Source: Pirellulales bacterium
Lineage (GTDB): Bacteria > Planctomycetota > Planctomycetia > Pirellulales > Thermoguttaceae
Length of the DNA: 64,000 nucleotides
Direction: 5' to 3'
NCBI GenBank assembly: GCA_016935315.1
Contig: JAFGRD010000039.1
Coordinates: 124,001 to 188,000 of the forward strand
In this document: in pieces, positions 1-64,000 of the stretch
Layout: each line of letters starts with the position of its first letter
Numbering within the stretch: the first letter of the stretch is position 1
Made by a program: the position numbers and the translations under genes
Notes under the pieces: model-generated
The model's input: the letters and a program-made list of their open reading frames with translations, nothing else
What the model was told of the DNA's origin: nothing
Database searches by the model: none

Positions 1-175
1 CGGGTGAGCTCAAATGTCCGTGCACGTCCCAGATGACGTAGTCCGGGTTGCCGGACGCCGGCTCTTCTTCCGCGATGGCTGGCCGGCAACGGGGCACGAG
101 GGAGGCGGCCACGGCAGCCTTTGCCCCACCCGTCAGCATTGCCCGTCGCGTGAGCGCGTGATTGGCGGATTGCAT
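1..175 (-). CDS. Amidohydrolase family protein, N-terminal part (cut by window edge)
   Basis: Reading the minus strand from the ATG at 175 gives about 58 residues before the window ends. A leader with a double arginine (residues 10-11) and a hydrophobic Ala/Gly-rich stretch looks like a twin-arginine or Sec signal. After it comes Y-V-I-W-D-V-H-G-H-L, which resembles the first beta strand and H-x-H metal-binding motif of TIM-barrel amidohydrolases. A purine-rich GGGGGAAG lies about 7 bases upstream of the ATG. The gene is divergent from the SGNH hydrolase at 453. The family call rests only on the HxH strand and the leader; substrate and length cannot be seen. Confidence 0.7.
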   Translation of the reverse strand, partial: MQSANHALTRRAMLTGGAKAAVAASLVPRCRPAIAEEEPASGNPDYVIWDVHGHLSSP

Positions 176-452
176 TTCTCGCTTCCCCCAGGGAAGTCGG
201 ACAAGGTGACACCTTCTTGCTCTTTGCGCAGTGTAGCCGCTCGGGGAGATTCTGCAAGCAGGCGCGGGTCTTCGCCGCCGGCAGCCGGCCAATGTGGCCG
301 AAATGTTGTCCGATTTGCTCGTCGCCGGCGTGTGTGCTAGACTACCGGGCTGCGGCACTCGGCTCGGTGGTGTTTTCCGCTCTAGCACCTCGAGAATGCC
401 GCTTTCTCGCCATTCTGCAAGAACCCTGTTCCATGACACGGAGGCACTCCTG

Positions 453-1730
453 ATGAAGAGACTCTTTCACGCCACGATCGGATTGGCAGCCGCCGTGTTG
501 CTTTGCGCCGCGGCAACTGCCGCCGACGAATTCCCGCGCGTCGCCGCCGCCATGCACCACGCCCGCGACGGTCTTGGCAACGTGCTGGCCCGACTTGAGC
601 GCGGCGAACCGGTCCGCATCGGCTACCTCGGCGGGAGCATCACCGCCCAGAACGGCTGGCGGCCCAAGACGCTGGCCTGGTTCCGCCAACAGTATCCCGA
701 CGCAGAGATCGAGGAGATCAACGCGGCGATCGGCGGCACCGGCTCCGATCTGGGTGTGTTTCGCTATCATCAGGACGTCCTGCGGCACCAGCCCCATCTG
801 GTCTTCGTCGAGTTCGCCGTCAACGATGGGGGCGCGGCCCCGGAGCAGATCCGCCGTGCGATGGAAGGCATCGTGCGGCAAACATGGCGGGCCGATCCAA
901 ACATCGACCTGTGCTTCGTCTACACGGTCCATCGCGGTCAGATGGAGGATTATCTGGCCGGCCGTTGCTCGCGGAGCGCCTCCGTGCACGAACAGATCGC
1001 CGATCATTACGGCATCCCGTCGATCTGCATGGCCCTGCGCGTGGCCCAGTTGGAGAAGGCGGGCAAGTTGGTCTTTCCGGCCGACCCCGACGATCCGGCC
1101 AACGCCGGCAAGATCTGTTTCGCCCGCGACGACTGCCACCCGACCGACGCTGGTCACGATGTGTTCCTCGCGGTTATCTCCGAGGCGATCGGCAAGATGC
1201 GGCCCGAGTCGAAACCCGGTCCCCATGCACTGAAGGAACCGATGCGGGCCGACAACTGGGAGCAGGCGAAACTCGTCGCTCTAAAACCTGCAATGCTGAC
1301 CGGCAGTTGGCGGAAGCTGCCGACCGACGAGGGTCTCGGGCGGAGCTTTCAGAACCGTTTGCCGGAGATCTGGCTCGGCTCCACGCCGGGCGACAAGCTC
1401 CAATTCCGCTTTCGCGGCACGATGGTCGGACTGTACGACCTGCTCGGTCCCGACGGCGGCAAGGTGGTCTGCACGGTCGACGGTCGCAAAGGCGACGCGC
1501 GGCCCCGGTTCGACTGGTACTGCACCGGGCACCGGCTGGCCTCGCTGCGAATCGCCGAAGGCCTGGAGGACCGGCCCCACACGGTCACGGTCGAGATCCT
1601 GGCGGAACAGCCCGACCGCGGCCCCGTGGTCGATCGCGTCCGCGACCAGCCAGGCTTCGACCCAAAGCGATTCGACGGCACGAACCTATGGGTGGGCTAC
1701 CTGATGATGATCGGCGAGCCGATCGAGTAG
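453..1730 (+). CDS. Secreted SGNH/GDSL-type hydrolase
   Basis: A 425-residue protein with a signal peptide (residues 1-24, ending A-T-A-A). The SGNH blocks are visible: nucleophile block G-G-S-I-T with Ser62, an IGGTGSD segment near residue 93, F-A-V-N-D with Asn124, and the D-x-x-H block with Asp226 and His229. Family members are esterases that often remove acetyl or acyl groups from polysaccharides; the substrate here is inferred only from neighbours. The ATG at 453 is preferred over earlier in-frame starts because it has GGAGG about 10 bases upstream and begins a clean signal peptide. Residues after about 250 form a beta-rich extension with no recognised motif. Confidence 0.82.
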   Translation: MKRLFHATIGLAAAVLLCAAATAADEFPRVAAAMHHARDGLGNVLARLERGEPVRIGYLGGSITAQNGWRPKTLAWFRQQYPDAEIEEINAAIGGTGSDLGVFRYHQDVLRHQPHLVFVEFAVNDGGAAPEQIRRAMEGIVRQTWRADPNIDLCFVYTVHRGQMEDYLAGRCSRSASVHEQIADHYGIPSICMALRVAQLEKAGKLVFPADPDDPANAGKICFARDDCHPTDAGHDVFLAVISEAIGKMRPESKPGPHALKEPMRADNWEQAKLVALKPAMLTGSWRKLPTDEGLGRSFQNRLPEIWLGSTPGDKLQFRFRGTMVGLYDLLGPDGGKVVCTVDGRKGDARPRFDWYCTGHRLASLRIAEGLEDRPHTVTVEILAEQPDRGPVVDRVRDQPGFDPKRFDGTNLWVGYLMMIGEPIE

Positions 1731-1745
1731 GAGCCGACGGCCGCC

Positions 1746-3191
1746 TCACGGCAGGAACTGGATCGAGTACAGGTCCGCGTCGCGGAGCACAAACCGCAAA
1801 CGGACGGGTTTCCCGGCAAGCTGTCCGACGCTCTCGCCGCCCGTCCAGCGAACGGTCCCCTCGATCCGGTCGCCGACGATTTCCGGGCAGTCGGCCAGGG
1901 TGAAGCCGTCAATCGCCTGGCGACTGGGTGTCTGCAATTCGACTTGCAGGCTGCCGGCCGCGGAAGTCGCGTAGTTGATGCTCAGCCGGCTTCCCGAGAA
2001 CAACAATGGCCTGGTGGTCATCTCGCCGCCGTTGTAGGGGCCGTTCACGGAGACAAAGCCATCGGGTCGCAGGGTGTAGCGTCGCACGTGGGCGGTCGGG
2101 TAGCCGGCGTTGTGCTTCACGTAGAGCGAGAGCTCCTCGTCGGCCGTCTCGACGATGCCGCGGGCGGCGTAGTTTGCCCGCGAAGTCCAGTTCCGCAAAT
2201 CAAGGCCCGGGCGGACGAATGCCTCGAGAAACGTGCGTTTCAGTTCCGCGCCGCCGCGAGCCGAGCAGAGAAGCACGTCGGTGCAGTCGTTGGCGTAGTC
2301 CCACTCGGTGGGAGTGCCGATCTTGCGGGCCTCTTGCTCCGTGACCACACGGCGGCCCGGCATGAAGCGGGTCGGCAGTCCGAGGTAGATGTGCGGTGCA
2401 CGGAGGTACGGGGCCATCTGGTTCGTGTAGAGGTGCTGCCGCGGCTTCCCGTCCAGTTCCAGATCGACCGGCTCCGTCCATTGGACGAAGTCCTTCGAAG
2501 TCGAGCGGGCGATCCAGCGGATGCCTTCGCGGAAGACACGAAAGTAACAGACGTACTGCCCCTCGCTCTGGGACCAGAACGCGTTGTTCTGCGAGTCGAA
2601 CGCGCCTTGGGTGATGACGGGCTCCTTCTGGAGTTCCTGCCAGTGAATCCCATCGGGCGAGACGAAGGCGATCAAGCCGGGGGCGCCGCTGCCGCCGAGC
2701 GCCTTGTATTGCTGATCGGCCGGCGCGTGGGGATTGGCGTCGAGAAACGGGGCGAAGTTGTGGCAGGCCCGATGCCGCGCGAGCACAACGTTATTTTCTT
2801 TCGTGCCCTGCACCTCAAACAGACCCAACTCGGGTTTGGCCCACGAAACACCGTCGCGGCTTTCCGCTACGCAGGTGACCTCAGTGTCGAGCGTGTGCCT
2901 GGCGACCGGCAGCCCTCGGTAGTAGAGCCGAAAGACGTCGCCGGTGTGGAGGATCGTCTCGTACCCGCTGTAGAGGCCTTCCCAAGGCCGATCGAACTTC
3001 AGCACGATTTCGCGGGGCTGCGGCGGATGCAGCTTCAATCGGGCGCCCTGCAGTTGCACGATCAGCCGTCCATCGACGAAGAGTTCACGCCGGCCGCCGA
3101 TGTCGATGGAAACCTCGGCGGCGGTGACTGAAAAGCACAAGCAGAGCAGCCAGGCCATACAGCCCAGCACGGGAATGGTTGGCCTCTGCAT
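1746..3191 (-). CDS. Secreted beta-propeller glycosidase-like protein
   Basis: A 481-residue protein with a signal peptide (residues 1-25). The body has recurrent S-x-D-G-x-x-W segments (SRDGVSW, SPDGIHW, then SKDFVQW), typical of blades of five-bladed propellers in the GH32/43/130 group. I cannot place catalytic acids with confidence, so this may be a glycosidase or only a sugar-binding relative. The ATG at 3191 has AGGGAGAG about 8 bases upstream and gives a better leader than the in-frame codon 45 bases earlier. The gene ends 15 bases from the end of the SGNH gene (convergent) and is divergent from the oxidoreductase at 3441. Confidence 0.6.
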   Translation of the reverse strand: MQRPTIPVLGCMAWLLCLCFSVTAAEVSIDIGGRRELFVDGRLIVQLQGARLKLHPPQPREIVLKFDRPWEGLYSGYETILHTGDVFRLYYRGLPVARHTLDTEVTCVAESRDGVSWAKPELGLFEVQGTKENNVVLARHRACHNFAPFLDANPHAPADQQYKALGGSGAPGLIAFVSPDGIHWQELQKEPVITQGAFDSQNNAFWSQSEGQYVCYFRVFREGIRWIARSTSKDFVQWTEPVDLELDGKPRQHLYTNQMAPYLRAPHIYLGLPTRFMPGRRVVTEQEARKIGTPTEWDYANDCTDVLLCSARGGAELKRTFLEAFVRPGLDLRNWTSRANYAARGIVETADEELSLYVKHNAGYPTAHVRRYTLRPDGFVSVNGPYNGGEMTTRPLLFSGSRLSINYATSAAGSLQVELQTPSRQAIDGFTLADCPEIVGDRIEGTVRWTGGESVGQLAGKPVRLRFVLRDADLYSIQFLP

Positions 3192-3440
3192 AATGGCTCT
3201 CCCTGCTGCCAGATCGTAACGGGGTTGGCACCTCACCGGCTTGTCGTCAGCGGCTGCCAGCCGCTGGCTTGCAGTCGCCGGGATTGCCTCATATATTGGA
3301 TGCTGTTCGACTGGCGCCTATGGTACAGGATTACCGAGCAGTCTGCCAGCCGCCTGCTTGGGAAACTCCGACGCTTTGCTTTCCCCCGCCTGGGAGAATC
3401 TCCCAAAACACTTACGGCACAGACTCAAGGAGAATCTGCT

Positions 3441-4637
3441 ATGGACGAACCTACCTCAAGACGCTGTTTCTTGAAGATCGCCGGCTTGAGCGCCGCCTCG
3501 TTGGGAGCGGCGTCGGTGACCGGGGCCGGCGAGCCGAAGATCCAGGGATTCGAGCAACAGCAACCCGACCAGAAGACGGCCGGCGCGTGGGAGCCGGTCT
3601 CCGATCGGAAGATCCGCATGGGGATCGTCGGATACGGCGTCTGCAAGTTTGGTGCGCAGTTCTCTTTGCAGGACCACCCGAACGTCGAGGTCGTCGCCGT
3701 CAGCGACCTGTTCCCCGATCGCTGCGCGGAGCTGGCTCGTCAGTGCCGGTGCGAGAAGACCTATCCCTCGCTGGAAGAGATGGTCAAGGACGACTCGATC
3801 GAGGCGATCTTCTGTGCGACCGACGCGCCAAGCCACGCCCGACATTGCATCGAGGTCCTCAAGCACGGCAAGCACGTCGCCAGCGCCGTGCCGGCCGTCT
3901 GGGAGCGACTGGAAGAGGCCGACCGGCTGTATGAAGCGGTCAAGAAGTCGGGCCGGAAGTACATGATGTTCGAGACGTCGTGCTACCACGAAGATCTCTA
4001 CGCCATGCGGCGGATCTACGAGGCGGGTGGATTCGGGAAGCTGGTCTACAGCGAAGGCGAGTACTTCCACTACGCCTGCGCGGTGATCCCGTCGTACAAA
4101 GGTTGGCGGATCGGCCTTCCGCCTCAATGGTATCCGACGCACTCGAACGCCTACTACGTGGGTGTGACCGGCGGGGGCTTTACCGAGGTCTCGTGCATGG
4201 GGATGCCGAGTATCCGCTCGGAGCTGCAACCGGAGAACAATCGGTACAAGAATCGCTTCGGCACCGAAATCGCGATGTTTCGCACCAGCGAGGGCGGTAT
4301 GTCGCGGATGGGCGTCAGTTGGGACACGCCCGGCTACGGCGGCGAGGTCGGCCGGGTCCGCGGGCAACAGGGGTCGATGACCGGGCTGGACTACCAGGGA
4401 CTTCAGAAGACGCTACCGAAGCTGACCAGACCGCCGCTTCCGCCCGGCATCGCCCCCGGCGGACACGGCGGCTCGCACGGCTACCTCGGCAACGAATTCG
4501 TGATGTCGATTCTCGAGGACCGCCAGCCACTGGTCAACATTGCGTGGGCGCTGAGCATGACGGTTGCCGGCATCGTGGCCCACCAGTCGGCGCTGAAAGA
4601 CGGTGAGCTGATGAAGATCCCGCAGTATACGCTGTAA
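3441..4637 (+). CDS. Gfo/Idh/MocA family oxidoreductase, EKP lysine absent
   Basis: A 398-residue protein. The leader S-R-R-C-F-L-K (residues 6-12) followed by an Ala/Gly hydrophobic stretch suggests Tat export. A Rossmann dinucleotide-binding loop lies at residues 61-67 (GIVGYGV). Where family members normally carry E-K-P with the catalytic lysine, this protein reads H-V-A-S-A-V-P-A-V (145-153), so the lysine is missing. It may have lost NAD(P)-dependent sugar oxidation or use another residue. The ATG at 3441 is supported by AAGGAGA about 9 bases upstream; an upstream extension of 72 codons has no signal peptide. It is followed after 21 bases by the DUF3472 gene, so the two are probably cotranscribed. 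Confidence 0.82.
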   Translation: MDEPTSRRCFLKIAGLSAASLGAASVTGAGEPKIQGFEQQQPDQKTAGAWEPVSDRKIRMGIVGYGVCKFGAQFSLQDHPNVEVVAVSDLFPDRCAELARQCRCEKTYPSLEEMVKDDSIEAIFCATDAPSHARHCIEVLKHGKHVASAVPAVWERLEEADRLYEAVKKSGRKYMMFETSCYHEDLYAMRRIYEAGGFGKLVYSEGEYFHYACAVIPSYKGWRIGLPPQWYPTHSNAYYVGVTGGGFTEVSCMGMPSIRSELQPENNRYKNRFGTEIAMFRTSEGGMSRMGVSWDTPGYGGEVGRVRGQQGSMTGLDYQGLQKTLPKLTRPPLPPGIAPGGHGGSHGYLGNEFVMSILEDRQPLVNIAWALSMTVAGIVAHQSALKDGELMKIPQYTL

Positions 4638-4658
4638 CAATCAACGGAAGGGAACACC

Positions 4659-5519
4659 ATGCGCTCGATCATCGGTCGCAGCACGATCATTGTCCTGTTT
4701 GGCCTGACACTGCCGTCGCCGGCACAAGAGGCGGTGCAACCGCCGCGTGCGGCCCGCTCGGTCCATCTGTTCTACCCCGCGCCCGAAGCCACCGTGTTCT
4801 ACAACGAGTTGACCGTCGAGAAGTCGGTACCGGGCAGCTACTTCATGGCTTGCGGCTTCAACCACGGCTACTTCGGAATCCAGGAGTTGGCCAACCGAAA
4901 GAAGGTCGTGATCTTCTCCGTATGGGACCCGACCAAGGGAGACGATCCCCGGGCGGTCGCCCAGGATCGCCGCGTGGAGGTGCTCTACAAAGGCGACGAC
5001 GTGATCGCCCGTCGCTTCGGCGGAGAGGGCACCGGCGGGCAGAGCTTCTTCGACTACGACTGGCAGACCGGCCAGACGTGCCGCTTCCTGGTCGAGGCCA
5101 CGGTGGCAGAAGGGAAGACGGCCTACGCCGCCTTCTTCTACCTGCCGGGCCCCAAGACCTGGAAGCACCTGGTGACCTTTCGCACGCACGCCGGCGGTGA
5201 CCGGCTCCAGGGGCTCTACTCGTTCATCGAGGACTTCCGCCGTGACGGCAAGAGTGCCGACGAAGCGCGCCGAGCGATCTTCGGCAACGGCTGGGTGCGC
5301 GACGGCGACGGCGAGTGGACGCCGCTCACGAAGGCCCGGTTCACCGCGTCGGGTGCCGCATGGGAAGCGAAGGAAACGATCGACGCCGGCGTGCTGGGAG
5401 CCCGTTTCTATCTCCAGACCGGCGGCGACACGCAGACGACAACGCCGTTGCGGACCATGATGGAGCGTCCACCCGGAAGCGCCGCGCGGCCGCAACTTCC
5501 GCGGGAAAAAACGCCGTGA
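4659..5519 (+). CDS. Secreted DUF3472 domain protein
   Basis: A 286-residue protein with a short hydrophobic N-terminus (residues 7-20). The core from about residue 45 to 245 has the features of DUF3472: N-E-L-T-V-E-K-S-V-P-G-S-Y-F-M near residue 50, a G-Y-F-G-I-Q-E-L segment, V-I-F-S-V-W-D, and R-F-G-G-E-G-T-G-G-Q-S-F-F. The domain's function is not established; it is common in secreted planctomycete and Bacteroidetes proteins near carbohydrate genes. The start has GGAAGGGA about 8 bases upstream. It lies 21 bases downstream of the oxidoreductase and is convergent with the DUF4832 gene. Confidence 0.75.
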   Translation: MRSIIGRSTIIVLFGLTLPSPAQEAVQPPRAARSVHLFYPAPEATVFYNELTVEKSVPGSYFMACGFNHGYFGIQELANRKKVVIFSVWDPTKGDDPRAVAQDRRVEVLYKGDDVIARRFGGEGTGGQSFFDYDWQTGQTCRFLVEATVAEGKTAYAAFFYLPGPKTWKHLVTFRTHAGGDRLQGLYSFIEDFRRDGKSADEARRAIFGNGWVRDGDGEWTPLTKARFTASGAAWEAKETIDAGVLGARFYLQTGGDTQTTTPLRTMMERPPGSAARPQLPREKTP

Positions 5520-5603
5520 AAGAGCAAAACCGCTGCGCGCCTTTCCTCTTTCATAGAGGCCTAGGTGCCGATTGTTCAGAAAGTGCAACTGCAAATCACT
5601 CAA

Positions 5604-5627
5604 CCGCCATTCGGCTGAAGTGTTACG
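5604..5627 (-). repeat. Dispersed intergenic repeat C, copy 1
   Basis: This 24-base segment ends with GGCTGAAGTGTTACG and begins 11 bases past the stop of the DUF4832 gene. The same sequence (20 or more of 24 bases) occurs in inverted orientation at 17095-17118, and its core is repeated at 17134-17145. All these copies sit just 3' of minus-strand genes. Confidence 0.6.
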
Positions 5628-5637
5628 AAGCGCGCCG

Positions 5638-7086
5638 CTAATGAGCCACGGTGACCCTGCTGACGGGATACCACCCGTCCTGGGCCCGGCCCTTGACGCC
5701 AAGCTGTACCACCGGCTTGTCGTCCGCTACACCGACGATGGCCACCGACAGGGCATATTCTCCCGGCGGCAGGTTATCGGGCAACTGGACTGAATCGGCA
5801 ACGTCGGCAACTGGGCCCGGCGGCAAGTCGGCCGGTTGTTGGAAGAACTCGTCGGTGAACAGTTCGATGGAACCGGGGAGCCATCGGTTCGCGGTGACGT
5901 CGCTGACGAAGACTTGCGGGCGCCCGTCGGGGCCGGTCAGCCGATAGGCCAGTCGGTAGGGCTTGTAGCAGGGGGCCGAGCCGGCGTTCTGCCACTTCAT
6001 CGCAAGCGGGAGCTTCCCGCCCGGGTTGACTTGAGCCGGGTGCCCCAACTCGTTGAGCACCAACCGATACCCGAGCCGTCGCAGAAACCGTTCGACCTCC
6101 GGGCGTACATGGTCGCCCTCGGGCAGCGGGGCCGATTTGTTGTTGATGACCGAGCCGTGCAGGGCCAGGGCGTAGTTGAAAATGAACGGCAGAGACCAGC
6201 CTTCGTTGACCCACTTCCGCATGTCCCAACACGTCTCCCAGGCCACCGGCGCCGTCTTCCAAGCGTCCAAGGCATCGGCCCCGGGAAGATGCTTGGGGTA
6301 GGCCATCCGCATGTGGCACCACGTCCGGGAAAACCCGCCCATGTCGCCGAGACAGTCGGCCCGCCAGCCGGCGCCGCGCCGAGTCGCGTAACGGAGCATG
6401 TCGCCGCCGCCAATCAGCATCAGCAGTGGCGTCTTCTTGAAGGCAGCAAGATAGGCATCGACGATCTTGCGCTGCGTCTCGGGAGTCGGCATGGGTGCAT
6501 GGGAGGACTGGCTCATGTGCCATTCGCCCCACCAGCCAACCGAGCCGAGGTCGACGTGGTCGATGTCTGGATGACCATCGTAGCGGGCCCCGAGACGCCG
6601 GATGAAGTCGAGGTGGGCTCCGAGGACTTCCGGATCATCGAGAACGGGGACTTCCAGCTCCGGGCCGTCGCCGTAACGCGTCGTGACGACCTCTCCTCCG
6701 ATATCCTTCAGCCAGTTCGGATGGTAGGGACCGCGCGGAGATGTGGAGCAACACATGGCCCGGAAAGCAAGCGTCTGGCCCGCTTCCCGAGTCTCCTTCA
6801 AGACGCCGTCGAGAAACTCGCAGTCGATCTTGCCTCGCTCGGGCTCCAGCGTGCCCCAGCCCCATCGAGCGTAGTGGACCGTCGAGGGAATCCAGGAGGG
6901 CAGATTCCGGTCCCGGGTCCTGGTCCGGTGAAACGTCTCCCAGCCCATGCCGGGGTTCACCAGGATCGCATCGGTTTGCTCGGGCACGACCTTGACCCAA
7001 GCGTCGTCGTCCCCCGGCACCGCCCGGGGTTGGAGAACGAGGAGCAGGGCGATCGCCAGCGCCGGTGGAAGCCATGGTCGGAACAT
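5638..7086 (-). CDS. Secreted DUF4832 domain protein
   Basis: A 482-residue protein with a signal peptide (about residues 1-25). It has the conserved start of the fold, N-P-G-M-G-W-E-T-F-H, then Y-A-R-W-G-W-G-T-L-E-P-E-R-G and a W-W-G-E-W-H segment, resembling a glycoside hydrolase TIM barrel. The C-terminal third (from about residue 370) is a beta-sandwich-like domain. DUF4832 proteins are thought to act on carbohydrates, but no substrate can be read here. A run of G (GGGGGGAA) about 8 bases upstream of the ATG may serve as the ribosome-binding site. It is the last gene of a minus-strand run with the oxidoreductase, cupin and sulfatase. Confidence 0.75.
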   Translation of the reverse strand: MFRPWLPPALAIALLLVLQPRAVPGDDDAWVKVVPEQTDAILVNPGMGWETFHRTRTRDRNLPSWIPSTVHYARWGWGTLEPERGKIDCEFLDGVLKETREAGQTLAFRAMCCSTSPRGPYHPNWLKDIGGEVVTTRYGDGPELEVPVLDDPEVLGAHLDFIRRLGARYDGHPDIDHVDLGSVGWWGEWHMSQSSHAPMPTPETQRKIVDAYLAAFKKTPLLMLIGGGDMLRYATRRGAGWRADCLGDMGGFSRTWCHMRMAYPKHLPGADALDAWKTAPVAWETCWDMRKWVNEGWSLPFIFNYALALHGSVINNKSAPLPEGDHVRPEVERFLRRLGYRLVLNELGHPAQVNPGGKLPLAMKWQNAGSAPCYKPYRLAYRLTGPDGRPQVFVSDVTANRWLPGSIELFTDEFFQQPADLPPGPVADVADSVQLPDNLPPGEYALSVAIVGVADDKPVVQLGVKGRAQDGWYPVSRVTVAH

Positions 7087-7123
7087 CGGATATTCCCCCC
7101 TGCAGCAGAATGGTGAATGGGGG

Positions 7124-8473
7124 TTACACGCGCCAGGGCTCGCGTTTCGCCCGCGACAACCACCGCGACGCCCCCTCGTCGTCGAGAATCACTTCTTTGG
7201 CCGGGTCCCAGCGGATCTTCCGCCCGGTCAACATGGCGATGTTGCCCAAATGGGCCACGCTGATGCTGCGGTGGGCCACCTCGACCGGGGCTGCCGTCCG
7301 CTGGCGGCTCTTGATGCATTCCAGGAAGTTGGCGTGCTGGCTGCGGCTTTCGTAGAGGTGGATTTCGTCGGGCCCGATGACCGAGTCGGCTACCGAGGAC
7401 GGATCAGTCTTGCCGCCCAGCTCCACCCAACCCTCGGTCCCCTCGAACCGGTTGGGCCCGCCGCTTTTGACGATCATCTTTACGCCGTCGGCGTACGTGC
7501 AAGTGAACTCGAACGCGGTCGCCACGTTCCACAGATCGGTCCGCGGCGGAAACGTGCCTTGGCCTTCGATCTCCACCGGCCCCGTCTCGTCGCAGCCCAT
7601 GCCCCAATGGGCCATGTCGATCATATGGGCGCCCCAGTCGGTCACGTTGCCGCCCGAATAGTCGAGGTTCCAGCGGAAGTTCCAGTGGCAACGGTTGAAC
7701 GTGTAGGGCGCCCACGGTGCCGGCCCGAGCCACAGGTCGTAATCGAACGCCTCGGGAACCGACTCCGGGTCGAACGTCTTCTTGGCGTTGCTGCGGATCC
7801 AGTGCCCGCCGGGCAGGCCCACGCGGACGGTGTGCAGCCGGCCGATCCGCCCGTTGCGGACCAGCTCGCACGAGCGGCGGCAACCGGCGTCGCTGCGCCG
7901 CTGCGATCCGCATTGGAACACGCGGTCGTATCGCGTCACGGCGTCGACCATGGCCCTGCCGTCGGCGATCGTCAGGCTCAAAGGCTTCTCACAATAGACG
8001 TCTTTGCCGGCCTTGGCCGCCGCCACGACGATCGGCGCGTGCCAGTGGTCGGGCGTCGAGACGCACACGGCGTCGATATCATCTCGGGCGAGCACGTCGC
8101 GGAAGTCCTGATAGTCGTCCACCCCTCGAAAACCGCCCGAGGCCGCTTGAGACGCATAGTGCTTCTCGACCTTCTCCTTGGCCGGGGCGAGCCCGCGATG
8201 CCAGGCGTCTTCATAGCGCGTGCTGCCGAGGTCCACGTCGCAGAGGGCGACGATCTGGGCCTCGCCATGGCCGAGAAAGGCCTCCATGTTCACCGTTCCT
8301 CGCCCGCCCAGGCCGATACACCCCAAGGCAATCCGCTCACTCGGCGCCGGCCGATCTTCAGCGCCCAGTGCCGATCCGGGGATCAGATACGGGGCCGCCA
8401 AGGCCGCCCCGGCAGCCAGGGTGTCGCGGAGGAACGCTCTGCGTGTGGAAGCTCCGGTCGTTTGGTCTCTCAT
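7124..8473 (-). CDS. Gfo/Idh/MocA family oxidoreductase (Tat-type leader)
   Basis: A 449-residue protein. The leader T-R-R-A-F-L-R (residues 10-16) with a hydrophobic Ala-rich stretch indicates Tat export. The Rossmann loop G-C-I-G-L-G-G-R-G lies at 51-59 and the catalytic-type E-K-P at 162-164. A D-W-G-A-H-M-I-D segment (Asp279, His283) matches the conserved acid/His of the C-terminal domain. All key residues are present, unlike the paralogue at 3441, so an NAD(P)-dependent sugar or inositol oxidoreductase is likely. The start is preceded by AAGGAGGAG, the strongest Shine-Dalgarno in this locus. It lies 94 bases downstream of the cupin and 37 bases upstream of the DUF4832 gene. Confidence 0.88.
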   Translation of the reverse strand: MRDQTTGASTRRAFLRDTLAAGAALAAPYLIPGSALGAEDRPAPSERIALGCIGLGGRGTVNMEAFLGHGEAQIVALCDVDLGSTRYEDAWHRGLAPAKEKVEKHYASQAASGGFRGVDDYQDFRDVLARDDIDAVCVSTPDHWHAPIVVAAAKAGKDVYCEKPLSLTIADGRAMVDAVTRYDRVFQCGSQRRSDAGCRRSCELVRNGRIGRLHTVRVGLPGGHWIRSNAKKTFDPESVPEAFDYDLWLGPAPWAPYTFNRCHWNFRWNLDYSGGNVTDWGAHMIDMAHWGMGCDETGPVEIEGQGTFPPRTDLWNVATAFEFTCTYADGVKMIVKSGGPNRFEGTEGWVELGGKTDPSSVADSVIGPDEIHLYESRSQHANFLECIKSRQRTAAPVEVAHRSISVAHLGNIAMLTGRKIRWDPAKEVILDDEGASRWLSRAKREPWRV

Positions 8474-8567
8474 GATTCTCCTCCTTCTTGCCCTTCCCGT
8501 CGCGACGATCCGTCCAGGAAGCGTCTCGGCTCGTGCAGTGCAAGCCCCGAGCGCCGACGGGTCTCGC

Positions 8568-9278
8568 TCACTCGCCGAGGAAATGTTTGTTCAGTTGTGG
8601 ATCGGAGTGGCGCACGGCCGAATTGGTGTGGACGTTGGCTACTTCCGTGAGAATGGCTCCTTCGGGGCCGCCGTACTGCCAGTGGCGGGTCTTGACTTTG
8701 GCCAGCGGGACAAACACGCCCGGCGTGGCGTAGACTTCGTGCTCCGTGGTCACCTTGCCGCCCATGTGGCACTGGGGAATGACGATGTCCTTGCTGAGAT
8801 TGGGTTCGCCGATGCCCACGATGTGGCTGGCGCCCCATCGCACCAGCCAGCCCTCGCGCTTGGCGGGGTTTGTCTCGCCGTCGAGGTGCCAGTGTTCGGG
8901 CAGCATTTGGCCGGGAAGCAGGAAGAGGTCCATCAGCATGTAGCGATCGGCCTCGTTGTTGATGAACATGTAGGCCGCCAGCCCCAGGCTGGTGAACAGC
9001 CCCGTGTTGTAGTCCGACACCCAGAGATTCTCTCGCAAGCCGGGAAAGACCGGATAGCCGTGGTACTTGCACAGGGCGAGAACGGCGTCCTTGCCCTTGT
9101 CGACGTCGAACTTGCCCTGGGCGTCGTAGAGGGCCGAGTTGTCGAATTCCAGCTCGGGCTTTTCGGCGGCTTCGACCTTGGGCGAAGCGGGCGCGGCCGC
9201 GCCGACCAGGGCCGCCCCGGTGACTGTGCCGGCCGCTTTCAAGAGGGAACGTCGATTGAGCTTTTGGATCTTGCTCAT
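8568..9278 (-). CDS. Exported cupin resembling D-lyxose ketol-isomerase
   Basis: A 236-residue protein. The leader N-R-R-S-L-L-K (residues 8-14) plus a hydrophobic stretch to about residue 38 suggests Tat export. In the cupin body, P-E-H-W-H (His129, His131), Glu142 eleven residues later, and His199 in T-R-H-W fit the His-His-Glu-His metal set of D-lyxose isomerase-type cupins. L-T-E-V-A-N-V resembles the family's late G-E-V-S-x-V strand. Such enzymes interconvert lyxose and xylulose or mannose and fructose, but are normally cytoplasmic and leaderless. A dioxygenase or non-enzymatic cupin remains possible. The ATG has AAAGGA about 10 bases upstream and lies between the sulfatase and an oxidoreductase on the same strand. 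Confidence 0.6.
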   Translation of the reverse strand: MSKIQKLNRRSLLKAAGTVTGAALVGAAAPASPKVEAAEKPELEFDNSALYDAQGKFDVDKGKDAVLALCKYHGYPVFPGLRENLWVSDYNTGLFTSLGLAAYMFINNEADRYMLMDLFLLPGQMLPEHWHLDGETNPAKREGWLVRWGASHIVGIGEPNLSKDIVIPQCHMGGKVTTEHEVYATPGVFVPLAKVKTRHWQYGGPEGAILTEVANVHTNSAVRHSDPQLNKHFLGE

Positions 9279-9341
9279 GGTAGGGTCCTTTCTGCAATAG
9301 CGTCGGCCGTGAGGCTACACGCGGTATGGACGGAATCGGCG

Positions 9342-10796
9342 TTACGGTGGCGTCTGCAGCTCAGCGTAGACGCTTCGCAGGTCCAATTCGTCGCCGGTCT
9401 CCTCCTGGAGCTTCAGCAGCGCGGCGAAGAGTCTCTTCATCAGCGGCTTATGCTGCGGGTCGGCAGCCAGGTCTTTCATTTCATGGGGGTCGTCGTTCAG
9501 GTCGAACAGCCGGGCCTTACCGAGCGCCGGATAGAGGATCAGCTTGCAGCCGTCCTGCTTCACCGAGCGTTGCAGGGCGAGGTAGGCCCCGTAGACGGCG
9601 CCGTAATGCGCATCGGCTCCACCCCGGATCAGGGGCATCAGGCTCTTGAATTGCACGTGGTCGGGCTTCTCGACGCCGGCCAGTTCCAGCGTCGTGGGCA
9701 TGACGTCCTGGAGGTAGACCGGCGTCTGGATCCGCTTGCCCTTCGGCACATCCGGCCCGCACACGATCAAGGGAACGCGGACGCTGTGGTCGTAGAGGTT
9801 CTGCTTGCCCATCAGGCCATGGTGCCCGACCGCCAGGCCGTGATCGGCCGTAAAGAACACATAGGTCTTCTGCGCCTTGCCCGACTCTTGCAGAGCGTTG
9901 AAGATCCGGCCCACTTGCGTATCCATGTGCGTGATGATGGCGTAGTACTCCCTCCGATTGACCTTCACGGCGTAGGGCGTGCGCGGGAAGGGGGCCAGCC
10001 TCTCGTCGCGCAGCCCCTTACCACAACCGATGGCGTCCTTAAAGGGATACTCCGGCAGGAAGTTGACCGGGAGCTTCACGTTCTCCAGCGGGTACTTATC
10101 GACGTACTGCTTGGGCGACTGCCTCGGGTCGTGCGGCGCGTTGAACGCCAGATACATGAAGAACGGCTTCTGGCGAGTTGCTGCCCGGTCGAGGAAATCG
10201 ACCGCGTGGTCGCCGACCACCTCGCTCCAGTGCTTGCCCCCCTTCCAATAGCCGCCGAACTTCGTGTCCCACGGTTTCCAGGGATCGGGCTGACCGTCGA
10301 TGGGGCGGTTGTAACCTTCGGGCGTTTGGCCTGGCATACCGCCGCGGACGTCGGCCACGACGTCGAAGGCCTTGGCCGCGTCGGCCCGGACGTGCCACTT
10401 GCCGGTCATGTAGGTGTCGTAGCCGGCCCCCTTGAGATACTCCGACCAGAACCGCCCGGCTTGGCGTTCTCGCTCCGATTCGTCGTAGATTCGCCGAGCA
10501 TTCCAGAGGAAGCGGCCCGTGTTGAGCATCGTACGGCTGGCCACGCACACCGCCCCGCTCCAAGAGCCCTGGTTGTAGGCGTCGGTAAACGTCAGCCCCT
10601 CGTCGACCAGCCGGTCGAGATTGGGCGTTTCAACCACGTCGTGCCCCAGTGCGTGGATCGTCTCGAAGCACTGGTCGTCGGCAAAGACGAATACAATGTT
10701 CGGAGGCGTCTCGGCGGCTTTCACCTCGGGCCGTTGCACCACGGCACAAATGAAGCCGCAGACCAACGCCGCCAACAATTTCCTGCTACACATCAT
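9342..10796 (-). CDS. Secreted sulfatase
   Basis: A 484-residue protein with a signal peptide (residues 1-28, ending V-K-A-A-E). It has the metal-binding start P-N-I-V-F-V-F-A-D-D (Asp40, Asp41). The activation motif C-V-A-S-R spans 84-88, where Cys84 would be converted to formylglycine. Later come T-A-D-H-G and G-K-Q-N-L-Y-D-H-S-V-R-V-P. It probably hydrolyses sulfate esters of a polysaccharide outside the cytoplasm, which needs a formylglycine-generating enzyme encoded elsewhere. It is first in the minus-strand run and diverges from larE across a 552-bp gap. Two adjacent ATGs (10796 and 10793) are equally good starts. Confidence 0.9.
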   Translation of the reverse strand: MMCSRKLLAALVCGFICAVVQRPEVKAAETPPNIVFVFADDQCFETIHALGHDVVETPNLDRLVDEGLTFTDAYNQGSWSGAVCVASRTMLNTGRFLWNARRIYDESERERQAGRFWSEYLKGAGYDTYMTGKWHVRADAAKAFDVVADVRGGMPGQTPEGYNRPIDGQPDPWKPWDTKFGGYWKGGKHWSEVVGDHAVDFLDRAATRQKPFFMYLAFNAPHDPRQSPKQYVDKYPLENVKLPVNFLPEYPFKDAIGCGKGLRDERLAPFPRTPYAVKVNRREYYAIITHMDTQVGRIFNALQESGKAQKTYVFFTADHGLAVGHHGLMGKQNLYDHSVRVPLIVCGPDVPKGKRIQTPVYLQDVMPTTLELAGVEKPDHVQFKSLMPLIRGGADAHYGAVYGAYLALQRSVKQDGCKLILYPALGKARLFDLNDDPHEMKDLAADPQHKPLMKRLFAALLKLQEETGDELDLRSVYAELQTPP

Positions 10797-11348
10797 CGCG
10801 TGGCTTTCCGGTACGTCTGCTTTCGATGTGTCCGGTTTCGATTCCGGCGGCGCACGAACACGGTCTCATTCTAGTTGTCGTCGGCGGCGGGGGCAACAAT
10901 CGGACCGCGGCGCCGGGCGATCGGGAGAACCGGCACAATAGGGTCTGGCTGGCGCTGCTTGCCCCCATTTCGTCGGGTGGCACGAGCTGATTCGGGCCTT
11001 GCCGCCACTGCGAAAAGCTGCTAGGATACGTCACATAGTCCTCTACCATGTACGTGTTGTCGATGTGAATTTTGGTGAGCCGATAAGATGCCCGTTGGGT
11101 GCCTGAGTTAAAGACACTGGCCGCGTGTACAGTCGTGGACCGGTTCCGCTTGGCGAAGCCGGCAACGGATCACACAACCCGGAGTCCAGGTCACCCCCTT
11201 TTGCAATCACGGGCTCTCAAAAAAGCATCACCACGGCATTGCGGTGGAGGACTTTTTTGCACTTCTGCAGGGACGCAACGACAATCCGAAGAAGGAATGA
11301 CGTGCCTTCTCGGCGACGCCTGTCCCCCAAGCCCCCGATAGCACGGCC
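10797..11348. other. Intergenic region between sulfatase and larE
   Basis: This 552-base stretch separates divergent genes. No open frame in it looks coding. It contains a terminator-like hairpin at 11219-11258 and an imperfect G+C-rich hairpin near 11141-11162. Because both flanking genes point away from it, the hairpin could end a short unannotated transcript or act as an attenuator in the larE leader. Confidence 0.5.
11219..11258. terminator. Terminator-like hairpin with A6 and T6 flanks
   Basis: AAAAAAG at 11219-11225 pairs with CTTTTTT at 11252-11258. An inner CACC/GGTG arm pairs inside it, with a small asymmetric bulge. The A tract and T tract would allow termination in either direction. 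It lies 90 bases upstream of larE and 423 bases upstream of the sulfatase start, where no recognised gene ends. Confidence 0.45.
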
Positions 11349-12215
11349 ATGAGCGATTTGCCAGCCGAAATCGCTGCCAAGCGTGATCGACTTCTGCAGT
11401 TGCTGAAAAGCTACGGGAGCTGTGCCGTGGCGTTCTCCGGGGGGCTAGACAGCGCCGTGCTGGCCAAGGCGGCCCAACTGGCGCTGGGCGATCGGGCCGT
11501 GGCGGCCACGGGCGTCAGCGCCAGCCTGGCAGTCGGCGAGTTGGACGAAGCGCGAGAAGTGGCCCGGCAGATCGGCATCCGGCACGAGGTGATCGAGACG
11601 GCCGAGCTGACCCTTCCCGAATATCAGGAAAACACGGCGAATCGCTGCTACTTCTGCAAGACCGAGCTGTTCGAGCAGGTGGAACGGCTGGCCGAACGGT
11701 TGAGTGTGGCGGTGGTGGCCGACGGCAGCAACCGGGACGACCACGGCGAGCACCGCCCGGGAATCCGCGCCGCCCGGGACCAGGAAGTCCGCAGCCCGCT
11801 GGCCGAGTGCGGTTTCACGAAGCCGGAGCTTCGCGCCTTGGCCGAACACTGGGAGCTTCCCGTCTGGGACAAGCCGGCCACGCCTTGCCTGAGCAGCCGG
11901 ATCGCCTACGGGGAGAAGGTCACGCCCGAGCGGCTGGCGATGGTCGATCAGGCCGAACGGTTCTTGCGCGACCAAGGGTTCAAACCGTTGCGGGTGCGCT
12001 ACCATAAGGGCGACGTGGCGCGGATCGAGGTGGCGCCGGAGGGATTGTCGCGGTTCACCGATGAGCCGTTCCGCCGCGAGGTGGTCGATCGGCTCAAGTC
12101 GATCGGTTTCCGGTATGTGTCGCTTGACCTGGAAGGATTCCGCAGCGGCAGCCTCAACGCGGTGTTGCCCGTGGAGAGCCTGGAGATCTCCGGCGGCCAG
12201 GGCGGCCGGCGGTAG
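11349..12215 (+). CDS. larE: ATP-dependent sulfur transferase LarE
   Basis: A 288-residue PP-loop protein. The PP-loop A-F-S-G-G-L-D-S spans about 28-35. Cys100 and Cys103 lie in N-R-C-Y-F-C-K and Cys180 in A-T-P-C-L-S-S-R. LarE inserts sulfur into pyridinium dicarboxylate to make the nickel-pincer cofactor of lactate racemase-type enzymes. Some LarE proteins sacrifice one cysteine; others with three cysteines hold a [4Fe-4S] cluster and act catalytically. The three cysteines here suggest the second type. No larA, larB or larC is present in the window. The ATG has no strong Shine-Dalgarno sequence. The next gene starts 42 bases downstream. Confidence 0.9.
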   Translation: MSDLPAEIAAKRDRLLQLLKSYGSCAVAFSGGLDSAVLAKAAQLALGDRAVAATGVSASLAVGELDEAREVARQIGIRHEVIETAELTLPEYQENTANRCYFCKTELFEQVERLAERLSVAVVADGSNRDDHGEHRPGIRAARDQEVRSPLAECGFTKPELRALAEHWELPVWDKPATPCLSSRIAYGEKVTPERLAMVDQAERFLRDQGFKPLRVRYHKGDVARIEVAPEGLSRFTDEPFRREVVDRLKSIGFRYVSLDLEGFRSGSLNAVLPVESLEISGGQGGRR

Positions 12216-12256
12216 TCTGCGGTCAGGGCGAGGAGCCTGCACCGAGGAGAGTACGC

Positions 12257-13780
12257 GTGTTGCACTCCGCGCGTCGGCAACCTGTCTTAAAGGGCGTGCG
12301 GCGGTTGCGCCTGCGAGGGATCGTGTTCCGGCTGGCTGCCGTGGTGCTCGGTCTGGCCCCGTTTATTGTGGCGGAGGCCGTGTTTGCCGTACTGGATTGG
12401 GGCCGCCCCGCCTACGACGAAGACCCCTTTGTGGGATTCAGTGCCGCGCAACCGCTGTTCGTGTTGTCGGACGACGGCACCCGTTACGAAATCCCGCGTT
12501 CGCGGCAGGTTTTCTTCCGGCCCGAATCGTTTGCGGCGCAGAAGGCCGACGACGAGTTCCGCATCTTCTGCCTGGGCGGTTCGACCGTGCAAGGCCGGCC
12601 GTTTGCCGTCGAGACTTCGTTTACCACGTGGCTGGAGATCGACCTTGAGGCGGCCGATCCGAAGCGGCGCTGGGAGGTGGTCAATTGCGGCGGTGTGTCG
12701 TATGCCAGCTACCGCCTCGTGCCGATTCTGGAAGAAGTGCTGGGCTTCGACCCGGACCTGATCATCCTCTACACGGGGCATAACGAGTTTCTGGAGGACC
12801 GGACGTACGCACACATCAAGCACTTGCCGCGCGTGGTGGCCGGGCCGTGCGAATTGGCTTCGCAAACGCGGACCTACACGCTGCTGCGTCGCGCGTACGT
12901 CCAACTGCTTGGCGTCTCCGATGCGGGCGCGGAAGACGGCCGGCCGATCCTGGGGCCGGAGACCGAGGCGATGCTCGAGTATCGCGGCGGCTTGGATCAG
13001 TATGAGCGAGACGACAAGTGGAGGCGGGACGTGATCGAGCACTTCTGCTACAACCTCGATCGGATGGTGCAAATCGCACACGACGCGGGCGTGCCGGTGC
13101 TGCTGGTCAACCCGGTGTGCAACCTTCGCGATTGTGCGCCGTTTAAGGCCCAACACCGCGACCATCTGACGGATGACCAACTGCGGCGGTGGGAATCGCT
13201 GGTTTCGCGGGCCGGCGAAGTGCAGCGCACCGACTTGCGTCGTGCCGTCCGCCTGCTGCAAGAGGCGGCGGCAATCGACGACCAGCATGCCGGCGCCCAT
13301 TACCGCCTGGCGAAATGCTACGACGCGCTGGGAATGCTCGATCAGGCCCGGGAGTCGTACTTGCAGGCCAAAGAACTGGACGTCTGCCCGTTGCGCATCC
13401 TCGAACCGATGAATCAGGCCGTGCTGGAAACGGCCGATCGAACGGCCACGCCCGTGCTGGACGTACGGAAGATCTTCGAGGACCTCAGCCAAGGTGGCAT
13501 TCCGGGCGGCTACCTGCTGGTCGACCATGTCCACCCGTCGATAGCCGGCCACCGACGGATTGCCGATGCCCTGACCGACGAATTGACCGCCCGCGGAATC
13601 GTCGATCCGGTTCCCGGTTGGGAGAAAACGCGGGACCAGAAGGCAGAGGAACATCTCGGCTCGCTCAGCGACCTGTACTTCGCCCAGGGCCAGGAGCGAT
13701 TGGAATCGTTGCGTGGCTGGACCCAGGGCAAGGCCGATTGGGAGCGCCCGCGAGGGCGCGCAACCGGCAAGCCGCCGTAA
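12257..13780 (+). CDS. Membrane-anchored SGNH hydrolase-like protein with TPR-like insert
   Basis: A 507-residue protein starting at GTG, with GAGGAGA about 6 bases upstream. A single membrane segment lies at about residues 22-46, after an Arg-rich head. SGNH blocks: F-C-L-G-G-S-T with Ser109, Y-T-G-H-N-E-F with Asn176, and D-H-V-H-P-S near residue 423 for the Asp-x-x-His block. Residues about 315-375 have TPR-like helices (A-G-A-H-Y-R-L-A-K-C-Y-D-A-L-G). Such proteins may act on acyl groups of envelope glycans; no substrate is evident. It follows larE by 42 bases, but a functional link is not clear. Confidence 0.72.
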   Translation: MLHSARRQPVLKGVRRLRLRGIVFRLAAVVLGLAPFIVAEAVFAVLDWGRPAYDEDPFVGFSAAQPLFVLSDDGTRYEIPRSRQVFFRPESFAAQKADDEFRIFCLGGSTVQGRPFAVETSFTTWLEIDLEAADPKRRWEVVNCGGVSYASYRLVPILEEVLGFDPDLIILYTGHNEFLEDRTYAHIKHLPRVVAGPCELASQTRTYTLLRRAYVQLLGVSDAGAEDGRPILGPETEAMLEYRGGLDQYERDDKWRRDVIEHFCYNLDRMVQIAHDAGVPVLLVNPVCNLRDCAPFKAQHRDHLTDDQLRRWESLVSRAGEVQRTDLRRAVRLLQEAAAIDDQHAGAHYRLAKCYDALGMLDQARESYLQAKELDVCPLRILEPMNQAVLETADRTATPVLDVRKIFEDLSQGGIPGGYLLVDHVHPSIAGHRRIADALTDELTARGIVDPVPGWEKTRDQKAEEHLGSLSDLYFAQGQERLESLRGWTQGKADWERPRGRATGKPP

Positions 13781-13788
13781 GAATGTGG

Positions 13789-16077
13789 TCAGCGGCTTCG
13801 CGGCCTGCGGCGCCGCCAGAAGACCCACAGACCAACGACTCCGGCAGCCAACATTGCCAGTGTGCCGGGTTCGGGGACAATCACCAGGCGAGCCGTGTAC
13901 GTCCCCTTCGTGTCTTGGATCGTGTAGGTCATCAGCAGGTCGTCCGAGAGATCCACGTCTCCGCCCGGGGCGATTTGCCACTCCGGCCCGACCACGTTGC
14001 CCAAGAAGTGTTCGCCGTCCAAGGCAAAAGCGAAACTGCCGGAGACGCAACCATCCGTGTCTTCCTGAAAGACCCCCAGGTTGCTCGCCGCCTCGCCGGT
14101 GAAGATACCGGCCGCCGAGGTGAGCACGTAGCTGTTGATGACGACGCCGTCGGTGTTGATGTAGAGACCTTCGCCGGGCACCACGACCAGATCGACGATG
14201 CCGTCGCCGGGCTTGCCGGAATCCATGGCCGCGTAGGGGACTTGCATGCCAAAGAGGTTGGCGGCCAGAATCGCCTGGATGTCGAGGCCGTTGACCCGTT
14301 TGTTGTTGTCGAAGTCGCCTTCCGTCCAGTCGGCCTCCAAGTTCTGGCCGAACTTGTTAGCCGCCAGGATGTTCTGGATGTCGATACCGTTGATGAATCG
14401 GCTGCCGTCGGTGTCGCCTGGAGCGGCCTGAAAGAGGTCCACATCGACCGCGTCGGGATGGTAGGTCAAGCCCTGGTAGAAGACGCCGCAGCCGAGATGC
14501 TCGTTGGGAAGCGGTTCCGTGGCAAACGTTCCGGCAATGCCGGCGGGGCCGGCAGCCGAGACGAGGGTTCGGGTCTTGTCCCCCCAATCCCGGACAGTCA
14601 AGTCTCCCACGGAGCCAACCGCTTGCATGTAGAGCGAAGCACCCGCATCGAGAACCGCATTGCCGGTCACGGTGAGTGGGACGTTGTCCGCGGAGCCCAA
14701 TTCCACCCCCATGCCCCCACTCATCACAAAATCGCCGCCTACGGTCAGGCGGCCGGTTGGCGCCATCACCACCGTGCCGGCTATGTCGGCGTTGTGGGCG
14801 ACAGCCAGCGTCCGGTCTTGAGCAATCATGATCATCCCGCTGGCCCCGTTGGCAGACAACGCATAGGCACTGGCATCCTCCGCAACCGTCACCACGTGGT
14901 TGCCCACGACGGCCTCATGGAGCATGGTGGGAACCAGCGTGCCGTCGTCCCAGGTGGTCGCAGCGTTCCAAGGGCCGCTGGCAACGCTGGTCAGCGTGAT
15001 CGTCTGGAAAGCGTCGAGGACGACCATCCAGGCCTTGGAGTTGTATTGGGCATCGCGGTCATACCCGACCACGACGCGGCCGTCGGCGGAGATGCCGCTG
15101 GCGGTCTCCAGCCTCCAGCCGGTGAGATCCAGGCCGGGGTCCTCCGAAAGGACGTCCCTAAGGCTTCGCATGCCGTTGGATGCGTCCCAAATAAACGCGG
15201 AGTCGCCCGACGCCGAGTTGCTGGTTCCGACCACCACGGAGCCGTCGGCCGAGACGCCATATGCGGCGCTGTACCCGGATCCTCCCGGCAGAGCTCCGAG
15301 GCCGACCATCCCGCCGCCGGGCGCCCAGCGAAAGGCCTGCTCTTCTGTCTCCGCGTAACTTGCCCCGACGACGGTCGAGCCGTTGGCAGAGACGTCCCAA
15401 GCAGTGCTGCCATACTCGCCGCCGGGCAGTTCACCCAGGCCGACCATGCCGCCGGCGGCCGTCCAGGTGAATGCTTCGGTGCCCGCCTCGGTGTTGCTCA
15501 TGCCGACCACCGTCGAACCGTCGGCCGAAATGCCATAGGCCTCGCTGGGCATCCCTTCGGACAATGCCCCCAGCCCGACCATCCCACCGCCGGACGTCCA
15601 AACGAAGGCCTCCTGAAGAGACTGATCGTCGACTCCCAGATGGCCCGTGCCGGCTACGATCGTGCCGTCGGCCGAGACGTCTTGCGCAATACTCCGAAAG
15701 TCTCCGTCGGGCAAATCGCCCAGGCCGACCATTCCACCGCCGGACGTCCAGAGAAAGGCTTCATAACCGGATCCGGAAATGCTCTCTCCGACCACTGTCG
15801 AGCCGTCGCCGGAGACGGCCAACCCGCGGCTGAGCAACCCACCACCAGGCAAATACCCCAGCCCGGCCATGCCACCATCGGCGGTCCACTGAAATGCCTC
15901 GTATCCGGCATCTGTCCGTCCCACTCCCACAACCGTCATACCGTCGGCCGAGACGCCGTAGGCAGCACTGGAGTGGACCCCCCCAAACAGGTCGCCGAGA
16001 TCGTAGAACTCAGCGGCGTTTGCTGCGGACGTCTGCAACAGGAACAATGCCAGACTGATACCCGCGAATCTTCTCAT
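13789..16077 (-). CDS. Secreted HAF-repeat protein with dockerin and PEP-CTERM modules
   Basis: A 762-residue protein with a signal peptide (1-21). Residues about 25-340 hold seven or eight HAF-type repeats, each with A-x-x-V-S-A-D-G-S-T-V-V-G and G-G-M-V-G-L-G-x-L-P-G-G. A beta-solenoid-like region follows. A type I dockerin pair then appears: G-D-T-D-G-S-R-F-I-N-G-I-D-I-Q-N-I-L and G-D-F-D-N-N-K-R-V-N-G-L-D-I-Q-A-I-L, both with calcium-loop Asp/Asn residues. The C-terminus is V-P-E-P-G-T, a hydrophobic helix and an Arg-rich tail, the PEP-CTERM sorting signal. AAGGAAG lies about 6 bases upstream of the ATG. It is likely exported and surface-associated, with no known activity. Confidence 0.88.
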   Translation of the reverse strand: MRRFAGISLALFLLQTSAANAAEFYDLGDLFGGVHSSAAYGVSADGMTVVGVGRTDAGYEAFQWTADGGMAGLGYLPGGGLLSRGLAVSGDGSTVVGESISGSGYEAFLWTSGGGMVGLGDLPDGDFRSIAQDVSADGTIVAGTGHLGVDDQSLQEAFVWTSGGGMVGLGALSEGMPSEAYGISADGSTVVGMSNTEAGTEAFTWTAAGGMVGLGELPGGEYGSTAWDVSANGSTVVGASYAETEEQAFRWAPGGGMVGLGALPGGSGYSAAYGVSADGSVVVGTSNSASGDSAFIWDASNGMRSLRDVLSEDPGLDLTGWRLETASGISADGRVVVGYDRDAQYNSKAWMVVLDAFQTITLTSVASGPWNAATTWDDGTLVPTMLHEAVVGNHVVTVAEDASAYALSANGASGMIMIAQDRTLAVAHNADIAGTVVMAPTGRLTVGGDFVMSGGMGVELGSADNVPLTVTGNAVLDAGASLYMQAVGSVGDLTVRDWGDKTRTLVSAAGPAGIAGTFATEPLPNEHLGCGVFYQGLTYHPDAVDVDLFQAAPGDTDGSRFINGIDIQNILAANKFGQNLEADWTEGDFDNNKRVNGLDIQAILAANLFGMQVPYAAMDSGKPGDGIVDLVVVPGEGLYINTDGVVINSYVLTSAAGIFTGEAASNLGVFQEDTDGCVSGSFAFALDGEHFLGNVVGPEWQIAPGGDVDLSDDLLMTYTIQDTKGTYTARLVIVPEPGTLAMLAAGVVGLWVFWRRRRPRSR
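15170..16020 (-). repeat. In-gene tandem array of HAF repeats
   Basis: About seven coding repeats of roughly 110-150 bases encode the HAF units of the PEP-CTERM protein. Units share the codons for S-A-D-G-S/T and G-G-M-V-G-L-G. They are diverged rather than identical, so recent expansion is not indicated. Confidence 0.75.
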
Positions 16078-16139
16078 AACTTCCTTCTCTTTCCGGAGCC
16101 GTTGGCGCGCACCGATAAGATTTGCGGCCGGAGATGCCC

Positions 16140-16406
16140 TTAGGTTTCATATTGTTCAATCCGGTTTGAGAAGTCAAGCGATTTGTCGCCTTTGTACAGG
16201 CAAAAGGGGATGAACCACTGCCCGCCATCGGTGTGGCCATCGCGCGAGATGCCGCGCGGCAGGACGGGAGTGCGGCGCGAAAGAAATCGCAAGTTGTTGC
16301 CACAAAACCGGTTGGGATGGTCGCGCCATCCGGAGACGCCGCCGCGCGAGAAACCCAGCCGGCCTGCGGCGTCACGCGGATCACCACAGAAGCCTTCCGT
16401 CGTCAC
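16140..16406 (-). CDS. Possible small protein overlapping the ybaK stop
   Basis: An 88-residue open frame whose GTG start overlaps the ybaK stop in a GTGA arrangement, so translation could be coupled. It lies inside the 325-base stretch between ybaK and the HAF-repeat gene. Its product is rich in Arg and Gly, with R-G-G-V-S-G-W-R-D-H-P-N-R-F-C in the middle, faintly like the C-terminal motif of formylglycine-generating (SUMF1-type) domains. No full domain is present. It could be a small gene, a SUMF1 remnant or chance. I do not recognise a function. Confidence 0.25.
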   Translation of the reverse strand: MTTEGFCGDPRDAAGRLGFSRGGVSGWRDHPNRFCGNNLRFLSRRTPVLPRGISRDGHTDGGQWFIPFCLYKGDKSLDFSNRIEQYET

Positions 16407-16885
16407 CCACCGTCGATCGGCCGAATGATCGCACCGATGGTGGCCCCGGTGGCACGAATATAGTCCCGGGGGCAGAGCAGGATCTGCGTTCCGCGAACAC
16501 CTGCCGACACGGCGATCTGCTCGAACTGCCGGGCATGCTCGTCCAGGTAGACCGGGTAGTCTTTCTTGCAGGCCAACGCGGTTACGCCGCCGCGAATATA
16601 GCCGGTCAGCGGCTGCACTTGCTTCAGCGGCACCATTTCGACCTTGCGGTTCTCCGTTAGCCGGGCAAGGGTCTTCAAATCCAGTTCGGCGCTGCCCGGC
16701 ACCACGGCCAACAGCACGCCGTGGCGATCGCCGCGGGCCAGCAACGTCTTGAAAACCTGTTCCGGCGACATCCCGATGTCCCGGGCGATCTTCTCCGCGC
16801 CCAGGTCGTTGGGATCAACGGGATACTCGCGGAGTTCGTACTCGACGCCCAGTTGGTCGAGAATGCGGGCGGCGTTGGTCTTCAT
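16403..16885 (-). CDS. ybaK: Cys-tRNA(Pro)/Cys-tRNA(Cys) deacylase YbaK
   Basis: A 160-residue protein covering the whole YbaK/EbsC fold, which hydrolyses cysteine misattached to tRNA-Pro. Recognisable segments are M-K-T-N-A-A-R-I-L-D at the start, V-F-K-T-L-L-A-R with the conserved lysine near residue 44, the G-Y-I-R-G-G-V segment and the C-terminal I-G-A-I-I-R-P-I. The ATG at 16885 matches the usual family start; the frame stays open 82 codons further upstream but that part has no family similarity. There is no strong Shine-Dalgarno. It lies downstream of the superoxide dismutase on the same strand, separated by a hairpin repeat. Confidence 0.9.
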   Translation of the reverse strand: MKTNAARILDQLGVEYELREYPVDPNDLGAEKIARDIGMSPEQVFKTLLARGDRHGVLLAVVPGSAELDLKTLARLTENRKVEMVPLKQVQPLTGYIRGGVTALACKKDYPVYLDEHARQFEQIAVSAGVRGTQILLCPRDYIRATGATIGAIIRPIDGG

Positions 16886-17094
16886 GGCAGCGTGAAACGA
16901 CGGGATGAGCGGCTTGCCGATCGACCGACACGATGTGGCCAAGGACTCGTGGGGTGCTCGATCCGTGTCGAGGGGCCTACGTGTATCGACACCACAAGCG
17001 CATAGCATAGCCCGGCGTTCAAAACAATACAAGGTGCCTAGTTCGCTGCGCGGCACTCGGGGCGCAGTCGCCCACAACACCGGGCGTCCTTTGA

Positions 17095-17145
17095 CGTAAC
17101 ACTTCAGCCAAGCGGCGGCCGGGGGGACCATTCGGCTGAAGTGTT
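17095..17145. repeat. Repeat C inverted pair, 12-bp perfect stem
   Basis: AACACTTCAGCC at 17098-17109 is the exact reverse complement of GGCTGAAGTGTT at 17134-17145, with a 24-base loop. It lies 20 bases past the stop of the superoxide dismutase gene. Each arm matches the single copy at 5604-5627. It could be a transcription-end or mRNA-stabilising hairpin, but there is no T tract. Confidence 0.65.
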
Positions 17146-17165
17146 CGGCCTATTGCCATTCCGGC

Positions 17166-17798
17166 CTAAACGTGGATCGCGTGGATCTCTCTGACGGCCT
17201 TCATGTACCGATCGCTCACGGCGTCCCAGTTGATGACGTGGAAAAACGCGTTGACGAAGTCCAGTCGGCGGTTCTGGTACTTCAGGTAGTACGCGTGCTC
17301 CCAAAGGTCCAAACCCAGGATCGGCATGTGCCCGTGCATCAATGGGCTGTCCTGATTTGCCGTGTGCTCGACCACCAGCCTCCTGTCCGGGGCAACACTC
17401 AACCAGGCCCAGCCGCTGCCGAATCGGGCCATGGCCGCCTTGATCATCGATTGCTGGAACTGGTCGAAGCCGGACAAGTCGCTTTCAATCGCTTCGGCCA
17501 GCTCGTGCTTCGGCTCGCCACCGCCGTCAGGCGACATCACGCTGAAGAACAACGAGTGGTTGGCATGCCCTCCGCCCTGGTTGCGGACGGGCAGACGAAT
17601 CTTGTCGGGCAACGTATGGATCGAGGCGAGCAATTCCTCGATCGTGGGACGTCCGAAATCGAAGCCTTCGATGGCTTTGTTCAGATTGGCCACGTAGGCC
17701 CCGTGGTGGCGCCGGTGATGGATCTCCATCGTCCGGGAGTCGATGTGTGGCTCCAAGGCATCATACGCGTACGGCAAACGTGGTAGACGGTAAACCAT
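17166..17798 (-). CDS. sodA: Superoxide dismutase, Mn/Fe family
   Basis: A 210-residue cytoplasmic enzyme that disproportionates superoxide. Metal ligands are visible: His27 in M-E-I-H-H-R-R-H-H, His81 in G-G-G-H-A-N-H-S-L-F-F, and Asp164 and His168 in D-L-W-E-H-A-Y-Y-L-K-Y-Q-N-R-R. The G-G-G-H-A-N-H and Q-D-S-P-L-M segments favour manganese or a cambialistic form over strict iron. The length is normal for the family. The start has AAAGGAG about 7 bases upstream. Its stop is followed by the repeat-C hairpin and then ybaK. Confidence 0.93.
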   Translation of the reverse strand: MVYRLPRLPYAYDALEPHIDSRTMEIHHRRHHGAYVANLNKAIEGFDFGRPTIEELLASIHTLPDKIRLPVRNQGGGHANHSLFFSVMSPDGGGEPKHELAEAIESDLSGFDQFQQSMIKAAMARFGSGWAWLSVAPDRRLVVEHTANQDSPLMHGHMPILGLDLWEHAYYLKYQNRRLDFVNAFFHVINWDAVSDRYMKAVREIHAIHV

Positions 17799-18218
17799 CG
17801 TCTCTCTCCTTTCGGATTGGACTTGCGCGCCCGGAATCTGTTCGTCGCGTCTCTATTGACGCTTGTACCCTCAATGCGCGAGGGCGACCAACCGGAGTCC
17901 GACCTCCCGTTGGTCGGCCTGGAGTATTCACAACGCAAACACCAATGGGACTTCCACTACGTAGCGGGCGACATTCCGGCGGCTCGTGTGTTGTGACAGG
18001 TCCTTCTATCAAAATACTAGAAGCAGCTTGCCCCGAGACAAGCCCAGAAAGACGTAAATCCATGTCGCACAGAGACACAGTCGCACAGAGACGGAAAGCC
18101 GGGGAGAAGAGGGGAAGCCGACGTCTCAGTGCCGCATCGAGAGGGAGGGGACGCAACGGTCGTGATTTGCACAGAGGCGGCGTGGAGTCGGGCGTCTCGG
18201 CGCCTTTTCGACAGGCCC
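17799..18218. other. Intergenic region between superoxide dismutase and flagellin
   Basis: This 420-base stretch has no convincing gene. It holds the palindromic repeat A copy 1 (17853-17948) and two 13-base direct repeats, GTCGCACAGAGAC at 18064-18076 and 18080-18092. The direct repeats resemble the CACAGAG-type simple repeats often seen in planctomycete intergenic DNA. Confidence 0.6.
17853..17948. repeat. Palindromic MITE-like repeat A, copy 1
   Basis: A 96-bp element. The ends CTATTGACGCTTG and CAAACACCAATGG are imperfect inverted repeats in which the mismatches are transitions. A central hairpin at 17885-17916 has CGACCAACCGGAG opposite CTCCCGTTGGTCG (one mismatch, 6-base loop). The left half contains TCAATGCGCGAGGGCGACCA, nearly identical to copies at 40479-40581 and, reversed, 36055-36168. 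Confidence 0.7.
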
Positions 18219-19637
18219 CTACGTCAGTCCGGCTAGCTGCTGGATCAGAGTCACGATGCCCGAGCGCTGCTCGCGAAGAATGGCTAGTCCGGCGATGCTG
18301 TTGGAGGCCAGGTTCAGGAAATACGCCTGCCGTTGAGTCTCCTCGGTATCATCGACAAGGTTGATGTCGTCGATGGCGCTCTCGAGGTCTTCTTCCAGAT
18401 CGGAAAGGTAACTCGATGTCGAGGCGACCGAGGCGCTATAGAACCCGTCGACGGCGCCCTCGGTCACGGTCAATTGGGCCAGGGCTTCGTCGACCACGCG
18501 GATGGCTTGGGATGTGTTCGCAGCGAGGCCGTCGAGGCCGCCGCCGGAAGCCAGCTCGTTGAGGTGGCCGCTGAGCCCGCCAAGATACTCGGCCTGGATG
18601 CTGGGCAGCGCCAGCGTCGCCGCGCGGTTCAGGTCGGTCGCCACAGCGAAACTCAGCGCCTCGTTGCTAACGGTAATCGAATCGAAATCGCCGCTGAAAC
18701 CGCCGGCGAACTCGACGTCGTAGTGGGCGCCGTTTTCGGTGACCGTGATGCGATTGCCCCCGCCGGCATATCCCCGGCCGTTGATCGTCGCTTGAACGTC
18801 GTCGCCGGCGTTGGTGGTCGTCTCGCCCGCCGCCACGATGAAGGTCCCCTCGCCGACGGCGATTGTGGCCGGGGCGGCGGAGCCGTAACGGACGCTGGTG
18901 AACGTCAGCGTGTGTGCGTCGGCATCGACCGCCGCGGTAACGCCGGTCTTGTGACTGTTGCTGTTGATCTCCGTGGCCACGGCGCTGAGGGTCTGACCGT
19001 TGGTGACGGAGAACTGCTCGGTCCCCACGTCGCCGGTCAGCGTGAAGGTGGCGTCGTCGGTGATCAGATTGCTGGCGTCGCCCGAATAGACCAGCTGGGC
19101 CTGCGTGGCGGCTGTGGCGACCGAGCCGATGATGTTCAACGTTGCACCACCGGTGGCATAGACGCGTACGTCGCGGACTTGCGTGGCATTGCGGCCCGAA
19201 ACGTCGAAATTGGCCGAACCGTCCAGCAGACGGCGCCCGTCGATCGACGACGTGGCAACCGTGTTGATCTCAGAGATGGCAGCGTCGATATTGGCCTGGG
19301 CCTCGGCTCGTTCGGCCGGATTGAGGCTGCCGGTCTCGTCCTTGAGCAGTTCGGTGCGGATGGTATCCAATTGAGTCCGCACGCTGTCCAGGGCACTCTG
19401 CGTCTGGGTGACCATGCTTCCGGCGGCGGTGACGTTGGTCATGGTGGCCCGGACCGTGCTCAGTCGGGTCTGATACTCGCTGAGCCGTGTGAAGGCGGTA
19501 GGATCGTCGGCTGCCGAGTTGATTCTGTTGCCGGTGGACATCCGCAAGGCACTGAGCGTGACCTGGGCGTCGGCTTCGGCCAGTCGATTCAACAAGCTCC
19601 GCTCAATCCCGGACAGGGTTGCGCCGATGCGTCCCAT
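18219..19637 (-). CDS. Flagellin or flagellin-like (FliC/FlgL-type) protein
   Basis: A 472-residue protein with conserved flagellin ends and no signal peptide. The N-terminal coiled region includes L-S-A-L-R-M-S-T-G-N-R-I-N-S-A-A-D-D-P (28-46). The middle has a flagellin IN-type motif (G-T-E-Q-F-S-V-T-N-G-Q-T-L-S-A-V-A). The C-terminus has Q-A-Y-F-L-N-L-A-S-N-S-I-A-G-L-A. It would form or cap the filament after export by the flagellar secretion system. The ATG has GAGGGA about 10 bases upstream. It begins 32 bases after the GGDEF protein, so the two are probably one operon. FliC and FlgL cannot be separated from sequence alone. Confidence 0.82.
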   Translation of the reverse strand: MGRIGATLSGIERSLLNRLAEADAQVTLSALRMSTGNRINSAADDPTAFTRLSEYQTRLSTVRATMTNVTAAGSMVTQTQSALDSVRTQLDTIRTELLKDETGSLNPAERAEAQANIDAAISEINTVATSSIDGRRLLDGSANFDVSGRNATQVRDVRVYATGGATLNIIGSVATAATQAQLVYSGDASNLITDDATFTLTGDVGTEQFSVTNGQTLSAVATEINSNSHKTGVTAAVDADAHTLTFTSVRYGSAAPATIAVGEGTFIVAAGETTTNAGDDVQATINGRGYAGGGNRITVTENGAHYDVEFAGGFSGDFDSITVSNEALSFAVATDLNRAATLALPSIQAEYLGGLSGHLNELASGGGLDGLAANTSQAIRVVDEALAQLTVTEGAVDGFYSASVASTSSYLSDLEEDLESAIDDINLVDDTEETQRQAYFLNLASNSIAGLAILREQRSGIVTLIQQLAGLT

Positions 19638-19669
19638 GGTCGTTGGATCCCTCGCAGCACGGGGAGAGG

Positions 19670-21973
19670 CTATTTTTTTGCCAGCCAGGGCGCCAGAATC
19701 CGTTTGGCGCGGTTCAGAGCGCCGAGGGAACTCGTCTCCTTCTCCTGCTCTTCTTCCTCGTAGGCCATCAAATAGGAACGGAAGCTGACAAGGACTTCAC
19801 GGGCTCGCTCCTGGACATCGTTCCGACGTCGGTCGCGGTTCTTGCTGGGTCCGATTCTCAGCCTGATTCGAGTCCGCAGCACCCCGCTCGATGGCTGATC
19901 ATGGCCACGATTCTGGAATCGTTCCTCTTCAAAACGCGCGTCGACCGAAAACGTCACCGGCCGGTCGCCCAGCCGCCGCAGTCGACTGGAAGGCTGGTCG
20001 AGAATCTGCAAATGAACGTGATTACCGTCGATGTCGACGATCTTGGCTTGATGGTCGGCCACGAACCCGCGCAGCTTTTCGATCGCCATCTTGATTGGGA
20101 CGGGCGTGACCAGAACGCGTTCGAGTGCCTCTTGCGGCGGCGGGGTCTTCCTGCGCCAGAATCCGCCGGCCGTCTCGAATTCGTCGCCGCCGGAGCCTAC
20201 CCCCAGTTGCACCACGTTGTTGCGTCCTCGCTCTTTGGCCATCAGCAGCGCGCGGTCCGCGCGGCGGAGCATGGTTTCGGGTGTGTCGCCCGGCTGGATT
20301 TCAGTGACTCCGAAGCTGACGCTTGACGGCCGACCGCCCATTTTCGGCTGCGGCAACTGGCAGAGCCCCTGGCGAATGCCTTCGGCGCGTCGGGCGGCCG
20401 CCGCGTTGTCGCAATCGGCGCAGAGGATTACGAATTCTTCTCCGCCATATCGGGCCACCAGATCGCCGGGGCGACAGGAACGCTTCAGCAGCTTGGCCAG
20501 GCTCTTGATGACTTCGTCACCCGCCTGGTGCCCATAGGTATCGTTGACTTTCTTGAAGTGATCGAGGTCGCCGATAATCAGGCTGCAAGGAACCTGCTGT
20601 TGCTGATGGGCGGCCACGAACATCTCGTGGACTCGGTCGAACTCCGCCCGGTTGGCAACCTGGGTCAGCGGGTCCTTGGTGGCCTTCTCGTGCAGGCGCT
20701 GACACCGCTGCTCGAGCGAGATCTCCGAAGAGGCGTCGTGAAACAGCAGCACGGCTCCCATCGTCGTGCCGTCCTCGCCAATCACCGGGAAGGCGTGCGT
20801 GTCGACGGCTACCGGCTGCCGGGTTCGCCCCCAAATCATCAGCCTCCGCAACGACTGTACGCCGGACTGGATGGCACAGTTCACGGGGCAATCGGCTTCG
20901 TGGATCGCCTCGCCCTTCTCATCGCACATTTTCAGCAGTTCGGGAAGCCACTGCCGCTGCCGCACACTGCTGCCGGCGATTCCGGTCAGTCGCTCGGCGC
21001 CGCGGTTCCACAAAGCGATCTGTCCGGTCGCATCGATGAACACCACGGCATCGTACATGTTTTCCAACAGCTTCGCCTGAAACACGCCGTCGACGCCGTG
21101 TGACCCTGCCACGGGCGGAACACAGTTGAGCTGCCAGTGGGAGTTGGCCAGGTTCGGATCCAGCGTATTGAGCCATCGGCTGGCGACCTCGCGGCGCAGC
21201 TCCGTTTGATCACAAACGTAAAGCTCGGCGAACTGCCGAACGAGTTCGGGATCGAATTGGGTCCCCGCACAATCGAACAACTCGGTCATCGCCCGTTCAT
21301 GCGACATGGCCGAACGATAAACGTGATCAGTGACCATCGCGTCAAAGGCCTCGGCGATGGTGATCATTCGGGCGCCGAGCGGGATGTCGGTGCCGCACAG
21401 CCGGAAACCCTTCCGCGAACCGTCGTACCAAGCCCCCACATATTCGACAATGTCGAGGATGTCGGCCGACGTGCAGCTCTGGCGGAGAATCTCCAGGCTC
21501 ATTTGGCGCGATCGCGCCATCACCGCCGCTTCGTCCGGGTCGAGAACGCCGGGCTTCTGCAGGATTCTGTCAGGCGTGCCGATCACGCCGACGTCGTGCA
21601 ACAAGGCGGCGATCTCGATGGCGTCGCGTTCGGATGGGTCGAGCCCCGCCTTCAACGCCCACGCCGAACAACTCAGCGCAACCCGCAGCACGTGCTCCGC
21701 CGTGGCCACATGCTTGCACTGCAGTGCCGCGAACAGACTACTGGCGGTTCCCAGCCGCACTTGGACCAACTGATTGTCGGCCCCTGCGTGCACGGGAGCT
21801 GCGGTTCCGGCTCGGGCGCCCTTGGGATGCTCCAACTCGTGCAGCAGCGAGCCAATCTCCGCCATCCACCGATCGGGCGATGCCTGAGCGCTCCGCGCAG
21901 CCGGATCGCCAGCCGGCGACTTTCTGCCGTGGGCTTCCGGACCCGGTGTGTGCGGACTGGGAGTCTTGGCCAT
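19670..21973 (-). CDS. Degenerate HD-GYP / PAS / GGDEF diguanylate cyclase
   Basis: A 767-residue cytoplasmic protein. Residues about 85-265 resemble HD-GYP: L-L-H-D-V-G-V has His126-Asp127, but the lysine of HDxGK is lost and the later HHE site reads V-G-A, so phosphodiesterase activity is doubtful. A PAS domain spans about 305-420. GGDEF spans about 430-590 with active site G-G-E-E-F (510-514) and inhibitory site R-x-x-D at 501-504, so it should make c-di-GMP under product feedback. The C-terminal 150 residues are unrecognised. The ATG at 21973 is preferred; a GTG at 22045 would add 24 residues, and neither has a strong Shine-Dalgarno. It precedes the flagellin gene. Confidence 0.85.
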   Translation of the reverse strand: MAKTPSPHTPGPEAHGRKSPAGDPAARSAQASPDRWMAEIGSLLHELEHPKGARAGTAAPVHAGADNQLVQVRLGTASSLFAALQCKHVATAEHVLRVALSCSAWALKAGLDPSERDAIEIAALLHDVGVIGTPDRILQKPGVLDPDEAAVMARSRQMSLEILRQSCTSADILDIVEYVGAWYDGSRKGFRLCGTDIPLGARMITIAEAFDAMVTDHVYRSAMSHERAMTELFDCAGTQFDPELVRQFAELYVCDQTELRREVASRWLNTLDPNLANSHWQLNCVPPVAGSHGVDGVFQAKLLENMYDAVVFIDATGQIALWNRGAERLTGIAGSSVRQRQWLPELLKMCDEKGEAIHEADCPVNCAIQSGVQSLRRLMIWGRTRQPVAVDTHAFPVIGEDGTTMGAVLLFHDASSEISLEQRCQRLHEKATKDPLTQVANRAEFDRVHEMFVAAHQQQQVPCSLIIGDLDHFKKVNDTYGHQAGDEVIKSLAKLLKRSCRPGDLVARYGGEEFVILCADCDNAAAARRAEGIRQGLCQLPQPKMGGRPSSVSFGVTEIQPGDTPETMLRRADRALLMAKERGRNNVVQLGVGSGGDEFETAGGFWRRKTPPPQEALERVLVTPVPIKMAIEKLRGFVADHQAKIVDIDGNHVHLQILDQPSSRLRRLGDRPVTFSVDARFEEERFQNRGHDQPSSGVLRTRIRLRIGPSKNRDRRRNDVQERAREVLVSFRSYLMAYEEEEQEKETSSLGALNRAKRILAPWLAKK

Positions 21974-22380
21974 GTTTGCCGATTTCGAACGAGCGTTTTC
22001 AACAAGAAAGAGATCGGTAGCGGCCGATGCTCCGGCACGGCGCACAAATACCCCGCTTGCGCCCTGACGGTGTTGGCCGACAACACCGCTCGATATTGAA
22101 ACCTAGGTTGCGTACGGACTTCGGTCAAAGCGAATACCCCATGACCAGCATCGCCGAAGCCGAACGGAGGTGGGTTCGTTCCGGCGTGTATACACAACGC
22201 AACACGGTTGAGAATTTGCCTCGCCCAGCCGCCGAACGTTCGGCGCAATCGGCAGGAATCCCGCGTGTTCTGGCGAGCAACCGGCTCTGGCCGACGCCCC
22301 ACCTTGCCACGCGCCGGACAATCCGCTATGGTGGCGCCTTCTACGTTTTTGAATCCTGGCGAGAGAATCCGGAGCTACTG
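21974..22380. other. Divergent intergenic region
   Basis: This 407-base stretch lies between the start of the GGDEF gene (minus) and the start of the FAH-fold gene (plus). Short open frames here are not supported by codon pattern or ribosome-binding sites. It must hold both promoters, but I cannot identify convincing -35/-10 pairs. Confidence 0.4.
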
Positions 22381-23238
22381 ATGAAGATCGTGACTTACCG
22401 CAGCGATCAGGGGCCGCGCGTGGCCGGGGTGCGCGATGACGGCTATGTCGACCTCAATCGGGCCGACCCCGAGGTGCCGGCCTGTGTGAAAGGGCTGCTG
22501 GCCCAAGGACCGGAGGGGCTTGCCCGTGCCCGCAGAGCCCTGGAAGCCGGCGAGCCGTTGGCCGCGACACGACCGGAATTGACGCCCCCCGTGCCGAGTC
22601 CGGAGAAGATCTTCGGCATCGGTCTAAACTACGCTGACCATGCCAGGGAGAGCGGCGCTGCACCGCCCCCGGAGCCCGTGCTATTCAACAAGCTGACCAC
22701 CGCTGCCACCGCCGACGGGCAACCGATCGTGTTGCCGCGGTTGAGCCAGGAAGTGGACTTCGAAGCCGAACTGGTCGTCGTCATCGGGGTGGGCGGACGC
22801 CACATTCCCAGAGAGCGCGCCGAGGGACATATCGCCGCCTATTGCTGCGGCAACGACGTCTCTGCCCGCGATTGGCAGCTCCACAAGCCGGGCGGGCAGT
22901 GGCTTCTGGGAAAGTCGTTCGACTCGTTCGCGCCCTTCGGACCGGTGCTCGTCACCGCCGACGAGATCCCCGATCCCGGCAACTTGAGGGTCCGGCTTCG
23001 CCTCAACGGCCAGACCATGCAAGACTCCAGCACCTCGCAGTTGATCTTTCCCGTCGACGAGTTGATCGAGTACATCTCCGGCGTGTGTACGCTTTCGCCG
23101 GGCGATCTGATCTTCACGGGAACGCCCCCGGGCGTCGGTTTCGCCCGAAAGCCCCCCGTCTTCCTCAAGCCGGGAGACACCGTCGAAGTGGAGATCGACG
23201 GGCTCGGCATTCTCCGCAACCCGGTAGTGAGTGAGTGA
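22381..23238 (+). CDS. Fumarylacetoacetate hydrolase (FAH) family protein
   Basis: A 285-residue cytoplasmic enzyme. The C-terminal FAH fold begins at K-I-F-G-I-G-L-N-Y-A-D-H (76-87). Metal ligands Glu128 and Glu130 lie in V-D-F-E-A-E-L and Asp159 in G-N-D-V-S-A-R-D-W-Q. F-T-G-T-P-P-G-V-G is near the C-terminus. Related enzymes cleave C-C bonds in 2-keto acids, isomerise homoprotocatechuate intermediates or decarboxylate oxaloacetate; which applies is not visible. The ATG at 22381 is preferred because GGAG lies about 7 bases upstream and the family start fits. The neighbours give no pathway. Confidence 0.88.
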   Translation: MKIVTYRSDQGPRVAGVRDDGYVDLNRADPEVPACVKGLLAQGPEGLARARRALEAGEPLAATRPELTPPVPSPEKIFGIGLNYADHARESGAAPPPEPVLFNKLTTAATADGQPIVLPRLSQEVDFEAELVVVIGVGGRHIPRERAEGHIAAYCCGNDVSARDWQLHKPGGQWLLGKSFDSFAPFGPVLVTADEIPDPGNLRVRLRLNGQTMQDSSTSQLIFPVDELIEYISGVCTLSPGDLIFTGTPPGVGFARKPPVFLKPGDTVEVEIDGLGILRNPVVSE

Positions 23239-23699
23239 CCCCGGCATGGGTACATGCAGGCGTCCGGCGTACATGCAGGGGTCCAGGGCGAACTGAACCT
23301 TCTCTTCCTGCTCCGCGCGACGCCGCCTCCGCGCGACGCCGCAAACGAACGAAAGCAACTGTCAGGTTGCCCTGGGGCCATGGCTCGACCTTGACATTGC
23401 AGAAGATCGGGCTGTTCCATCGGCTTCCGGGCGATGGCGATGATCTCAGGGGCCGTGACCCGGACAATCCGGCAGCTCCGGCTCGTCTTCGTCTTCCAAC
23501 TCTGCCCAACGTAGGCTATTCGCGTCGAGTAGTCTCTGCTAGGATAAACCGCCTATGGGTGATCTCTTGGCGCGATTGTCGCTTCGAGGGCCGTACCCCA
23601 GTTGGGTGGCCTGAGTGCCACCCCAGATTGCCGCGGAAATGGCCAACACCTCTGTCTTGGCACGAGACCATCCAGGAAGCAAGGCTAACTCTTGCGTGA
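23239..23699. other. Intergenic region with two short tandem duplications
   Basis: No gene is evident in this 461-base stretch. It contains a 19-base unit repeated twice (23250-23268 and 23269-23287, 16 of 19 identical, starting GTACATGCAGG). It also has a perfect 16-base tandem pair CTCCGCGCGACGCCGC at 23311-23326 and 23327-23342. A 7-bp hairpin GGGTGGC/GCCACCC lies at 23604-23623. tRNA-Arg follows directly. Confidence 0.6.
23250..23342. repeat. Two adjacent tandem duplications
   Basis: The first is a near-perfect 19-base pair (23250-23287). The second is a perfect 16-base pair (23311-23342). They are 23 bases apart and lie 3' of the FAH-fold gene. Confidence 0.75.
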
Positions 23700-23772
<73 letters not shown>

Positions 23773-23901
23773 CTACAGAGACCGCAGAAAGAACTGCACG
23801 CGAAACCTCGCCATCGTCTCGTTGGGCATTGTCCGCTCGGGACCCTTCCTCGCAAGCGGCTGGCGTCAATCTGCCCCTTTTTGTATCTTGGCATCGAGCA
23901 C

Positions 23902-25182
23902 ATGGACGGGCAAGGACACAGTTCCGAATTGATTCTGGTCGTTGAGGACGATCAAGCGCTGTTGAAGCTCATTCAACGGCGGCTCGGTGACAACGGGTTT
24001 CACACCGACGGCGTTACCAGCGGCGCCTCTGCTCTCCGGTGGCTGCAGGAGCACTCTACCCGGCTGATGTTGTTGGACTACAGCCTGCCCGACATGATGG
24101 GAGAGGAACTGCTTCGGCAGCTTGAAGCAAAAGGCTTGAGGGTACCATTCGTGGTAGCCACTGGGCATGGCAGCGAAACGGTTGCCGTGGAGATGATGAA
24201 GCGCGGGGCCCGAGATTATCTGATCAAGGGCGCCTCGTTCCTGAAGCTGCTCCCAACGGTCGTGGGCCAGACGCTAACGCAACTGGACCAGGAGCGGCGC
24301 CTGGCCGAAGCGGAGGAGGAACTGCGACGAGCACACGACGAGTTGGAGCGGCGCGTGCAGCAGCGGACCGCGGAACTGGCCGAGGCAAACGCCAAGCTGC
24401 GCGCGGAAATGGAGGAACGCCGGCGTGCTGAGGAGCGGGCCAGTCAACACCAGGCGGAATTGGCCCATTTTGCCCGTCTCAGCACGGTGGGGGAAATGGT
24501 AGCGGAACTCGCCCATGAGTTGAATCAACCGTTGGCGGCAATCTCCAGCTACGCACAAGCCTGCGCTCGGTTGCTGCGATCGTCCCGCGAGGACAGCACC
24601 GAAGACCTGGTCGCCTCCGTCCGGCAAGTGGTCGAGCAGGCCGAACGGGCGGCGGAGATCATTCGGCGGCTTCGGCGCTTCGTCAAGAAAGGCAAACCCA
24701 GTCGCACCGCACTCGATCTGAGCGTGCTAGTGCGTGAGATTGCGGCGATCGTCGAGGTCGAGGCTCGTACCGTACGAGTCGATCTACGTTTCGACCTGCT
24801 CGAACCCTGTCCGCCCGTGATGGCCGATCGAATTCAGATTGAACAAGTGCTGATCAACCTGATCCGCAACGGTTTGGAGGCGATGCGGGAATCTCAGGGC
24901 GGGCGTCGTATCTTGACAATCGAGACCCGCGTGGCCGACGGGCAGCATCTGGAGGTGGCCGTACATGATCAGGGCGTGGGAATTCCGCCCGACATGATGA
25001 AACGGGTGTTCGAGCGGTACTTCACCACGAAACCCCATGGCATCGGAATGGGATTGCCGATCAGTCGGTCCATCGTGGAGAGCCATGGGGGGCGTCTCGG
25101 GGTGACTTCCGATCCCCAATCCGGCACCACGTTCCGCTTTCACTTGCCGATCTTCAGCGAGGACCGTCCCAGTGGACCGTAG
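23902..25182 (+). CDS. Receiver / histidine kinase hybrid, FixL-type transmitter
   Basis: A 426-residue soluble protein. An N-terminal receiver (about 8-125) has acidic E-D-D (15-17), phosphoacceptor Asp59 in M-L-L-D-Y and Lys109. A long charged coiled coil spans about 128-188. HisKA carries His205 in E-L-A-H-E-L-N-Q-P-L, typical of the FixL/DctB group. The HATPase domain has N-L-I-R-N-G, D-Q-G-V-G-I and G-I-G-M-G-L. With no membrane segment or sensor, it probably receives phosphate from another kinase and relays it. The ATG at 23902 is preferred; a TTG at 23881 would add seven residues. It overlaps the next gene by 11 bases. Confidence 0.88.
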   Translation: MDGQGHSSELILVVEDDQALLKLIQRRLGDNGFHTDGVTSGASALRWLQEHSTRLMLLDYSLPDMMGEELLRQLEAKGLRVPFVVATGHGSETVAVEMMKRGARDYLIKGASFLKLLPTVVGQTLTQLDQERRLAEAEEELRRAHDELERRVQQRTAELAEANAKLRAEMEERRRAEERASQHQAELAHFARLSTVGEMVAELAHELNQPLAAISSYAQACARLLRSSREDSTEDLVASVRQVVEQAERAAEIIRRLRRFVKKGKPSRTALDLSVLVREIAAIVEVEARTVRVDLRFDLLEPCPPVMADRIQIEQVLINLIRNGLEAMRESQGGRRILTIETRVADGQHLEVAVHDQGVGIPPDMMKRVFERYFTTKPHGIGMGLPISRSIVESHGGRLGVTSDPQSGTTFRFHLPIFSEDRPSGP

Positions 25183-25819
25183 GGCGACCGTCTTCATCGT
25201 CGATGACGACCCGGCCGTACGTCAGGGTTTGTCGTTGCTGGTCCGGTCGATGCAATTGCTGCCCGAAACGTACGCTTCGGGCCAGGAATTCCTCAACGCC
25301 TGTGATCCGTCCCGACGGGGATGTCTGCTGCTGGATGTGCGGATGCCGGGAATCAGCGGGCTGGAATTGCTCGACCGGCTCGTTGAGCGGGGGCCTCATC
25401 CGCCGGTGATCCTTATCTCTGCCTATGGTGACGTGCCGACAGTCGTGCGGGCGATGAAGGCGGGGGCGGTGAGCTTCCTGGAGAAGCCGTGCCGGGACCA
25501 GCAACTCTGGGAGGCTATCCAAGACGCACTGGAATGTGATGCCAGAAACCGGCGTCAGGCTGCTCTGCGGGCCGCTTTGGACCAGCGCCTCGCGCGGCTG
25601 TCGGACGGCGAGCGAGACGTGCTCGAAATGCTCGTGGAGGGCGAATCGAACAAGGTCATCGCTGCCCGGCTGGGGCTCAGCATCCGTACGATTGAGGTCC
25701 GCCGCGCCAAAATCATGCGAAAAATGAAGGCCGAGACACTGGCAGATCTGATAAGATTGGCGCTTTCCGCGCGACTCCCTTGCGCAAAACCACATGCCGG
25801 CTTCGGAAACTACCATTAA
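25172..25819 (+). CDS. FixJ/NarL-type response regulator
   Basis: A 215-residue protein starting at GTG inside the last codons of the kinase gene, which implies coupled translation. The receiver (about 5-120) has D-D-D at 11-13, phosphoacceptor Asp55 in L-L-L-D-V-R-M-P, and Lys near residue 105. The C-terminal LuxR-type helix-turn-helix (about 145-205) reads L-S-D-G-E-R-D-V-L-E-M-L-V-E-G and I-R-T-I-E-V-R-R-A-K. It should be the DNA-binding partner of the upstream kinase. Target genes are unknown. Confidence 0.92.
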   Translation: MDRRATVFIVDDDPAVRQGLSLLVRSMQLLPETYASGQEFLNACDPSRRGCLLLDVRMPGISGLELLDRLVERGPHPPVILISAYGDVPTVVRAMKAGAVSFLEKPCRDQQLWEAIQDALECDARNRRQAALRAALDQRLARLSDGERDVLEMLVEGESNKVIAARLGLSIRTIEVRRAKIMRKMKAETLADLIRLALSARLPCAKPHAGFGNYH

Positions 25820-26125
25820 GTCCCTCCGATTGCCGTACGATGTAAGGTATAAAGGGTTATATGGGGATGGAAGCCGGCACCGTGCGGCGTACAGACCATT
25901 GAAGCCCGGGTTCTGGCCGAGAATAGCCCAAGTCGAGCTTGCACCGGCGGCCAGAGCCCTTTTCTTTGACGCGGCGCCATGGGCCCAAGACCCCCTATCT
26001 TTGGTGCCTCATCGCAGCAGGGATCGAACTTCCGCAACATGGCGAGTCGAGGGCTTTCTGCACAAGCCCAGTCAGAAGAAGGACCCGCCGAAAACTCGAA
26101 ACACGACCATCCGGGGCTTTGTTTC
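25820..26125. other. Intergenic region upstream of the ATPase-like/receiver gene
   Basis: This 306-base stretch has an AT-richer patch near 25840-25870 (GTATAAAGGGTTATATGG) that could be promoter DNA. The frame of the next gene stays open back to 25979, but that part looks non-coding. Nothing else is recognised. Confidence 0.35.
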
Positions 26126-27166
26126 ATGAAGTCTACCTCGAAGCGGCATCAGCCACCGACTGTGAATCGGCCCGACCAACTCGCTTCAGCAACCGGGCAA
26201 CAGGCGGCCCGCGTTCCGTGCTCCTGGCAGGAACTTCTGGCGGAAGTCCTCGAAGCAATTCTGCCGATGGCCGAGAGCAAGGCAGTAGCTCTCGATCACC
26301 AGTACTGCGGTCCGCCTCCCATAACGATCGTTGCAGATTCGGCGTGTGTTCGACAAGCGCTCACTTGCTTGATCACCGGCGCCATCGCCTTGAGCGAAAC
26401 CACCGCGCTTCGCCTTTTGACTCGGCTGGTTGACGATGCAGAGGCGGAGACGACCTTGCGTTTCGACGTCGTCGATCCCGGCACGAATCTCTGCGACGCT
26501 CGGATCCGCCAGTTGCTGTACCCGCTTTGCGAAGTCTCCCAGCCGGATGCCGCAGAGACGCACACCCGTGAATTCTGGCTGTCCACGTCGAAGCGGTTGG
26601 CGCAGCAGTTGGGCGGAGACTTGACCATCGGGCCCTTGCCCGAGGGAACCCGATACCGACTGACCTTCGCTGCCGGACGAAGCGCCGATTCGGTCTCCAG
26701 ACCGCGGCACGACGCCTCTGACGTTCGGCCGCGTTCAACGGATCGTGCGTGCGCCGCGTCCGCTGAGACGTGCCTCGACTGCCGTGTCCTGCTGGTGGAA
26801 GACAACGAAGACCATCAGCCGCTGCTGTCGCGGATTCTCAGCAAGGTCGGTTCCCACGTAACCGTTGCCGAAAACGGAAAAGTGGCACTCGAATTGGCGA
26901 ACGTCGCCCGCGAGAAGGGAAGGCCGTTCGACGCGATCTTGATGGACGTGCAAATGCCTGTCCTTGATGGGTTGACTGCCACCCGAATGTTGCGCTCAAA
27001 CGGCATTGCGACTCCGATCATTGCGGTCAGCGCCCGGGCCGTGTCTACCGACCGCCAGAAGTGCTTTGACGCCGGCTGCGACGATTTCGTATCGAAGCCC
27101 GTCAATCGGGGGGAACTTGTGCGGCTGTTGGCCAGCCATGTCGGCCGAACGGCGGCGCCCGACTGA
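26126..27166 (+). CDS. Decayed histidine-kinase ATPase domain fused to a receiver
   Basis: A 346-residue soluble protein. Residues about 35-185 align by pattern with a HATPase domain: R-Q-A-L-T-C-L-I-T-G-A at the N box, D-P-G-T-N at the G1 box, and S-T-S-K-R-L-A-Q-Q-L-G-G-D-L-T-I near its end. The N-box Asn and the G1 glycine pattern are lost, and there is no HisKA domain or phosphoacceptor His. Residues about 218-342 are a receiver with intact Asp274 (L-M-D-V-Q-M-P) and Lys324. The ATG at 26126 is chosen because upstream codons are low-complexity; no clear Shine-Dalgarno supports it. It probably acts as a phosphate sink or protein-binding regulator; this is inference. Confidence 0.7.
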   Translation: MKSTSKRHQPPTVNRPDQLASATGQQAARVPCSWQELLAEVLEAILPMAESKAVALDHQYCGPPPITIVADSACVRQALTCLITGAIALSETTALRLLTRLVDDAEAETTLRFDVVDPGTNLCDARIRQLLYPLCEVSQPDAAETHTREFWLSTSKRLAQQLGGDLTIGPLPEGTRYRLTFAAGRSADSVSRPRHDASDVRPRSTDRACAASAETCLDCRVLLVEDNEDHQPLLSRILSKVGSHVTVAENGKVALELANVAREKGRPFDAILMDVQMPVLDGLTATRMLRSNGIATPIIAVSARAVSTDRQKCFDAGCDDFVSKPVNRGELVRLLASHVGRTAAPD

Positions 27167-27416
27167 CGCCTTCGCCCTCGGGTCCAGATTTCCGGGCTCA
27201 AATTGCCTCTTCCGGCGGGCGGGTCCCCAAAAAGCAAGGTAGAATTACATTGGGGATTCGCCGAGCTAGACGCGAGTTCCCGCAGACGCGTATTACACAT
27301 CACGAATCGGGAAACGGCCATCGTTTCTCGTTCTGCTCTTTTCGGTTGGGGGGGCATATGCTTTCGCCAGTGATACTCAACGCAGACAAATCCCGCGTCG
27401 TCCTTTCCGAAGGGCA

Positions 27417-30400
27417 TTGCACCTAGAGCCGCTGGAAGACCGACTCTTCCTTAGCGCGGCGTCCATGCTGCCGGTGGTCTCGCCGGCGTGGTTTCAGGAT
27501 TTCACCGGCCCCGGTACAGTGAGTCACGTCAACCCGGCGCCGTTCTCCGCGGCCCAAGTGGGCATCTCGGGTGCAGCCACGGATTCCGACGCGTCCGGCG
27601 CGGAGTTCTCTGACTGGATCGTCCGTTTTACCGCCGAGTCGCTGCAGGGCGTCGCGTCGGCCGACCAGACGGTGAGCCTGCTGGCCGGCGGCGGAGTGCA
27701 ATTCGAGGTGCTCCGCGGCCTCGGGCTGGTGGGCCAGGTGCTCGTTCGCAGTTCGGGAGCCGCATCCGACAACGTTGCCGGTTGGCTCGACCAAAACACG
27801 CACGTCGCCAGCTACGAATTGGACGTGGTGCAAAAGCTTCAGGCCACACCGGACGATCCGCAATACGAGCGGCTTTGGGGCCTGGAAAACGCGGGCCAGA
27901 CCGGCGGCACCGCGGGCGCCGACATCGAGGCCGAAGCGGCTTGGGACATTTCCACCGGCGCCGGCAGCATCGTCGTCGGGGTCATCGACACGGGCGTTGA
28001 TTATACGCACCCCGACCTGGCGGCGAACATCTGGACCAATCCCGGGGAGATCGCCGGCAACGGCTTCGACGACGACGGCAACGGGTTTGTCGACGATGTC
28101 CATGGTTACGATTTCGTCAACAACGACGGCGACCCGATGGACGACCACAACCACGGTACGCACGTCGCCGGCACGATCGCGGCGGAAGGCAACAACGGGT
28201 CGGGAATCGTCGGTGTGAACTGGTCCAGTTCGATCATGGGCCTGAAATTCCTCTCGGCCAGCGGTTCGGGATACACCTCGGACGCCGTGCGAGCGGTCAA
28301 CTATGCGACCATGATGCGCACGCAATACGGCGTGAACGTACGCCTGACCAACAACAGTTGGGGCGGCGGCGGGTACAGTTCCGCACTGGCGGCCGCGATT
28401 GCCGCCGGGGGCGACGCCGGCATGCTCTTCGTAGCTGCCGCCGGAAACGACGGCGCCAACAACGACCTTTCGCCCCATTATCCGTCAGATTACGAATTGC
28501 CCAACGTCCTTTCCGTCGCCGCCAGCGACGATGCGGACAACCTCGCGTGGTTCAGCAACTACGGTGTCTCCACGGTTCATCTGGCAGCCCCGGGTGTGTC
28601 GATCTATAGCACGATCACCGGCGGCGGCTACGCATCGTATTCCGGCACGAGCATGGCGACGCCCCACGTGTCCGGCGTCGCGGCGCTGGCCTGGTCCGTT
28701 ACCCCGACGGCAACCGTCGCCGAGATCCGCGGCGCGATTCTGCAAGGGACCGACGTGCTGGCCTCCTTGAGCGGAACCACGACCACCGGAGGACGACTGA
28801 ACGCCTACCATACGCTGCAGCTTGTCGGTAGCCCCGATCCCGAACAGCCTGTGGTCGGGTCGCTGCTGGCCAGCCCCCGTCGCACCGCAGCGGGCATGAG
28901 CGTTGCGATTGCGGCTCACAGCGTGTCGGATCCCGATGGCAGCGTCTCGGCCGTCTACTTCTACCGGGACACGGACTCCAATGGAGTGTGGGGCGAGACG
29001 GATGCACTGTTGGGAATCGATACGACGGTGATCGATTCGGAAGCCGGCATCGTCTACGACACGACGAGCCTGACGCCGGGAACCTACGGCCTGTTCGCCC
29101 GGGCCGTCGACAACGATCTGAATTGGAGCGACGCCCGCACGACCTTCCTGGAAATCGTCGCGCCCGACGATCATGGCGACAATGCGGCCACCGCCACCTT
29201 GGTGGCGGTGGGCAGTACGGCAACTGGAACCATCGACTCGCAAGACGATCAGGACTGGTTTGCGCTGGACGCCGTGGCAGGCGCGGGCTACTGCTTCACG
29301 ACGGAACTGCTCACGTTGACAGACTCCATGCTGATGCTCTACGACCAGGACGGCGTGACGCTGCTGGCATGGGACGACGACGGCGGCCCCGGGTATGCCT
29401 CGAGCATCTTCTGGACAGCCGACGCCAGCGGCACGTATTTCCTCTCGGTCCTGCCCTATCCAGGCGAGGGAGCGGGCGACTATGTCCTGAATCTGCTTGA
29501 ATCGACCGACGACCACGGCGACAACGCCCCCTCCGCGACCGTGGTCTTTCCCGGCAGCTCCACCGGCGGCGTGGTGGATCACGCGGGCGACGTGGATTTC
29601 TTCGCCTTCGACGCGGTCGCCGGTCGTCGCTACACCATCGAAACGACGCTGCTCGCGTTGAACGATTCCGTACTGTCGCTGTACGGTCAAGACGGCTCGA
29701 CGCGAATCGGCTACGATGACGATAGTGGAGAGTCTTTGGGATCACGGCTGGTCTGGGCGGCACCGGCCAGCGGTACCTATTACGCGGCCGTCGAGGCGTT
29801 CGACTCGGAAGAATGCGGAAGCTACCTCCTCGAGTTGCGGCAGAGCGCCCCGCAGCGACTCGGAACCGTCGACTTTCACGCCATCGTCGTTCCCGGCTCG
29901 GCGGACCTGGATCAGTGGTACCGACTGGAGACCGCGCACGACGGATGGTTGACCATCGAAACCGACTTCACTGGGGCGTACGGCGGAGTCGAGTTGGAGT
30001 TGTTCGGCGGCGATCTGCGCGAACTGGCCGTTTCCAGCAGCTACAGCGGTGCCGATCGCATCGACTGGGACGTCCACGCCGGCGAAACGTTTTACGTGAG
30101 CGTCATCGGCAGTGTCTCTGGCGGGACCCTCCGCCTTGCCAACCTTGTCGAGCAGGACGGCAGCACCGTGACCGTCTGCGGCACGGACTTCAACGATGAG
30201 CTTCAGTTCACGGCAGGCGAATTGCACCAGGTGGTGATCAACGACGTTTCATACTCCTTCGACTGCGCCGGAGTGACGCAGATCGCCTTTGGGGGCGGCA
30301 CAGGCAGTGATTCGGCGACGTTGCTGGGGACGGCAGCCACGGAGACGGCTGTCATGGCTCCGAATTCCGCTACCTTAAGCGGCTCGCAATATACGGCCAC

Positions 30401-30896
30401 CGTCTCGAACGTCGCCGAGATCCTCATTCGTGGCGGTGGCGGCAACGACGCCGCCCACCTGTACGACTCGGCCGGAGATGATACGTTCATCGCCACGCCC
30501 GACTATGCCCGTCTATACGGTGACGGGTTCTGCAACCAGGTCGAGGCGTTCCCGACCTTGGCCTTCTACGCGACCGGCGGCGGGATCGATCAGGCCTATT
30601 CGGGGCCGAGCCAGCCTTCCCTGAGCAGCTCGGAAGAGGGGTCTGCGGCCGATCCGAACGCTCTCTCCGTGGAACTTCCGGGGCAATCGGCGGCGGCGGC
30701 CGAATCTCGGCCGCGAGATCCGGTCGCGGCTGCCCCGGCCATCCGAACGCTGGCCTATGACCTTCTTTACGAAGCCGCCTCCCCCGTTTCGGGCCGGCGG
30801 TGGGAAGCCTGCTCGCTGAACGCCGGAACGGACTCTCATCGCGCCAAGCTCGTGGATTGGGCCCTGGAAGCCGACGCCGATTGGCTTGCCGCTTGA
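27417..30896 (+). CDS. Large secreted subtilisin-like serine protease with pre-peptidase repeats
   Basis: About 1159 residues from a TTG codon. Near the N-terminus, L-E-P-L-E-D-R-L-F-L-S-A (3-14) is the planctomycete surface-protein motif. The S8 catalytic triad is Asp191 (V-I-D-T-G-V-D-Y), His246 (N-H-G-T-H-V-A-G) and Ser412 (S-G-T-S-M-A-T-P). Three PPC-like beta domains follow (about 580-860), two starting D-D-H-G-D-N. No peptide is visible for classical Sec cleavage. The true start is uncertain: the frame is open back to 27270 and encodes an Arg-rich segment before L-E-P-L, but I see no ATG, GTG or TTG in it. Confidence 0.82.
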   Translation: MHLEPLEDRLFLSAASMLPVVSPAWFQDFTGPGTVSHVNPAPFSAAQVGISGAATDSDASGAEFSDWIVRFTAESLQGVASADQTVSLLAGGGVQFEVLRGLGLVGQVLVRSSGAASDNVAGWLDQNTHVASYELDVVQKLQATPDDPQYERLWGLENAGQTGGTAGADIEAEAAWDISTGAGSIVVGVIDTGVDYTHPDLAANIWTNPGEIAGNGFDDDGNGFVDDVHGYDFVNNDGDPMDDHNHGTHVAGTIAAEGNNGSGIVGVNWSSSIMGLKFLSASGSGYTSDAVRAVNYATMMRTQYGVNVRLTNNSWGGGGYSSALAAAIAAGGDAGMLFVAAAGNDGANNDLSPHYPSDYELPNVLSVAASDDADNLAWFSNYGVSTVHLAAPGVSIYSTITGGGYASYSGTSMATPHVSGVAALAWSVTPTATVAEIRGAILQGTDVLASLSGTTTTGGRLNAYHTLQLVGSPDPEQPVVGSLLASPRRTAAGMSVAIAAHSVSDPDGSVSAVYFYRDTDSNGVWGETDALLGIDTTVIDSEAGIVYDTTSLTPGTYGLFARAVDNDLNWSDARTTFLEIVAPDDHGDNAATATLVAVGSTATGTIDSQDDQDWFALDAVAGAGYCFTTELLTLTDSMLMLYDQDGVTLLAWDDDGGPGYASSIFWTADASGTYFLSVLPYPGEGAGDYVLNLLESTDDHGDNAPSATVVFPGSSTGGVVDHAGDVDFFAFDAVAGRRYTIETTLLALNDSVLSLYGQDGSTRIGYDDDSGESLGSRLVWAAPASGTYYAAVEAFDSEECGSYLLELRQSAPQRLGTVDFHAIVVPGSADLDQWYRLETAHDGWLTIETDFTGAYGGVELELFGGDLRELAVSSSYSGADRIDWDVHAGETFYVSVIGSVSGGTLRLANLVEQDGSTVTVCGTDFNDELQFTAGELHQVVINDVSYSFDCAGVTQIAFGGGTGSDSATLLGTAATETAVMAPNSATLSGSQYTATVSNVAEILIRGGGGNDAAHLYDSAGDDTFIATPDYARLYGDGFCNQVEAFPTLAFYATGGGIDQAYSGPSQPSLSSSEEGSAADPNALSVELPGQSAAAAESRPRDPVAAAPAIRTLAYDLLYEAASPVSGRRWEACSLNAGTDSHRAKLVDWALEADADWLAA
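29160..29860 (+). repeat. Pre-peptidase C-terminal (PPC) domain repeats in the protease
   Basis: Two homologous coding units start at D-D-H-G-D-N-A-A-T-A and D-D-H-G-D-N-A-P-S-A. Each includes an S-x-L-x-L-Y-x-Q-D-G segment and G-T-Y-F/Y. A third, more diverged unit follows the second. They encode the beta-sandwich modules after the catalytic domain. Confidence 0.65.
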
Positions 30897-31376
30897 TTGT
30901 GGGTCTCTGCTCGATGCGGTTGGCACCGCCCCCTCCCGACTCCCACATTGAAGAGTCCTTGCGGAAAACCGGCAGAGGCAGTAAAGTGGCGGTTTGTGTA
31001 GTCCGGCTTCGGTTCACGCTGGTCGGCAGAGTTTCTCATAAACACTGGGAGGCACCGGTTGCCAGCGTGATCGACCAGCGAAGATAACTGTGCGACTAGC
31101 CCGCAGTCCCTCTGCCAGGTGGGGGCGTGGCCCAAGCGGCCGGTTATTTCTTTCGTCGCGAGCGAAGGCAACATCTGTGACTCTCGCACGCCGGATTTGC
31201 ACTACCGGAATCGCGGGATACTGCCCAAGCCGGGCAGGCCGGCCCGGATCAAGGTGTCTTCCGATGGCGTAGACTTCTTGCGGAAACACCAGACTGACAG
31301 GCCCTGCCCGGGATAAGCTGACATACATGATTTCCGTCGCTGAACCTTCCCTACCGCTTGATCGAGGAGACTAGTC
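30897..31376. other. Intergenic region upstream of nifJ
   Basis: This 480-base stretch has no convincing gene. Part of it (31127-31215) has a vague tRNA-like D arm but does not fold as a tRNA. It must contain the nifJ promoter; I cannot define it. Confidence 0.4.
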
Positions 31377-34300
31377 GTGGAAAAAAGACGCTTCGTGACC
31401 ATTGATGGCAATGAAGCGACCGCCTATGTAGCGCATCTGTGCAACGAGGTCTTGGCCATCTATCCGATTACTCCCTCCTCCCCGATGGGAGAATTGCCGG
31501 ACGCCTGGGCGGCAGCCGGCCGAAAGAACATTTTTGGAACCGTGCCCGACGTTACCGAGATGCAGAGCGAGGCCGGCGCCGCCGGCGCCGTGCATGGCGC
31601 CTTGCAGGGCGGGGCGCTGACGAGCACCTTCACGGCCTCGCAGGGTCTGCTGTTGATGATCCCCAACATGTTCAAGATTGCCGGGGAATTGACGTCCACG
31701 GTCTTCCATGTGTCGGCCCGCACCGTCGCCACCCACGCCCTGTCGATCTTCGGCGATCACAGCGACGTGATGGCCTGTCGCAGTACGGGTTGGGCGATGC
31801 TCTCGTCCGCCTCGGTACAAGAGGCTCAGGACATGGCCCTGATTGCCCACGCGGCAACGCTCGAAGCCCGGGTGCCGTTCGTGCATTTCTTCGACGGCTT
31901 CCGGATCTCCCACGAGGTCAACAAGATCGAGCAACTGACCGAGGACGACGTTCGGGCGATGATCGACATGGAGTTGGTGCGCGCACACCGTCGCCGGGCG
32001 ATGAACCCGGAGAGACCCGTCTTGCGCGGCACGGCCCAAAACCCCGATGTCTTCTTCCAGGCTCGCGAGGCCTGCAATCCCTACTACGAGGCCGTCCCGG
32101 AGATCGTGCAAAAGACGATGGACAAGTTTGCCGCAGTGGTGGGTCGGCAGTACCATCTGTTCGACTACGCCGGAGCCCCCGACGCCGACCGCGTGGTCAT
32201 GCTGATCGGTTCCGCGATCGGCGCCGCGGAAGAGACAGTGGAAAAGCTCAACGCGGGCGGCGCGAAGGTAGGACTGGTCAAGGTCCGGCTGTTCCGCCCC
32301 CTTGACATGCAAGCCCTGGTCGATGTGCTGCCGAAGACGGTGCGAAAGATCGCCGTGCTGGATCGCACCAAGGAGCCCGGCGGCGCCGGCGAACCTCTCT
32401 TCCAGGACGTGGTAACCGCGCTGGTCGAGCGGTGGAGCGGCGGCCCGCTGCCGAAGGTGGTCGGCGGCCGTTACGGCCTCTCGTCCAAGGAATTCACGCC
32501 GGCCATGGTGGCCGGAGTCTTCCAGGAGCTGGCCAAGGACGATCCGAAGCCGCGGTTCACGGTGGGTATCCGCGACGACGTGTCCGGCATGAGTCTCGAC
32601 TACGACCCCACGTTCTCGACCGAGGGTGACGACGTAACGCGGGCGGTGTTCTTCGGGCTCGGCAGCGACGGCACGGTGGGGGCCAACAAGAACTCGGTGA
32701 AGATCGTCGGCGAGAGTACCTCGTTATACGCCCAGGGGTATTTCGTGTACGATTCCCGCAAGGCCGGTTCGTTGACCATGTCGCATTTGCGGTTCAGCCC
32801 ACGCGCGCTGCAAGGATCCTACCTGATCGACAAGGCCAACTTCGTGGCCTGTCACCAGTCGCACTTCCCCGAGCGGCTCGACATGCTGTCCATGGCCGAG
32901 CCGGGGGCCACGTTCCTGCTGAACAGCACGTACGGTCCGGACGAAGTCTGGGAGCATCTTCCCATCGAGGTGCAGCAACAGATCGTGGAGAAGAAGCTGA
33001 AACTCTATGTGGTCGATGCCTATCAGGTCGCCCGCGAGGCGGAAATGGGCGTGCGAATCAACACGGTCATGCAAACCTGTTTCTTCAAGCTGGCTGGCGT
33101 CTTGCCCGAAGAGGAGGCCATTGCCCAAATCAAGCAGGCGATCAAAAAGACCTACGGCAAACGCGGCGAAACGGTCCTCAGCCGCAACTACGCGGCGGTC
33201 GACGGGGCAATCGGCGCATTGCACAAGGTCAAAGTGCCGGAGAAAGTCACCGCGACCGTTCATCAGCTTCCGCCGGTGCCCGCCGACGCTCCGGAGTTCG
33301 TCCGGGATGTCTTGGGGGCGATCATTGCCAACAAGGGGGATATGCTCCCGGTCAGTGCCTTTGAACCCGACGGCACGTTTCCCACGGGCACGACGATGTA
33401 CGAGAAACGGAGCGTCGCCCAAGACATTCCGATCTGGGACTCGGCCGTGTGTATCCAGTGTGGCCGCTGCTCACTGGTTTGCCCGCACGCTTGCATCCGT
33501 TTGAAGGTCTTCGATGCGGCCGAGGCCGGCGGTGCTCCGGACGGTTTTGTGACGGTCGCCTCCAAGGGCAAGGAGTTTGCCGGCACGCAGTGTCGGCTGC
33601 AAATCGCCCCGGACGACTGCACGGGATGCGGCGTCTGTGTCGATTGCTGCCCGGCCAAGAATAAAGAGGTCGCCGGCCGCAAGGCGATCAACATGGAGCC
33701 GAAGCTTCAACACATCGATCGCGAGCAGGCCAATTGGGATTTCTTCCTCAAGATTCCCGACATCGATCGCGGCAAGGTCAAGATCGATACGATCAAGGGT
33801 TCTCAGTTGCTCCAGCCGTTGTTCGAGTTCTCGGGCGCATGCGCCGGTTGCGGCGAAACGCCCTACGTGAAACTGATCACGCAATTCTTCGGCGACCGGA
33901 TGATGATCGCCAACGCCACGGGCTGCTCGTCGATTTACGGCGGCAATCTGCCGTGCACGCCGTATACGATCAACAAGGACGGGCAGGGCCCGACATGGTC
34001 GAACTCCTTGTTCGAGGACGCTGGCGAATTCGGTCTGGGCATGCGGCTGGCCGTCGATCAGCAGATCGATTACGCCAGGGAGTTGCTCAATCGCCTGGCG
34101 CCGAAGCTCGGCGACGGCGTCGCCGCCGCCCTGGGCGATGCGAACCAGGAGACCGACGAGGGGATTCGGCAACAGCGTGAGCGGGTGGCCGACTTGAAGA
34201 AGCGGTTGGAGGGAATCGACGACCCCGACGCCGTCAACCTGATCGCCTCGGCCGACTACCTGATCCGCCGCAGCATCTGGAGCTTCGGTGGCGACGGGTG

Positions 34301-34985
34301 GGCCTACGACATCGGCTTCGGTGGTCTCGACCACATTTTCGCCTGTGGCCGCGATCTGAACATCCTGGTGATGGATACCGAGGTCTACTCGAACACCGGT
34401 GGTCAGGCCTCCAAGGCCACGCCCCGCGGGGCAGTCGCCAAGTTCGCCGCCGGCGGAAAGCCCAGCGGCAAGAAGGACCTGGGAATGATCGCCATGACGT
34501 ACGGTCGGGTGTTCGTAGGCCAGATCGCCATGGGCGCCAATCCTATTCATGCGTTGAAGACCATCCAGGCAGCCGAGGCCTATCCGGGGACTTCGCTGCT
34601 GATCGCCTACAGCCACTGCATTGGCCAGGGTATCAACATGACCACGGCGATGAACCAGCAGAAGGAAGCGGTGGCCTGTGGCTATTGGCCGCTGTACCAT
34701 TTCGATCCGCGCGACGCGACTCAGCCGTTCCACTTGGACAGCAAGGCGCCCACCGGCAATTTCAAGGATTTTGCCCTGCAACAGGGGCGCTTCGCGATGT
34801 TGGCCCGCTCCAAGCCCGAGGATTCGGAGCGGCTGCTCGATCTGGCCCAGCGAGACATTACCGCTCGCTGGCAGTTGTACGAGCACCTGGCCGACGGCGG
34901 ACGTGCGGCCGAAACCGAGGGTGAGGGCTCCGGCGACGGCAACGGGGCTGGCAAGACGGAGCCTGCCAAGGGAGCCACTGCCTAG
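31377..34985 (+). CDS. nifJ: Pyruvate:ferredoxin (flavodoxin) oxidoreductase
   Basis: A 1202-residue single-chain enzyme that oxidatively decarboxylates pyruvate to acetyl-CoA, reducing ferredoxin or flavodoxin. It starts at GTG with GAGGAGA about 8 bases upstream. The N-terminal domain begins D-G-N-E-A-T-A-Y and carries Y-P-I-T-P-S-S. A ferredoxin insert has two [4Fe-4S] motifs, Cys692/695/698/702 and Cys748/751/754/758. The proximal cluster starts at Cys822 and Cys825 (C-A-G-C-G-E-T-P-Y). The thiamine pyrophosphate site G-D-G-W-A-Y-D is at 972-978. All domains are intact and the length is typical. It is followed after 61 bases by the dihydroorotate dehydrogenase-like gene. It suggests anaerobic or facultative metabolism. 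Confidence 0.96.
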   Translation: MEKRRFVTIDGNEATAYVAHLCNEVLAIYPITPSSPMGELPDAWAAAGRKNIFGTVPDVTEMQSEAGAAGAVHGALQGGALTSTFTASQGLLLMIPNMFKIAGELTSTVFHVSARTVATHALSIFGDHSDVMACRSTGWAMLSSASVQEAQDMALIAHAATLEARVPFVHFFDGFRISHEVNKIEQLTEDDVRAMIDMELVRAHRRRAMNPERPVLRGTAQNPDVFFQAREACNPYYEAVPEIVQKTMDKFAAVVGRQYHLFDYAGAPDADRVVMLIGSAIGAAEETVEKLNAGGAKVGLVKVRLFRPLDMQALVDVLPKTVRKIAVLDRTKEPGGAGEPLFQDVVTALVERWSGGPLPKVVGGRYGLSSKEFTPAMVAGVFQELAKDDPKPRFTVGIRDDVSGMSLDYDPTFSTEGDDVTRAVFFGLGSDGTVGANKNSVKIVGESTSLYAQGYFVYDSRKAGSLTMSHLRFSPRALQGSYLIDKANFVACHQSHFPERLDMLSMAEPGATFLLNSTYGPDEVWEHLPIEVQQQIVEKKLKLYVVDAYQVAREAEMGVRINTVMQTCFFKLAGVLPEEEAIAQIKQAIKKTYGKRGETVLSRNYAAVDGAIGALHKVKVPEKVTATVHQLPPVPADAPEFVRDVLGAIIANKGDMLPVSAFEPDGTFPTGTTMYEKRSVAQDIPIWDSAVCIQCGRCSLVCPHACIRLKVFDAAEAGGAPDGFVTVASKGKEFAGTQCRLQIAPDDCTGCGVCVDCCPAKNKEVAGRKAINMEPKLQHIDREQANWDFFLKIPDIDRGKVKIDTIKGSQLLQPLFEFSGACAGCGETPYVKLITQFFGDRMMIANATGCSSIYGGNLPCTPYTINKDGQGPTWSNSLFEDAGEFGLGMRLAVDQQIDYARELLNRLAPKLGDGVAAALGDANQETDEGIRQQRERVADLKKRLEGIDDPDAVNLIASADYLIRRSIWSFGGDGWAYDIGFGGLDHIFACGRDLNILVMDTEVYSNTGGQASKATPRGAVAKFAAGGKPSGKKDLGMIAMTYGRVFVGQIAMGANPIHALKTIQAAEAYPGTSLLIAYSHCIGQGINMTTAMNQQKEAVACGYWPLYHFDPRDATQPFHLDSKAPTGNFKDFALQQGRFAMLARSKPEDSERLLDLAQRDITARWQLYEHLADGGRAAETEGEGSGDGNGAGKTEPAKGATA

Positions 34986-35046
34986 GCGTGTGCCTTCTGC
35001 GAAACGACACAGGGCGGAAAAAAAGATCCATAAGGGAGGATATGGC

Positions 35047-36054
35047 ATGAGCGTGAACTTGGGTACGACGTACCTCGGACTCCAACTGAAGAACCCCCTG
35101 CTGATTGCCGGGTGTTCGCTGACCGGGGACGTGTCCGGCCTTCGCCGGCTGGAAGACGCGGGGGCAGCGGCCATCGTGCTGCCTTCGCTCTTCGAGGAGC
35201 AAATCGTCCACGAGGACATCCAGATCAGCCAGGTCCAGGATTTCGGCACCGAGAGCTTCGCGGAGTCTCTCACCTACTTTCCCGAGTTGACCGACTACCA
35301 CCACGGCCCCGACAGCTACTTGGAGACCATCACGGCGGCCAAGAGTGCCGTCTCGATTCCCGTGATCGCCAGCCTCAATGGGTCCTCGGAGGGCGGCTGG
35401 ACACGCTATGCGAAGTTGATGGAGGACGCCGGCGCCGATGCGCTGGAGCTGAACGTCTACTTCATCGCCGCCGACGTCGAAATGACCTCGGAGCAGGTCG
35501 AATCGCAGTATCTTGCCCTTGTCCGACGAGTGAAGCAGTCGGTTTCGATACCGCTGGCGGTCAAGATCGGCTCCAATTTCAGTGCCTTGCCCAATATGGC
35601 CAAGCGCTTGGTCGAGGCTGGAGCCGACGGACTGGTTCTGTTCAACCGCTACTTGCATCCCGATTTCGACCTGGAACGCCTGGAAACCGAGCCGAAGTTC
35701 TGCCTGAGCAACCCGGATGATTTGCGAGAGCGGCTGCGGTGGATCGCCATCTTGCGCAACCGGATCCCGGCCTCGCTGGCGGCCACCGGCGGCATTCACT
35801 GCGGAGGCGGACTGTTGAAGGCACTGCTAGCCGGGGCCGACGTCGGCACGGTCGCCTCGGTCTTGTACAAAGAGGGAATCGAGCAGGTAGGCAAGATCCT
35901 CGATCGATTGACCGAGCTTATGGAGCAGAAGGAGTACGAGTCCGTCGAGCAGCTCCAAGGCAGCATGAGCCGCGAAAAGTGCCCCGACCCCGCTGCCTTT
36001 GCCCGAGGGAACTACATGAAGGCCCTTTCGTCGTTCCCGAGCCAACCCATCTGA
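35047..36054 (+). CDS. Dihydroorotate dehydrogenase-like flavoprotein
   Basis: A 335-residue TIM-barrel protein related to class 1 dihydroorotate dehydrogenases. It opens with T-T-Y-L-G-L-Q-L-K-N-P-L-L-I-A and has L-E-L-N-V-Y-F-I where true enzymes carry their active-site loop. A phosphate-binding pattern A-T-G-G-I-H and an A-D-V-G-T-V segment fit FMN binding. The ATG has AAGGGAGGA about 8 bases upstream. It lies 61 bases after nifJ in the same orientation, a pairing known in other bacteria. It could be an accessory ferredoxin-linked reductase rather than the pyrimidine enzyme; this is inference. Confidence 0.82.
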   Translation: MSVNLGTTYLGLQLKNPLLIAGCSLTGDVSGLRRLEDAGAAAIVLPSLFEEQIVHEDIQISQVQDFGTESFAESLTYFPELTDYHHGPDSYLETITAAKSAVSIPVIASLNGSSEGGWTRYAKLMEDAGADALELNVYFIAADVEMTSEQVESQYLALVRRVKQSVSIPLAVKIGSNFSALPNMAKRLVEAGADGLVLFNRYLHPDFDLERLETEPKFCLSNPDDLRERLRWIAILRNRIPASLAATGGIHCGGGLLKALLAGADVGTVASVLYKEGIEQVGKILDRLTELMEQKEYESVEQLQGSMSREKCPDPAAFARGNYMKALSSFPSQPI

Positions 36055-36168
36055 ATGGACTTGCACGATGCCGAGAACTACCGACTCTGCCGCCACCCTT
36101 CGGGAGGCCGGACAAGTCGGGTTCCCGTTAGTCGCCCTCGCGCATTGAGTGTGCAAGTGCCAATAGGA
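36055..36168. repeat. Palindromic MITE-like repeat A, copy 3 (reversed)
   Basis: On the minus strand this reads CTATTGGCACTTGCAC, then TCAATGCGCGAGGGCGACTA, then a degenerate central hairpin. Its opposite end also carries GGACTTGCAC, so the ends are inverted repeats. It begins directly at the stop codon of the dihydroorotate dehydrogenase-like gene and could form a hairpin at the end of the nifJ transcript. Confidence 0.6.
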
Positions 36169-36260
36169 CTCGCCAGAGAACGTGTTGGCGTGTTGGAAGA
36201 AGGAACGATCCGCTGTGGTAGCAGCGGGCTTGACTGCGGCTGGTTTGGGAGACGCTTGAC

Positions 36261-37331
36261 ATGCACAGGATCTGTTCTGCTCTGGCGTTTGTCGGTCTGG
36301 TCATGGGCCAGACGGCCTGGCTGACGGCTGAAGAGGCCGGCTCACCGGTGGTCTACGATGCGCCCGAGAGCTCGATCGTGCCCGCCTACCGTTACGTGGG
36401 CGAGGCGGCGGTCGGAAAGGTTGCCTTCTATAGCGAGTACGGCGCGCAGAACGACGAGCCGCGGCAGTATCGCGGCGATCGGGACTCCTGGCTGGACAAC
36501 CTGGAGGTGATCACCGAGTATTCGACCTTCTTCCCCATCACGTTGCGCAGCGCCGACGAGCCGGAGAAGTTCGAGTTAGCCGTCGAGCTTGCCCGGCGTG
36601 CCTACCGGAAGAAGCAGCTCCTCTCGTTCTCCGCCTATGGCACCGAGGGCGTCGACAAGCTCTCGCGCGTGCTGGATCGGCTCGAAACGCTGCCCGAGGG
36701 AAAGCACGTGATTCGCAACACGTTTGCGTGTATGCTGGGCGACGAGCCGTACCTGGCCGGCCGCTCGCCCGAGCAGGTTGAGCAGTTGATCGGCTGCTTC
36801 GACCGAAAGATTCAGTCGCGCTATCCGCACATCCAGTCGTGGATCAACTTCGCCGTTTCCACGCGGGATGTGCGCACGTGGGGCACGGGCGAGGACGGCC
36901 TGAAGCGGTTGCCCCAGGGGCTCGATATCGTTAGCATCGACTGGTACGCCTACCTGGGCAACGGTACGCATAACAACTGGGGCCACCGGGACTTTCGAGT
37001 GGTCGAGCGCCAGATTCTCGACACGGTGCTACCGACGTTTCTCGACGAGCAGACGCAGAGGCTGCAGCAGGCCATCGCGGCCGCCTACCAGCCAGGCGAG
37101 GAGCCAATGATGATCCTGCTCGGCACGTCGTCGTACGTCTGGGACATCACGCACCCGACCCCCGTCTCGGTGCAGGATGCGTACTTCGAGTACGTCAAGA
37201 AATCGCCTTGGGCGGGGCTGATGTGGTGGATCTTCGAGGACTTCAAGGACTGCATCGGCGGCCGGCACCACGAGATCATTCGCAGCCACCAGCGTCACGG
37301 GCAGCGGATCCGGGCCGAGGGGCTCTACTGA
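36261..37331 (+). CDS. Secreted protein of unknown function, possible glycosidase fold
   Basis: A 356-residue protein with a signal peptide (1-24, ending W-L-T-A-E-E). I do not recognise the family. The pattern is alpha/beta with segments such as L-D-I-V-S-I-D-W-Y-A-Y and W-A-G-L-M-W-W-I-F-E-D-F, which resemble late strands of TIM-barrel glycoside hydrolases. Conserved acids cannot be assigned. GGGAG lies about 9 bases upstream of the ATG. It is preceded by repeat A and followed by the convergent tRNA-Asp terminator. Confidence 0.65.
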   Translation: MHRICSALAFVGLVMGQTAWLTAEEAGSPVVYDAPESSIVPAYRYVGEAAVGKVAFYSEYGAQNDEPRQYRGDRDSWLDNLEVITEYSTFFPITLRSADEPEKFELAVELARRAYRKKQLLSFSAYGTEGVDKLSRVLDRLETLPEGKHVIRNTFACMLGDEPYLAGRSPEQVEQLIGCFDRKIQSRYPHIQSWINFAVSTRDVRTWGTGEDGLKRLPQGLDIVSIDWYAYLGNGTHNNWGHRDFRVVERQILDTVLPTFLDEQTQRLQQAIAAAYQPGEEPMMILLGTSSYVWDITHPTPVSVQDAYFEYVKKSPWAGLMWWIFEDFKDCIGGRHHEIIRSHQRHGQRIRAEGLY

Positions 37332-37357
37332 ATGTCGCCGCAAGTGCTTGCGTGCTC

Positions 37358-37395
37358 AAAAGAAAAGACCCGCTGACAACGGCTGTCAGAGGGTC
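37358..37395 (-). terminator. Rho-independent terminator of tRNA-Asp
   Basis: On the minus strand GACCCTCTGACAGC pairs with the TGTCAGCGGGTC arm (plus-strand stem 37367-37395, 11 pairs with one internal mismatch). It is followed by TTTTCTTTT. It begins 8 bases past the tRNA-Asp 3' end. Confidence 0.85.
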
Positions 37396-37402
37396 TTCGA
37401 AG

Positions 37403-37476
<74 letters not shown>

Positions 37477-37687
37477 GAACCGGAAAACGCCGAATTATAC
37501 CTCTTTTTGATCGGCCTGCAAGGGTGTCGCGGTGGATTCTTTTCGCGGCATTTCCGCCACCATTTCCGGTTGCGGCTGCGCCGTCCTGCAAGGGGGCGCG
37601 AGCGCCTCTGCGGGGGAGCAAATCGTAACGTATAGTTCAAGTGATAAGCACAGTGGGCAAACCGTGTGTGCCGCAAGGGAATCGGTC

Positions 37688-37822
37688 ATGACCCGACTCT
37701 TTCATGACATGATGAGGTATCTCGATCGCATGGGCACCCAGGAATGGGCCCTGGCACTGATCGCCGCGATTGTCTTGGGTGTCTTCTGCCTGCGCGGATT
37801 CGGGTCTAGGTCGCAGTACTGA
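37688..37822 (+). CDS. Small single-pass membrane protein (44 residues)
   Basis: The reading frame starts M-T-R-L-F-H-D-M-M-R-Y and has one hydrophobic segment (about residues 20-35, A-L-A-L-I-A-A-I-V-L-G-V-F), ending R-G-F-G-S-R-S-Q-Y. Codon third positions are G/C-rich like neighbouring genes. AGGGA lies about 8 bases upstream of the ATG. It lies between the tRNA-Asp promoter side and the WaaP-like kinase gene, which is convergent. The function is unknown. Confidence 0.6.
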   Translation: MTRLFHDMMRYLDRMGTQEWALALIAAIVLGVFCLRGFGSRSQY

Positions 37823-37861
37823 GAACGGATTCGACCGGTTCCCTCCCGGACGGCAGTCCGG

Positions 37862-38728
37862 TCACAATACGCGTTGCCCGCGACGACGCTTGCGTCTCAC
37901 GATGCGGTCGGCCCGCAGCGCCACGTCGCGCCACAGCCGCTTCCAATCAACCGCTGCCGATGGCAACTCGGCCATGTAGGCCCTCAGGAATCGACGGCAG
38001 ATGCTTGGCGTGATCCAGCGGTGGGCGTCAAGGCCGGCCGCCAACCGGGCCAGATTGGCCACCCTGCGGGAAGAACTCATGTGGCCGACGATCCGCAGGC
38101 CGTCCAGGTCGACCAGATACGTCGTCGTGCGGCCGGAGGCTTTGCCGCTCTCCATCTGCCCGACGAGCAGATTGGCCGCTTTGAGGTCCCGGTGGGCAAT
38201 CTGCCGGGCGTGCATCGCTCCGATCAGGTGTCCCAGGCTGTCGGCGCACAAGGCGGCAGATCGCAGACGCTCGGGAATCGGTCGCTCGGCCAGGCGCCAG
38301 CCGAACAGGTGCAAGTTTTCGGTGCCCTCGATCCACTGCGTGACGAGGTAGCTGGTGCCCGGCGCACGGAATCGGCCGGGCTCCCAAGCCGCCAACGGCC
38401 GGGCCGTGGCGATCTGCCGCTGAAGCAACTTTCGACCCAAGAGCCAGGCACGCCGAGCGCGGCTGCGGCGGAACAACGCACAAAAGGCCTTCCAGCGGTT
38501 CCGCGGGCGGTAGCGCTTGCACACCACGTGGACCCATTGGCCCGCCACCGGCAATTCCGCCTCGACCATGAGGCTCTCGTGGTCGATTTTGACCGGGCGG
38601 TCGAGGTTCTGCCAGAGGAGCCGATCCGGGTGATTCACCAGCCCACGCAGGACGTTCTCGGGCAGTTCCCCCGCACACAAGCCGCGGCCGCAACGGGTGC
38701 GCAGTTGCCTGAAACCCTGGTTGCTCAT
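37862..38728 (-). CDS. WaaP/Kdo-type lipopolysaccharide kinase family protein
   Basis: A 288-residue protein-kinase-like fold. Lys71 lies in H-V-V-C-K-R-Y, as in the beta-3 lysine of WaaP and KdkA proteins. The catalytic loop H-R-D-L-K-A-A-N-L-L is at 179-188, and V-D-L-D-G at 206-210 replaces DFG. The family phosphorylates sugars of the lipopolysaccharide core at the inner face of the inner membrane. No other lipopolysaccharide genes are in the window. The ATG has AGGCGG just upstream, closer than usual. Confidence 0.82.
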   Translation of the reverse strand: MSNQGFRQLRTRCGRGLCAGELPENVLRGLVNHPDRLLWQNLDRPVKIDHESLMVEAELPVAGQWVHVVCKRYRPRNRWKAFCALFRRSRARRAWLLGRKLLQRQIATARPLAAWEPGRFRAPGTSYLVTQWIEGTENLHLFGWRLAERPIPERLRSAALCADSLGHLIGAMHARQIAHRDLKAANLLVGQMESGKASGRTTTYLVDLDGLRIVGHMSSSRRVANLARLAAGLDAHRWITPSICRRFLRAYMAELPSAAVDWKRLWRDVALRADRIVRRKRRRGQRVL

Positions 38729-39144
38729 CCGCCTGTACCATGGAGCCGGCCGCCGGCGGCCGCTGAGGAAGGTGGCCGTCGCTTCGCGGGCCCTATCGGT
38801 CTTGGGGGCATCATAGAAAAAAGCGGGCCACGGCGCAAGTGAGAAATCTCAAAACCGCGACCAGCGACACGGTAGCTGAAGTCGCAAGATTTCAGATTGG
38901 GGCCTTCGGGTGCCAGAGCTCGCCCCGTCCTGGCGGGGGTTCGGGCCGCTCGTCGCGATAAGCGAGTATCCCCACGGCTTGTCGCTCGTGGCGCTATTGC
39001 CGCGGCGGGTCTCGCAGTACGCGTCCTGGACAATCATTTGACACGAAGGCTATAATTCGACAACCTCGTGGTGTCCCGCCCCGCGACCCCACCGTGTTCT
39101 TCCGCCCGTTTCTCCCTTTGAGGTCCAAGAGAAAGGACGATCCC
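38729..39144. other. Divergent intergenic region with repeat B
   Basis: This 416-base stretch lies between the WaaP-like kinase start (minus) and the propeller protein start (plus). It holds the repeat B hairpin at 38876-38895 but no convincing gene. The plus-strand frame of the next gene remains open to 39094, without a signal-peptide start there. Confidence 0.5.
38876..38895. repeat. Repeat B hairpin, copy 1 (GCAA loop)
   Basis: CTGAAGTC and GATTTCAG form an 8-bp stem, counting one G-U, closed by a GCAA tetraloop. The core and its flanks GGTAGCTGAA and TTCAGATT are shared with 51900-51919. The GCAA loop belongs to the GNRA class that stabilises RNA hairpins. Confidence 0.6.
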
Positions 39145-40419
39145 GTGAAGAAGACCACTCTCTGCGCCCCTTTGGCGGTTGCCGTCGTGTCCATCGTGGT
39201 TGGCGTCGGAGCCGACTGGCTACGATTCCGTGGACCGGCCGGCAACGGCGTCGCCGACGACACCGGCCTGCCGGTTACCTGGAGCGCCACCGAGCATGTC
39301 GTCTGGAAAACCGCTATGCCGGGTTCTGGCGCTTCGAGCCCGATCACGCTTGGCGACAGGGTATTCCTAACCTGCTACAGCGGTTACGGGCTGGATCCCG
39401 ACGAGCCGGGCGAACAGGAGAACTTGCTGCACCACGTCACGTGCATCGATCGCGCCACCGGCAAGATCGTCTGGGACAAGCGCAGCAAGGCCAGGCTGCC
39501 GGAGACGGAATACGACGCAGAGAGATTCCTCCAGCTGCACGGCTACGCCTCGAGCACGCCGGCCACCGACGGCCAGAACGTGTATGCCTTCTTCGGCCGT
39601 TCGGGCGTCTGGGCCTACAGCATCGACGGGGACTTGCTCTGGCGGGTCAGCGTGGGCAGCGGCACCCACGGTTGGGGTTCCGCGAATTCGCCGGTTCTCG
39701 CAGGCGATCTGGTGATCGTCAACGCCAGCGTCGAAAGCAATGCGGTGGTGGCGCTGGAGAAGGCCACCGGAAAGGAAGTCTGGCGGGCCGAAGGAGTCGA
39801 GAAATCCTGGAGCACACCCGTGCTGGTCGAGTTGCCCAACGGCAGCCGGGAGCTTGTCGTCAGCATGTTGAACTACGTCCGGGGCTACGATCCGGCCACG
39901 GGCGAGCAGCTTTGGCAGTGTGCCGGCGTGAGAGACTACGTCTGTCCGATGGTGGTCGCCGCCGACGGAATCGTCTACGTCAGCGGGGGCCGCTCGGTCC
40001 AGACCGTGGCCGTTCGGGCCGGAGGGCGGGGCGACGTGACCGAGACGCATCGGCTTTGGGAAGTCAGGAAGGGTACCAAAGTGCCTTCGCCGCTGGTGCA
40101 CGAAGGACTCCTCTATTGGGTCGACAATGGCGGGGTCGCCTGTTGCTTCGACGCCGCGTCGGGAGAATCGATTTACCGCGAGCGGCTCGATCTCAGCGGC
40201 GGCGGCGATAAGGTCTACTCCTCGGTGGTGCTTGCCGACGGAAAGCTCTACGCCGTCAGCCGGAAAGGTGAAGCGGTGGTCCTGGCCGCCGGACGGGAGT
40301 TCAAGGTGCTGGCCAAGAATGATCTTGGAGACGACAGCATTTTTAATGCCACTCCCGTGGTAAACAACGGTCAGCTGCTGTTACGCAGCGATCGGTTCCT
40401 GTATTGCCTCGGCAACTAG
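39145..40419 (+). CDS. Secreted PQQ-like beta-propeller protein
   Basis: A 424-residue protein. A GTG start with GAAAGGA about 7 bases upstream begins a signal peptide (M-K-K-T-T-L-C-A-P-L-A). The body has repeated PQQ-like blades: F-R-G-P-A-G-N-G near residue 30, A-T-G-K-I-V-W, L-L-W-R-V, A-T-G-K-E-V-W and A-T-G-E-Q-L-W. Such secreted propellers are abundant in planctomycetes and are mostly structural or of unknown function. No residues for a PQQ-dependent dehydrogenase are evident. Confidence 0.82.
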   Translation: MKKTTLCAPLAVAVVSIVVGVGADWLRFRGPAGNGVADDTGLPVTWSATEHVVWKTAMPGSGASSPITLGDRVFLTCYSGYGLDPDEPGEQENLLHHVTCIDRATGKIVWDKRSKARLPETEYDAERFLQLHGYASSTPATDGQNVYAFFGRSGVWAYSIDGDLLWRVSVGSGTHGWGSANSPVLAGDLVIVNASVESNAVVALEKATGKEVWRAEGVEKSWSTPVLVELPNGSRELVVSMLNYVRGYDPATGEQLWQCAGVRDYVCPMVVAADGIVYVSGGRSVQTVAVRAGGRGDVTETHRLWEVRKGTKVPSPLVHEGLLYWVDNGGVACCFDAASGESIYRERLDLSGGGDKVYSSVVLADGKLYAVSRKGEAVVLAAGREFKVLAKNDLGDDSIFNATPVVNNGQLLLRSDRFLYCLGN

Positions 40420-40478
40420 CTAAGCGGTCCGGTCTCGACAGACGTTGACGCAATCGCGCCGGAACCCTAGCATTCTGT

Positions 40479-40581
40479 TATTGACGTCTGCACAGTCGAT
40501 GTGCGAGGGCGACCAACGGGAGCCCGATTTTGCCGGCCTCCCGTTGGTCGGCCTTGCCCATTCGCAATCCAGACGTCAACA
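40479..40581. repeat. Palindromic MITE-like repeat A, copy 2
   Basis: A 103-bp element between TATTGACGTCTG and CAGACGTCAACA, which are inverted repeats at 11 of 12 positions. The centre is a perfect 13-bp stem, CGACCAACGGGAG at 40510-40522 and CTCCCGTTGGTCG at 40538-40550. The whole element is nearly a palindrome. It lies 60 bases past the propeller gene stop and 47 bases before the 107-residue protein. No target-site duplication is obvious. Confidence 0.72.
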
Positions 40582-40627
40582 GTGCCCTGCCAATTCTACC
40601 CCAGTCCTCCAGAGGGAGAAGGTATTC

Positions 40628-40951
40628 ATGCCCCTGTTCGAGATCGAAACGGATGCCCACATCATCATTACCTGGGCTGATGATGAACGGGCCGCTACGG
40701 AGGTGGTCCGGGAGAGCTATCCTGGGGAGTCGGCGACTCGCATCACGCGACGCCCCCGCGACAGTTGGGTCATCTCCAAATCGGCTCTGGGCATTACGGG
40801 CGCTCTCGATCCGTGCTCCACGGCCCGCGATTGCCTGGCCAAGGCGGCCGGCGACAAGGTCCACGCCATTCGCCTCTATATGCAGCAGACCGGCGCCGAT
40901 CTGGAACGCTCTCGCAAGGTGATCGAGTCGAATATGGTCGTGGGCTGGTAG
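40628..40951 (+). CDS. Small protein of unknown function (107 residues)
   Basis: A cytoplasmic-looking alpha/beta protein with no signal or membrane segment. GAGGGAGAAGG lies about 5 bases upstream of the ATG. It has two cysteines spaced C-S-T-A-R-D-C and a conserved-looking end, V-I-E-S-N-M-V-V-G-W. I do not recognise a domain. The gene precedes hisA by 116 bases in the same orientation. The composition matches its neighbours, so it is probably a real gene of the lineage. Confidence 0.6.
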   Translation: MPLFEIETDAHIIITWADDERAATEVVRESYPGESATRITRRPRDSWVISKSALGITGALDPCSTARDCLAKAAGDKVHAIRLYMQQTGADLERSRKVIESNMVVGW

Positions 40952-41067
40952 CCGCTTGGCTATCCTTCGCGGTTTGGTCCCCCCGACGCGGCTTGTCAGC
41001 GGTGGGGCCGTCTGGCATACTACGTGTTTTGTCACTGCGCCCGGCAACGGGCAGGAGCATACAGCGC

Positions 41068-41787
41068 GTGGAAATCTGGCCGGCAATCGACTTGCGAGGG
41101 GGTCGTTGTGTGCGCCTCCAGCAGGGGGACTACGATCGCGAAACCGTCTTCGGCGAGGATCCTGTCGCAATGGCCCTACATTGGGTCGAACAGGGGGCCA
41201 GGCGATTTCATCTGGTCGATCTGGACGGGGCCCGCGAAGGCCGGCCGGGCAATCTCGATAGTGTCCAGGCGATTGTGAAGGCGTCGGGTGTCCCTTGCGA
41301 GTTGGGTGGAGGGATACGCAACCAGCAGACGATCGGCGAGCTGCTCGATTTGGGCGTGTCTCGCTTGGTGATCGGCACGCTGGCGATCCGCCGGCCGGAC
41401 TGGTTTCGCCAAATGTGCCGCCGGTTTCCTGGCAAGCTGGTCTTGGGCATCGACGCCAGGGACGGTCGTGTGGCGACCGAGGGCTGGCTGGAGACCAGCG
41501 ATGTGGAGGCGACCGAGCTGGCCAAGGAGTATGCCGGCCAGCCCGTGGCTGCGGTGATCTACACGGACATCGCCACCGACGGGATGATGGCGGGGCCGAA
41601 TCTTGCTGCGATGGCCGAAATGCGGGCGGCGATCGATCTGCCGGTCGTCGCTTCCGGCGGGGTAACCTCCGCCGAAGACGTCACCCGGCTGGCCGCTGTG
41701 CCGATGGACGGCTGCATTATCGGGCGGGCACTCTACGAAGGAACATTGACGTTGCCCGAGGCCATGGCAGCCTCCGGCGAACGATAG
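41068..41787 (+). CDS. hisA: Phosphoribosylformimino-AICAR-ribotide isomerase HisA
   Basis: A 239-residue TIM barrel of the histidine pathway that carries out the Amadori rearrangement of ProFAR. Catalytic Asp8 in A-I-D-L-R-G-G and Asp129 in G-I-D-A-R-D-G are present, as are the two phosphate sites near C-E-L-G-G-G-I-R (78-84) and V-A-S-G-G-V. It starts at GTG with GGAG upstream; family alignment requires this start. No other his gene is adjacent. The EF-G paralogue follows 48 bases later. Confidence 0.95.
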   Translation: MEIWPAIDLRGGRCVRLQQGDYDRETVFGEDPVAMALHWVEQGARRFHLVDLDGAREGRPGNLDSVQAIVKASGVPCELGGGIRNQQTIGELLDLGVSRLVIGTLAIRRPDWFRQMCRRFPGKLVLGIDARDGRVATEGWLETSDVEATELAKEYAGQPVAAVIYTDIATDGMMAGPNLAAMAEMRAAIDLPVVASGGVTSAEDVTRLAAVPMDGCIIGRALYEGTLTLPEAMAASGER

Positions 41788-41835
41788 CTGCCGCTGGCGG
41801 CTTGACAGACGACCTGATTTCAAAGGAAACAAGTG

Positions 41836-43935
41836 ATGGCAAAGCACAAAGTCCAGGACCTTCGCAACATTGCCTTTTGTGGACACGGCTCGGCCGGCAA
41901 GACCACGCTGGTCGACAAGCTCTTGACCTTCACGGGCACACTGAAGCGTCAGGCAAGCGTCGACGACGGTACCAGCATCTGCGACTTCGACGACGAGGAG
42001 AAGCAGCACCAATACTCGATCGAAGCGACACTGGTCCACTTCGACCACGCGGGCAAGCACTTTCAGGTGATCGATACGCCGGGCTACCCCGACTTCATCG
42101 GCCAGACGATCGGCGCCATGCGGGGCGTGGACACGGTGGCGATCGTGATCAACGCCCAGGCGGGCATCGAAGTGAACACCCGGCGCGTGTTTGCCGAGGC
42201 GGCGAAGGCCGGCCTGGGACGAATGGTCGTGATCAACAAGATGGACTCCGACAACATCGATTTCCCCGCTCTGCTTGAGAGCATCCAGGAGGTCTTTGGA
42301 AAGGCCTGCGTGCTGCTGAACGTTCCCCTGGGCCAGGGCGCCGACTTCCGTGGCGTGGCCGGCACCTTGAAGGTGCCCGACGAGGCCAGCGGTGCCCTGA
42401 TTGATCCGGCCGAGATCAGCGAATCCCTGCTCGAGTCGATCATCGAGGTCGACGAAGACGTCATGGAACGCTACTTCGAGGGGACCATGCCCAGCGACGA
42501 GGAGCTTTCGCGGCTGATCGTCCGGGCGGTGGCCGAGGGCAGCGTGATTCCGGTGGTTTGCTGTTCCGGCAAGACCGAAGTGGGTGTTGCCGAGTTGCTC
42601 GACGCGATGGCCATGTGTGCCTTGCCTCCGGATGTGTTGCCGCGGTCGGCCAAGGACGCCGAGGGGAACGACGTGGAGTTGAAGACCGATCCGGCTGGCC
42701 CGCTGGTCGCCCAGGTCTTCAAGACCCGCATCGACCCCTTCGTGCAGAAGCTGACTTTCATTCGCGTCTTTTCCGGCACGCTGCACAAAGACACCACGGT
42801 GCCGGTCGTCGGGCTGCGCAAGGGGCAGAAGCTGGGACTGTTGATGAAAGTGCAGGCCAGCGAGACCACGCCGGTCGACGAGGCCGTCCCGGGCGATCTC
42901 GTGGCCGTCGTCAAAATGGAAGAGCTGCACACCGGCAACACGCTGGGGGAACTCAGCATGCCGCCGATCGCGTTTCCCACGCCGATGGTCGGCCTGGCCG
43001 TCACGCCGAAGAGCCGCAGCGACCAGACCAAGCTCTCCGGTTCACTGCAGAAAATCGTCGACGAAGACTCCACGTTCCGCCGCGAACTCGACTCGCAAAC
43101 CAAGGAAACCGTCGTCACCGGCATGAGCGAACTGCATCTGCAGATTGTCCAGGAACGGCTGAAGCGCCGCGACAAGGTCGAGGTCGACACGAAACTGCCG
43201 AAGATCCCCTACCGCGAGACGATCCAAGCCAACGCCGAGGGCAGCTATCGCCACAGGAAGCAATCCGGCGGCAGCGGGCAGTTCGCCGAGGTCCATATCC
43301 GCATGTTCCCTCTGCCCAAGGGAACGAACGTCGAGGAGTACGCCACCAAGGCAAGATTCCCCTCGCTCAAAGAACCCCATTACGACGAGAAGAACAATTT
43401 CCTCTGGCTTGATTCGGTCGTCGGCGGCTCTATCCCGAGCAACTTCATGCCGGCCGTGGAAAAAGGCTTCAAAGACCGAATGGAACGGGGCGTCGTGGCC
43501 GGCTACCGCGTTCAGGACGTTTGTGTCGAGGTGCACTTCGGCAAGGACCACCCGGTCGACAGCAATGAGCAAGCGTTCAAGACGGCCGCGTCGATGGTCT
43601 TCCGCAACGTGTTTCAACAGGCCCGGCCGTCGCTGCTGGAGCCGATTGTGAAGCTCGAAGTCACCGTGCCCGCCGCCAACGTGGGCGACATCAACAGCGA
43701 TATGTCGGGCCGTCGCGGCCGCGTGCTCGGGATGGATTCCGCTGGAGGCGGGATGCAGACGGTTACCGCCGAAGTGCCGCTGGCCGAAGTGACCACCTAC
43801 GCCCGAAGCCTCTCCAGCATCACCGGCGGCCAGGGCAGCTACACGATCGAATTCAGCCACTACGACGTGGTGCCCGGCAACGTCCAGCAGGAGATCATCG
43901 CCAAGGCGGCCATGAAAGAGGAGGAAGAGGACTAG
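41836..43935 (+). CDS. Elongation factor G paralogue (EF-G2 type)
   Basis: A 699-residue translational GTPase. The P loop is G-H-G-S-A-G-K-T (16-23). G3 reads D-T-P-G-Y-P-D-F with Tyr84 where canonical EF-G has the catalytic histidine. G4 is N-K-M-D. Switch I lacks the R-G-I-T-I motif (E-E-K-Q-H-Q-Y-S-I-E-A-T). Domains II-V follow, ending in an acidic E-E-E-E-D tail. These features fit EF-G2 paralogues, not the housekeeping factor. Its role may be ribosome recycling, stress or regulation. ATG at 41836 is preferred to GTG at 41833; AAAGGAAA lies upstream. Confidence 0.9.
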   Translation: MAKHKVQDLRNIAFCGHGSAGKTTLVDKLLTFTGTLKRQASVDDGTSICDFDDEEKQHQYSIEATLVHFDHAGKHFQVIDTPGYPDFIGQTIGAMRGVDTVAIVINAQAGIEVNTRRVFAEAAKAGLGRMVVINKMDSDNIDFPALLESIQEVFGKACVLLNVPLGQGADFRGVAGTLKVPDEASGALIDPAEISESLLESIIEVDEDVMERYFEGTMPSDEELSRLIVRAVAEGSVIPVVCCSGKTEVGVAELLDAMAMCALPPDVLPRSAKDAEGNDVELKTDPAGPLVAQVFKTRIDPFVQKLTFIRVFSGTLHKDTTVPVVGLRKGQKLGLLMKVQASETTPVDEAVPGDLVAVVKMEELHTGNTLGELSMPPIAFPTPMVGLAVTPKSRSDQTKLSGSLQKIVDEDSTFRRELDSQTKETVVTGMSELHLQIVQERLKRRDKVEVDTKLPKIPYRETIQANAEGSYRHRKQSGGSGQFAEVHIRMFPLPKGTNVEEYATKARFPSLKEPHYDEKNNFLWLDSVVGGSIPSNFMPAVEKGFKDRMERGVVAGYRVQDVCVEVHFGKDHPVDSNEQAFKTAASMVFRNVFQQARPSLLEPIVKLEVTVPAANVGDINSDMSGRRGRVLGMDSAGGGMQTVTAEVPLAEVTTYARSLSSITGGQGSYTIEFSHYDVVPGNVQQEIIAKAAMKEEEED

Positions 43936-44399
43936 TGCCTCTCGCGCCCGAATCGGGCTCGCCCGCTTGCCTGCCTTTCTTGCGTTTTCCGATGACCGCA
44001 GGTTCCTCGCGGAACACTGGCCAGACGGCCAGGCTTCCGCTGAAACAGCCAGGTTGAGAACAGCCGGAAGACGGAAGTTGCATTCCACAAAGGGTTTGAG
44101 GAGAATGGAAAACTCCCGCCCGGCGCTATCGCGCCGGGGATCGGACAGGGCCAACGCGGGCTCATAGCCTGGTGCAGCATCCAGCCACGGCCGAGCGGGG
44201 GGGAAACCGCGGCAAGTCGGCGGCCACGACCTACATTTACAGCGGGTCAGCCCGAGCGTCGGCCCTGGGCGGAAAGCCCGGTGTCGCGCTGCGCCCCATT
44301 CATGTGGCATGCCGCCACGCTGCCGAGACCTCCGGTCGTCGAGTGGGGCAGAATGCCGGCCCCTGAATCGCACCTGCTACGGACAGACCGAACATCGCC
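43936..44399. other. Intergenic region between EF-G2 and efflux genes
   Basis: This 464-base stretch has no convincing gene. It holds a GCCC/GGGC mini-hairpin at 43950-43962 and a perfect 8-bp hairpin at 44119-44138 (CCCGGCGC, loop TATC, GCGCCGGG), neither with a T tract. Several G-rich and GAAA motifs look RNA-like, but I could not fit a known RNA family. Confidence 0.45.
44119..44138. repeat. Perfect 8-bp inverted repeat
   Basis: CCCGGCGC and GCGCCGGG with a 4-base TATC loop, 184 bases past the EF-G2 stop. It could be part of a leader RNA or an intrinsic terminator without a T tract. Confidence 0.5.
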
Positions 44400-45854
44400 A
44401 TGGCCGAAGACCATCCTCCCGACAGCCCGAAAGATAAAGCGGCGAACCGTGCCGCTTACGTGGCACTTGTTCTGGTGCTGGTGGCGGTTGGTGCGGGTGT
44501 CAGCGTCTATTTGGTCTCGACCAAGGCAGGATCCCACGGGCAACCGGAGGCAGACCCCGGACGATTGGTGCGTGTCTTCAAGGCGCAGAAGACCTCGCAT
44601 CGCATCGCAATCTCTGCCTACGGGACCACCCGCGCCAGCGCGCAGTGGGCGGCGATTGCCGAGGTGACAGGTCGGGCGGTCGCCGTCGATCCGCGCTTCG
44701 AGCCCGGCGAGATCCTTCCGGCCGGCCTGCCGCTGGTGACCATCGATCGGACCGACTACGAGTTGGCCGTCAGGCGACTGCGAGCCGAGGCCTCAGCCAC
44801 GAAGATTCAACTGGACGAGTCGGACCAGACGAAAGAGAACCTCAACCAGATCCTCGAACCCCAGAAGCGTCAACTCGCCCTGGCCCGATCGGAATACCAG
44901 CGGCAGCTCGCGGCGTATCAGCGCAGCGCCATTTCACTGAGCGTGCTGGAGGCCGCCGAGAATGCCTACGTGACGAATCTGACCGCCGTCCAGCAAACGC
45001 AGAACAGTCTTGCCCTGCTGCGCGAGCAACGGGCACGGACCGAGGCATTGCTCGACGCCGCCAACGCACGCCTAGCCCAGGCCGATCGGGACTTGAGCAA
45101 GTGCGAGATCCGGCTGCCGTTTGCCGCCCGGTGTGCCTCGAAGTCGGTGGAGCAGGACCAGTACGTCGTCATCGGGCAACCCTTGGGCACGTTTCTGGCG
45201 ATGGAATCGGCCGAAGTCGTGGCCCTGGTCGAGACCCGCAAGATGCGGTTCCTGTTTCCCGACGGAATCACGCAGTTGGGCACGCTCGACCTGAGTCGGA
45301 TGAGTCATGATGAGTCGTTCTGGAAGCAGATTCGCATTCCGGTGGCGGTCACGTGGGGATTGGGAGACCAGCCGTTGACCTGGTATGGCCGGGTGACCCG
45401 GGTGGGCAGCTCTCTGGATCCGGGAACGCAAACGGTCCCCGTGATCATTGAAGTGCCCCGCCCGTATGAGAACGTACAGCCGGGCATTCGCCCGCCGCTG
45501 ATTCCGGATGTCTTCTGCGAAATCACCGCGTACGGCGCCACGGCGGACGACGTGGTGGTGATCCCCCGCGACGCGCTGCACGACGGTCGCGTGTATCTGT
45601 TGCGTCAGGGGAAGCTGCATATTCAACCGGTGAAGGTGATGGTGCGTGAGAAGGACCTGGCGGTAGTCTCCGAGGGCATCGAACCGGGGGAGCTGGTGAT
45701 TCTCACCGACCTGTCTCCCGCCATGACGCTCGCCGGGCTTGCTTTGGCCACCGAGGGAGCGAAACTGCGCGGCCAAGTGGTCGAAAACCCGGTCAGCCCG
45801 CGCACCCGAATCGACTTCCCGGAGGGCATCTTCGAGGAAGGGACGCCCCCGTGA
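44400..45854 (+). CDS. RND efflux membrane-fusion (HlyD/AcrA-type) protein
   Basis: A 484-residue periplasmic adaptor. A membrane segment lies at about residues 19-40. The lipoyl/barrel halves flank a long helical hairpin (about 130-235, Glu/Gln/Ala-rich). Later beta domains include G-R-V-T-R-V-G-S-S-L-D-P-G-T-Q-T-V. It would link the inner-membrane pump to an outer-membrane channel not encoded nearby. Its stop overlaps the start of the pump gene (GTGA), so the two are translated together. No strong Shine-Dalgarno is visible. Confidence 0.9.
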   Translation: MAEDHPPDSPKDKAANRAAYVALVLVLVAVGAGVSVYLVSTKAGSHGQPEADPGRLVRVFKAQKTSHRIAISAYGTTRASAQWAAIAEVTGRAVAVDPRFEPGEILPAGLPLVTIDRTDYELAVRRLRAEASATKIQLDESDQTKENLNQILEPQKRQLALARSEYQRQLAAYQRSAISLSVLEAAENAYVTNLTAVQQTQNSLALLREQRARTEALLDAANARLAQADRDLSKCEIRLPFAARCASKSVEQDQYVVIGQPLGTFLAMESAEVVALVETRKMRFLFPDGITQLGTLDLSRMSHDESFWKQIRIPVAVTWGLGDQPLTWYGRVTRVGSSLDPGTQTVPVIIEVPRPYENVQPGIRPPLIPDVFCEITAYGATADDVVVIPRDALHDGRVYLLRQGKLHIQPVKVMVREKDLAVVSEGIEPGELVILTDLSPAMTLAGLALATEGAKLRGQVVENPVSPRTRIDFPEGIFEEGTPP

Positions 45855-48800
45855 TCGGCTACTTCGTGCGCCATCCGACCGCCGCCAACCTGTTGATGCT
45901 GGCCGTCGTCCTCCTGGGCCTGTTGGGGGCGGTCTCGCTGACCCGCGAGGTCTTTCCCGAATTCGCCTCGGAATTCATCAACGTGCAGGTGATCTACAAG
46001 GGCGCGTCGGCCGAGGAGGTCGAAGAGACCATTTGCCGGCGGATCGAAGAGGAGATCGAGGGAACCGAAGGCATCGAAAAGGTGACGTCCACGTCGCGCG
46101 AGAACATGGGCATGGTCACCATCGAGGTGGCCGACGGGTACGAGGTCCGCGATGTGCTGAAGGACGTGGAGAACGCCGTCGACCAGATCGACAACTTTCC
46201 CGAAGACATCGAAGAGCCGCTGATTTGGGACGTCGATCGGATCGACCGCGTCTGCACGGTGACCGTATGGGCCGAGCAGGAAATGCCGGAAAAGGACCTG
46301 GTTGCCCTGGCCGATACCATCGAGAACGAACTGCTCGAATTGGACGCAGTCAGCCTGGTCAAGAGGACGGGCGTCTCCGAGCATCAGATCCGGGTGGAAG
46401 TGCGCGAAGAAGCGTTGCTGGCGTTGGGTCTGACCATCAACGACGTCGCGCGCGAAATCCAGGCCCAAAGCATCGACTTGCCGGCCGGCAGCGTCGAGAC
46501 GGGGCACCGCGAAATCAAGATTCGCGTGGTCGATCAGCGGCGGTGGGCCGAAGATTTTCGCGATCTGGCCGTGCAGGTCAGCCCGAGCGAAGCGTGGCGC
46601 AGCTTGACGGATGGGGCCCAGAGTCGCGCCGGGGCTCGGATCCCCTTGCGGGCCATCGCCACCGTCACCGACACGTTCGAGGACGAGTGGACCCGGGCGA
46701 CGTTTCAGGGACACCGGTGCATCAACCTCGATATCAGCAAGACCCGCGCCGAAGATACGATCCGCGTGAAGAATGCGGTCCAGACATATGTCGACGCCCG
46801 ACTCCCGACCCTTCCCTCGGGCGTCCACCTGACCCTATGGGGCGATTGGTCTCTCTACGTTCGCGATCGGCTGGGCATGCTGGTCGAGAACGGCGTGCTG
46901 GGGTTCGTTCTCGTGTTCTTCACGTTGTGGGCCATGCTGCACCTGCGACTGGCGGTCTGGGTTGCGGTGGGGATCCCGATCTCGTTCCTGGGAACGTTGT
47001 TCGTGATGGACCGCCTCGACATGAGTCTGAACATGATCACCATGTTCAGCCTGATCCTGGCGGTGGGCATCATTGTCGACGACGCGATCGTCATCGGCGA
47101 GAACATCTTCGCCCACTATGCCGCGGGAAAACCGGCGGCCCAGGCGGCCGTCGACGGCACCAAGGAGGTGGCGACGGGCGTGATCGCTTCCATGTTGACC
47201 ACCGTAGCCGTTTTTATGCCCTTGCTGACCATGGAGGGCGATATCGGCAAGGTGCTGCGCGTGATGCCGATCGGAGTGATCACCGCCCTGACGGTCAGCC
47301 TCGTGGAGGCCTTCCTGATCCTGCCGAATCACTTGACGCATTCGCTGCACAAGATTCCTCCGGAACCTTCCCGGCTCCGCGCCGCCACCGACCGCCTCGT
47401 TGCGTGGTTCACTCAGAGAGTCTACGGGCCCGTGCTCGACTGGTCGGCGCGGCGCCCGCTGGTTCCGCTGGCTGCGGCAATCATGCTGTTCTTGATCGCG
47501 CTGGGGTTGCTCTTCGGCGGCCGGCTGAAGTTCCAGCTCTTCCCGGAGCTGGACGGCGATTTTCTCGTGGCTCAGGTCGAGTTGCCCAACGGCACCGATC
47601 TGGCTCGAACCCGGCAAGTCGTCCGCCAGATCGAGGAGGCGCTGCAAGCCGTGGAACGGCGATTCCAGCCGCAACCGGCGGACCAGCAACTGATCCGGTA
47701 CGTCAACAGCTCGTTCGGCTTCAGCCGGACCGTGGGTCTCGATCCCGAGCTCCCGGAGACCGGCAGCCATCTTGCCCAAGTGCTGGTCGAGTTGCTCAGC
47801 GCCGACCAGCGCACGGCGCGCTGCGACGACGTGCTGCAAGTGTGGCGCGAGGAGGTGCGTGACGTGGCCGACGTGGTCAACCTGACCTTCGAGCAGATGC
47901 AGGTCACGCCCGGCGGAAAACCTATCGACATTCAACTTCGCGGCAAAGACCTCCACGCGCTGCGCAAGGCCAGTCTCGAGCTGCAACACCAGGTAAAAAG
48001 GTATCCCGGCATCCGCAACGTCACCGACAACCTGCGGCCGGGCAAGGCGGAGGTCCTGGTTCGGCTGAAGCCGGCCGGGCGACCGCTGGGGATTTCGTCG
48101 GCGGCGTTGGCCGTGCAATTGCGGGAAGCGTTCTGGGGGAACATCGCCCAGCAGTTTCAGCGGGGAGCGGACACGTTCGAGGTGGAAGTGCTGTTCGCCC
48201 CCGAAAACCGGCGCTCGCTGGCCGATCTCGACGACTTCAAGGTGCGAACGCCTGACGGCCGGATGATGCCGTTCCACGAGGTGGCCACGGCGAAGGAGGT
48301 TCGGGGGTACTCGCAGATCGTGCGCGTGGACGGGCGGCGGACCATCTCGGTGACCGCCGATTTGGATACGGCCCGGGGCAACGCCGCCGAGATCATGGCC
48401 GATTTGCGGACGCATTTCTTCGAGGGCTTTCTCGAGCGCAACCCCGCCGTGAAAATCAACCTCGAAGGCCAGAGCAAGGAAACGCAGAAGACCGGAATGA
48501 GCGTGGTCCGGGGCTTCGTCGTCGGGTTGTGCATGATCTTCATCCTGCTCTCCTTCGTGTTCAAGTCGTACGTGGAACCGCTGATCGTGATGGCGGCGAT
48601 TCCCTTTGGGCTGGTGGGGGCCGTGGCCGGGCATCTCCTGTTGCGGATCGATTGGACCATGCCCAGCACGGTCGGATTCGTATCGCTGGCCGGAATCATC
48701 GTCAACGATTCGATCGTCCTGGTCGGCTTCATCAAGCTGCGATTGGCGGAAGGAAAGGGCTTGCATGAAGCGGTGCACCAGGCGGGCATGCAGCGGTTTC

Positions 48801-49003
48801 GTCCCGTCTTTCTCACCTCCGCCACCACCGTCGCCGGCCTGCTGCCGATCATGCTCGAAGCGAGCCTTCAGGCCCAGTTCCTGATTCCCATGGCCGTCTC
48901 GATTTCATTCGGGCTGATGTTTGCCACGGTGCTGGTATTGCTGATGGTGCCATGCCTGTACGTCGTCCTAGCGAAGCTTGGCTGGAGTGCGAAGGTGACT
49001 TAA
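45851..49003 (+). CDS. RND-family efflux transporter permease
   Basis: A 1050-residue inner-membrane pump of the AcrB/MdtC type. It starts at GTG overlapping the adaptor stop. The proton-relay motif G-I-I-V-D-D-A-I-V-I-G-E-N (Asp pair near residues 408-409) in TM4 is intact. There is a first TM near residues 13-32, two large periplasmic loops, and a second TM block from about residue 880 with G-I-I-V-N-D-S-I-V-L. The length is normal. The substrate (drugs, metals or lipids) cannot be told; the missing metal-specific motifs favour the hydrophobic-substrate class. Confidence 0.93.
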   Translation: MIGYFVRHPTAANLLMLAVVLLGLLGAVSLTREVFPEFASEFINVQVIYKGASAEEVEETICRRIEEEIEGTEGIEKVTSTSRENMGMVTIEVADGYEVRDVLKDVENAVDQIDNFPEDIEEPLIWDVDRIDRVCTVTVWAEQEMPEKDLVALADTIENELLELDAVSLVKRTGVSEHQIRVEVREEALLALGLTINDVAREIQAQSIDLPAGSVETGHREIKIRVVDQRRWAEDFRDLAVQVSPSEAWRSLTDGAQSRAGARIPLRAIATVTDTFEDEWTRATFQGHRCINLDISKTRAEDTIRVKNAVQTYVDARLPTLPSGVHLTLWGDWSLYVRDRLGMLVENGVLGFVLVFFTLWAMLHLRLAVWVAVGIPISFLGTLFVMDRLDMSLNMITMFSLILAVGIIVDDAIVIGENIFAHYAAGKPAAQAAVDGTKEVATGVIASMLTTVAVFMPLLTMEGDIGKVLRVMPIGVITALTVSLVEAFLILPNHLTHSLHKIPPEPSRLRAATDRLVAWFTQRVYGPVLDWSARRPLVPLAAAIMLFLIALGLLFGGRLKFQLFPELDGDFLVAQVELPNGTDLARTRQVVRQIEEALQAVERRFQPQPADQQLIRYVNSSFGFSRTVGLDPELPETGSHLAQVLVELLSADQRTARCDDVLQVWREEVRDVADVVNLTFEQMQVTPGGKPIDIQLRGKDLHALRKASLELQHQVKRYPGIRNVTDNLRPGKAEVLVRLKPAGRPLGISSAALAVQLREAFWGNIAQQFQRGADTFEVEVLFAPENRRSLADLDDFKVRTPDGRMMPFHEVATAKEVRGYSQIVRVDGRRTISVTADLDTARGNAAEIMADLRTHFFEGFLERNPAVKINLEGQSKETQKTGMSVVRGFVVGLCMIFILLSFVFKSYVEPLIVMAAIPFGLVGAVAGHLLLRIDWTMPSTVGFVSLAGIIVNDSIVLVGFIKLRLAEGKGLHEAVHQAGMQRFRPVFLTSATTVAGLLPIMLEASLQAQFLIPMAVSISFGLMFATVLVLLMVPCLYVVLAKLGWSAKVT

Positions 49004-49124
49004 GTGCCGCCTTTTTCAGAAAGTGCAGTCCCCCCTTGCAATCGGCGCGGAATCCCCTTACGCTGACAGGGCACTCCGGATGATCTCCACGCCACTCTCA
49101 GCCCCCAGCCCAGAGGATCTCGCC

Positions 49125-50126
49125 ATGAAACACGCAACGTTGCTGCCGCTGGCCGTGATATGTCACTTGTCGCTTTTGCCGGCGGCGTTGGGGGCGGCCG
49201 ACCGTACCGATCTGCATGCCGATCTGCCCGCCAGCAGCGCGGTCAAGCCGGAGATGTACGCCACCGGCTTCGAGTTCGCCGAGGGGCCGGTCCTGGACGC
49301 CGAGGGAAATCTCTTCGTGGTCAACTACCGGGTCAACGGCACGATCGGCCGCATCGCGCCCGACGGGACCGCCGGCGTCTTCTGCGACTTGCAGGAACTC
49401 GTGCCTGCCGAAGGCCGCGCAGCTCAGGCCAACGGCCTGAAGCTTGACAGCGAGGGGCGGCTGATTGGTTCCGACTCGGGGGCCGGCCGGTTGTTGCGCA
49501 TCGCGGCCGACGGCAAGAGCGCCGAAGTGCTGGCCGACCGCTGGGAGGGAAAGCGATTCAACAGTCTCAACGACGTGGCCCTCGATCAAAAGGGCAATAT
49601 CTACTTCAGCGATCCGGGCGGATCGAGCGAGAAGAACCCCATCGGCTCCGTTTACCGCTACGACATCACCACCGCCACGGTGTCGCAGCTTGTCACCGGA
49701 TTGGCCTTTCCCAACGGCCTGGGCGTCACGCCGGACCAGAAGCACTTCTGTCTTTCGGAAAGCGAAAGGCAGCGTGTTCTGATCTTCGATCTGATGGAAG
49801 ACGGAACGTTGGCGAATCGTCGCGTGCTGATCGAGTTTCCCATCGAGCCCAGCCCGGCCAACCCCAGCGGCAAGTACGTGCCCGACGGAATGGTCTTTGA
49901 TCAGGCCGGGCGGCTCTACGTGGCTACCTGGACCGGCGGCGTGGTGAACGTTATCGAGGTCCCTTCCGGGAAGCTGATTCGACGGTACGACGCCGGCGGA
50001 AGCCGCGCCACCAACTGCCATTTTCACGGCGGCTACCTCTACGTAACGGTGGCCGCCAAAGAAGCCGTCTTTCGACTGAAGCTCGGCGTGCAGGGATACC
50101 GCTACGCCGCAAGCGTCGGGCAATAA
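49125..50126 (+). CDS. Secreted SMP-30/gluconolactonase/LRE-like protein
   Basis: A 333-residue six-bladed propeller with a signal peptide (1-24, ending L-G-A-A-D). Family features are F-E-F-A-E-G-P-V-L-D-A-E-G-N with the metal-binding Glu near residue 50, S-L-N-D-V-A-L-D near residue 147 with a ligand Asn, and P-D-G-M-V-F-D near residue 255 with a ligand Asp. It likely hydrolyses lactones or esters outside the cytoplasm. The ATG at 49125 is chosen over the frame's earlier start at 49023 because of AGAGGA about 7 bases upstream and the signal peptide. The next gene starts 16 bases later. Confidence 0.85.
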   Translation: MKHATLLPLAVICHLSLLPAALGAADRTDLHADLPASSAVKPEMYATGFEFAEGPVLDAEGNLFVVNYRVNGTIGRIAPDGTAGVFCDLQELVPAEGRAAQANGLKLDSEGRLIGSDSGAGRLLRIAADGKSAEVLADRWEGKRFNSLNDVALDQKGNIYFSDPGGSSEKNPIGSVYRYDITTATVSQLVTGLAFPNGLGVTPDQKHFCLSESERQRVLIFDLMEDGTLANRRVLIEFPIEPSPANPSGKYVPDGMVFDQAGRLYVATWTGGVVNVIEVPSGKLIRRYDAGGSRATNCHFHGGYLYVTVAAKEAVFRLKLGVQGYRYAASVGQ

Positions 50127-50141
50127 CCCTTTCGCGGTGCC

Positions 50142-51860
50142 ATGACCATGAAGTATCCTGTTGTGTTTTTCGCCTGCACGCTGGTGGCGCTGCTTTCGGC
50201 TTCCTGCCTGGCCGAGGAAAGCCTGCCCGCGCCCGGCACCCACGGACACTACGCCGTACTGACGGCCACGCCTCACCGGCCGCCGCCGTTTCTGGCGGTC
50301 GATCTACGCTACGGCCCGCGAGAAGACGTCGAGGGCACACCGCACGTGTGGTGGCAGCTCGAGGTTCGCGCCGAAGAACGGCCCGAATCGGCTCCACTCT
50401 TCCAGCTTCGGGCCCTCACCCAAGAGGATCCGGTCCAGGCGGACGACCAGCCGCTGCACTTCGTCCGCTACCTGCTGCGAATTCCGGAAACGGGTGAAAC
50501 GCTCGAATACCGAACGACCCGATTCGGCCGGGCGCTGTTGCCTTCCTGGCGGGATTTCAGCAAGCACTTCGTACCGCATCGTGCCCGGACGGCCCATTTC
50601 CAGCAGGGCATTCCCGAAACGTGCCGCTACCTCGGCCACGTTCTCACTCTGCGGTACGCCGGCCATGGCGTTGCGTGGGAGCCTTGGAACGACACGACGG
50701 TTCTCAGCCTGAATCCGGAGCTTCTGGTGGGAACCGGGCGCAGCTTCAAGGACGCCGAAGGACACCGCCTTCCGCAACAGCCCCAGCGGCAGAATTACAC
50801 CTACGTGCCGTTCACGGCCGAAGACTACCCGGTCATGATCGACGCCGGCATCAATCTGTTCTGCGTCACCCCGGCACAAGAGCAGTACGTGCAGGACGAG
50901 CCCGTGTTCTACCTGCGCAAAGTGGACGGGGATCCGGCGCTGCGCTTTCCGGCCGATCTCTACCGCAGCAACTACGTGGGCACCGTGATGTTCATGGATG
51001 AGCCGACGATCATCATGATGGGGGACGAGCTGATCCACAACTCGCTGCGCTATTTCAGCGATGCCGCGGCACTGATTCCCGCCCGAGTCGAATCTCGCTA
51101 CCAGGCTTCGGGCAGCTACGGCTCCTACAACCTGGAAGCCGGCTTGAAGAGTCGCGGCGTTGAATTCGGCAGCATGCGGCTGCAGCAGATCGACTACCCC
51201 TCGTGGGAGACGGTCTTCGAGACGGCCCACTATCAGATGGAGGGCGGGGTAGCGGGAATTGTCCATGAAGGCCGTTACCAGCTTGCGCCGTTCGACGCGG
51301 CCGTCTCACAATGGCTGGGTGAAGATCGCCGCCACACGGCCGAAGAACTCCTCCGCTACCACTACGCCTTTCTCCGCGGCGCCACCCGGCCGTTCGGAAA
51401 GTCCTGGGGCACGAGCATCTACGGACAGTGTGATCCGAAGCTTGCCGAGCAGGCGGTCACGCTGGCCTACGACATGGGGGCCCGCTACGTCTGGTTCTGG
51501 ACGTCCGACCACGACCACCATCTTCCCTGGCCCGAGCAGCTCGATCTGGCCCGACGCCTGAAACAACACGCCGAGGCCCACCCCCGCCGCTGCATCTTCG
51601 GGCCGCCGCCCGTGCTCGACAGGGCCATCGTGATCCCCGACGGCTACTTCCTGTCATTGGGGAACCTCTGGTGGGTGCGCGTCCTTGACCGGGAGGGCAA
51701 GAACGAGGCGTCGCTGCGGTACCGATGCCTGATGCAGAACGCGCTGCGCGCCTACCACGACGCATTGGCCGAAAGCGAAGATTTCGACTTCGTCATCGAC
51801 TCGCAGCCGGAGATTCAGGGATATCGGCGGATCGTACGCGTCTCCGACGCCGCGGAGTAG
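50142..51860 (+). CDS. Large secreted protein of unknown function, possible glycosidase
   Basis: A 572-residue protein with a signal peptide (about 1-23, ending C-L-A-E-E). I do not recognise the family. The N-terminal 200 residues are beta-rich. The rest is alpha/beta with W-G-T-S-I-Y-G-Q-C-D and A-R-Y-V-W-F-W-T-S-D-H-D-H-H, a pattern like late strands of a TIM-barrel hydrolase. The start may be ATG 50142 or 50148. It follows the SMP-30 gene by 16 bases in the same orientation and is probably cotranscribed. Repeat B lies 39 bases past its stop. Confidence 0.65.
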   Translation: MTMKYPVVFFACTLVALLSASCLAEESLPAPGTHGHYAVLTATPHRPPPFLAVDLRYGPREDVEGTPHVWWQLEVRAEERPESAPLFQLRALTQEDPVQADDQPLHFVRYLLRIPETGETLEYRTTRFGRALLPSWRDFSKHFVPHRARTAHFQQGIPETCRYLGHVLTLRYAGHGVAWEPWNDTTVLSLNPELLVGTGRSFKDAEGHRLPQQPQRQNYTYVPFTAEDYPVMIDAGINLFCVTPAQEQYVQDEPVFYLRKVDGDPALRFPADLYRSNYVGTVMFMDEPTIIMMGDELIHNSLRYFSDAAALIPARVESRYQASGSYGSYNLEAGLKSRGVEFGSMRLQQIDYPSWETVFETAHYQMEGGVAGIVHEGRYQLAPFDAAVSQWLGEDRRHTAEELLRYHYAFLRGATRPFGKSWGTSIYGQCDPKLAEQAVTLAYDMGARYVWFWTSDHDHHLPWPEQLDLARRLKQHAEAHPRRCIFGPPPVLDRAIVIPDGYFLSLGNLWWVRVLDREGKNEASLRYRCLMQNALRAYHDALAESEDFDFVIDSQPEIQGYRRIVRVSDAAE

Positions 51861-51899
51861 GTGCCCTTGAAGAACGGCAGCGCTTCGGCCAAGTGGTAG

Positions 51900-51950
51900 C
51901 TGAAATCGCAAGACTTCAGATTATTGACTGTGCAAACATCAATAGGGACC
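51900..51950. repeat. Repeat B hairpin copy 2 plus a fragment of repeat A
   Basis: CTGAAATC-GCAA-GACTTCAG at 51900-51919 forms an 8-bp stem (one mismatch) and GCAA tetraloop, with GGTAGCTGAA and TTCAGATT flanks as at 38876-38895. It is followed at about 51930-51950 by GCAAACATCAATAGGGACC, which matches the right end of repeat A copy 1. It lies between convergent genes, so it may end their transcripts. Confidence 0.55.
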
Positions 51951-52052
51951 TTTCGGTAGCGCAACGATCTGAACTCTCGCGAATCCAGGTACCGGGTCGA
52001 TTGCCCCGGCATGGATTCGGGCGTGTTCGTAGCGGCCACCGCGGCTTCGCAA

Positions 52053-54542
52053 TCACCGCAACGGCGTCGGCATGGGCTGTGCCTGGAGCGGCCCGAGCGG
52101 TGGTCCGGCGGGCGGGCCAGCCGGAAGCGGCTCTTGGTTCGACACCGGCAACGCCTCTGCATCCCGCGGTGCCGCGGCCGTGCCCGGCGGGCGACTGGAG
52201 ATCTGCGGTGCTCCGGCCTCTTTCCGATAGTAGTGCGTCGTCTCTTCGCTGAGCAACCGGGTCCCGGTCGGCTTGCAGTGGACCTCGGCACGGAAGCTGT
52301 GGTTGCCCGCTGTTTCCGCCCGAGCATAGATCGTCAACACCATGTCGGCGCCGGCCGGCAACGACGGAATGGGGCTGAAGACGACTTGCCCTGCGCTGAT
52401 CCGGTGCGGAATGCCTTCGGCCTTGATCGGCTCGATGCCGCGCGAGAAATACGCCAGGACCTCGACGTTTTGGGCGTTCTTGGTCCCGCGGTTGCGAATG
52501 CGCACTTCGTAGACCGTCTCTTCGCCCACTGGAACGGGTCCCGAGGGGTCCTTCACGACCAGCGCCAGATCGGCGATGGCTTCGACGCGAGTGGCGGCGC
52601 TGGCCGAGGCGGCCAGGTCGCCCTCGCCCGTCGAGACGACCTCCACGAGGCTCGAACCCGACTGTCCCAAGGTGCACTGAATGACGAAGCTTTTTTCGCT
52701 GGCCGGCTTGAGCTCGTCCAACGTCCAGACCACCTGCGAGCCGTTCGCATCGAGCCGGCTGTTGTCGATTCCCGAGAGATACCTGGCGCCCGGCGGCATG
52801 TTCACCGAGAGCTCGACGTTTCGGGCTGGAGCGTTTCCCGGATTGCTGACGCGAATGCTGTAGTTGCTCACCGCACCGACGTATTGCACGGTCGGCCCCT
52901 GGATGTCGACCTGCAGGCCGGCCCGACGGACCAGCACCTGCTCGGCCAACTCGGCGTGAACGCCTCCGTTGCCGCGCACGGCAACCTTGATCAGCAAGTC
53001 GCCGACCTGCCGGGCGGTCAATTCGACCTCGATCGCCTTGTCGCCCCCGGCCTCGATGACGCCCAGATTGTGGGAAACCGGCTGGCCCTCGCCCGCCCCG
53101 GCCGGCGCCAGCGTGATGACCACGTTCTCCGCGTCTCCCGTGCCGACGTTCGAGACCGTCAACTTGAAGACCTCTTTCTCCCCATAGAGGACCTCGTCGG
53201 GCCCGTCAAGGCTCAACTCCAGCTTGGGCTCCTGCACTTCGATCATTGCCTCGGAGGCCACCGGCTGGCAGTCCCAACGCACGGCCAGATCGAAGGGTCG
53301 GCTCTCGCGAGGCACGATGCGAAGTACCAGCCGTTCGCGTTCCCTCGGCTCAATGTGTCCCACCTTCCACTGAAACGGCACACCGACGCCTCCGGCAATG
53401 GCCGCCTGCGTGGCTCCGGTGCTCGCGTCGGCCCCCAGCACGTCGGCCCACGCGGGGAGATTCACAAAAACCACCACTTCATCCGCCGCCACCTCGCCGG
53501 CGTTTAAGACCGTGACTTCATAGGCCGACTCCTTGCCCACCGTGATCCGCCGTGGCCCGAGAGTCTCGACGCTGAGCACCGGGCTCTTGCGGGCAAACAG
53601 CACGTTCTCGTCGCCAAGCGCGTGGTTCCGAGGCAACACGTTGCCGACTCCCGGAGCCGTCGTCTCCTGGGTCGGACTCCCCGCGTTCTCCGACGCCAGA
53701 GCCGCCGTCGGGCGCTGCGCGATCAAAGGTCGGGTGAAAGGTGCCCTTTCCGATGCGTTCTCCGGCCGCAGAGGCGACGGTCTTTGCACCGCGGGCGTCG
53801 GAACGTGCGGCGCGGAAACCTGTGGCGTCTCAACATGCGGTGTCGAAACGTGCGGCGCCGCGGGCGTTGGCATCCTTGCATCGCCTTGTGGCAACTGACC
53901 GGGCGCTGCGGAATCAGACGCCGCGGCGCCCTCGGGCAGCGCCTGATCTTCCTTCTCCTGCGAGAACATGGACCTCTGAAAGGCACTCAAGCGTTCGTGC
54001 AACGGAACCGGCGACAAATGGACCGGTCCGGTCGGTGTTGCGGGTGTAGTCTGCGAAGTCCGGGTGGGCCGCCCGGCCACGGTGCCGCCGCTTGGCGTGC
54101 GACTGTCTTCCTTAGAGGACCGCATCACGGGTAGGGCCCGCGATTGGGTTGTGCGCGAGCCCATGGGGGCCGCGCGGGATTGACTGGCGTCCGGGGCCGT
54201 TTGCCCGAGAGAATGCCGGTTTAGCGTCGCCTTGGAGGGGAGCTGAAGAATGCTGCCGGCGCGGGTCGAGGCCGAACCGGTGGTGACTCGGGCCGCCGAC
54301 GGGCCTCCCGCGGTCGTCCGGGGAATTCGGTCGTTCTGCGGCTTCTTCTGCTCGCCGGGGAGAATGCCGCCGAAGATGGTGCGGCCCAAATCGTCCAACT
54401 GGTCGGCTAGCGACTTGGCCGACTTCGATTTTGGCAGTGTCCACGGCCTCGATTTCGATGCCGTTTCCTGAGCGGCCCCGGAAAAGGCGATCCCCAAAAC
54501 CCCAAAAACCAAAACGATCGCGAAGGATTTCTTCTTGAACAT
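52053..54542 (-). CDS. Secreted DUF11/CARDB-type surface repeat protein
   Basis: An 829-residue protein with a signal peptide (1-24). Residues about 30-330 are low-complexity, Pro/Thr/Ala-rich, including tandem H-V-S-T-P, H-V-E-T-P, Q-V-S-A-P and H-V-P-T-P units. From about 335 onward there are four or five beta-sandwich repeats with Y-E-V-T-V-L-N-A-G-E-V-A, F-K-L-T-V-S-N-V-G-T, Y-S-I-R-V-S-N-P-G-N and Y-E-V-R-I-R-N-R-G-T-K-N: DUF11-like extracellular domains. The tail is Pro-rich. AAGGA lies about 6 bases upstream of the ATG. It is probably a cell-surface structural protein. Confidence 0.85.
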   Translation of the reverse strand: MFKKKSFAIVLVFGVLGIAFSGAAQETASKSRPWTLPKSKSAKSLADQLDDLGRTIFGGILPGEQKKPQNDRIPRTTAGGPSAARVTTGSASTRAGSILQLPSKATLNRHSLGQTAPDASQSRAAPMGSRTTQSRALPVMRSSKEDSRTPSGGTVAGRPTRTSQTTPATPTGPVHLSPVPLHERLSAFQRSMFSQEKEDQALPEGAAASDSAAPGQLPQGDARMPTPAAPHVSTPHVETPQVSAPHVPTPAVQRPSPLRPENASERAPFTRPLIAQRPTAALASENAGSPTQETTAPGVGNVLPRNHALGDENVLFARKSPVLSVETLGPRRITVGKESAYEVTVLNAGEVAADEVVVFVNLPAWADVLGADASTGATQAAIAGGVGVPFQWKVGHIEPRERERLVLRIVPRESRPFDLAVRWDCQPVASEAMIEVQEPKLELSLDGPDEVLYGEKEVFKLTVSNVGTGDAENVVITLAPAGAGEGQPVSHNLGVIEAGGDKAIEVELTARQVGDLLIKVAVRGNGGVHAELAEQVLVRRAGLQVDIQGPTVQYVGAVSNYSIRVSNPGNAPARNVELSVNMPPGARYLSGIDNSRLDANGSQVVWTLDELKPASEKSFVIQCTLGQSGSSLVEVVSTGEGDLAASASAATRVEAIADLALVVKDPSGPVPVGEETVYEVRIRNRGTKNAQNVEVLAYFSRGIEPIKAEGIPHRISAGQVVFSPIPSLPAGADMVLTIYARAETAGNHSFRAEVHCKPTGTRLLSEETTHYYRKEAGAPQISSRPPGTAAAPRDAEALPVSNQEPLPAGPPAGPPLGPLQAQPMPTPLR

Positions 54543-54839
54543 GATTCCTTCCTGCGCAGATAGACGATTAGCCGGTTACATCAGAACCTCATCAAGCGGT
54601 ATCGGACGAGACGATTTTCCGGGTTTAGGCAACTTTTCAGATTTGTCCGATCATCGTGAATGCACACTATAGATAATGTCCAGAGTTCGCAGGGAATGCG
54701 AGGAATGCACTGGCTGGGCAATCTCGTTTGGGCGCCGAATGCCATAGGCCACATCTTCAGACGGGCAGTGCCACCATCGCGCCCTAACCGCCTCACGAGC
54801 AGCCTGGCAACGCGGTTGATGTCAGCATTGCGGGTCTGC
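54543..54839. other. Intergenic region between DUF11 protein and the kinase gene
   Basis: A 297-base stretch upstream of the DUF11 gene (minus) and downstream of the kinase (minus). It has an AT-rich patch (ACTATAGATAATG near 54666-54678) and no convincing gene. It may contain the DUF11 promoter. Confidence 0.35.
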
Positions 54840-56510
54840 TCAGACGATCTGCCGCCCGTAGAACGTGCTCAGCGTCCGTACCCGATGCACAAGGTAGGCC
54901 ACCACCGCTCCCAGCAGGATCAGCGCGAGGATGTTGATCACGTGGCGATCCGGATCGGCGTCAAAGCGCTGTTGCAGCTCGGGCCGGCGGTAGTAGAAAT
55001 CGACGATCAGGACGCCGTAGGAAAGCAGGGAAAGCACCGTAATGAACGTGACGAACCGGACCCGGAACCACAGGCCGGCGCCGACGATCAGCAGCCCGTA
55101 GCCGATCACCAGCGGGCTAGCCACGCCGTCGGCAAGCAACAGTGCGGCCAACAGAAGCAACGAGTCGAGCATTCCCCAAACGTAACGCGCGGGAAACGAC
55201 CAGCGACGGCTTTCGAGGAAATGCTGGCACACGACCGACGCCGTCGTCCAGACTGCCAACACGACCAGCATCTGCCAATGGAACGCCCACACGACCACCG
55301 GCGGCTCGCCCTGGCGCCCGGCGACCCAATACTTCACCGCTTCCACGGCCAGAAACGCGAGATAGAACAGCCCCAACGCGACGAACCGCGAGGCAAGGGC
55401 CGGCTTCCGCCGCGTCCAGCTCCAGAGCCTTTGCCCCAGGTGCGGCGGTCGGACCTCCAGCGCCTCGCCCCGGGCGAAGTGGTCCAGATCGTCGGCCAGG
55501 GCCCCGGCCGAAGCGTAACGCTCCTCGGGCATCTTCGCCAGACATTTCAGACAGATCAACTCCAACTCGCGCGGGACGCGGGGGTTGAGCTTCCGCGGCA
55601 GCGTCGGCTCGCGGCTGAGCACTTCCATCAGCGTATCCAGCGGATTCTCCTCCCGAAACGGCGGCCGGCCGGTCAGCAGCTCGTAGAGAATCGCCCCCAG
55701 GCTGTAGATGTCGGCCGATGGGCCCACCAGCGAACCGTGGCCCGAGGCCTGCTCGGGCGCCATGTAGCTGGGGGTGCCGGTAATCACGCCGGTGGCCGTG
55801 GCCTCCGAACCGGGCATCGAGATCTTTGCCAGCCCGAAATCGGTCAGGTACGGATGTTCCTCGGCGTCGAGCAGGACGTTCGACGGCTTCAAGTCACGGT
55901 GGATGATCTTCTGCTCGTGCAGGTGGTCGACCGCCCGGGCAATTGCGGCCACCAGCCGGACGGCCGTTTCCATGTCGAGCGGCGAGCGGGCGATCCGCTG
56001 CCCGAGGCTCTCGCCGTCCACATACTCCATGGCAAAGTAGTCTTGCCCGTGGAGTTGCCCCACTTCATGAATCGGAACGATATGCGGATGCCGCAGCCGG
56101 GCGGCCGCTTTGGCCTCGTCCTGGAATCGGCGGATGTGCTCCGGGGAGGCCAGGTGGCTGGACAGAATCATCTTGACGGCCACCACGCGATCGAGACTCT
56201 TCTGCCGCGCCTTGTAGACCACGCCCATTCCGCCGCGGCCGATCTCGCTGAGCAGCTCATACTGCCCGAACGCCCGCGGCAGGCCCCCCATCGACGATCC
56301 GAGGTCGAGTGTGTCGTCCTTGCTGCCGAGCGTTCTGGCAGCCGGCGACGGGGCCAGTTCCTCCAGCGCCTCCAGGCAGTCCAACGCCGAGGCCAGTTCG
56401 GGATGTTCGTCGAGCACGGACTCGCGATCCGGCGCCTCGCCGGCCTGCAGCCGGGCGAGGTAGCCGTCGAGGAGTTCCATCTTCCGTTCGTCGTCGTGCG
56501 GTCCGTTCAT
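54840..56510 (-). CDS. Membrane serine/threonine protein kinase (PknB-like)
   Basis: A 556-residue kinase. The G loop is G-R-G-G-M-G-V-V (91-98). Lys113 lies in V-A-V-K, H-R-D-L-K-P-S-N is at 204-211 and D-F-G at 224-226, all intact. The first 80 residues hold helices typical of planctomycete kinases. After the kinase (about 84-350), residues about 380-545 contain five or six membrane segments but no periplasmic sensor. ATG at 56510 is preferred; GGCGG lies about 7 bases upstream. The ECF sigma gene begins the same run 174 bases upstream. Confidence 0.93.
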   Translation of the reverse strand: MNGPHDDERKMELLDGYLARLQAGEAPDRESVLDEHPELASALDCLEALEELAPSPAARTLGSKDDTLDLGSSMGGLPRAFGQYELLSEIGRGGMGVVYKARQKSLDRVVAVKMILSSHLASPEHIRRFQDEAKAAARLRHPHIVPIHEVGQLHGQDYFAMEYVDGESLGQRIARSPLDMETAVRLVAAIARAVDHLHEQKIIHRDLKPSNVLLDAEEHPYLTDFGLAKISMPGSEATATGVITGTPSYMAPEQASGHGSLVGPSADIYSLGAILYELLTGRPPFREENPLDTLMEVLSREPTLPRKLNPRVPRELELICLKCLAKMPEERYASAGALADDLDHFARGEALEVRPPHLGQRLWSWTRRKPALASRFVALGLFYLAFLAVEAVKYWVAGRQGEPPVVVWAFHWQMLVVLAVWTTASVVCQHFLESRRWSFPARYVWGMLDSLLLLAALLLADGVASPLVIGYGLLIVGAGLWFRVRFVTFITVLSLLSYGVLIVDFYYRRPELQQRFDADPDRHVINILALILLGAVVAYLVHRVRTLSTFYGRQIV

Positions 56511-56683
56511 TTTGCCGCCAAATGTCTCATGTATCCAGCACAAACGCCCACAGCGCACAGGCCCTGCCTGGCAGAAGGACGATATCCTCGATTGCGTCAG
56601 CCGCGACCGTCGTCGAAAAGACCAAGGCAACGGCTCCATCACGACCGTGAACCGCGGGACGCTCTTGCGTCCCTCGCCATTCG

Positions 56684-57328
56684 TCACTCACCGGTCCCCT
56701 CCTGCCTGTCCTCCTCCTCCAACGCTGCCTGCAGCTTCCGGATCGCCCGCATCCAGAGCATTTGCACGGCCGGGCGCGAGCGCCCCATCCGCTCGGCCAC
56801 GTCGCTAAACGGCAGCCGTTGGAGGTTGCGCAAGAGGATCACCTCCTGGTAGTCGGGCGGCAGGTCGGCCATGGCGGCGGTCACGCGCAACTCGTTGTCA
56901 AGCTGCAAGAACTCTTGGCTGGGTGTCGCCCCGGGGGCGGCCGGCTCGGGGGCTCCGCCCGCCCGCGTGTCGGCCGGATCGCGGAAGCGGATTTCGCGTC
57001 GCGCCTGACGTTTTGCCGTGCCCCGATAGCGGCGGATGAAATCGGCGGCGTTGTTGGAGAGGATCCGGCGCAGCCAAGCGAGCCATTCCCCTTCGGACCC
57101 GCCCTGGAACCGCTCGAAATCGCGATGCGCCTCCAGCATCGTCTGCTGCACCAGGTCCGAGGCGTCGACCTTCACCCGCAGCCAGCTTTCCACCTGGGAC
57201 CGGGCCACAAAGCCCAGGTAGTTGCGGCACAGCTCGAACAGCCGCTCTCGGGCATCGGCGTCGCCGTCGCGAGCCAGCTCGAGCAGTTCGGAAACCTCCG
57301 GCGTTTCTGAGTTTCCCGCTTTGCCCAT
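56684..57328 (-). CDS. ECF-type RNA polymerase sigma factor
   Basis: A 214-residue sigma factor. Region 2 (about 20-100) includes V-D-A-S-D-L-V-Q-Q-T-M-L-E-A-H and F-L-A-W-L-R-R-I-L-S-N-N-like text (W-L-A-W-L-R-R-I-L-S-N-N). Region 4 (about 150-205) is L-P-P-D-Y-Q-E-V-I-L-L-R with R-M-G-R-S-R-P-A-V-Q-M-L-W. No anti-sigma gene is next to it; instead a Ser/Thr kinase gene follows, an arrangement described for planctomycete ECF factors. The kinase may control this sigma factor by phosphorylation. Shine-Dalgarno support is weak. Confidence 0.88.
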   Translation of the reverse strand: MGKAGNSETPEVSELLELARDGDADARERLFELCRNYLGFVARSQVESWLRVKVDASDLVQQTMLEAHRDFERFQGGSEGEWLAWLRRILSNNAADFIRRYRGTAKRQARREIRFRDPADTRAGGAPEPAAPGATPSQEFLQLDNELRVTAAMADLPPDYQEVILLRNLQRLPFSDVAERMGRSRPAVQMLWMRAIRKLQAALEEEDRQEGTGE

Positions 57329-57478
57329 GGCTGAACCGTTCCAGTCGCTTAAGCCGCACCACTCCGATAGTCTAACGCAGTCAGACGGGCATTTCCAGTG
57401 AGACTGGTCGCCGAAACCGGGGGCGAGGTGCCGCGGATGAGTTGCTTCTATCGGGTGGGCGCTGCGAAAAGCCGCATC

Positions 57479-58516
57479 CTATCCCTCGACCACCGCCTCG
57501 AACCCCAACGCTTCGATCATGCGATAGTCCTCTTCCGGCGACTGGCCCTTGGTGGTCAGATAGTCGCCGACGAAAATCGAGTTGGCCGGGAAAAGGCCCA
57601 ACGGCTGTAGAGGTCCCAAATGCATCTCGCGGCCGGCCGCAATCCGCAACTCGCACTTCGGATTGGCCAGGCGGAACAACGCCAGTACCTTCAGGCAATA
57701 GCGGGGATTCAGCCGTCGCACACCTTCCAGCGGCGTGCCGGCAATCGGCTGCAGGAAGTTGACCGGCACGGCCTCGACGGCCAGTTCGCCCAGTTGCCGA
57801 GCCAGATCGACCACGTCGGCGTCCTCTTCGCCCATGCCGACGATTCCCCCGCAACAGATTTCCATGCCCGCGCGACGCACCGCCTGGAGCGTTGCCAGGC
57901 GGTCTTCATAACTGTGCGTGGTGCAAATGCGGGGATAGAACCGCCGGCTGGTGTTCAGATTGTGGTTGACCCGGTCCACGCCACAGGCCTTCAGTCGCTC
58001 GGCCTGCTCGCCTGTCAGCAGCCCGGGCGAGACGCAGACGTTGATCCGGCAGGTGGCCTTGATCTTCGGCACCACTTCCTCGATCGTCTTCAGGTCTCGC
58101 TCGCTGGGGCTTCGCCCGGAGATCACCGTGCAGTAAGTTCGCGCCCGTCGCTCGACGGCAAGTCGGGCGCCTGCCAGGATCTCCTCGGCACTGACCAGGT
58201 CGTACTTCGGCACGTCGGCCGTGGAGACCCGCGACTGCGAGCAATAGCCGCAGTCTTCGCCGCAATGGCCGCTTTTGGCGTTGATCAATAGGTTTAGGTG
58301 GACCCGATTGCCGAAGTGGCGATATCGGACCCGGTAAGCTGCCGTCAGGAGGTCCAGGAGTTGGTCGTCGCCCGCCCGAAGGATCGTCAGGCCTTCGTCG
58401 CGCGTAAGCCGGTGGCCGGCCAGGACTCGCGAGGCCAGTCCGATCCAGCGGTCCTCAGGCCCCCCTTGCTCGGTGGTTATTGTGGACGCAGACCTTTGTT
58501 CGGTTATACTGTTCAT
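57479..58516 (-). CDS. bioB: Biotin synthase
   Basis: A 345-residue radical-SAM enzyme that inserts sulfur into dethiobiotin. The [4Fe-4S] motif is C-G-E-D-C-G-Y-C with Cys85, Cys89 and Cys92. The auxiliary [2Fe-2S] site is suggested by Cys128 (Y-C-T-V-I-S-G) and later cysteines in N-V-C-V-S-P and M-E-I-C-C-G. The length is typical. No other biotin gene is in the window. It is divergent from the amidase (76 bases) and upstream of the ECF sigma gene on the same strand. CCAGG near the start is a weak ribosome-binding site. Confidence 0.95.
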   Translation of the reverse strand: MNSITEQRSASTITTEQGGPEDRWIGLASRVLAGHRLTRDEGLTILRAGDDQLLDLLTAAYRVRYRHFGNRVHLNLLINAKSGHCGEDCGYCSQSRVSTADVPKYDLVSAEEILAGARLAVERRARTYCTVISGRSPSERDLKTIEEVVPKIKATCRINVCVSPGLLTGEQAERLKACGVDRVNHNLNTSRRFYPRICTTHSYEDRLATLQAVRRAGMEICCGGIVGMGEEDADVVDLARQLGELAVEAVPVNFLQPIAGTPLEGVRRLNPRYCLKVLALFRLANPKCELRIAAGREMHLGPLQPLGLFPANSIFVGDYLTTKGQSPEEDYRMIEALGFEAVVEG

Positions 58517-58592
58517 GACCTGGATTGTACCCGACTTTGGGCCGACTCCAACAGCCGGCCCAAGGAATTCGCGTTAGCCAATATGGCCGCAG

Positions 58593-59948
58593 ATGGATAA
58601 GCCGCTTACGATCACCGAGGCGTCGCGCCGGATTCGCGACGGCCGACTCGCGCCGCTGGAATTGGTCGAAACGTGCTTGGAGCAGATCGATCGATTCGAC
58701 GATCAGGTTCACGCTTGGGTGACGGTCGACGAGCAGCAGGCTCGACGGACTGCGGAGATGCTCGGCCGTCAGACGCCGCGTGGGCCGCTGCACGGGATTC
58801 CCTTGGGGATCAAGGATATTGCCGATGTGGAAGGCCTCCCGACCCGGGCGGGGTCGCCGCTGCGCGAGGACCACGTTGCCCGCCAGGACGCACCGCTGGT
58901 GGCCGCGTTGCGTCGGGCGGGGGCGATTCTCCTCGGCAAAACGGTCACGGTCGAGTTCGCCTGCTTCGATCCCTCCCCGACGCTGAACCCCTGGGACCCG
59001 CAATGGCGGCACACGCCTGGCGGCTCCAGCAGCGGATCGGCCGTGGCCGTGGCGTTGGGCATGTGCCCCGCAGCAATCGGCACCCAGACCGGCGGCTCCT
59101 TGGTGCGCCCGGCCACATATTGCGGCGTGGCCACCTGCAAGCCGACGTTTGGGCGGATCGATACCGGCGGAATCGTCCCGGTCAGCTACCACCTCGATCA
59201 CCCCGGGCCGATGGCCCGAACGGTCGACGATCTGGAGATTCTGTTGCGATGCCTGGTTGCATCGGGGGGCGCCGCCGAGGGCCCGCCGCCGAAGCCTCAG
59301 CCCGGCGGACGCCGGGACGAGTCTGCCGATTCCTCGCGGCCGGCGGCACCCCGACTAGGGCTTCTCGAACAGTTCTTCATGGAGGAGGTCGACCAGCCGG
59401 TACGCGAAGTGACGCTCTCGGCGTTGGCAAGGCTCCGCGAGGCCGGCGCGAAGCTTGAGCCGCTTGCATTTCCCGATGGTTTCGAGCAGGTCCAGCCGAT
59501 GCACCGGACGATCATGGCGGTCGAGGCGGCCGAGTATCACCGCCGCCAGTTCGCCGACCATCGTGATTCGTACGGACCGTTGATCAGTTCGCTGTTGGAC
59601 GAGGGGCTGACGATCTCGGCGGTGCAGTACGCGGCGGCACTGGCCTGGCAGCGGCGTTTCCGCCGCCGGGTGGCAACGCTCTTCGAGGAGGTCGATGCCC
59701 TGATCATGCCCTCAACGGACACAACGGCCCCGGCCAGCCTGGAGACCACCGGCACGCCGAAGTTTCAAGCCCCGTGGAGTTGTGCGGGCGTGCCGGTGGT
59801 CTCGCTTCCCAGCGGCGTCGCCTCCGACGGGATGCCGGCGGCCGTGCAACTGGTCGGGCCTGCCGGCGACGATTGGCGGCTGCTGCAAGTTGCCCGGTGG
59901 TGTGAGCGGTGGCTGGCATTCGACGCCCTGCCGCCGCTGATGGCCTGA
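58593..59948 (+). CDS. Amidase-signature enzyme
   Basis: A 451-residue cytoplasmic hydrolase of the amidase-signature family. The Ser-cisSer-Lys triad is visible: Lys74 in G-I-P-L-G-I-K-D, Ser145 in T-P-G-G-S-S-S-G-S, and nucleophile Ser169 in T-Q-T-G-G-S-L. The family also includes GatA of the tRNA amidotransferase, but the isolated gene and the shorter C-terminus suggest a general amidase. The ATG has no strong Shine-Dalgarno. The gene is divergent from bioB. Confidence 0.88.
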   Translation: MDKPLTITEASRRIRDGRLAPLELVETCLEQIDRFDDQVHAWVTVDEQQARRTAEMLGRQTPRGPLHGIPLGIKDIADVEGLPTRAGSPLREDHVARQDAPLVAALRRAGAILLGKTVTVEFACFDPSPTLNPWDPQWRHTPGGSSSGSAVAVALGMCPAAIGTQTGGSLVRPATYCGVATCKPTFGRIDTGGIVPVSYHLDHPGPMARTVDDLEILLRCLVASGGAAEGPPPKPQPGGRRDESADSSRPAAPRLGLLEQFFMEEVDQPVREVTLSALARLREAGAKLEPLAFPDGFEQVQPMHRTIMAVEAAEYHRRQFADHRDSYGPLISSLLDEGLTISAVQYAAALAWQRRFRRRVATLFEEVDALIMPSTDTTAPASLETTGTPKFQAPWSCAGVPVVSLPSGVASDGMPAAVQLVGPAGDDWRLLQVARWCERWLAFDALPPLMA

Positions 59949-59984
59949 GACTCGCAAAAGAACAAGTTGGGTACTCTCGCGGGC

Positions 59985-60014
59985 AGATAGGCGGGCGCAG
60001 ACGCCTTTCTATCT
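59985..60014. terminator. Weak terminator-like hairpin after amidase
   Basis: AGATAG and CTATCT flank an inner GGCG/CGCC arm with a TTT bulge on one side. It begins 37 bases past the amidase stop. It has no T tract, so termination is uncertain. Confidence 0.3.
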
Positions 60015-60073
60015 ATAGCCGTCTCACGGTGTCGTATGCCGACTCACAGACTTCTGATCGGGCAGGAGCCACG

Positions 60074-63000
60074 ATGCAAACCATGAAATTGCTTTGTGCC
60101 ACGATTCGGGCCGTAAGTCTCGTGCCGCTGACGGTCATCATCGCCCAGGCGGCCTTGGTGGGCACCGACGTGGGCACACTCTATCCACCCGACCCGCCGG
60201 GGTCCTTCGAGCAGTCGGCATCCGGGCAGATCACGGTCGGCGGCAGCGGCCGGAGTATCTGGGGGGCCAACGACTCGTTCTTCTACGTCCACCCGCAGGA
60301 CGCCGTCGAGCTGACGGATTTCGTGCTGACGGTCCGCGTGCTCGACTTCTCCTCGGAGAATCCCGACCAGGCGTGGCAGACGGCCGGCCTGATGGTCCGC
60401 CAGACGCTCGGCGACGACTCGGTCCACGCGACTTCCGCGATTACTGCCGTGGACGGCTACACCTTTCAGGGTCGCGACGTGACCGGCGGCGCCAGTTTCA
60501 GCCAGGCGACCGCCGAACTGGCCGCCCCCATTTGGCTCCGCCTGGAGCGCGAAGGGGACGAGTTCCGCGGCTGGCGGTCGCTCGACGGCCAGGCATGGGT
60601 CCCGGGGGGCGAAAGCACGATCCCGATGGGAAGCCCCGTCTACTATGGCCTGGCCGTGACCTCCCACGACCAGGGCCATCTGGCCGCGGCCGTCTTCGAG
60701 CATCTCGACCTGACCGTCCTGCAAGAGACGTTGACTTGGGATGGTCAGGGCCTGGGCGTCTGGAATGCCCCGGGGCGATGGACCGGCGGCGACAGCGACA
60801 GCGTTCCCGGCCCCGCAAACCACGTGGTCGTGCAGACCGATCGCGTCACGGTCGCTTCCGAAGCGTCGGCCTTTGGCCTGGCCGTCGATAGCGGCAGTGT
60901 GGTCGTCGCCGACGGGCAGTCGCTGTTCGTCGGCGTCGATGGTGTCTGCTTTGCCGCCGACGCCGCATTGACGCTCGGCAATCGCGCCACGTTGGATGTG
61001 GCCGGCGGCGGCACGATCGACACGCTTCACGTCAGGGGCAGTGCCGTGATTTCCACCGGCGGGGACGTCTCGGTGGCCGCTTTCCATGCCGACGGCGTAC
61101 TCGGCGTCCTCACCAAGCGAGGCAGCGGCGTCCTCCGGTTGGACAACGCCTCCGGTTCCGGTGTCTCGGCCGCCGAAACGGTTTTCCGCATCGAGCGGGG
61201 CACGCTCGCCTCGCGAGGTGCCGACCCGCTGGGCGGCGCCGCGGCGGTCACGCTTGCTGGTGGCGCGCTCTGCGTCGAAGGACCGCTGCAAGACGCCGGC
61301 CTCGACACCCCGGAGTCGCTGCTCGCGCTGGACATGAGCGAGACGGCCGTCTCGGTGACCGCCGATTCGCTGCTCGAAGCGATCACCAGCTTCGACGCCC
61401 GGTTCGGCAGCTTGGCGTTGGAGGCGGGTGTGCTGACGATCGCCGGCGCCGACCACGGCGTGCAATTCGAACGAACAAGCCTGTCGGCCCAAGGCGGCTC
61501 GGCGGGAGCCCGGCTGATGGTCCCGGCCGATCTTGGTGTGATCGAGGCGAGTCCCGGCGAACTGACCTTCGTCAAACAGGGGCCGGCCGACCTCGTGTTG
61601 GCCCGGCCGAACGACCCGCTCGACCACGTCACGTTCGATGTGCAGCAGGGCCGCTTGATTGGCGCGCAGGCCGCCATCGGCACGGCCGGGCTGCGCCTCG
61701 GAGGCGGCGAGTTGGTCTTGGCCGCCGGCGCCGACGGCGCGGCGTTCCGGGCTCCCGTCGTTGTCGCCGACAGCACGTTGACGGCCGGTCCCGGCGGTGT
61801 CGGGGGAGGGGGCCCGCTGACGGTCCTACTGGGAAACCTTGCCGAACCGCTGGTGCTGGCCGACGGTCTGCTGACGCTGCAAGCGACCGACGGCTATTGC
61901 GTCCACGTACCAGGCGCCTTCACCGGCCAAGGCGGTCTCGCCCTGGCCGCCGGCAGCGTGATCGTCGACCGGCCCATCGATGTCGGCAGCCTGCATCTGG
62001 TCGGCGGCACCCTGGTGCGCTCTGGCGCCGGCACGCCCCAGGGCAACGTGACCGTCGACGGCGACTTGACCCTTGTGGGCGACTCGCTGGACATGACCGG
62101 TTCGACGCTGACGACCAGCCCTCAATCGTCCGTCTCGGTGGCTGCCGGCAGGGCACTGACGCTTGCCGATTCCCTGTCGATCGGCGATCTCGATTGCGCC
62201 GGCACGGTCACGGCCCACGGCATTTCGGCGGCCAAGATGGACATCCAGGCCGGGGGCGTGGTCCACTCGTTGGGCCCCGTCACCGCCGATCAGCTCCATG
62301 TCGCCGGGCGGCTGAACCTCTCCGGCGTTGGCCCCGAGAGGGACGTGACGATTCGCCCGGGCGGCTGCCTGCTGCTGGAAGGCTGGAATCTTGACGTGGA
62401 AGGGGCAACGTTGACGGCCGTGGAAGCCGACGTGACGATCGGTTTCGGCCGACGCCTGGTTTGTGATCGGGCGCTGACGGTCGGTTCGCTGGAACTCTTC
62501 GGCGACCTCGTGCGGCGGGGCGCGGATCCGGCAGCCCGCGGCATCACGATCGCCCCCGGCGGCCATCTCGCTCTTCACCCGGGCACAATGCTCAACATGA
62601 CCGGCTTAACCGAGGGCCCGCTGACGGCCGCCGGCGCCGAGATTACCGTGGACGATGCTGAACTGGTGCTGGCGACTCCCCTGGCGGCCGAGCGGATCGC
62701 GGTGGCCGCCGGGCTGCTGGTTACCTCGGCCGAGATCACCGTCGGCACACTGGAGATCACCGGCGGCCGGGTGAACACGAACTCCAGCCACGTGACGATC
62801 GGCAGGCGTCTGAAGCTCGGTGAGGTCATCTATGCCGCCGAGCCCGGCAGCACATTTTCCGCCCGCGGGTCGGACCTGTTGGCCGGATTCGACCTGGTGC
62901 TCAATGGAAGCGTGCTCGATGTGCTCACACCGGCCGTCGCCGTCGAGCAAGGGCTGCAGTGGGGTCGCGTCTTCGCACGGGACGACGAGGTCGACTATCC

Positions 63001-64000
63001 CGTGCCGCCGCTGGTCCGAACGCCGGACTTGGCCGCCACCGAGATCACACACGAGGACGACCCTCCGTTTGGCGACAACGAGACGCACGTCTTCAGCGGC
63101 TATTTCTATGACGCTGATGGGCACGTCTCGTTCCGCGAGAGCTGCAACGACGAGTTTTATCTGAGGATCGACGGCGACGTGAAGATCAACGACGACCTCT
63201 GGAGCAACGTGACTATCGTAAGCCTGCAACTGGCCGACCACCCGACGCTGCCGGCCGGCTGGCACGAAATCGAGCTGCGGCTGAGCAACGGCGGCGGCAG
63301 CGCCGGACCGGTCCATGGCCGGGCCTTCAGCTTCGACGCCACCGGGGGCACGGATTTCGCCCATCCGCTAGATACCGGCGACGCCTCGATGTTTGCCCCC
63401 GACCTTGGCGGCCTGTTGATGGAGCCGATTCACCAGCAGACCGTCGACCTCGCCGTCCAGGGTGATTCGCTGCTGCGCGCGAACACCTCCGGTAGTACCC
63501 TGTTCGGCAATTTGACGCTCGACGGCGGCGCGACGATGACCCTGCAAGCGACGTCCGCCGTCAGCGTCGGTGACGTCCGGGCCGCCGACGGGGCCGTCGT
63601 TCACGGCGGCCTCTTCGTTCGTGGCGAGTTGCAGCCCGGCGACGATGCCATCGCCGCGCTGACCGTCGACGGCGTGTTCGAATTGGGCGACGACGCGACC
63701 TATGTTTGCGAGTTGGACGGCGCGGGCAGCGACCGGATCGACGTGGTCGACGGACAGGACATCTGGCTTGGCGGCACGCTCCAGCTCAGCGCCCTGGACA
63801 AAGTCGTTCCGCCCGACGCCCCCGGCGACCGTCCTTGGGGCGACTCGACGCTGACGATCCTCACGACGGTCGACGAGGGGGCCGTCGGCTGGTACTTCGA
63901 GAACGAGCCCGCCGTTGGCCAACACGTCGGCTGCGGCGTATTTCTTACCGACCGGGGCGCTCGCGGCCGGGGCGTGTCGTATCTTCCCAACGCCGTCGAC
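60074..64000 (+). CDS. Giant secreted beta-repeat protein (continues past window)
   Basis: An open frame of 1309 codons with no stop before the window ends. It starts at ATG with AGGAG about 7 bases upstream. A signal peptide (about 1-24) is followed by a laminin-G/DUF1349-like domain (about 45-215: S-G-R-S-I-W-G-A-N-D-S-F and T-A-G-L-M-V-R-Q). Then come long autotransporter-like strand repeats (G-V-W-N-A-P-G-R-W near 230, many V-T-A-D/L-T-V-G units). A PA14-like domain appears at about 1012-1085 (V-F-S-G-Y-F-Y-D-A-D-G-H-V-S-F, then L-P-A-G-W-H-E-I-E-L-R). Codon third positions are strongly G/C-biased. It is probably a cell-surface protein, with any sorting signal outside the window. Confidence 0.85.
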   Translation, partial: MQTMKLLCATIRAVSLVPLTVIIAQAALVGTDVGTLYPPDPPGSFEQSASGQITVGGSGRSIWGANDSFFYVHPQDAVELTDFVLTVRVLDFSSENPDQAWQTAGLMVRQTLGDDSVHATSAITAVDGYTFQGRDVTGGASFSQATAELAAPIWLRLEREGDEFRGWRSLDGQAWVPGGESTIPMGSPVYYGLAVTSHDQGHLAAAVFEHLDLTVLQETLTWDGQGLGVWNAPGRWTGGDSDSVPGPANHVVVQTDRVTVASEASAFGLAVDSGSVVVADGQSLFVGVDGVCFAADAALTLGNRATLDVAGGGTIDTLHVRGSAVISTGGDVSVAAFHADGVLGVLTKRGSGVLRLDNASGSGVSAAETVFRIERGTLASRGADPLGGAAAVTLAGGALCVEGPLQDAGLDTPESLLALDMSETAVSVTADSLLEAITSFDARFGSLALEAGVLTIAGADHGVQFERTSLSAQGGSAGARLMVPADLGVIEASPGELTFVKQGPADLVLARPNDPLDHVTFDVQQGRLIGAQAAIGTAGLRLGGGELVLAAGADGAAFRAPVVVADSTLTAGPGGVGGGGPLTVLLGNLAEPLVLADGLLTLQATDGYCVHVPGAFTGQGGLALAAGSVIVDRPIDVGSLHLVGGTLVRSGAGTPQGNVTVDGDLTLVGDSLDMTGSTLTTSPQSSVSVAAGRALTLADSLSIGDLDCAGTVTAHGISAAKMDIQAGGVVHSLGPVTADQLHVAGRLNLSGVGPERDVTIRPGGCLLLEGWNLDVEGATLTAVEADVTIGFGRRLVCDRALTVGSLELFGDLVRRGADPAARGITIAPGGHLALHPGTMLNMTGLTEGPLTAAGAEITVDDAELVLATPLAAERIAVAAGLLVTSAEITVGTLEITGGRVNTNSSHVTIGRRLKLGEVIYAAEPGSTFSARGSDLLAGFDLVLNGSVLDVLTPAVAVEQGLQWGRVFARDDEVDYPVPPLVRTPDLAATEITHEDDPPFGDNETHVFSGYFYDADGHVSFRESCNDEFYLRIDGDVKINDDLWSNVTIVSLQLADHPTLPAGWHEIELRLSNGGGSAGPVHGRAFSFDATGGTDFAHPLDTGDASMFAPDLGGLLMEPIHQQTVDLAVQGDSLLRANTSGSTLFGNLTLDGGATMTLQATSAVSVGDVRAADGAVVHGGLFVRGELQPGDDAIAALTVDGVFELGDDATYVCELDGAGSDRIDVVDGQDIWLGGTLQLSALDKVVPPDAPGDRPWGDSTLTILTTVDEGAVGWYFENEPAVGQHVGCGVFLTDRGARGRGVSYLPNAVD

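Follow-up and report, generated by a model that had tools for sequence, protein, structure and literature searches.

Organization of the locus

The locus was analyzed within a window of 64,000 nt from a planctomycete genome assembly, by which we mean the whole stretch of DNA under study. Between positions 23902 and 27166, three genes follow one another on the forward strand, with the following features:

23902..25182, + strand: sensor histidine kinase gene (HK), 426 aa (Pfam, orthologue alignment)
25172..25819, + strand: FixJ/TtrR-like response regulator gene (RR), 215 aa (Pfam, NCBIfam, orthologue alignment)
25820..26125, + strand: gap between RR and the third gene, 306 nt, flanking genes on the same strand
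26126..27166, + strand: third gene, degenerate ATPase (CA) domain plus receiver, 346 aa from the preferred start (homology, codon-position GC, AlphaFold2)
26201..26695, + strand: pseudo-CA domain of the third protein, residues 26-190 (alignment with homologues)
26774..27163, + strand: receiver of the third protein, residues 217-346 (alignment, tree)

Just 5′ of the HK gene lies a tRNA-Arg gene (CCT anticodon; 23700-23773, +). The third gene is adjoined by a large subtilisin-like protease frame (27417-30896, +) that carries the motif LEPLEDRLFLS close to its beginning, and 19670-22045 (-) codes for a single protein with an HD-GYP-like HD domain, PAS and GGDEF.

The kinase and the regulator form a two-component pair

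The HK protein starts with a receiver (D59), which is followed by a coiled-coil linker, a HisKA domain (H205) and a HATPase_c domain with intact N and G boxes. Pfam placed Response_reg at residues 11-116 (E 3.8e-22), HisKA at residues 197-263 (E 8e-11) and HATPase_c at residues 309-416 (E 3.5e-25). The RR protein joins a Response_reg domain (D55) to a LuxR/GerE HTH, and its gene shares 11 nt with that of the kinase (25172-25182). These domains, together with the overlap, bear out an earlier interpretation of the DNA (the sequence-only reading), in which the two genes were taken for a two-component pair. The extra N-terminal receiver which it assigned to the kinase is likewise present and is kept in 7/7 orthologues. 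Alignment of all orthologues showed that H205 and D59 of HK and D55 of RR are invariant. At residue 82, within the N-terminal receiver, the stretch PFVVATGH is close to the FATGUY motif PFxFATG(G/Y) of MrrA/SdrG-type receivers.

The same reading had called the pair FixL/FixJ-like, which holds in part. Similarity of the kinase core and of the regulator was observed, as the best NCBIfam matches were the FixL model for HK (241 bits vs. a curated cut-off of 850, kinase core only) and the FixJ model for RR (214.5 bits vs. a curated cut-off of 255). Yet, both scores lie below the cut-offs, and a PAS/heme domain was not found: Pfam gave no PAS match in HK, which has the N-terminal receiver there instead. 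Judged by its architecture and best match, RR can be described as FixJ-like, but its score falls short of membership of FixJ proper.

The third gene couples a degenerate ATPase domain to an intact receiver

For the third gene two starts were considered, one at 25979, giving a longer frame of 395 aa, and an ATG at 26126, giving 346 aa. The latter was preferred because the region 25979-26125 has neither a coding-like codon-position GC (0.61/0.55/0.55) nor homology. This start puts the phospho-Asp of the third protein at D274, matching the numbering used in the sequence-only reading. Examination of all frames 5′ of the gene revealed no HisKA remnant.

The N-terminal part of the third protein gave a weak Pfam match to HATPase_c (E 0.012, below the curated cut-off), and no HisKA match was obtained with Pfam. 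The N-box Asn, present in 43/43 homologues spanning that column, is replaced by Gly (residue 85), and alignment with these 43 homologues revealed no compensating Asn in the CA domain. The claim that the HATPase domain lacks both the N-box Asn and HisKA was thus confirmed, and its interpretation as a dead ATPase stands. The G2-box glycines 146, 147, 149 and 151 are absent and G121 is changed to Asn, with D117 and G119 retained. Further conserved positions were lost (N81, K88, F131, F134), and many hydrophobic and structural positions remain. When scored at the 65 CA positions conserved at 80% or more in the 43 homologues, the third protein retains 45% of them vs. at least 83% (median 94%) in the homologues, and its branch in the CA tree has a length of 9.0 vs. 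a median of 0.39. These residues suggest that the pseudo-CA domain has lost the ordinary mode of ATP binding.

Given an alignment, AlphaFold2 predicted the CA fold (core pLDDT about 83-96) and the receiver with confidence, and the linker between them with low confidence. Foldseek matches of the modelled CA domain include the catalytic domains of RetS, HK853 and ETR1, so the domain is predicted to have the overall GHKL/CA fold. The model rests heavily on homologues, since a single-sequence run gave neither the CA nor the receiver fold. A second look with VIA-align returned a match list filled by receivers alone and was uninformative on the CA domain.

The receiver of the third protein gave a strong Pfam match (E 4.9e-25). 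It had been described before as intact, and indeed the phosphorylation site is complete, with the acidic pair E225/D226, D274, S302 and K324. It retains 78% of conserved positions, and its end branch in the tree is 0.54.

The third protein descends from a hybrid kinase

Searches of the window's own genome and 60 relatives revealed many homologues whose alignment covers the third protein from about residue 26 up to its C-terminus, at ~35-41% identity. For most relatives the E values were 1e-40 or better, which leaves no room for chance, and most of the homologues sit in open frames of 600-1300 codons, like full hybrid kinases. The best full-length NCBIfam matches were also hybrid kinases (e.g. 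TorS, ArcB), with the top score for BarA. Because the homology is collinear and near full-length, and because these models agree with it, the third protein is the C-terminal CA-receiver half of an ordinary ArcB/BarA/TorS-type hybrid kinase. With such kinases, including the family's own, it shares the CA-linker-receiver order; it differs from them in having neither sensor nor HisKA, a destroyed ATP site and a changed receiver helix 1. Origin from the CA domain of the neighbouring HK was rejected, as the similarity is not significant and the lineage differs.

We also fetched eight other short CA-receiver frames without HisKA from relatives. Six of them lie on contigs ending shortly 5′ of the frame and are therefore probably truncated. 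The remaining two are contig-internal and proved to be a CBS-CBS-receiver protein and a receiver with a different N-terminus. In the former (L136 1362-2240 (-), genome G022), two CBS-like domains, as read from the sequence, are fused to a similar hybrid-kinase-type receiver, a new context for it.

In two relatives the receiver alone accompanies the pair

Six further genomes of the family (G004, G068, G117, G013, G002, G035) have orthologous HK-RR pairs with ~60% identity; a search of 396 genomes belonging to the order, together with a contig scan, added no clear one. Directly 3′ of the pair, G013 carries a stand-alone receiver with 67% identity to that of the third protein (L048 5128-5574, gap 80 nt), and G068 one with 59% identity (L061 3403-3831, gap 106 nt). 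The gap in the window is longer than these two, and a separate promoter could be present in it; a scan of its 306 nt for a sigma-70-like promoter or terminator gave nothing above chance. The third gene is missing beside the pair in the other four relatives (G004, G117, G002, G035), and G004 has lost it cleanly, whereas its congener G068 has it. The CA half is linked to the pair in none of the six. A search for the same trio in relatives thus found the receiver linked in 2/6, which leaves the sequence-only reading unrefuted as regards the receiver, and the ATPase half unlinked everywhere seen: the conserved linked unit is HK-RR-receiver, without the ATPase part.

In the receiver tree, the sequences from the window, G013 and G068 form one clade (support 100/99.9) nested among hybrid-kinase receivers. 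All three known members of this clade, each from a different genus, adjoin an HK-RR pair, and the best matches in 119 genomes of the family include no unlinked one. The two stand-alone receivers retain 81 and 79% of conserved positions, and the phospho-chemistry residues are kept in all three. In the three linked receivers, helix 1 and the surroundings of beta4-alpha4 do not follow the consensus of the hybrid kinases, and H230, L234, R304 and F321 are identical among the three. Helix 1 of the receiver is a main contact with the HisKA bundle of the kinase in HK-RR complexes, so its alteration fits a change of partner.

Three relatives have glcD/glcE/glcF-like (glycolate oxidase) genes 3′ of the pair (L048 in G013, L050 in G002, L051 in G035; names read from frames), and these neighbours hint at the pair's regulon. 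No glcD was found in the window. The closest relative of RR (66%) is encoded at L052 4188-4838 (-) in G022, within about 300 nt of the contig end and with no kinase reading visible upstream; it is possibly an orphan regulator or reflects an assembly break.

In the tree of kinase plus regulator, the six relatives form a clade (support 95/93), and the sequence from the window branches off outside it. In the simplest history, an ArcB/BarA-type hybrid kinase would have lost its sensor and HisKA, and the resulting CA-receiver fragment would have been placed beside the pair; the CA part would then have been lost in the ancestor of the other six and the receiver repeatedly thereafter. A receiver could also have been re-fused to a new CA domain, but this needs more steps, because CA and receiver are collinear with hybrid kinases. 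Set side by side, this locus and those of the relatives resemble steps by which a hybrid kinase falls apart: CA-receiver (window), stand-alone receiver (G013, G068) and nothing (the four others), each time beside the conserved HK-RR pair. Hybrid kinases may in this way give rise to accessory receivers of the FixT/Osp kind that are re-aimed at a new kinase.

Comparison with known systems

Among known proteins, RetS of Pseudomonas aeruginosa comes closest to the third protein as a whole; it has a degenerate HATPase plus receivers and drains and inhibits another kinase (PMC5992135; PMC12189002). Its receiver 2 accepts phosphoryl groups from GacS, and RetS also blocks GacS autophosphorylation (PMC5992135). 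A degenerate HATPase, a receiver and a proposed action on another kinase are common to RetS and the third protein. RetS, however, is full-length, with HisKA and two receivers, whereas the third protein has no HisKA and so could not heterodimerise through it. That a catalytic fold can serve signalling without kinase activity is known from the pseudokinase DivL (PMC4211667), which consists of DHp, CA and PAS, in contrast to the CA domain with receiver seen here.

Single-receiver inhibitors are known as well: FixT inhibits FixL, with phosphorylation of S. meliloti FixT undetected and no competing-receiver action (PMC7078487), and Osp inhibits CckA (PMC9430884). The locus resembles FixL-FixJ-FixT and CckA-Osp in combining a kinase-regulator circuit with a putative accessory receiver protein, and has a FixL-type kinase core and a FixJ-type regulator. 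It differs from them in that a search for a PAS/heme domain gave none, the phosphorylation residues of the receiver are retained and a pseudo-CA domain is attached.

In the literature searched we found no description of a HisKA-less pseudo-CA-receiver protein or of its combination with a kinase-regulator pair, which is weak evidence of absence. The earlier statement that no described system is known to have such a layout applies to the combination; its parts are each known, the third protein being a common hybrid-kinase half. It is best filed as a variant of accessory receivers (FixT/Osp-type) and pseudokinases (RetS/DivL-type).

Proposed role of the third protein

We propose, with a probability of about 0.5, that the locus comprises a conserved pair and an accessory receiver derived from a hybrid-kinase fragment, which would compete for the phosphoryl group and/or bind HK. 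The adjacent HK would autophosphorylate at H205, and D274 of the third protein would compete with D55 of RR and D59 of HK for the phosphoryl group; by this and/or by binding HK the third protein would tune or drain the signal. The pseudo-CA domain would be a vestige or a docking surface. Our best guess is therefore the sink or adaptor role put forward in the sequence-only reading. The domains, the descent, the linkage, the lost ATP-site residues and the intact receiver are shown by the sequence data; which partner the third protein acts on, in which direction and with what sign we infer from sequence, HK being chosen because of the gene neighbourhood. A phosphate-competing receiver is preferred because the phosphorylation site is intact in all three linked receivers. 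The third gene is not essential to the pair, since 4/6 relatives manage without it.

The main rival, possible but doubtful, is a FixT/Osp-like feedback brake, in which the third protein would bind the kinase core and stop autophosphorylation without taking phosphate. FixT and Osp, as single receivers acting on FixL and CckA, offer models for it, and the kinase core of HK is closest to FixL; FixT, however, is not a competing receiver, whereas the three orthologues at this locus and in the relatives, though diverged, have lost none of the phosphorylation residues. RetS could also serve as a model for a trans-acting inhibitor cut down to CA and receiver, whose pseudo-CA domain, freed from HisKA, would be kept for docking or sensing and would aim the receiver at a foreign kinase; we regard this as unlikely. 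The pseudo-CA domain, known from one sequence only, may be plain decay.

Decay could even extend to the whole gene, which would then be a hybrid-kinase fragment on its way to loss, its CA part junk and its receiver without a present role in the window's genome. The strong erosion of the CA domain (45% of conserved positions; branch 9.0) would agree with this, as would the clean loss in G004 vs. its congener and the absence from G117, G002 and G035. We nevertheless hold it improbable, as the frame stays fully open through all 346 codons, the receiver is constrained, with its active-site residues intact, and an equivalent receiver is retained beside the pair in two other genera. It is very unlikely that the third protein is an unrelated neighbour serving another kinase, for example a hybrid kinase of its parent lineage. 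Its receiver does descend from that lineage and from neither receiver of the pair; yet, the linkage in three genera, the lack of unlinked clade members among the best matches in the family and the departure of helix 1 from the consensus of the hybrid kinases all speak against such a role. The preferred reading, an accessory receiver competing for the phosphoryl group and/or binding HK, concerns a three-protein system small enough for phosphotransfer assays.
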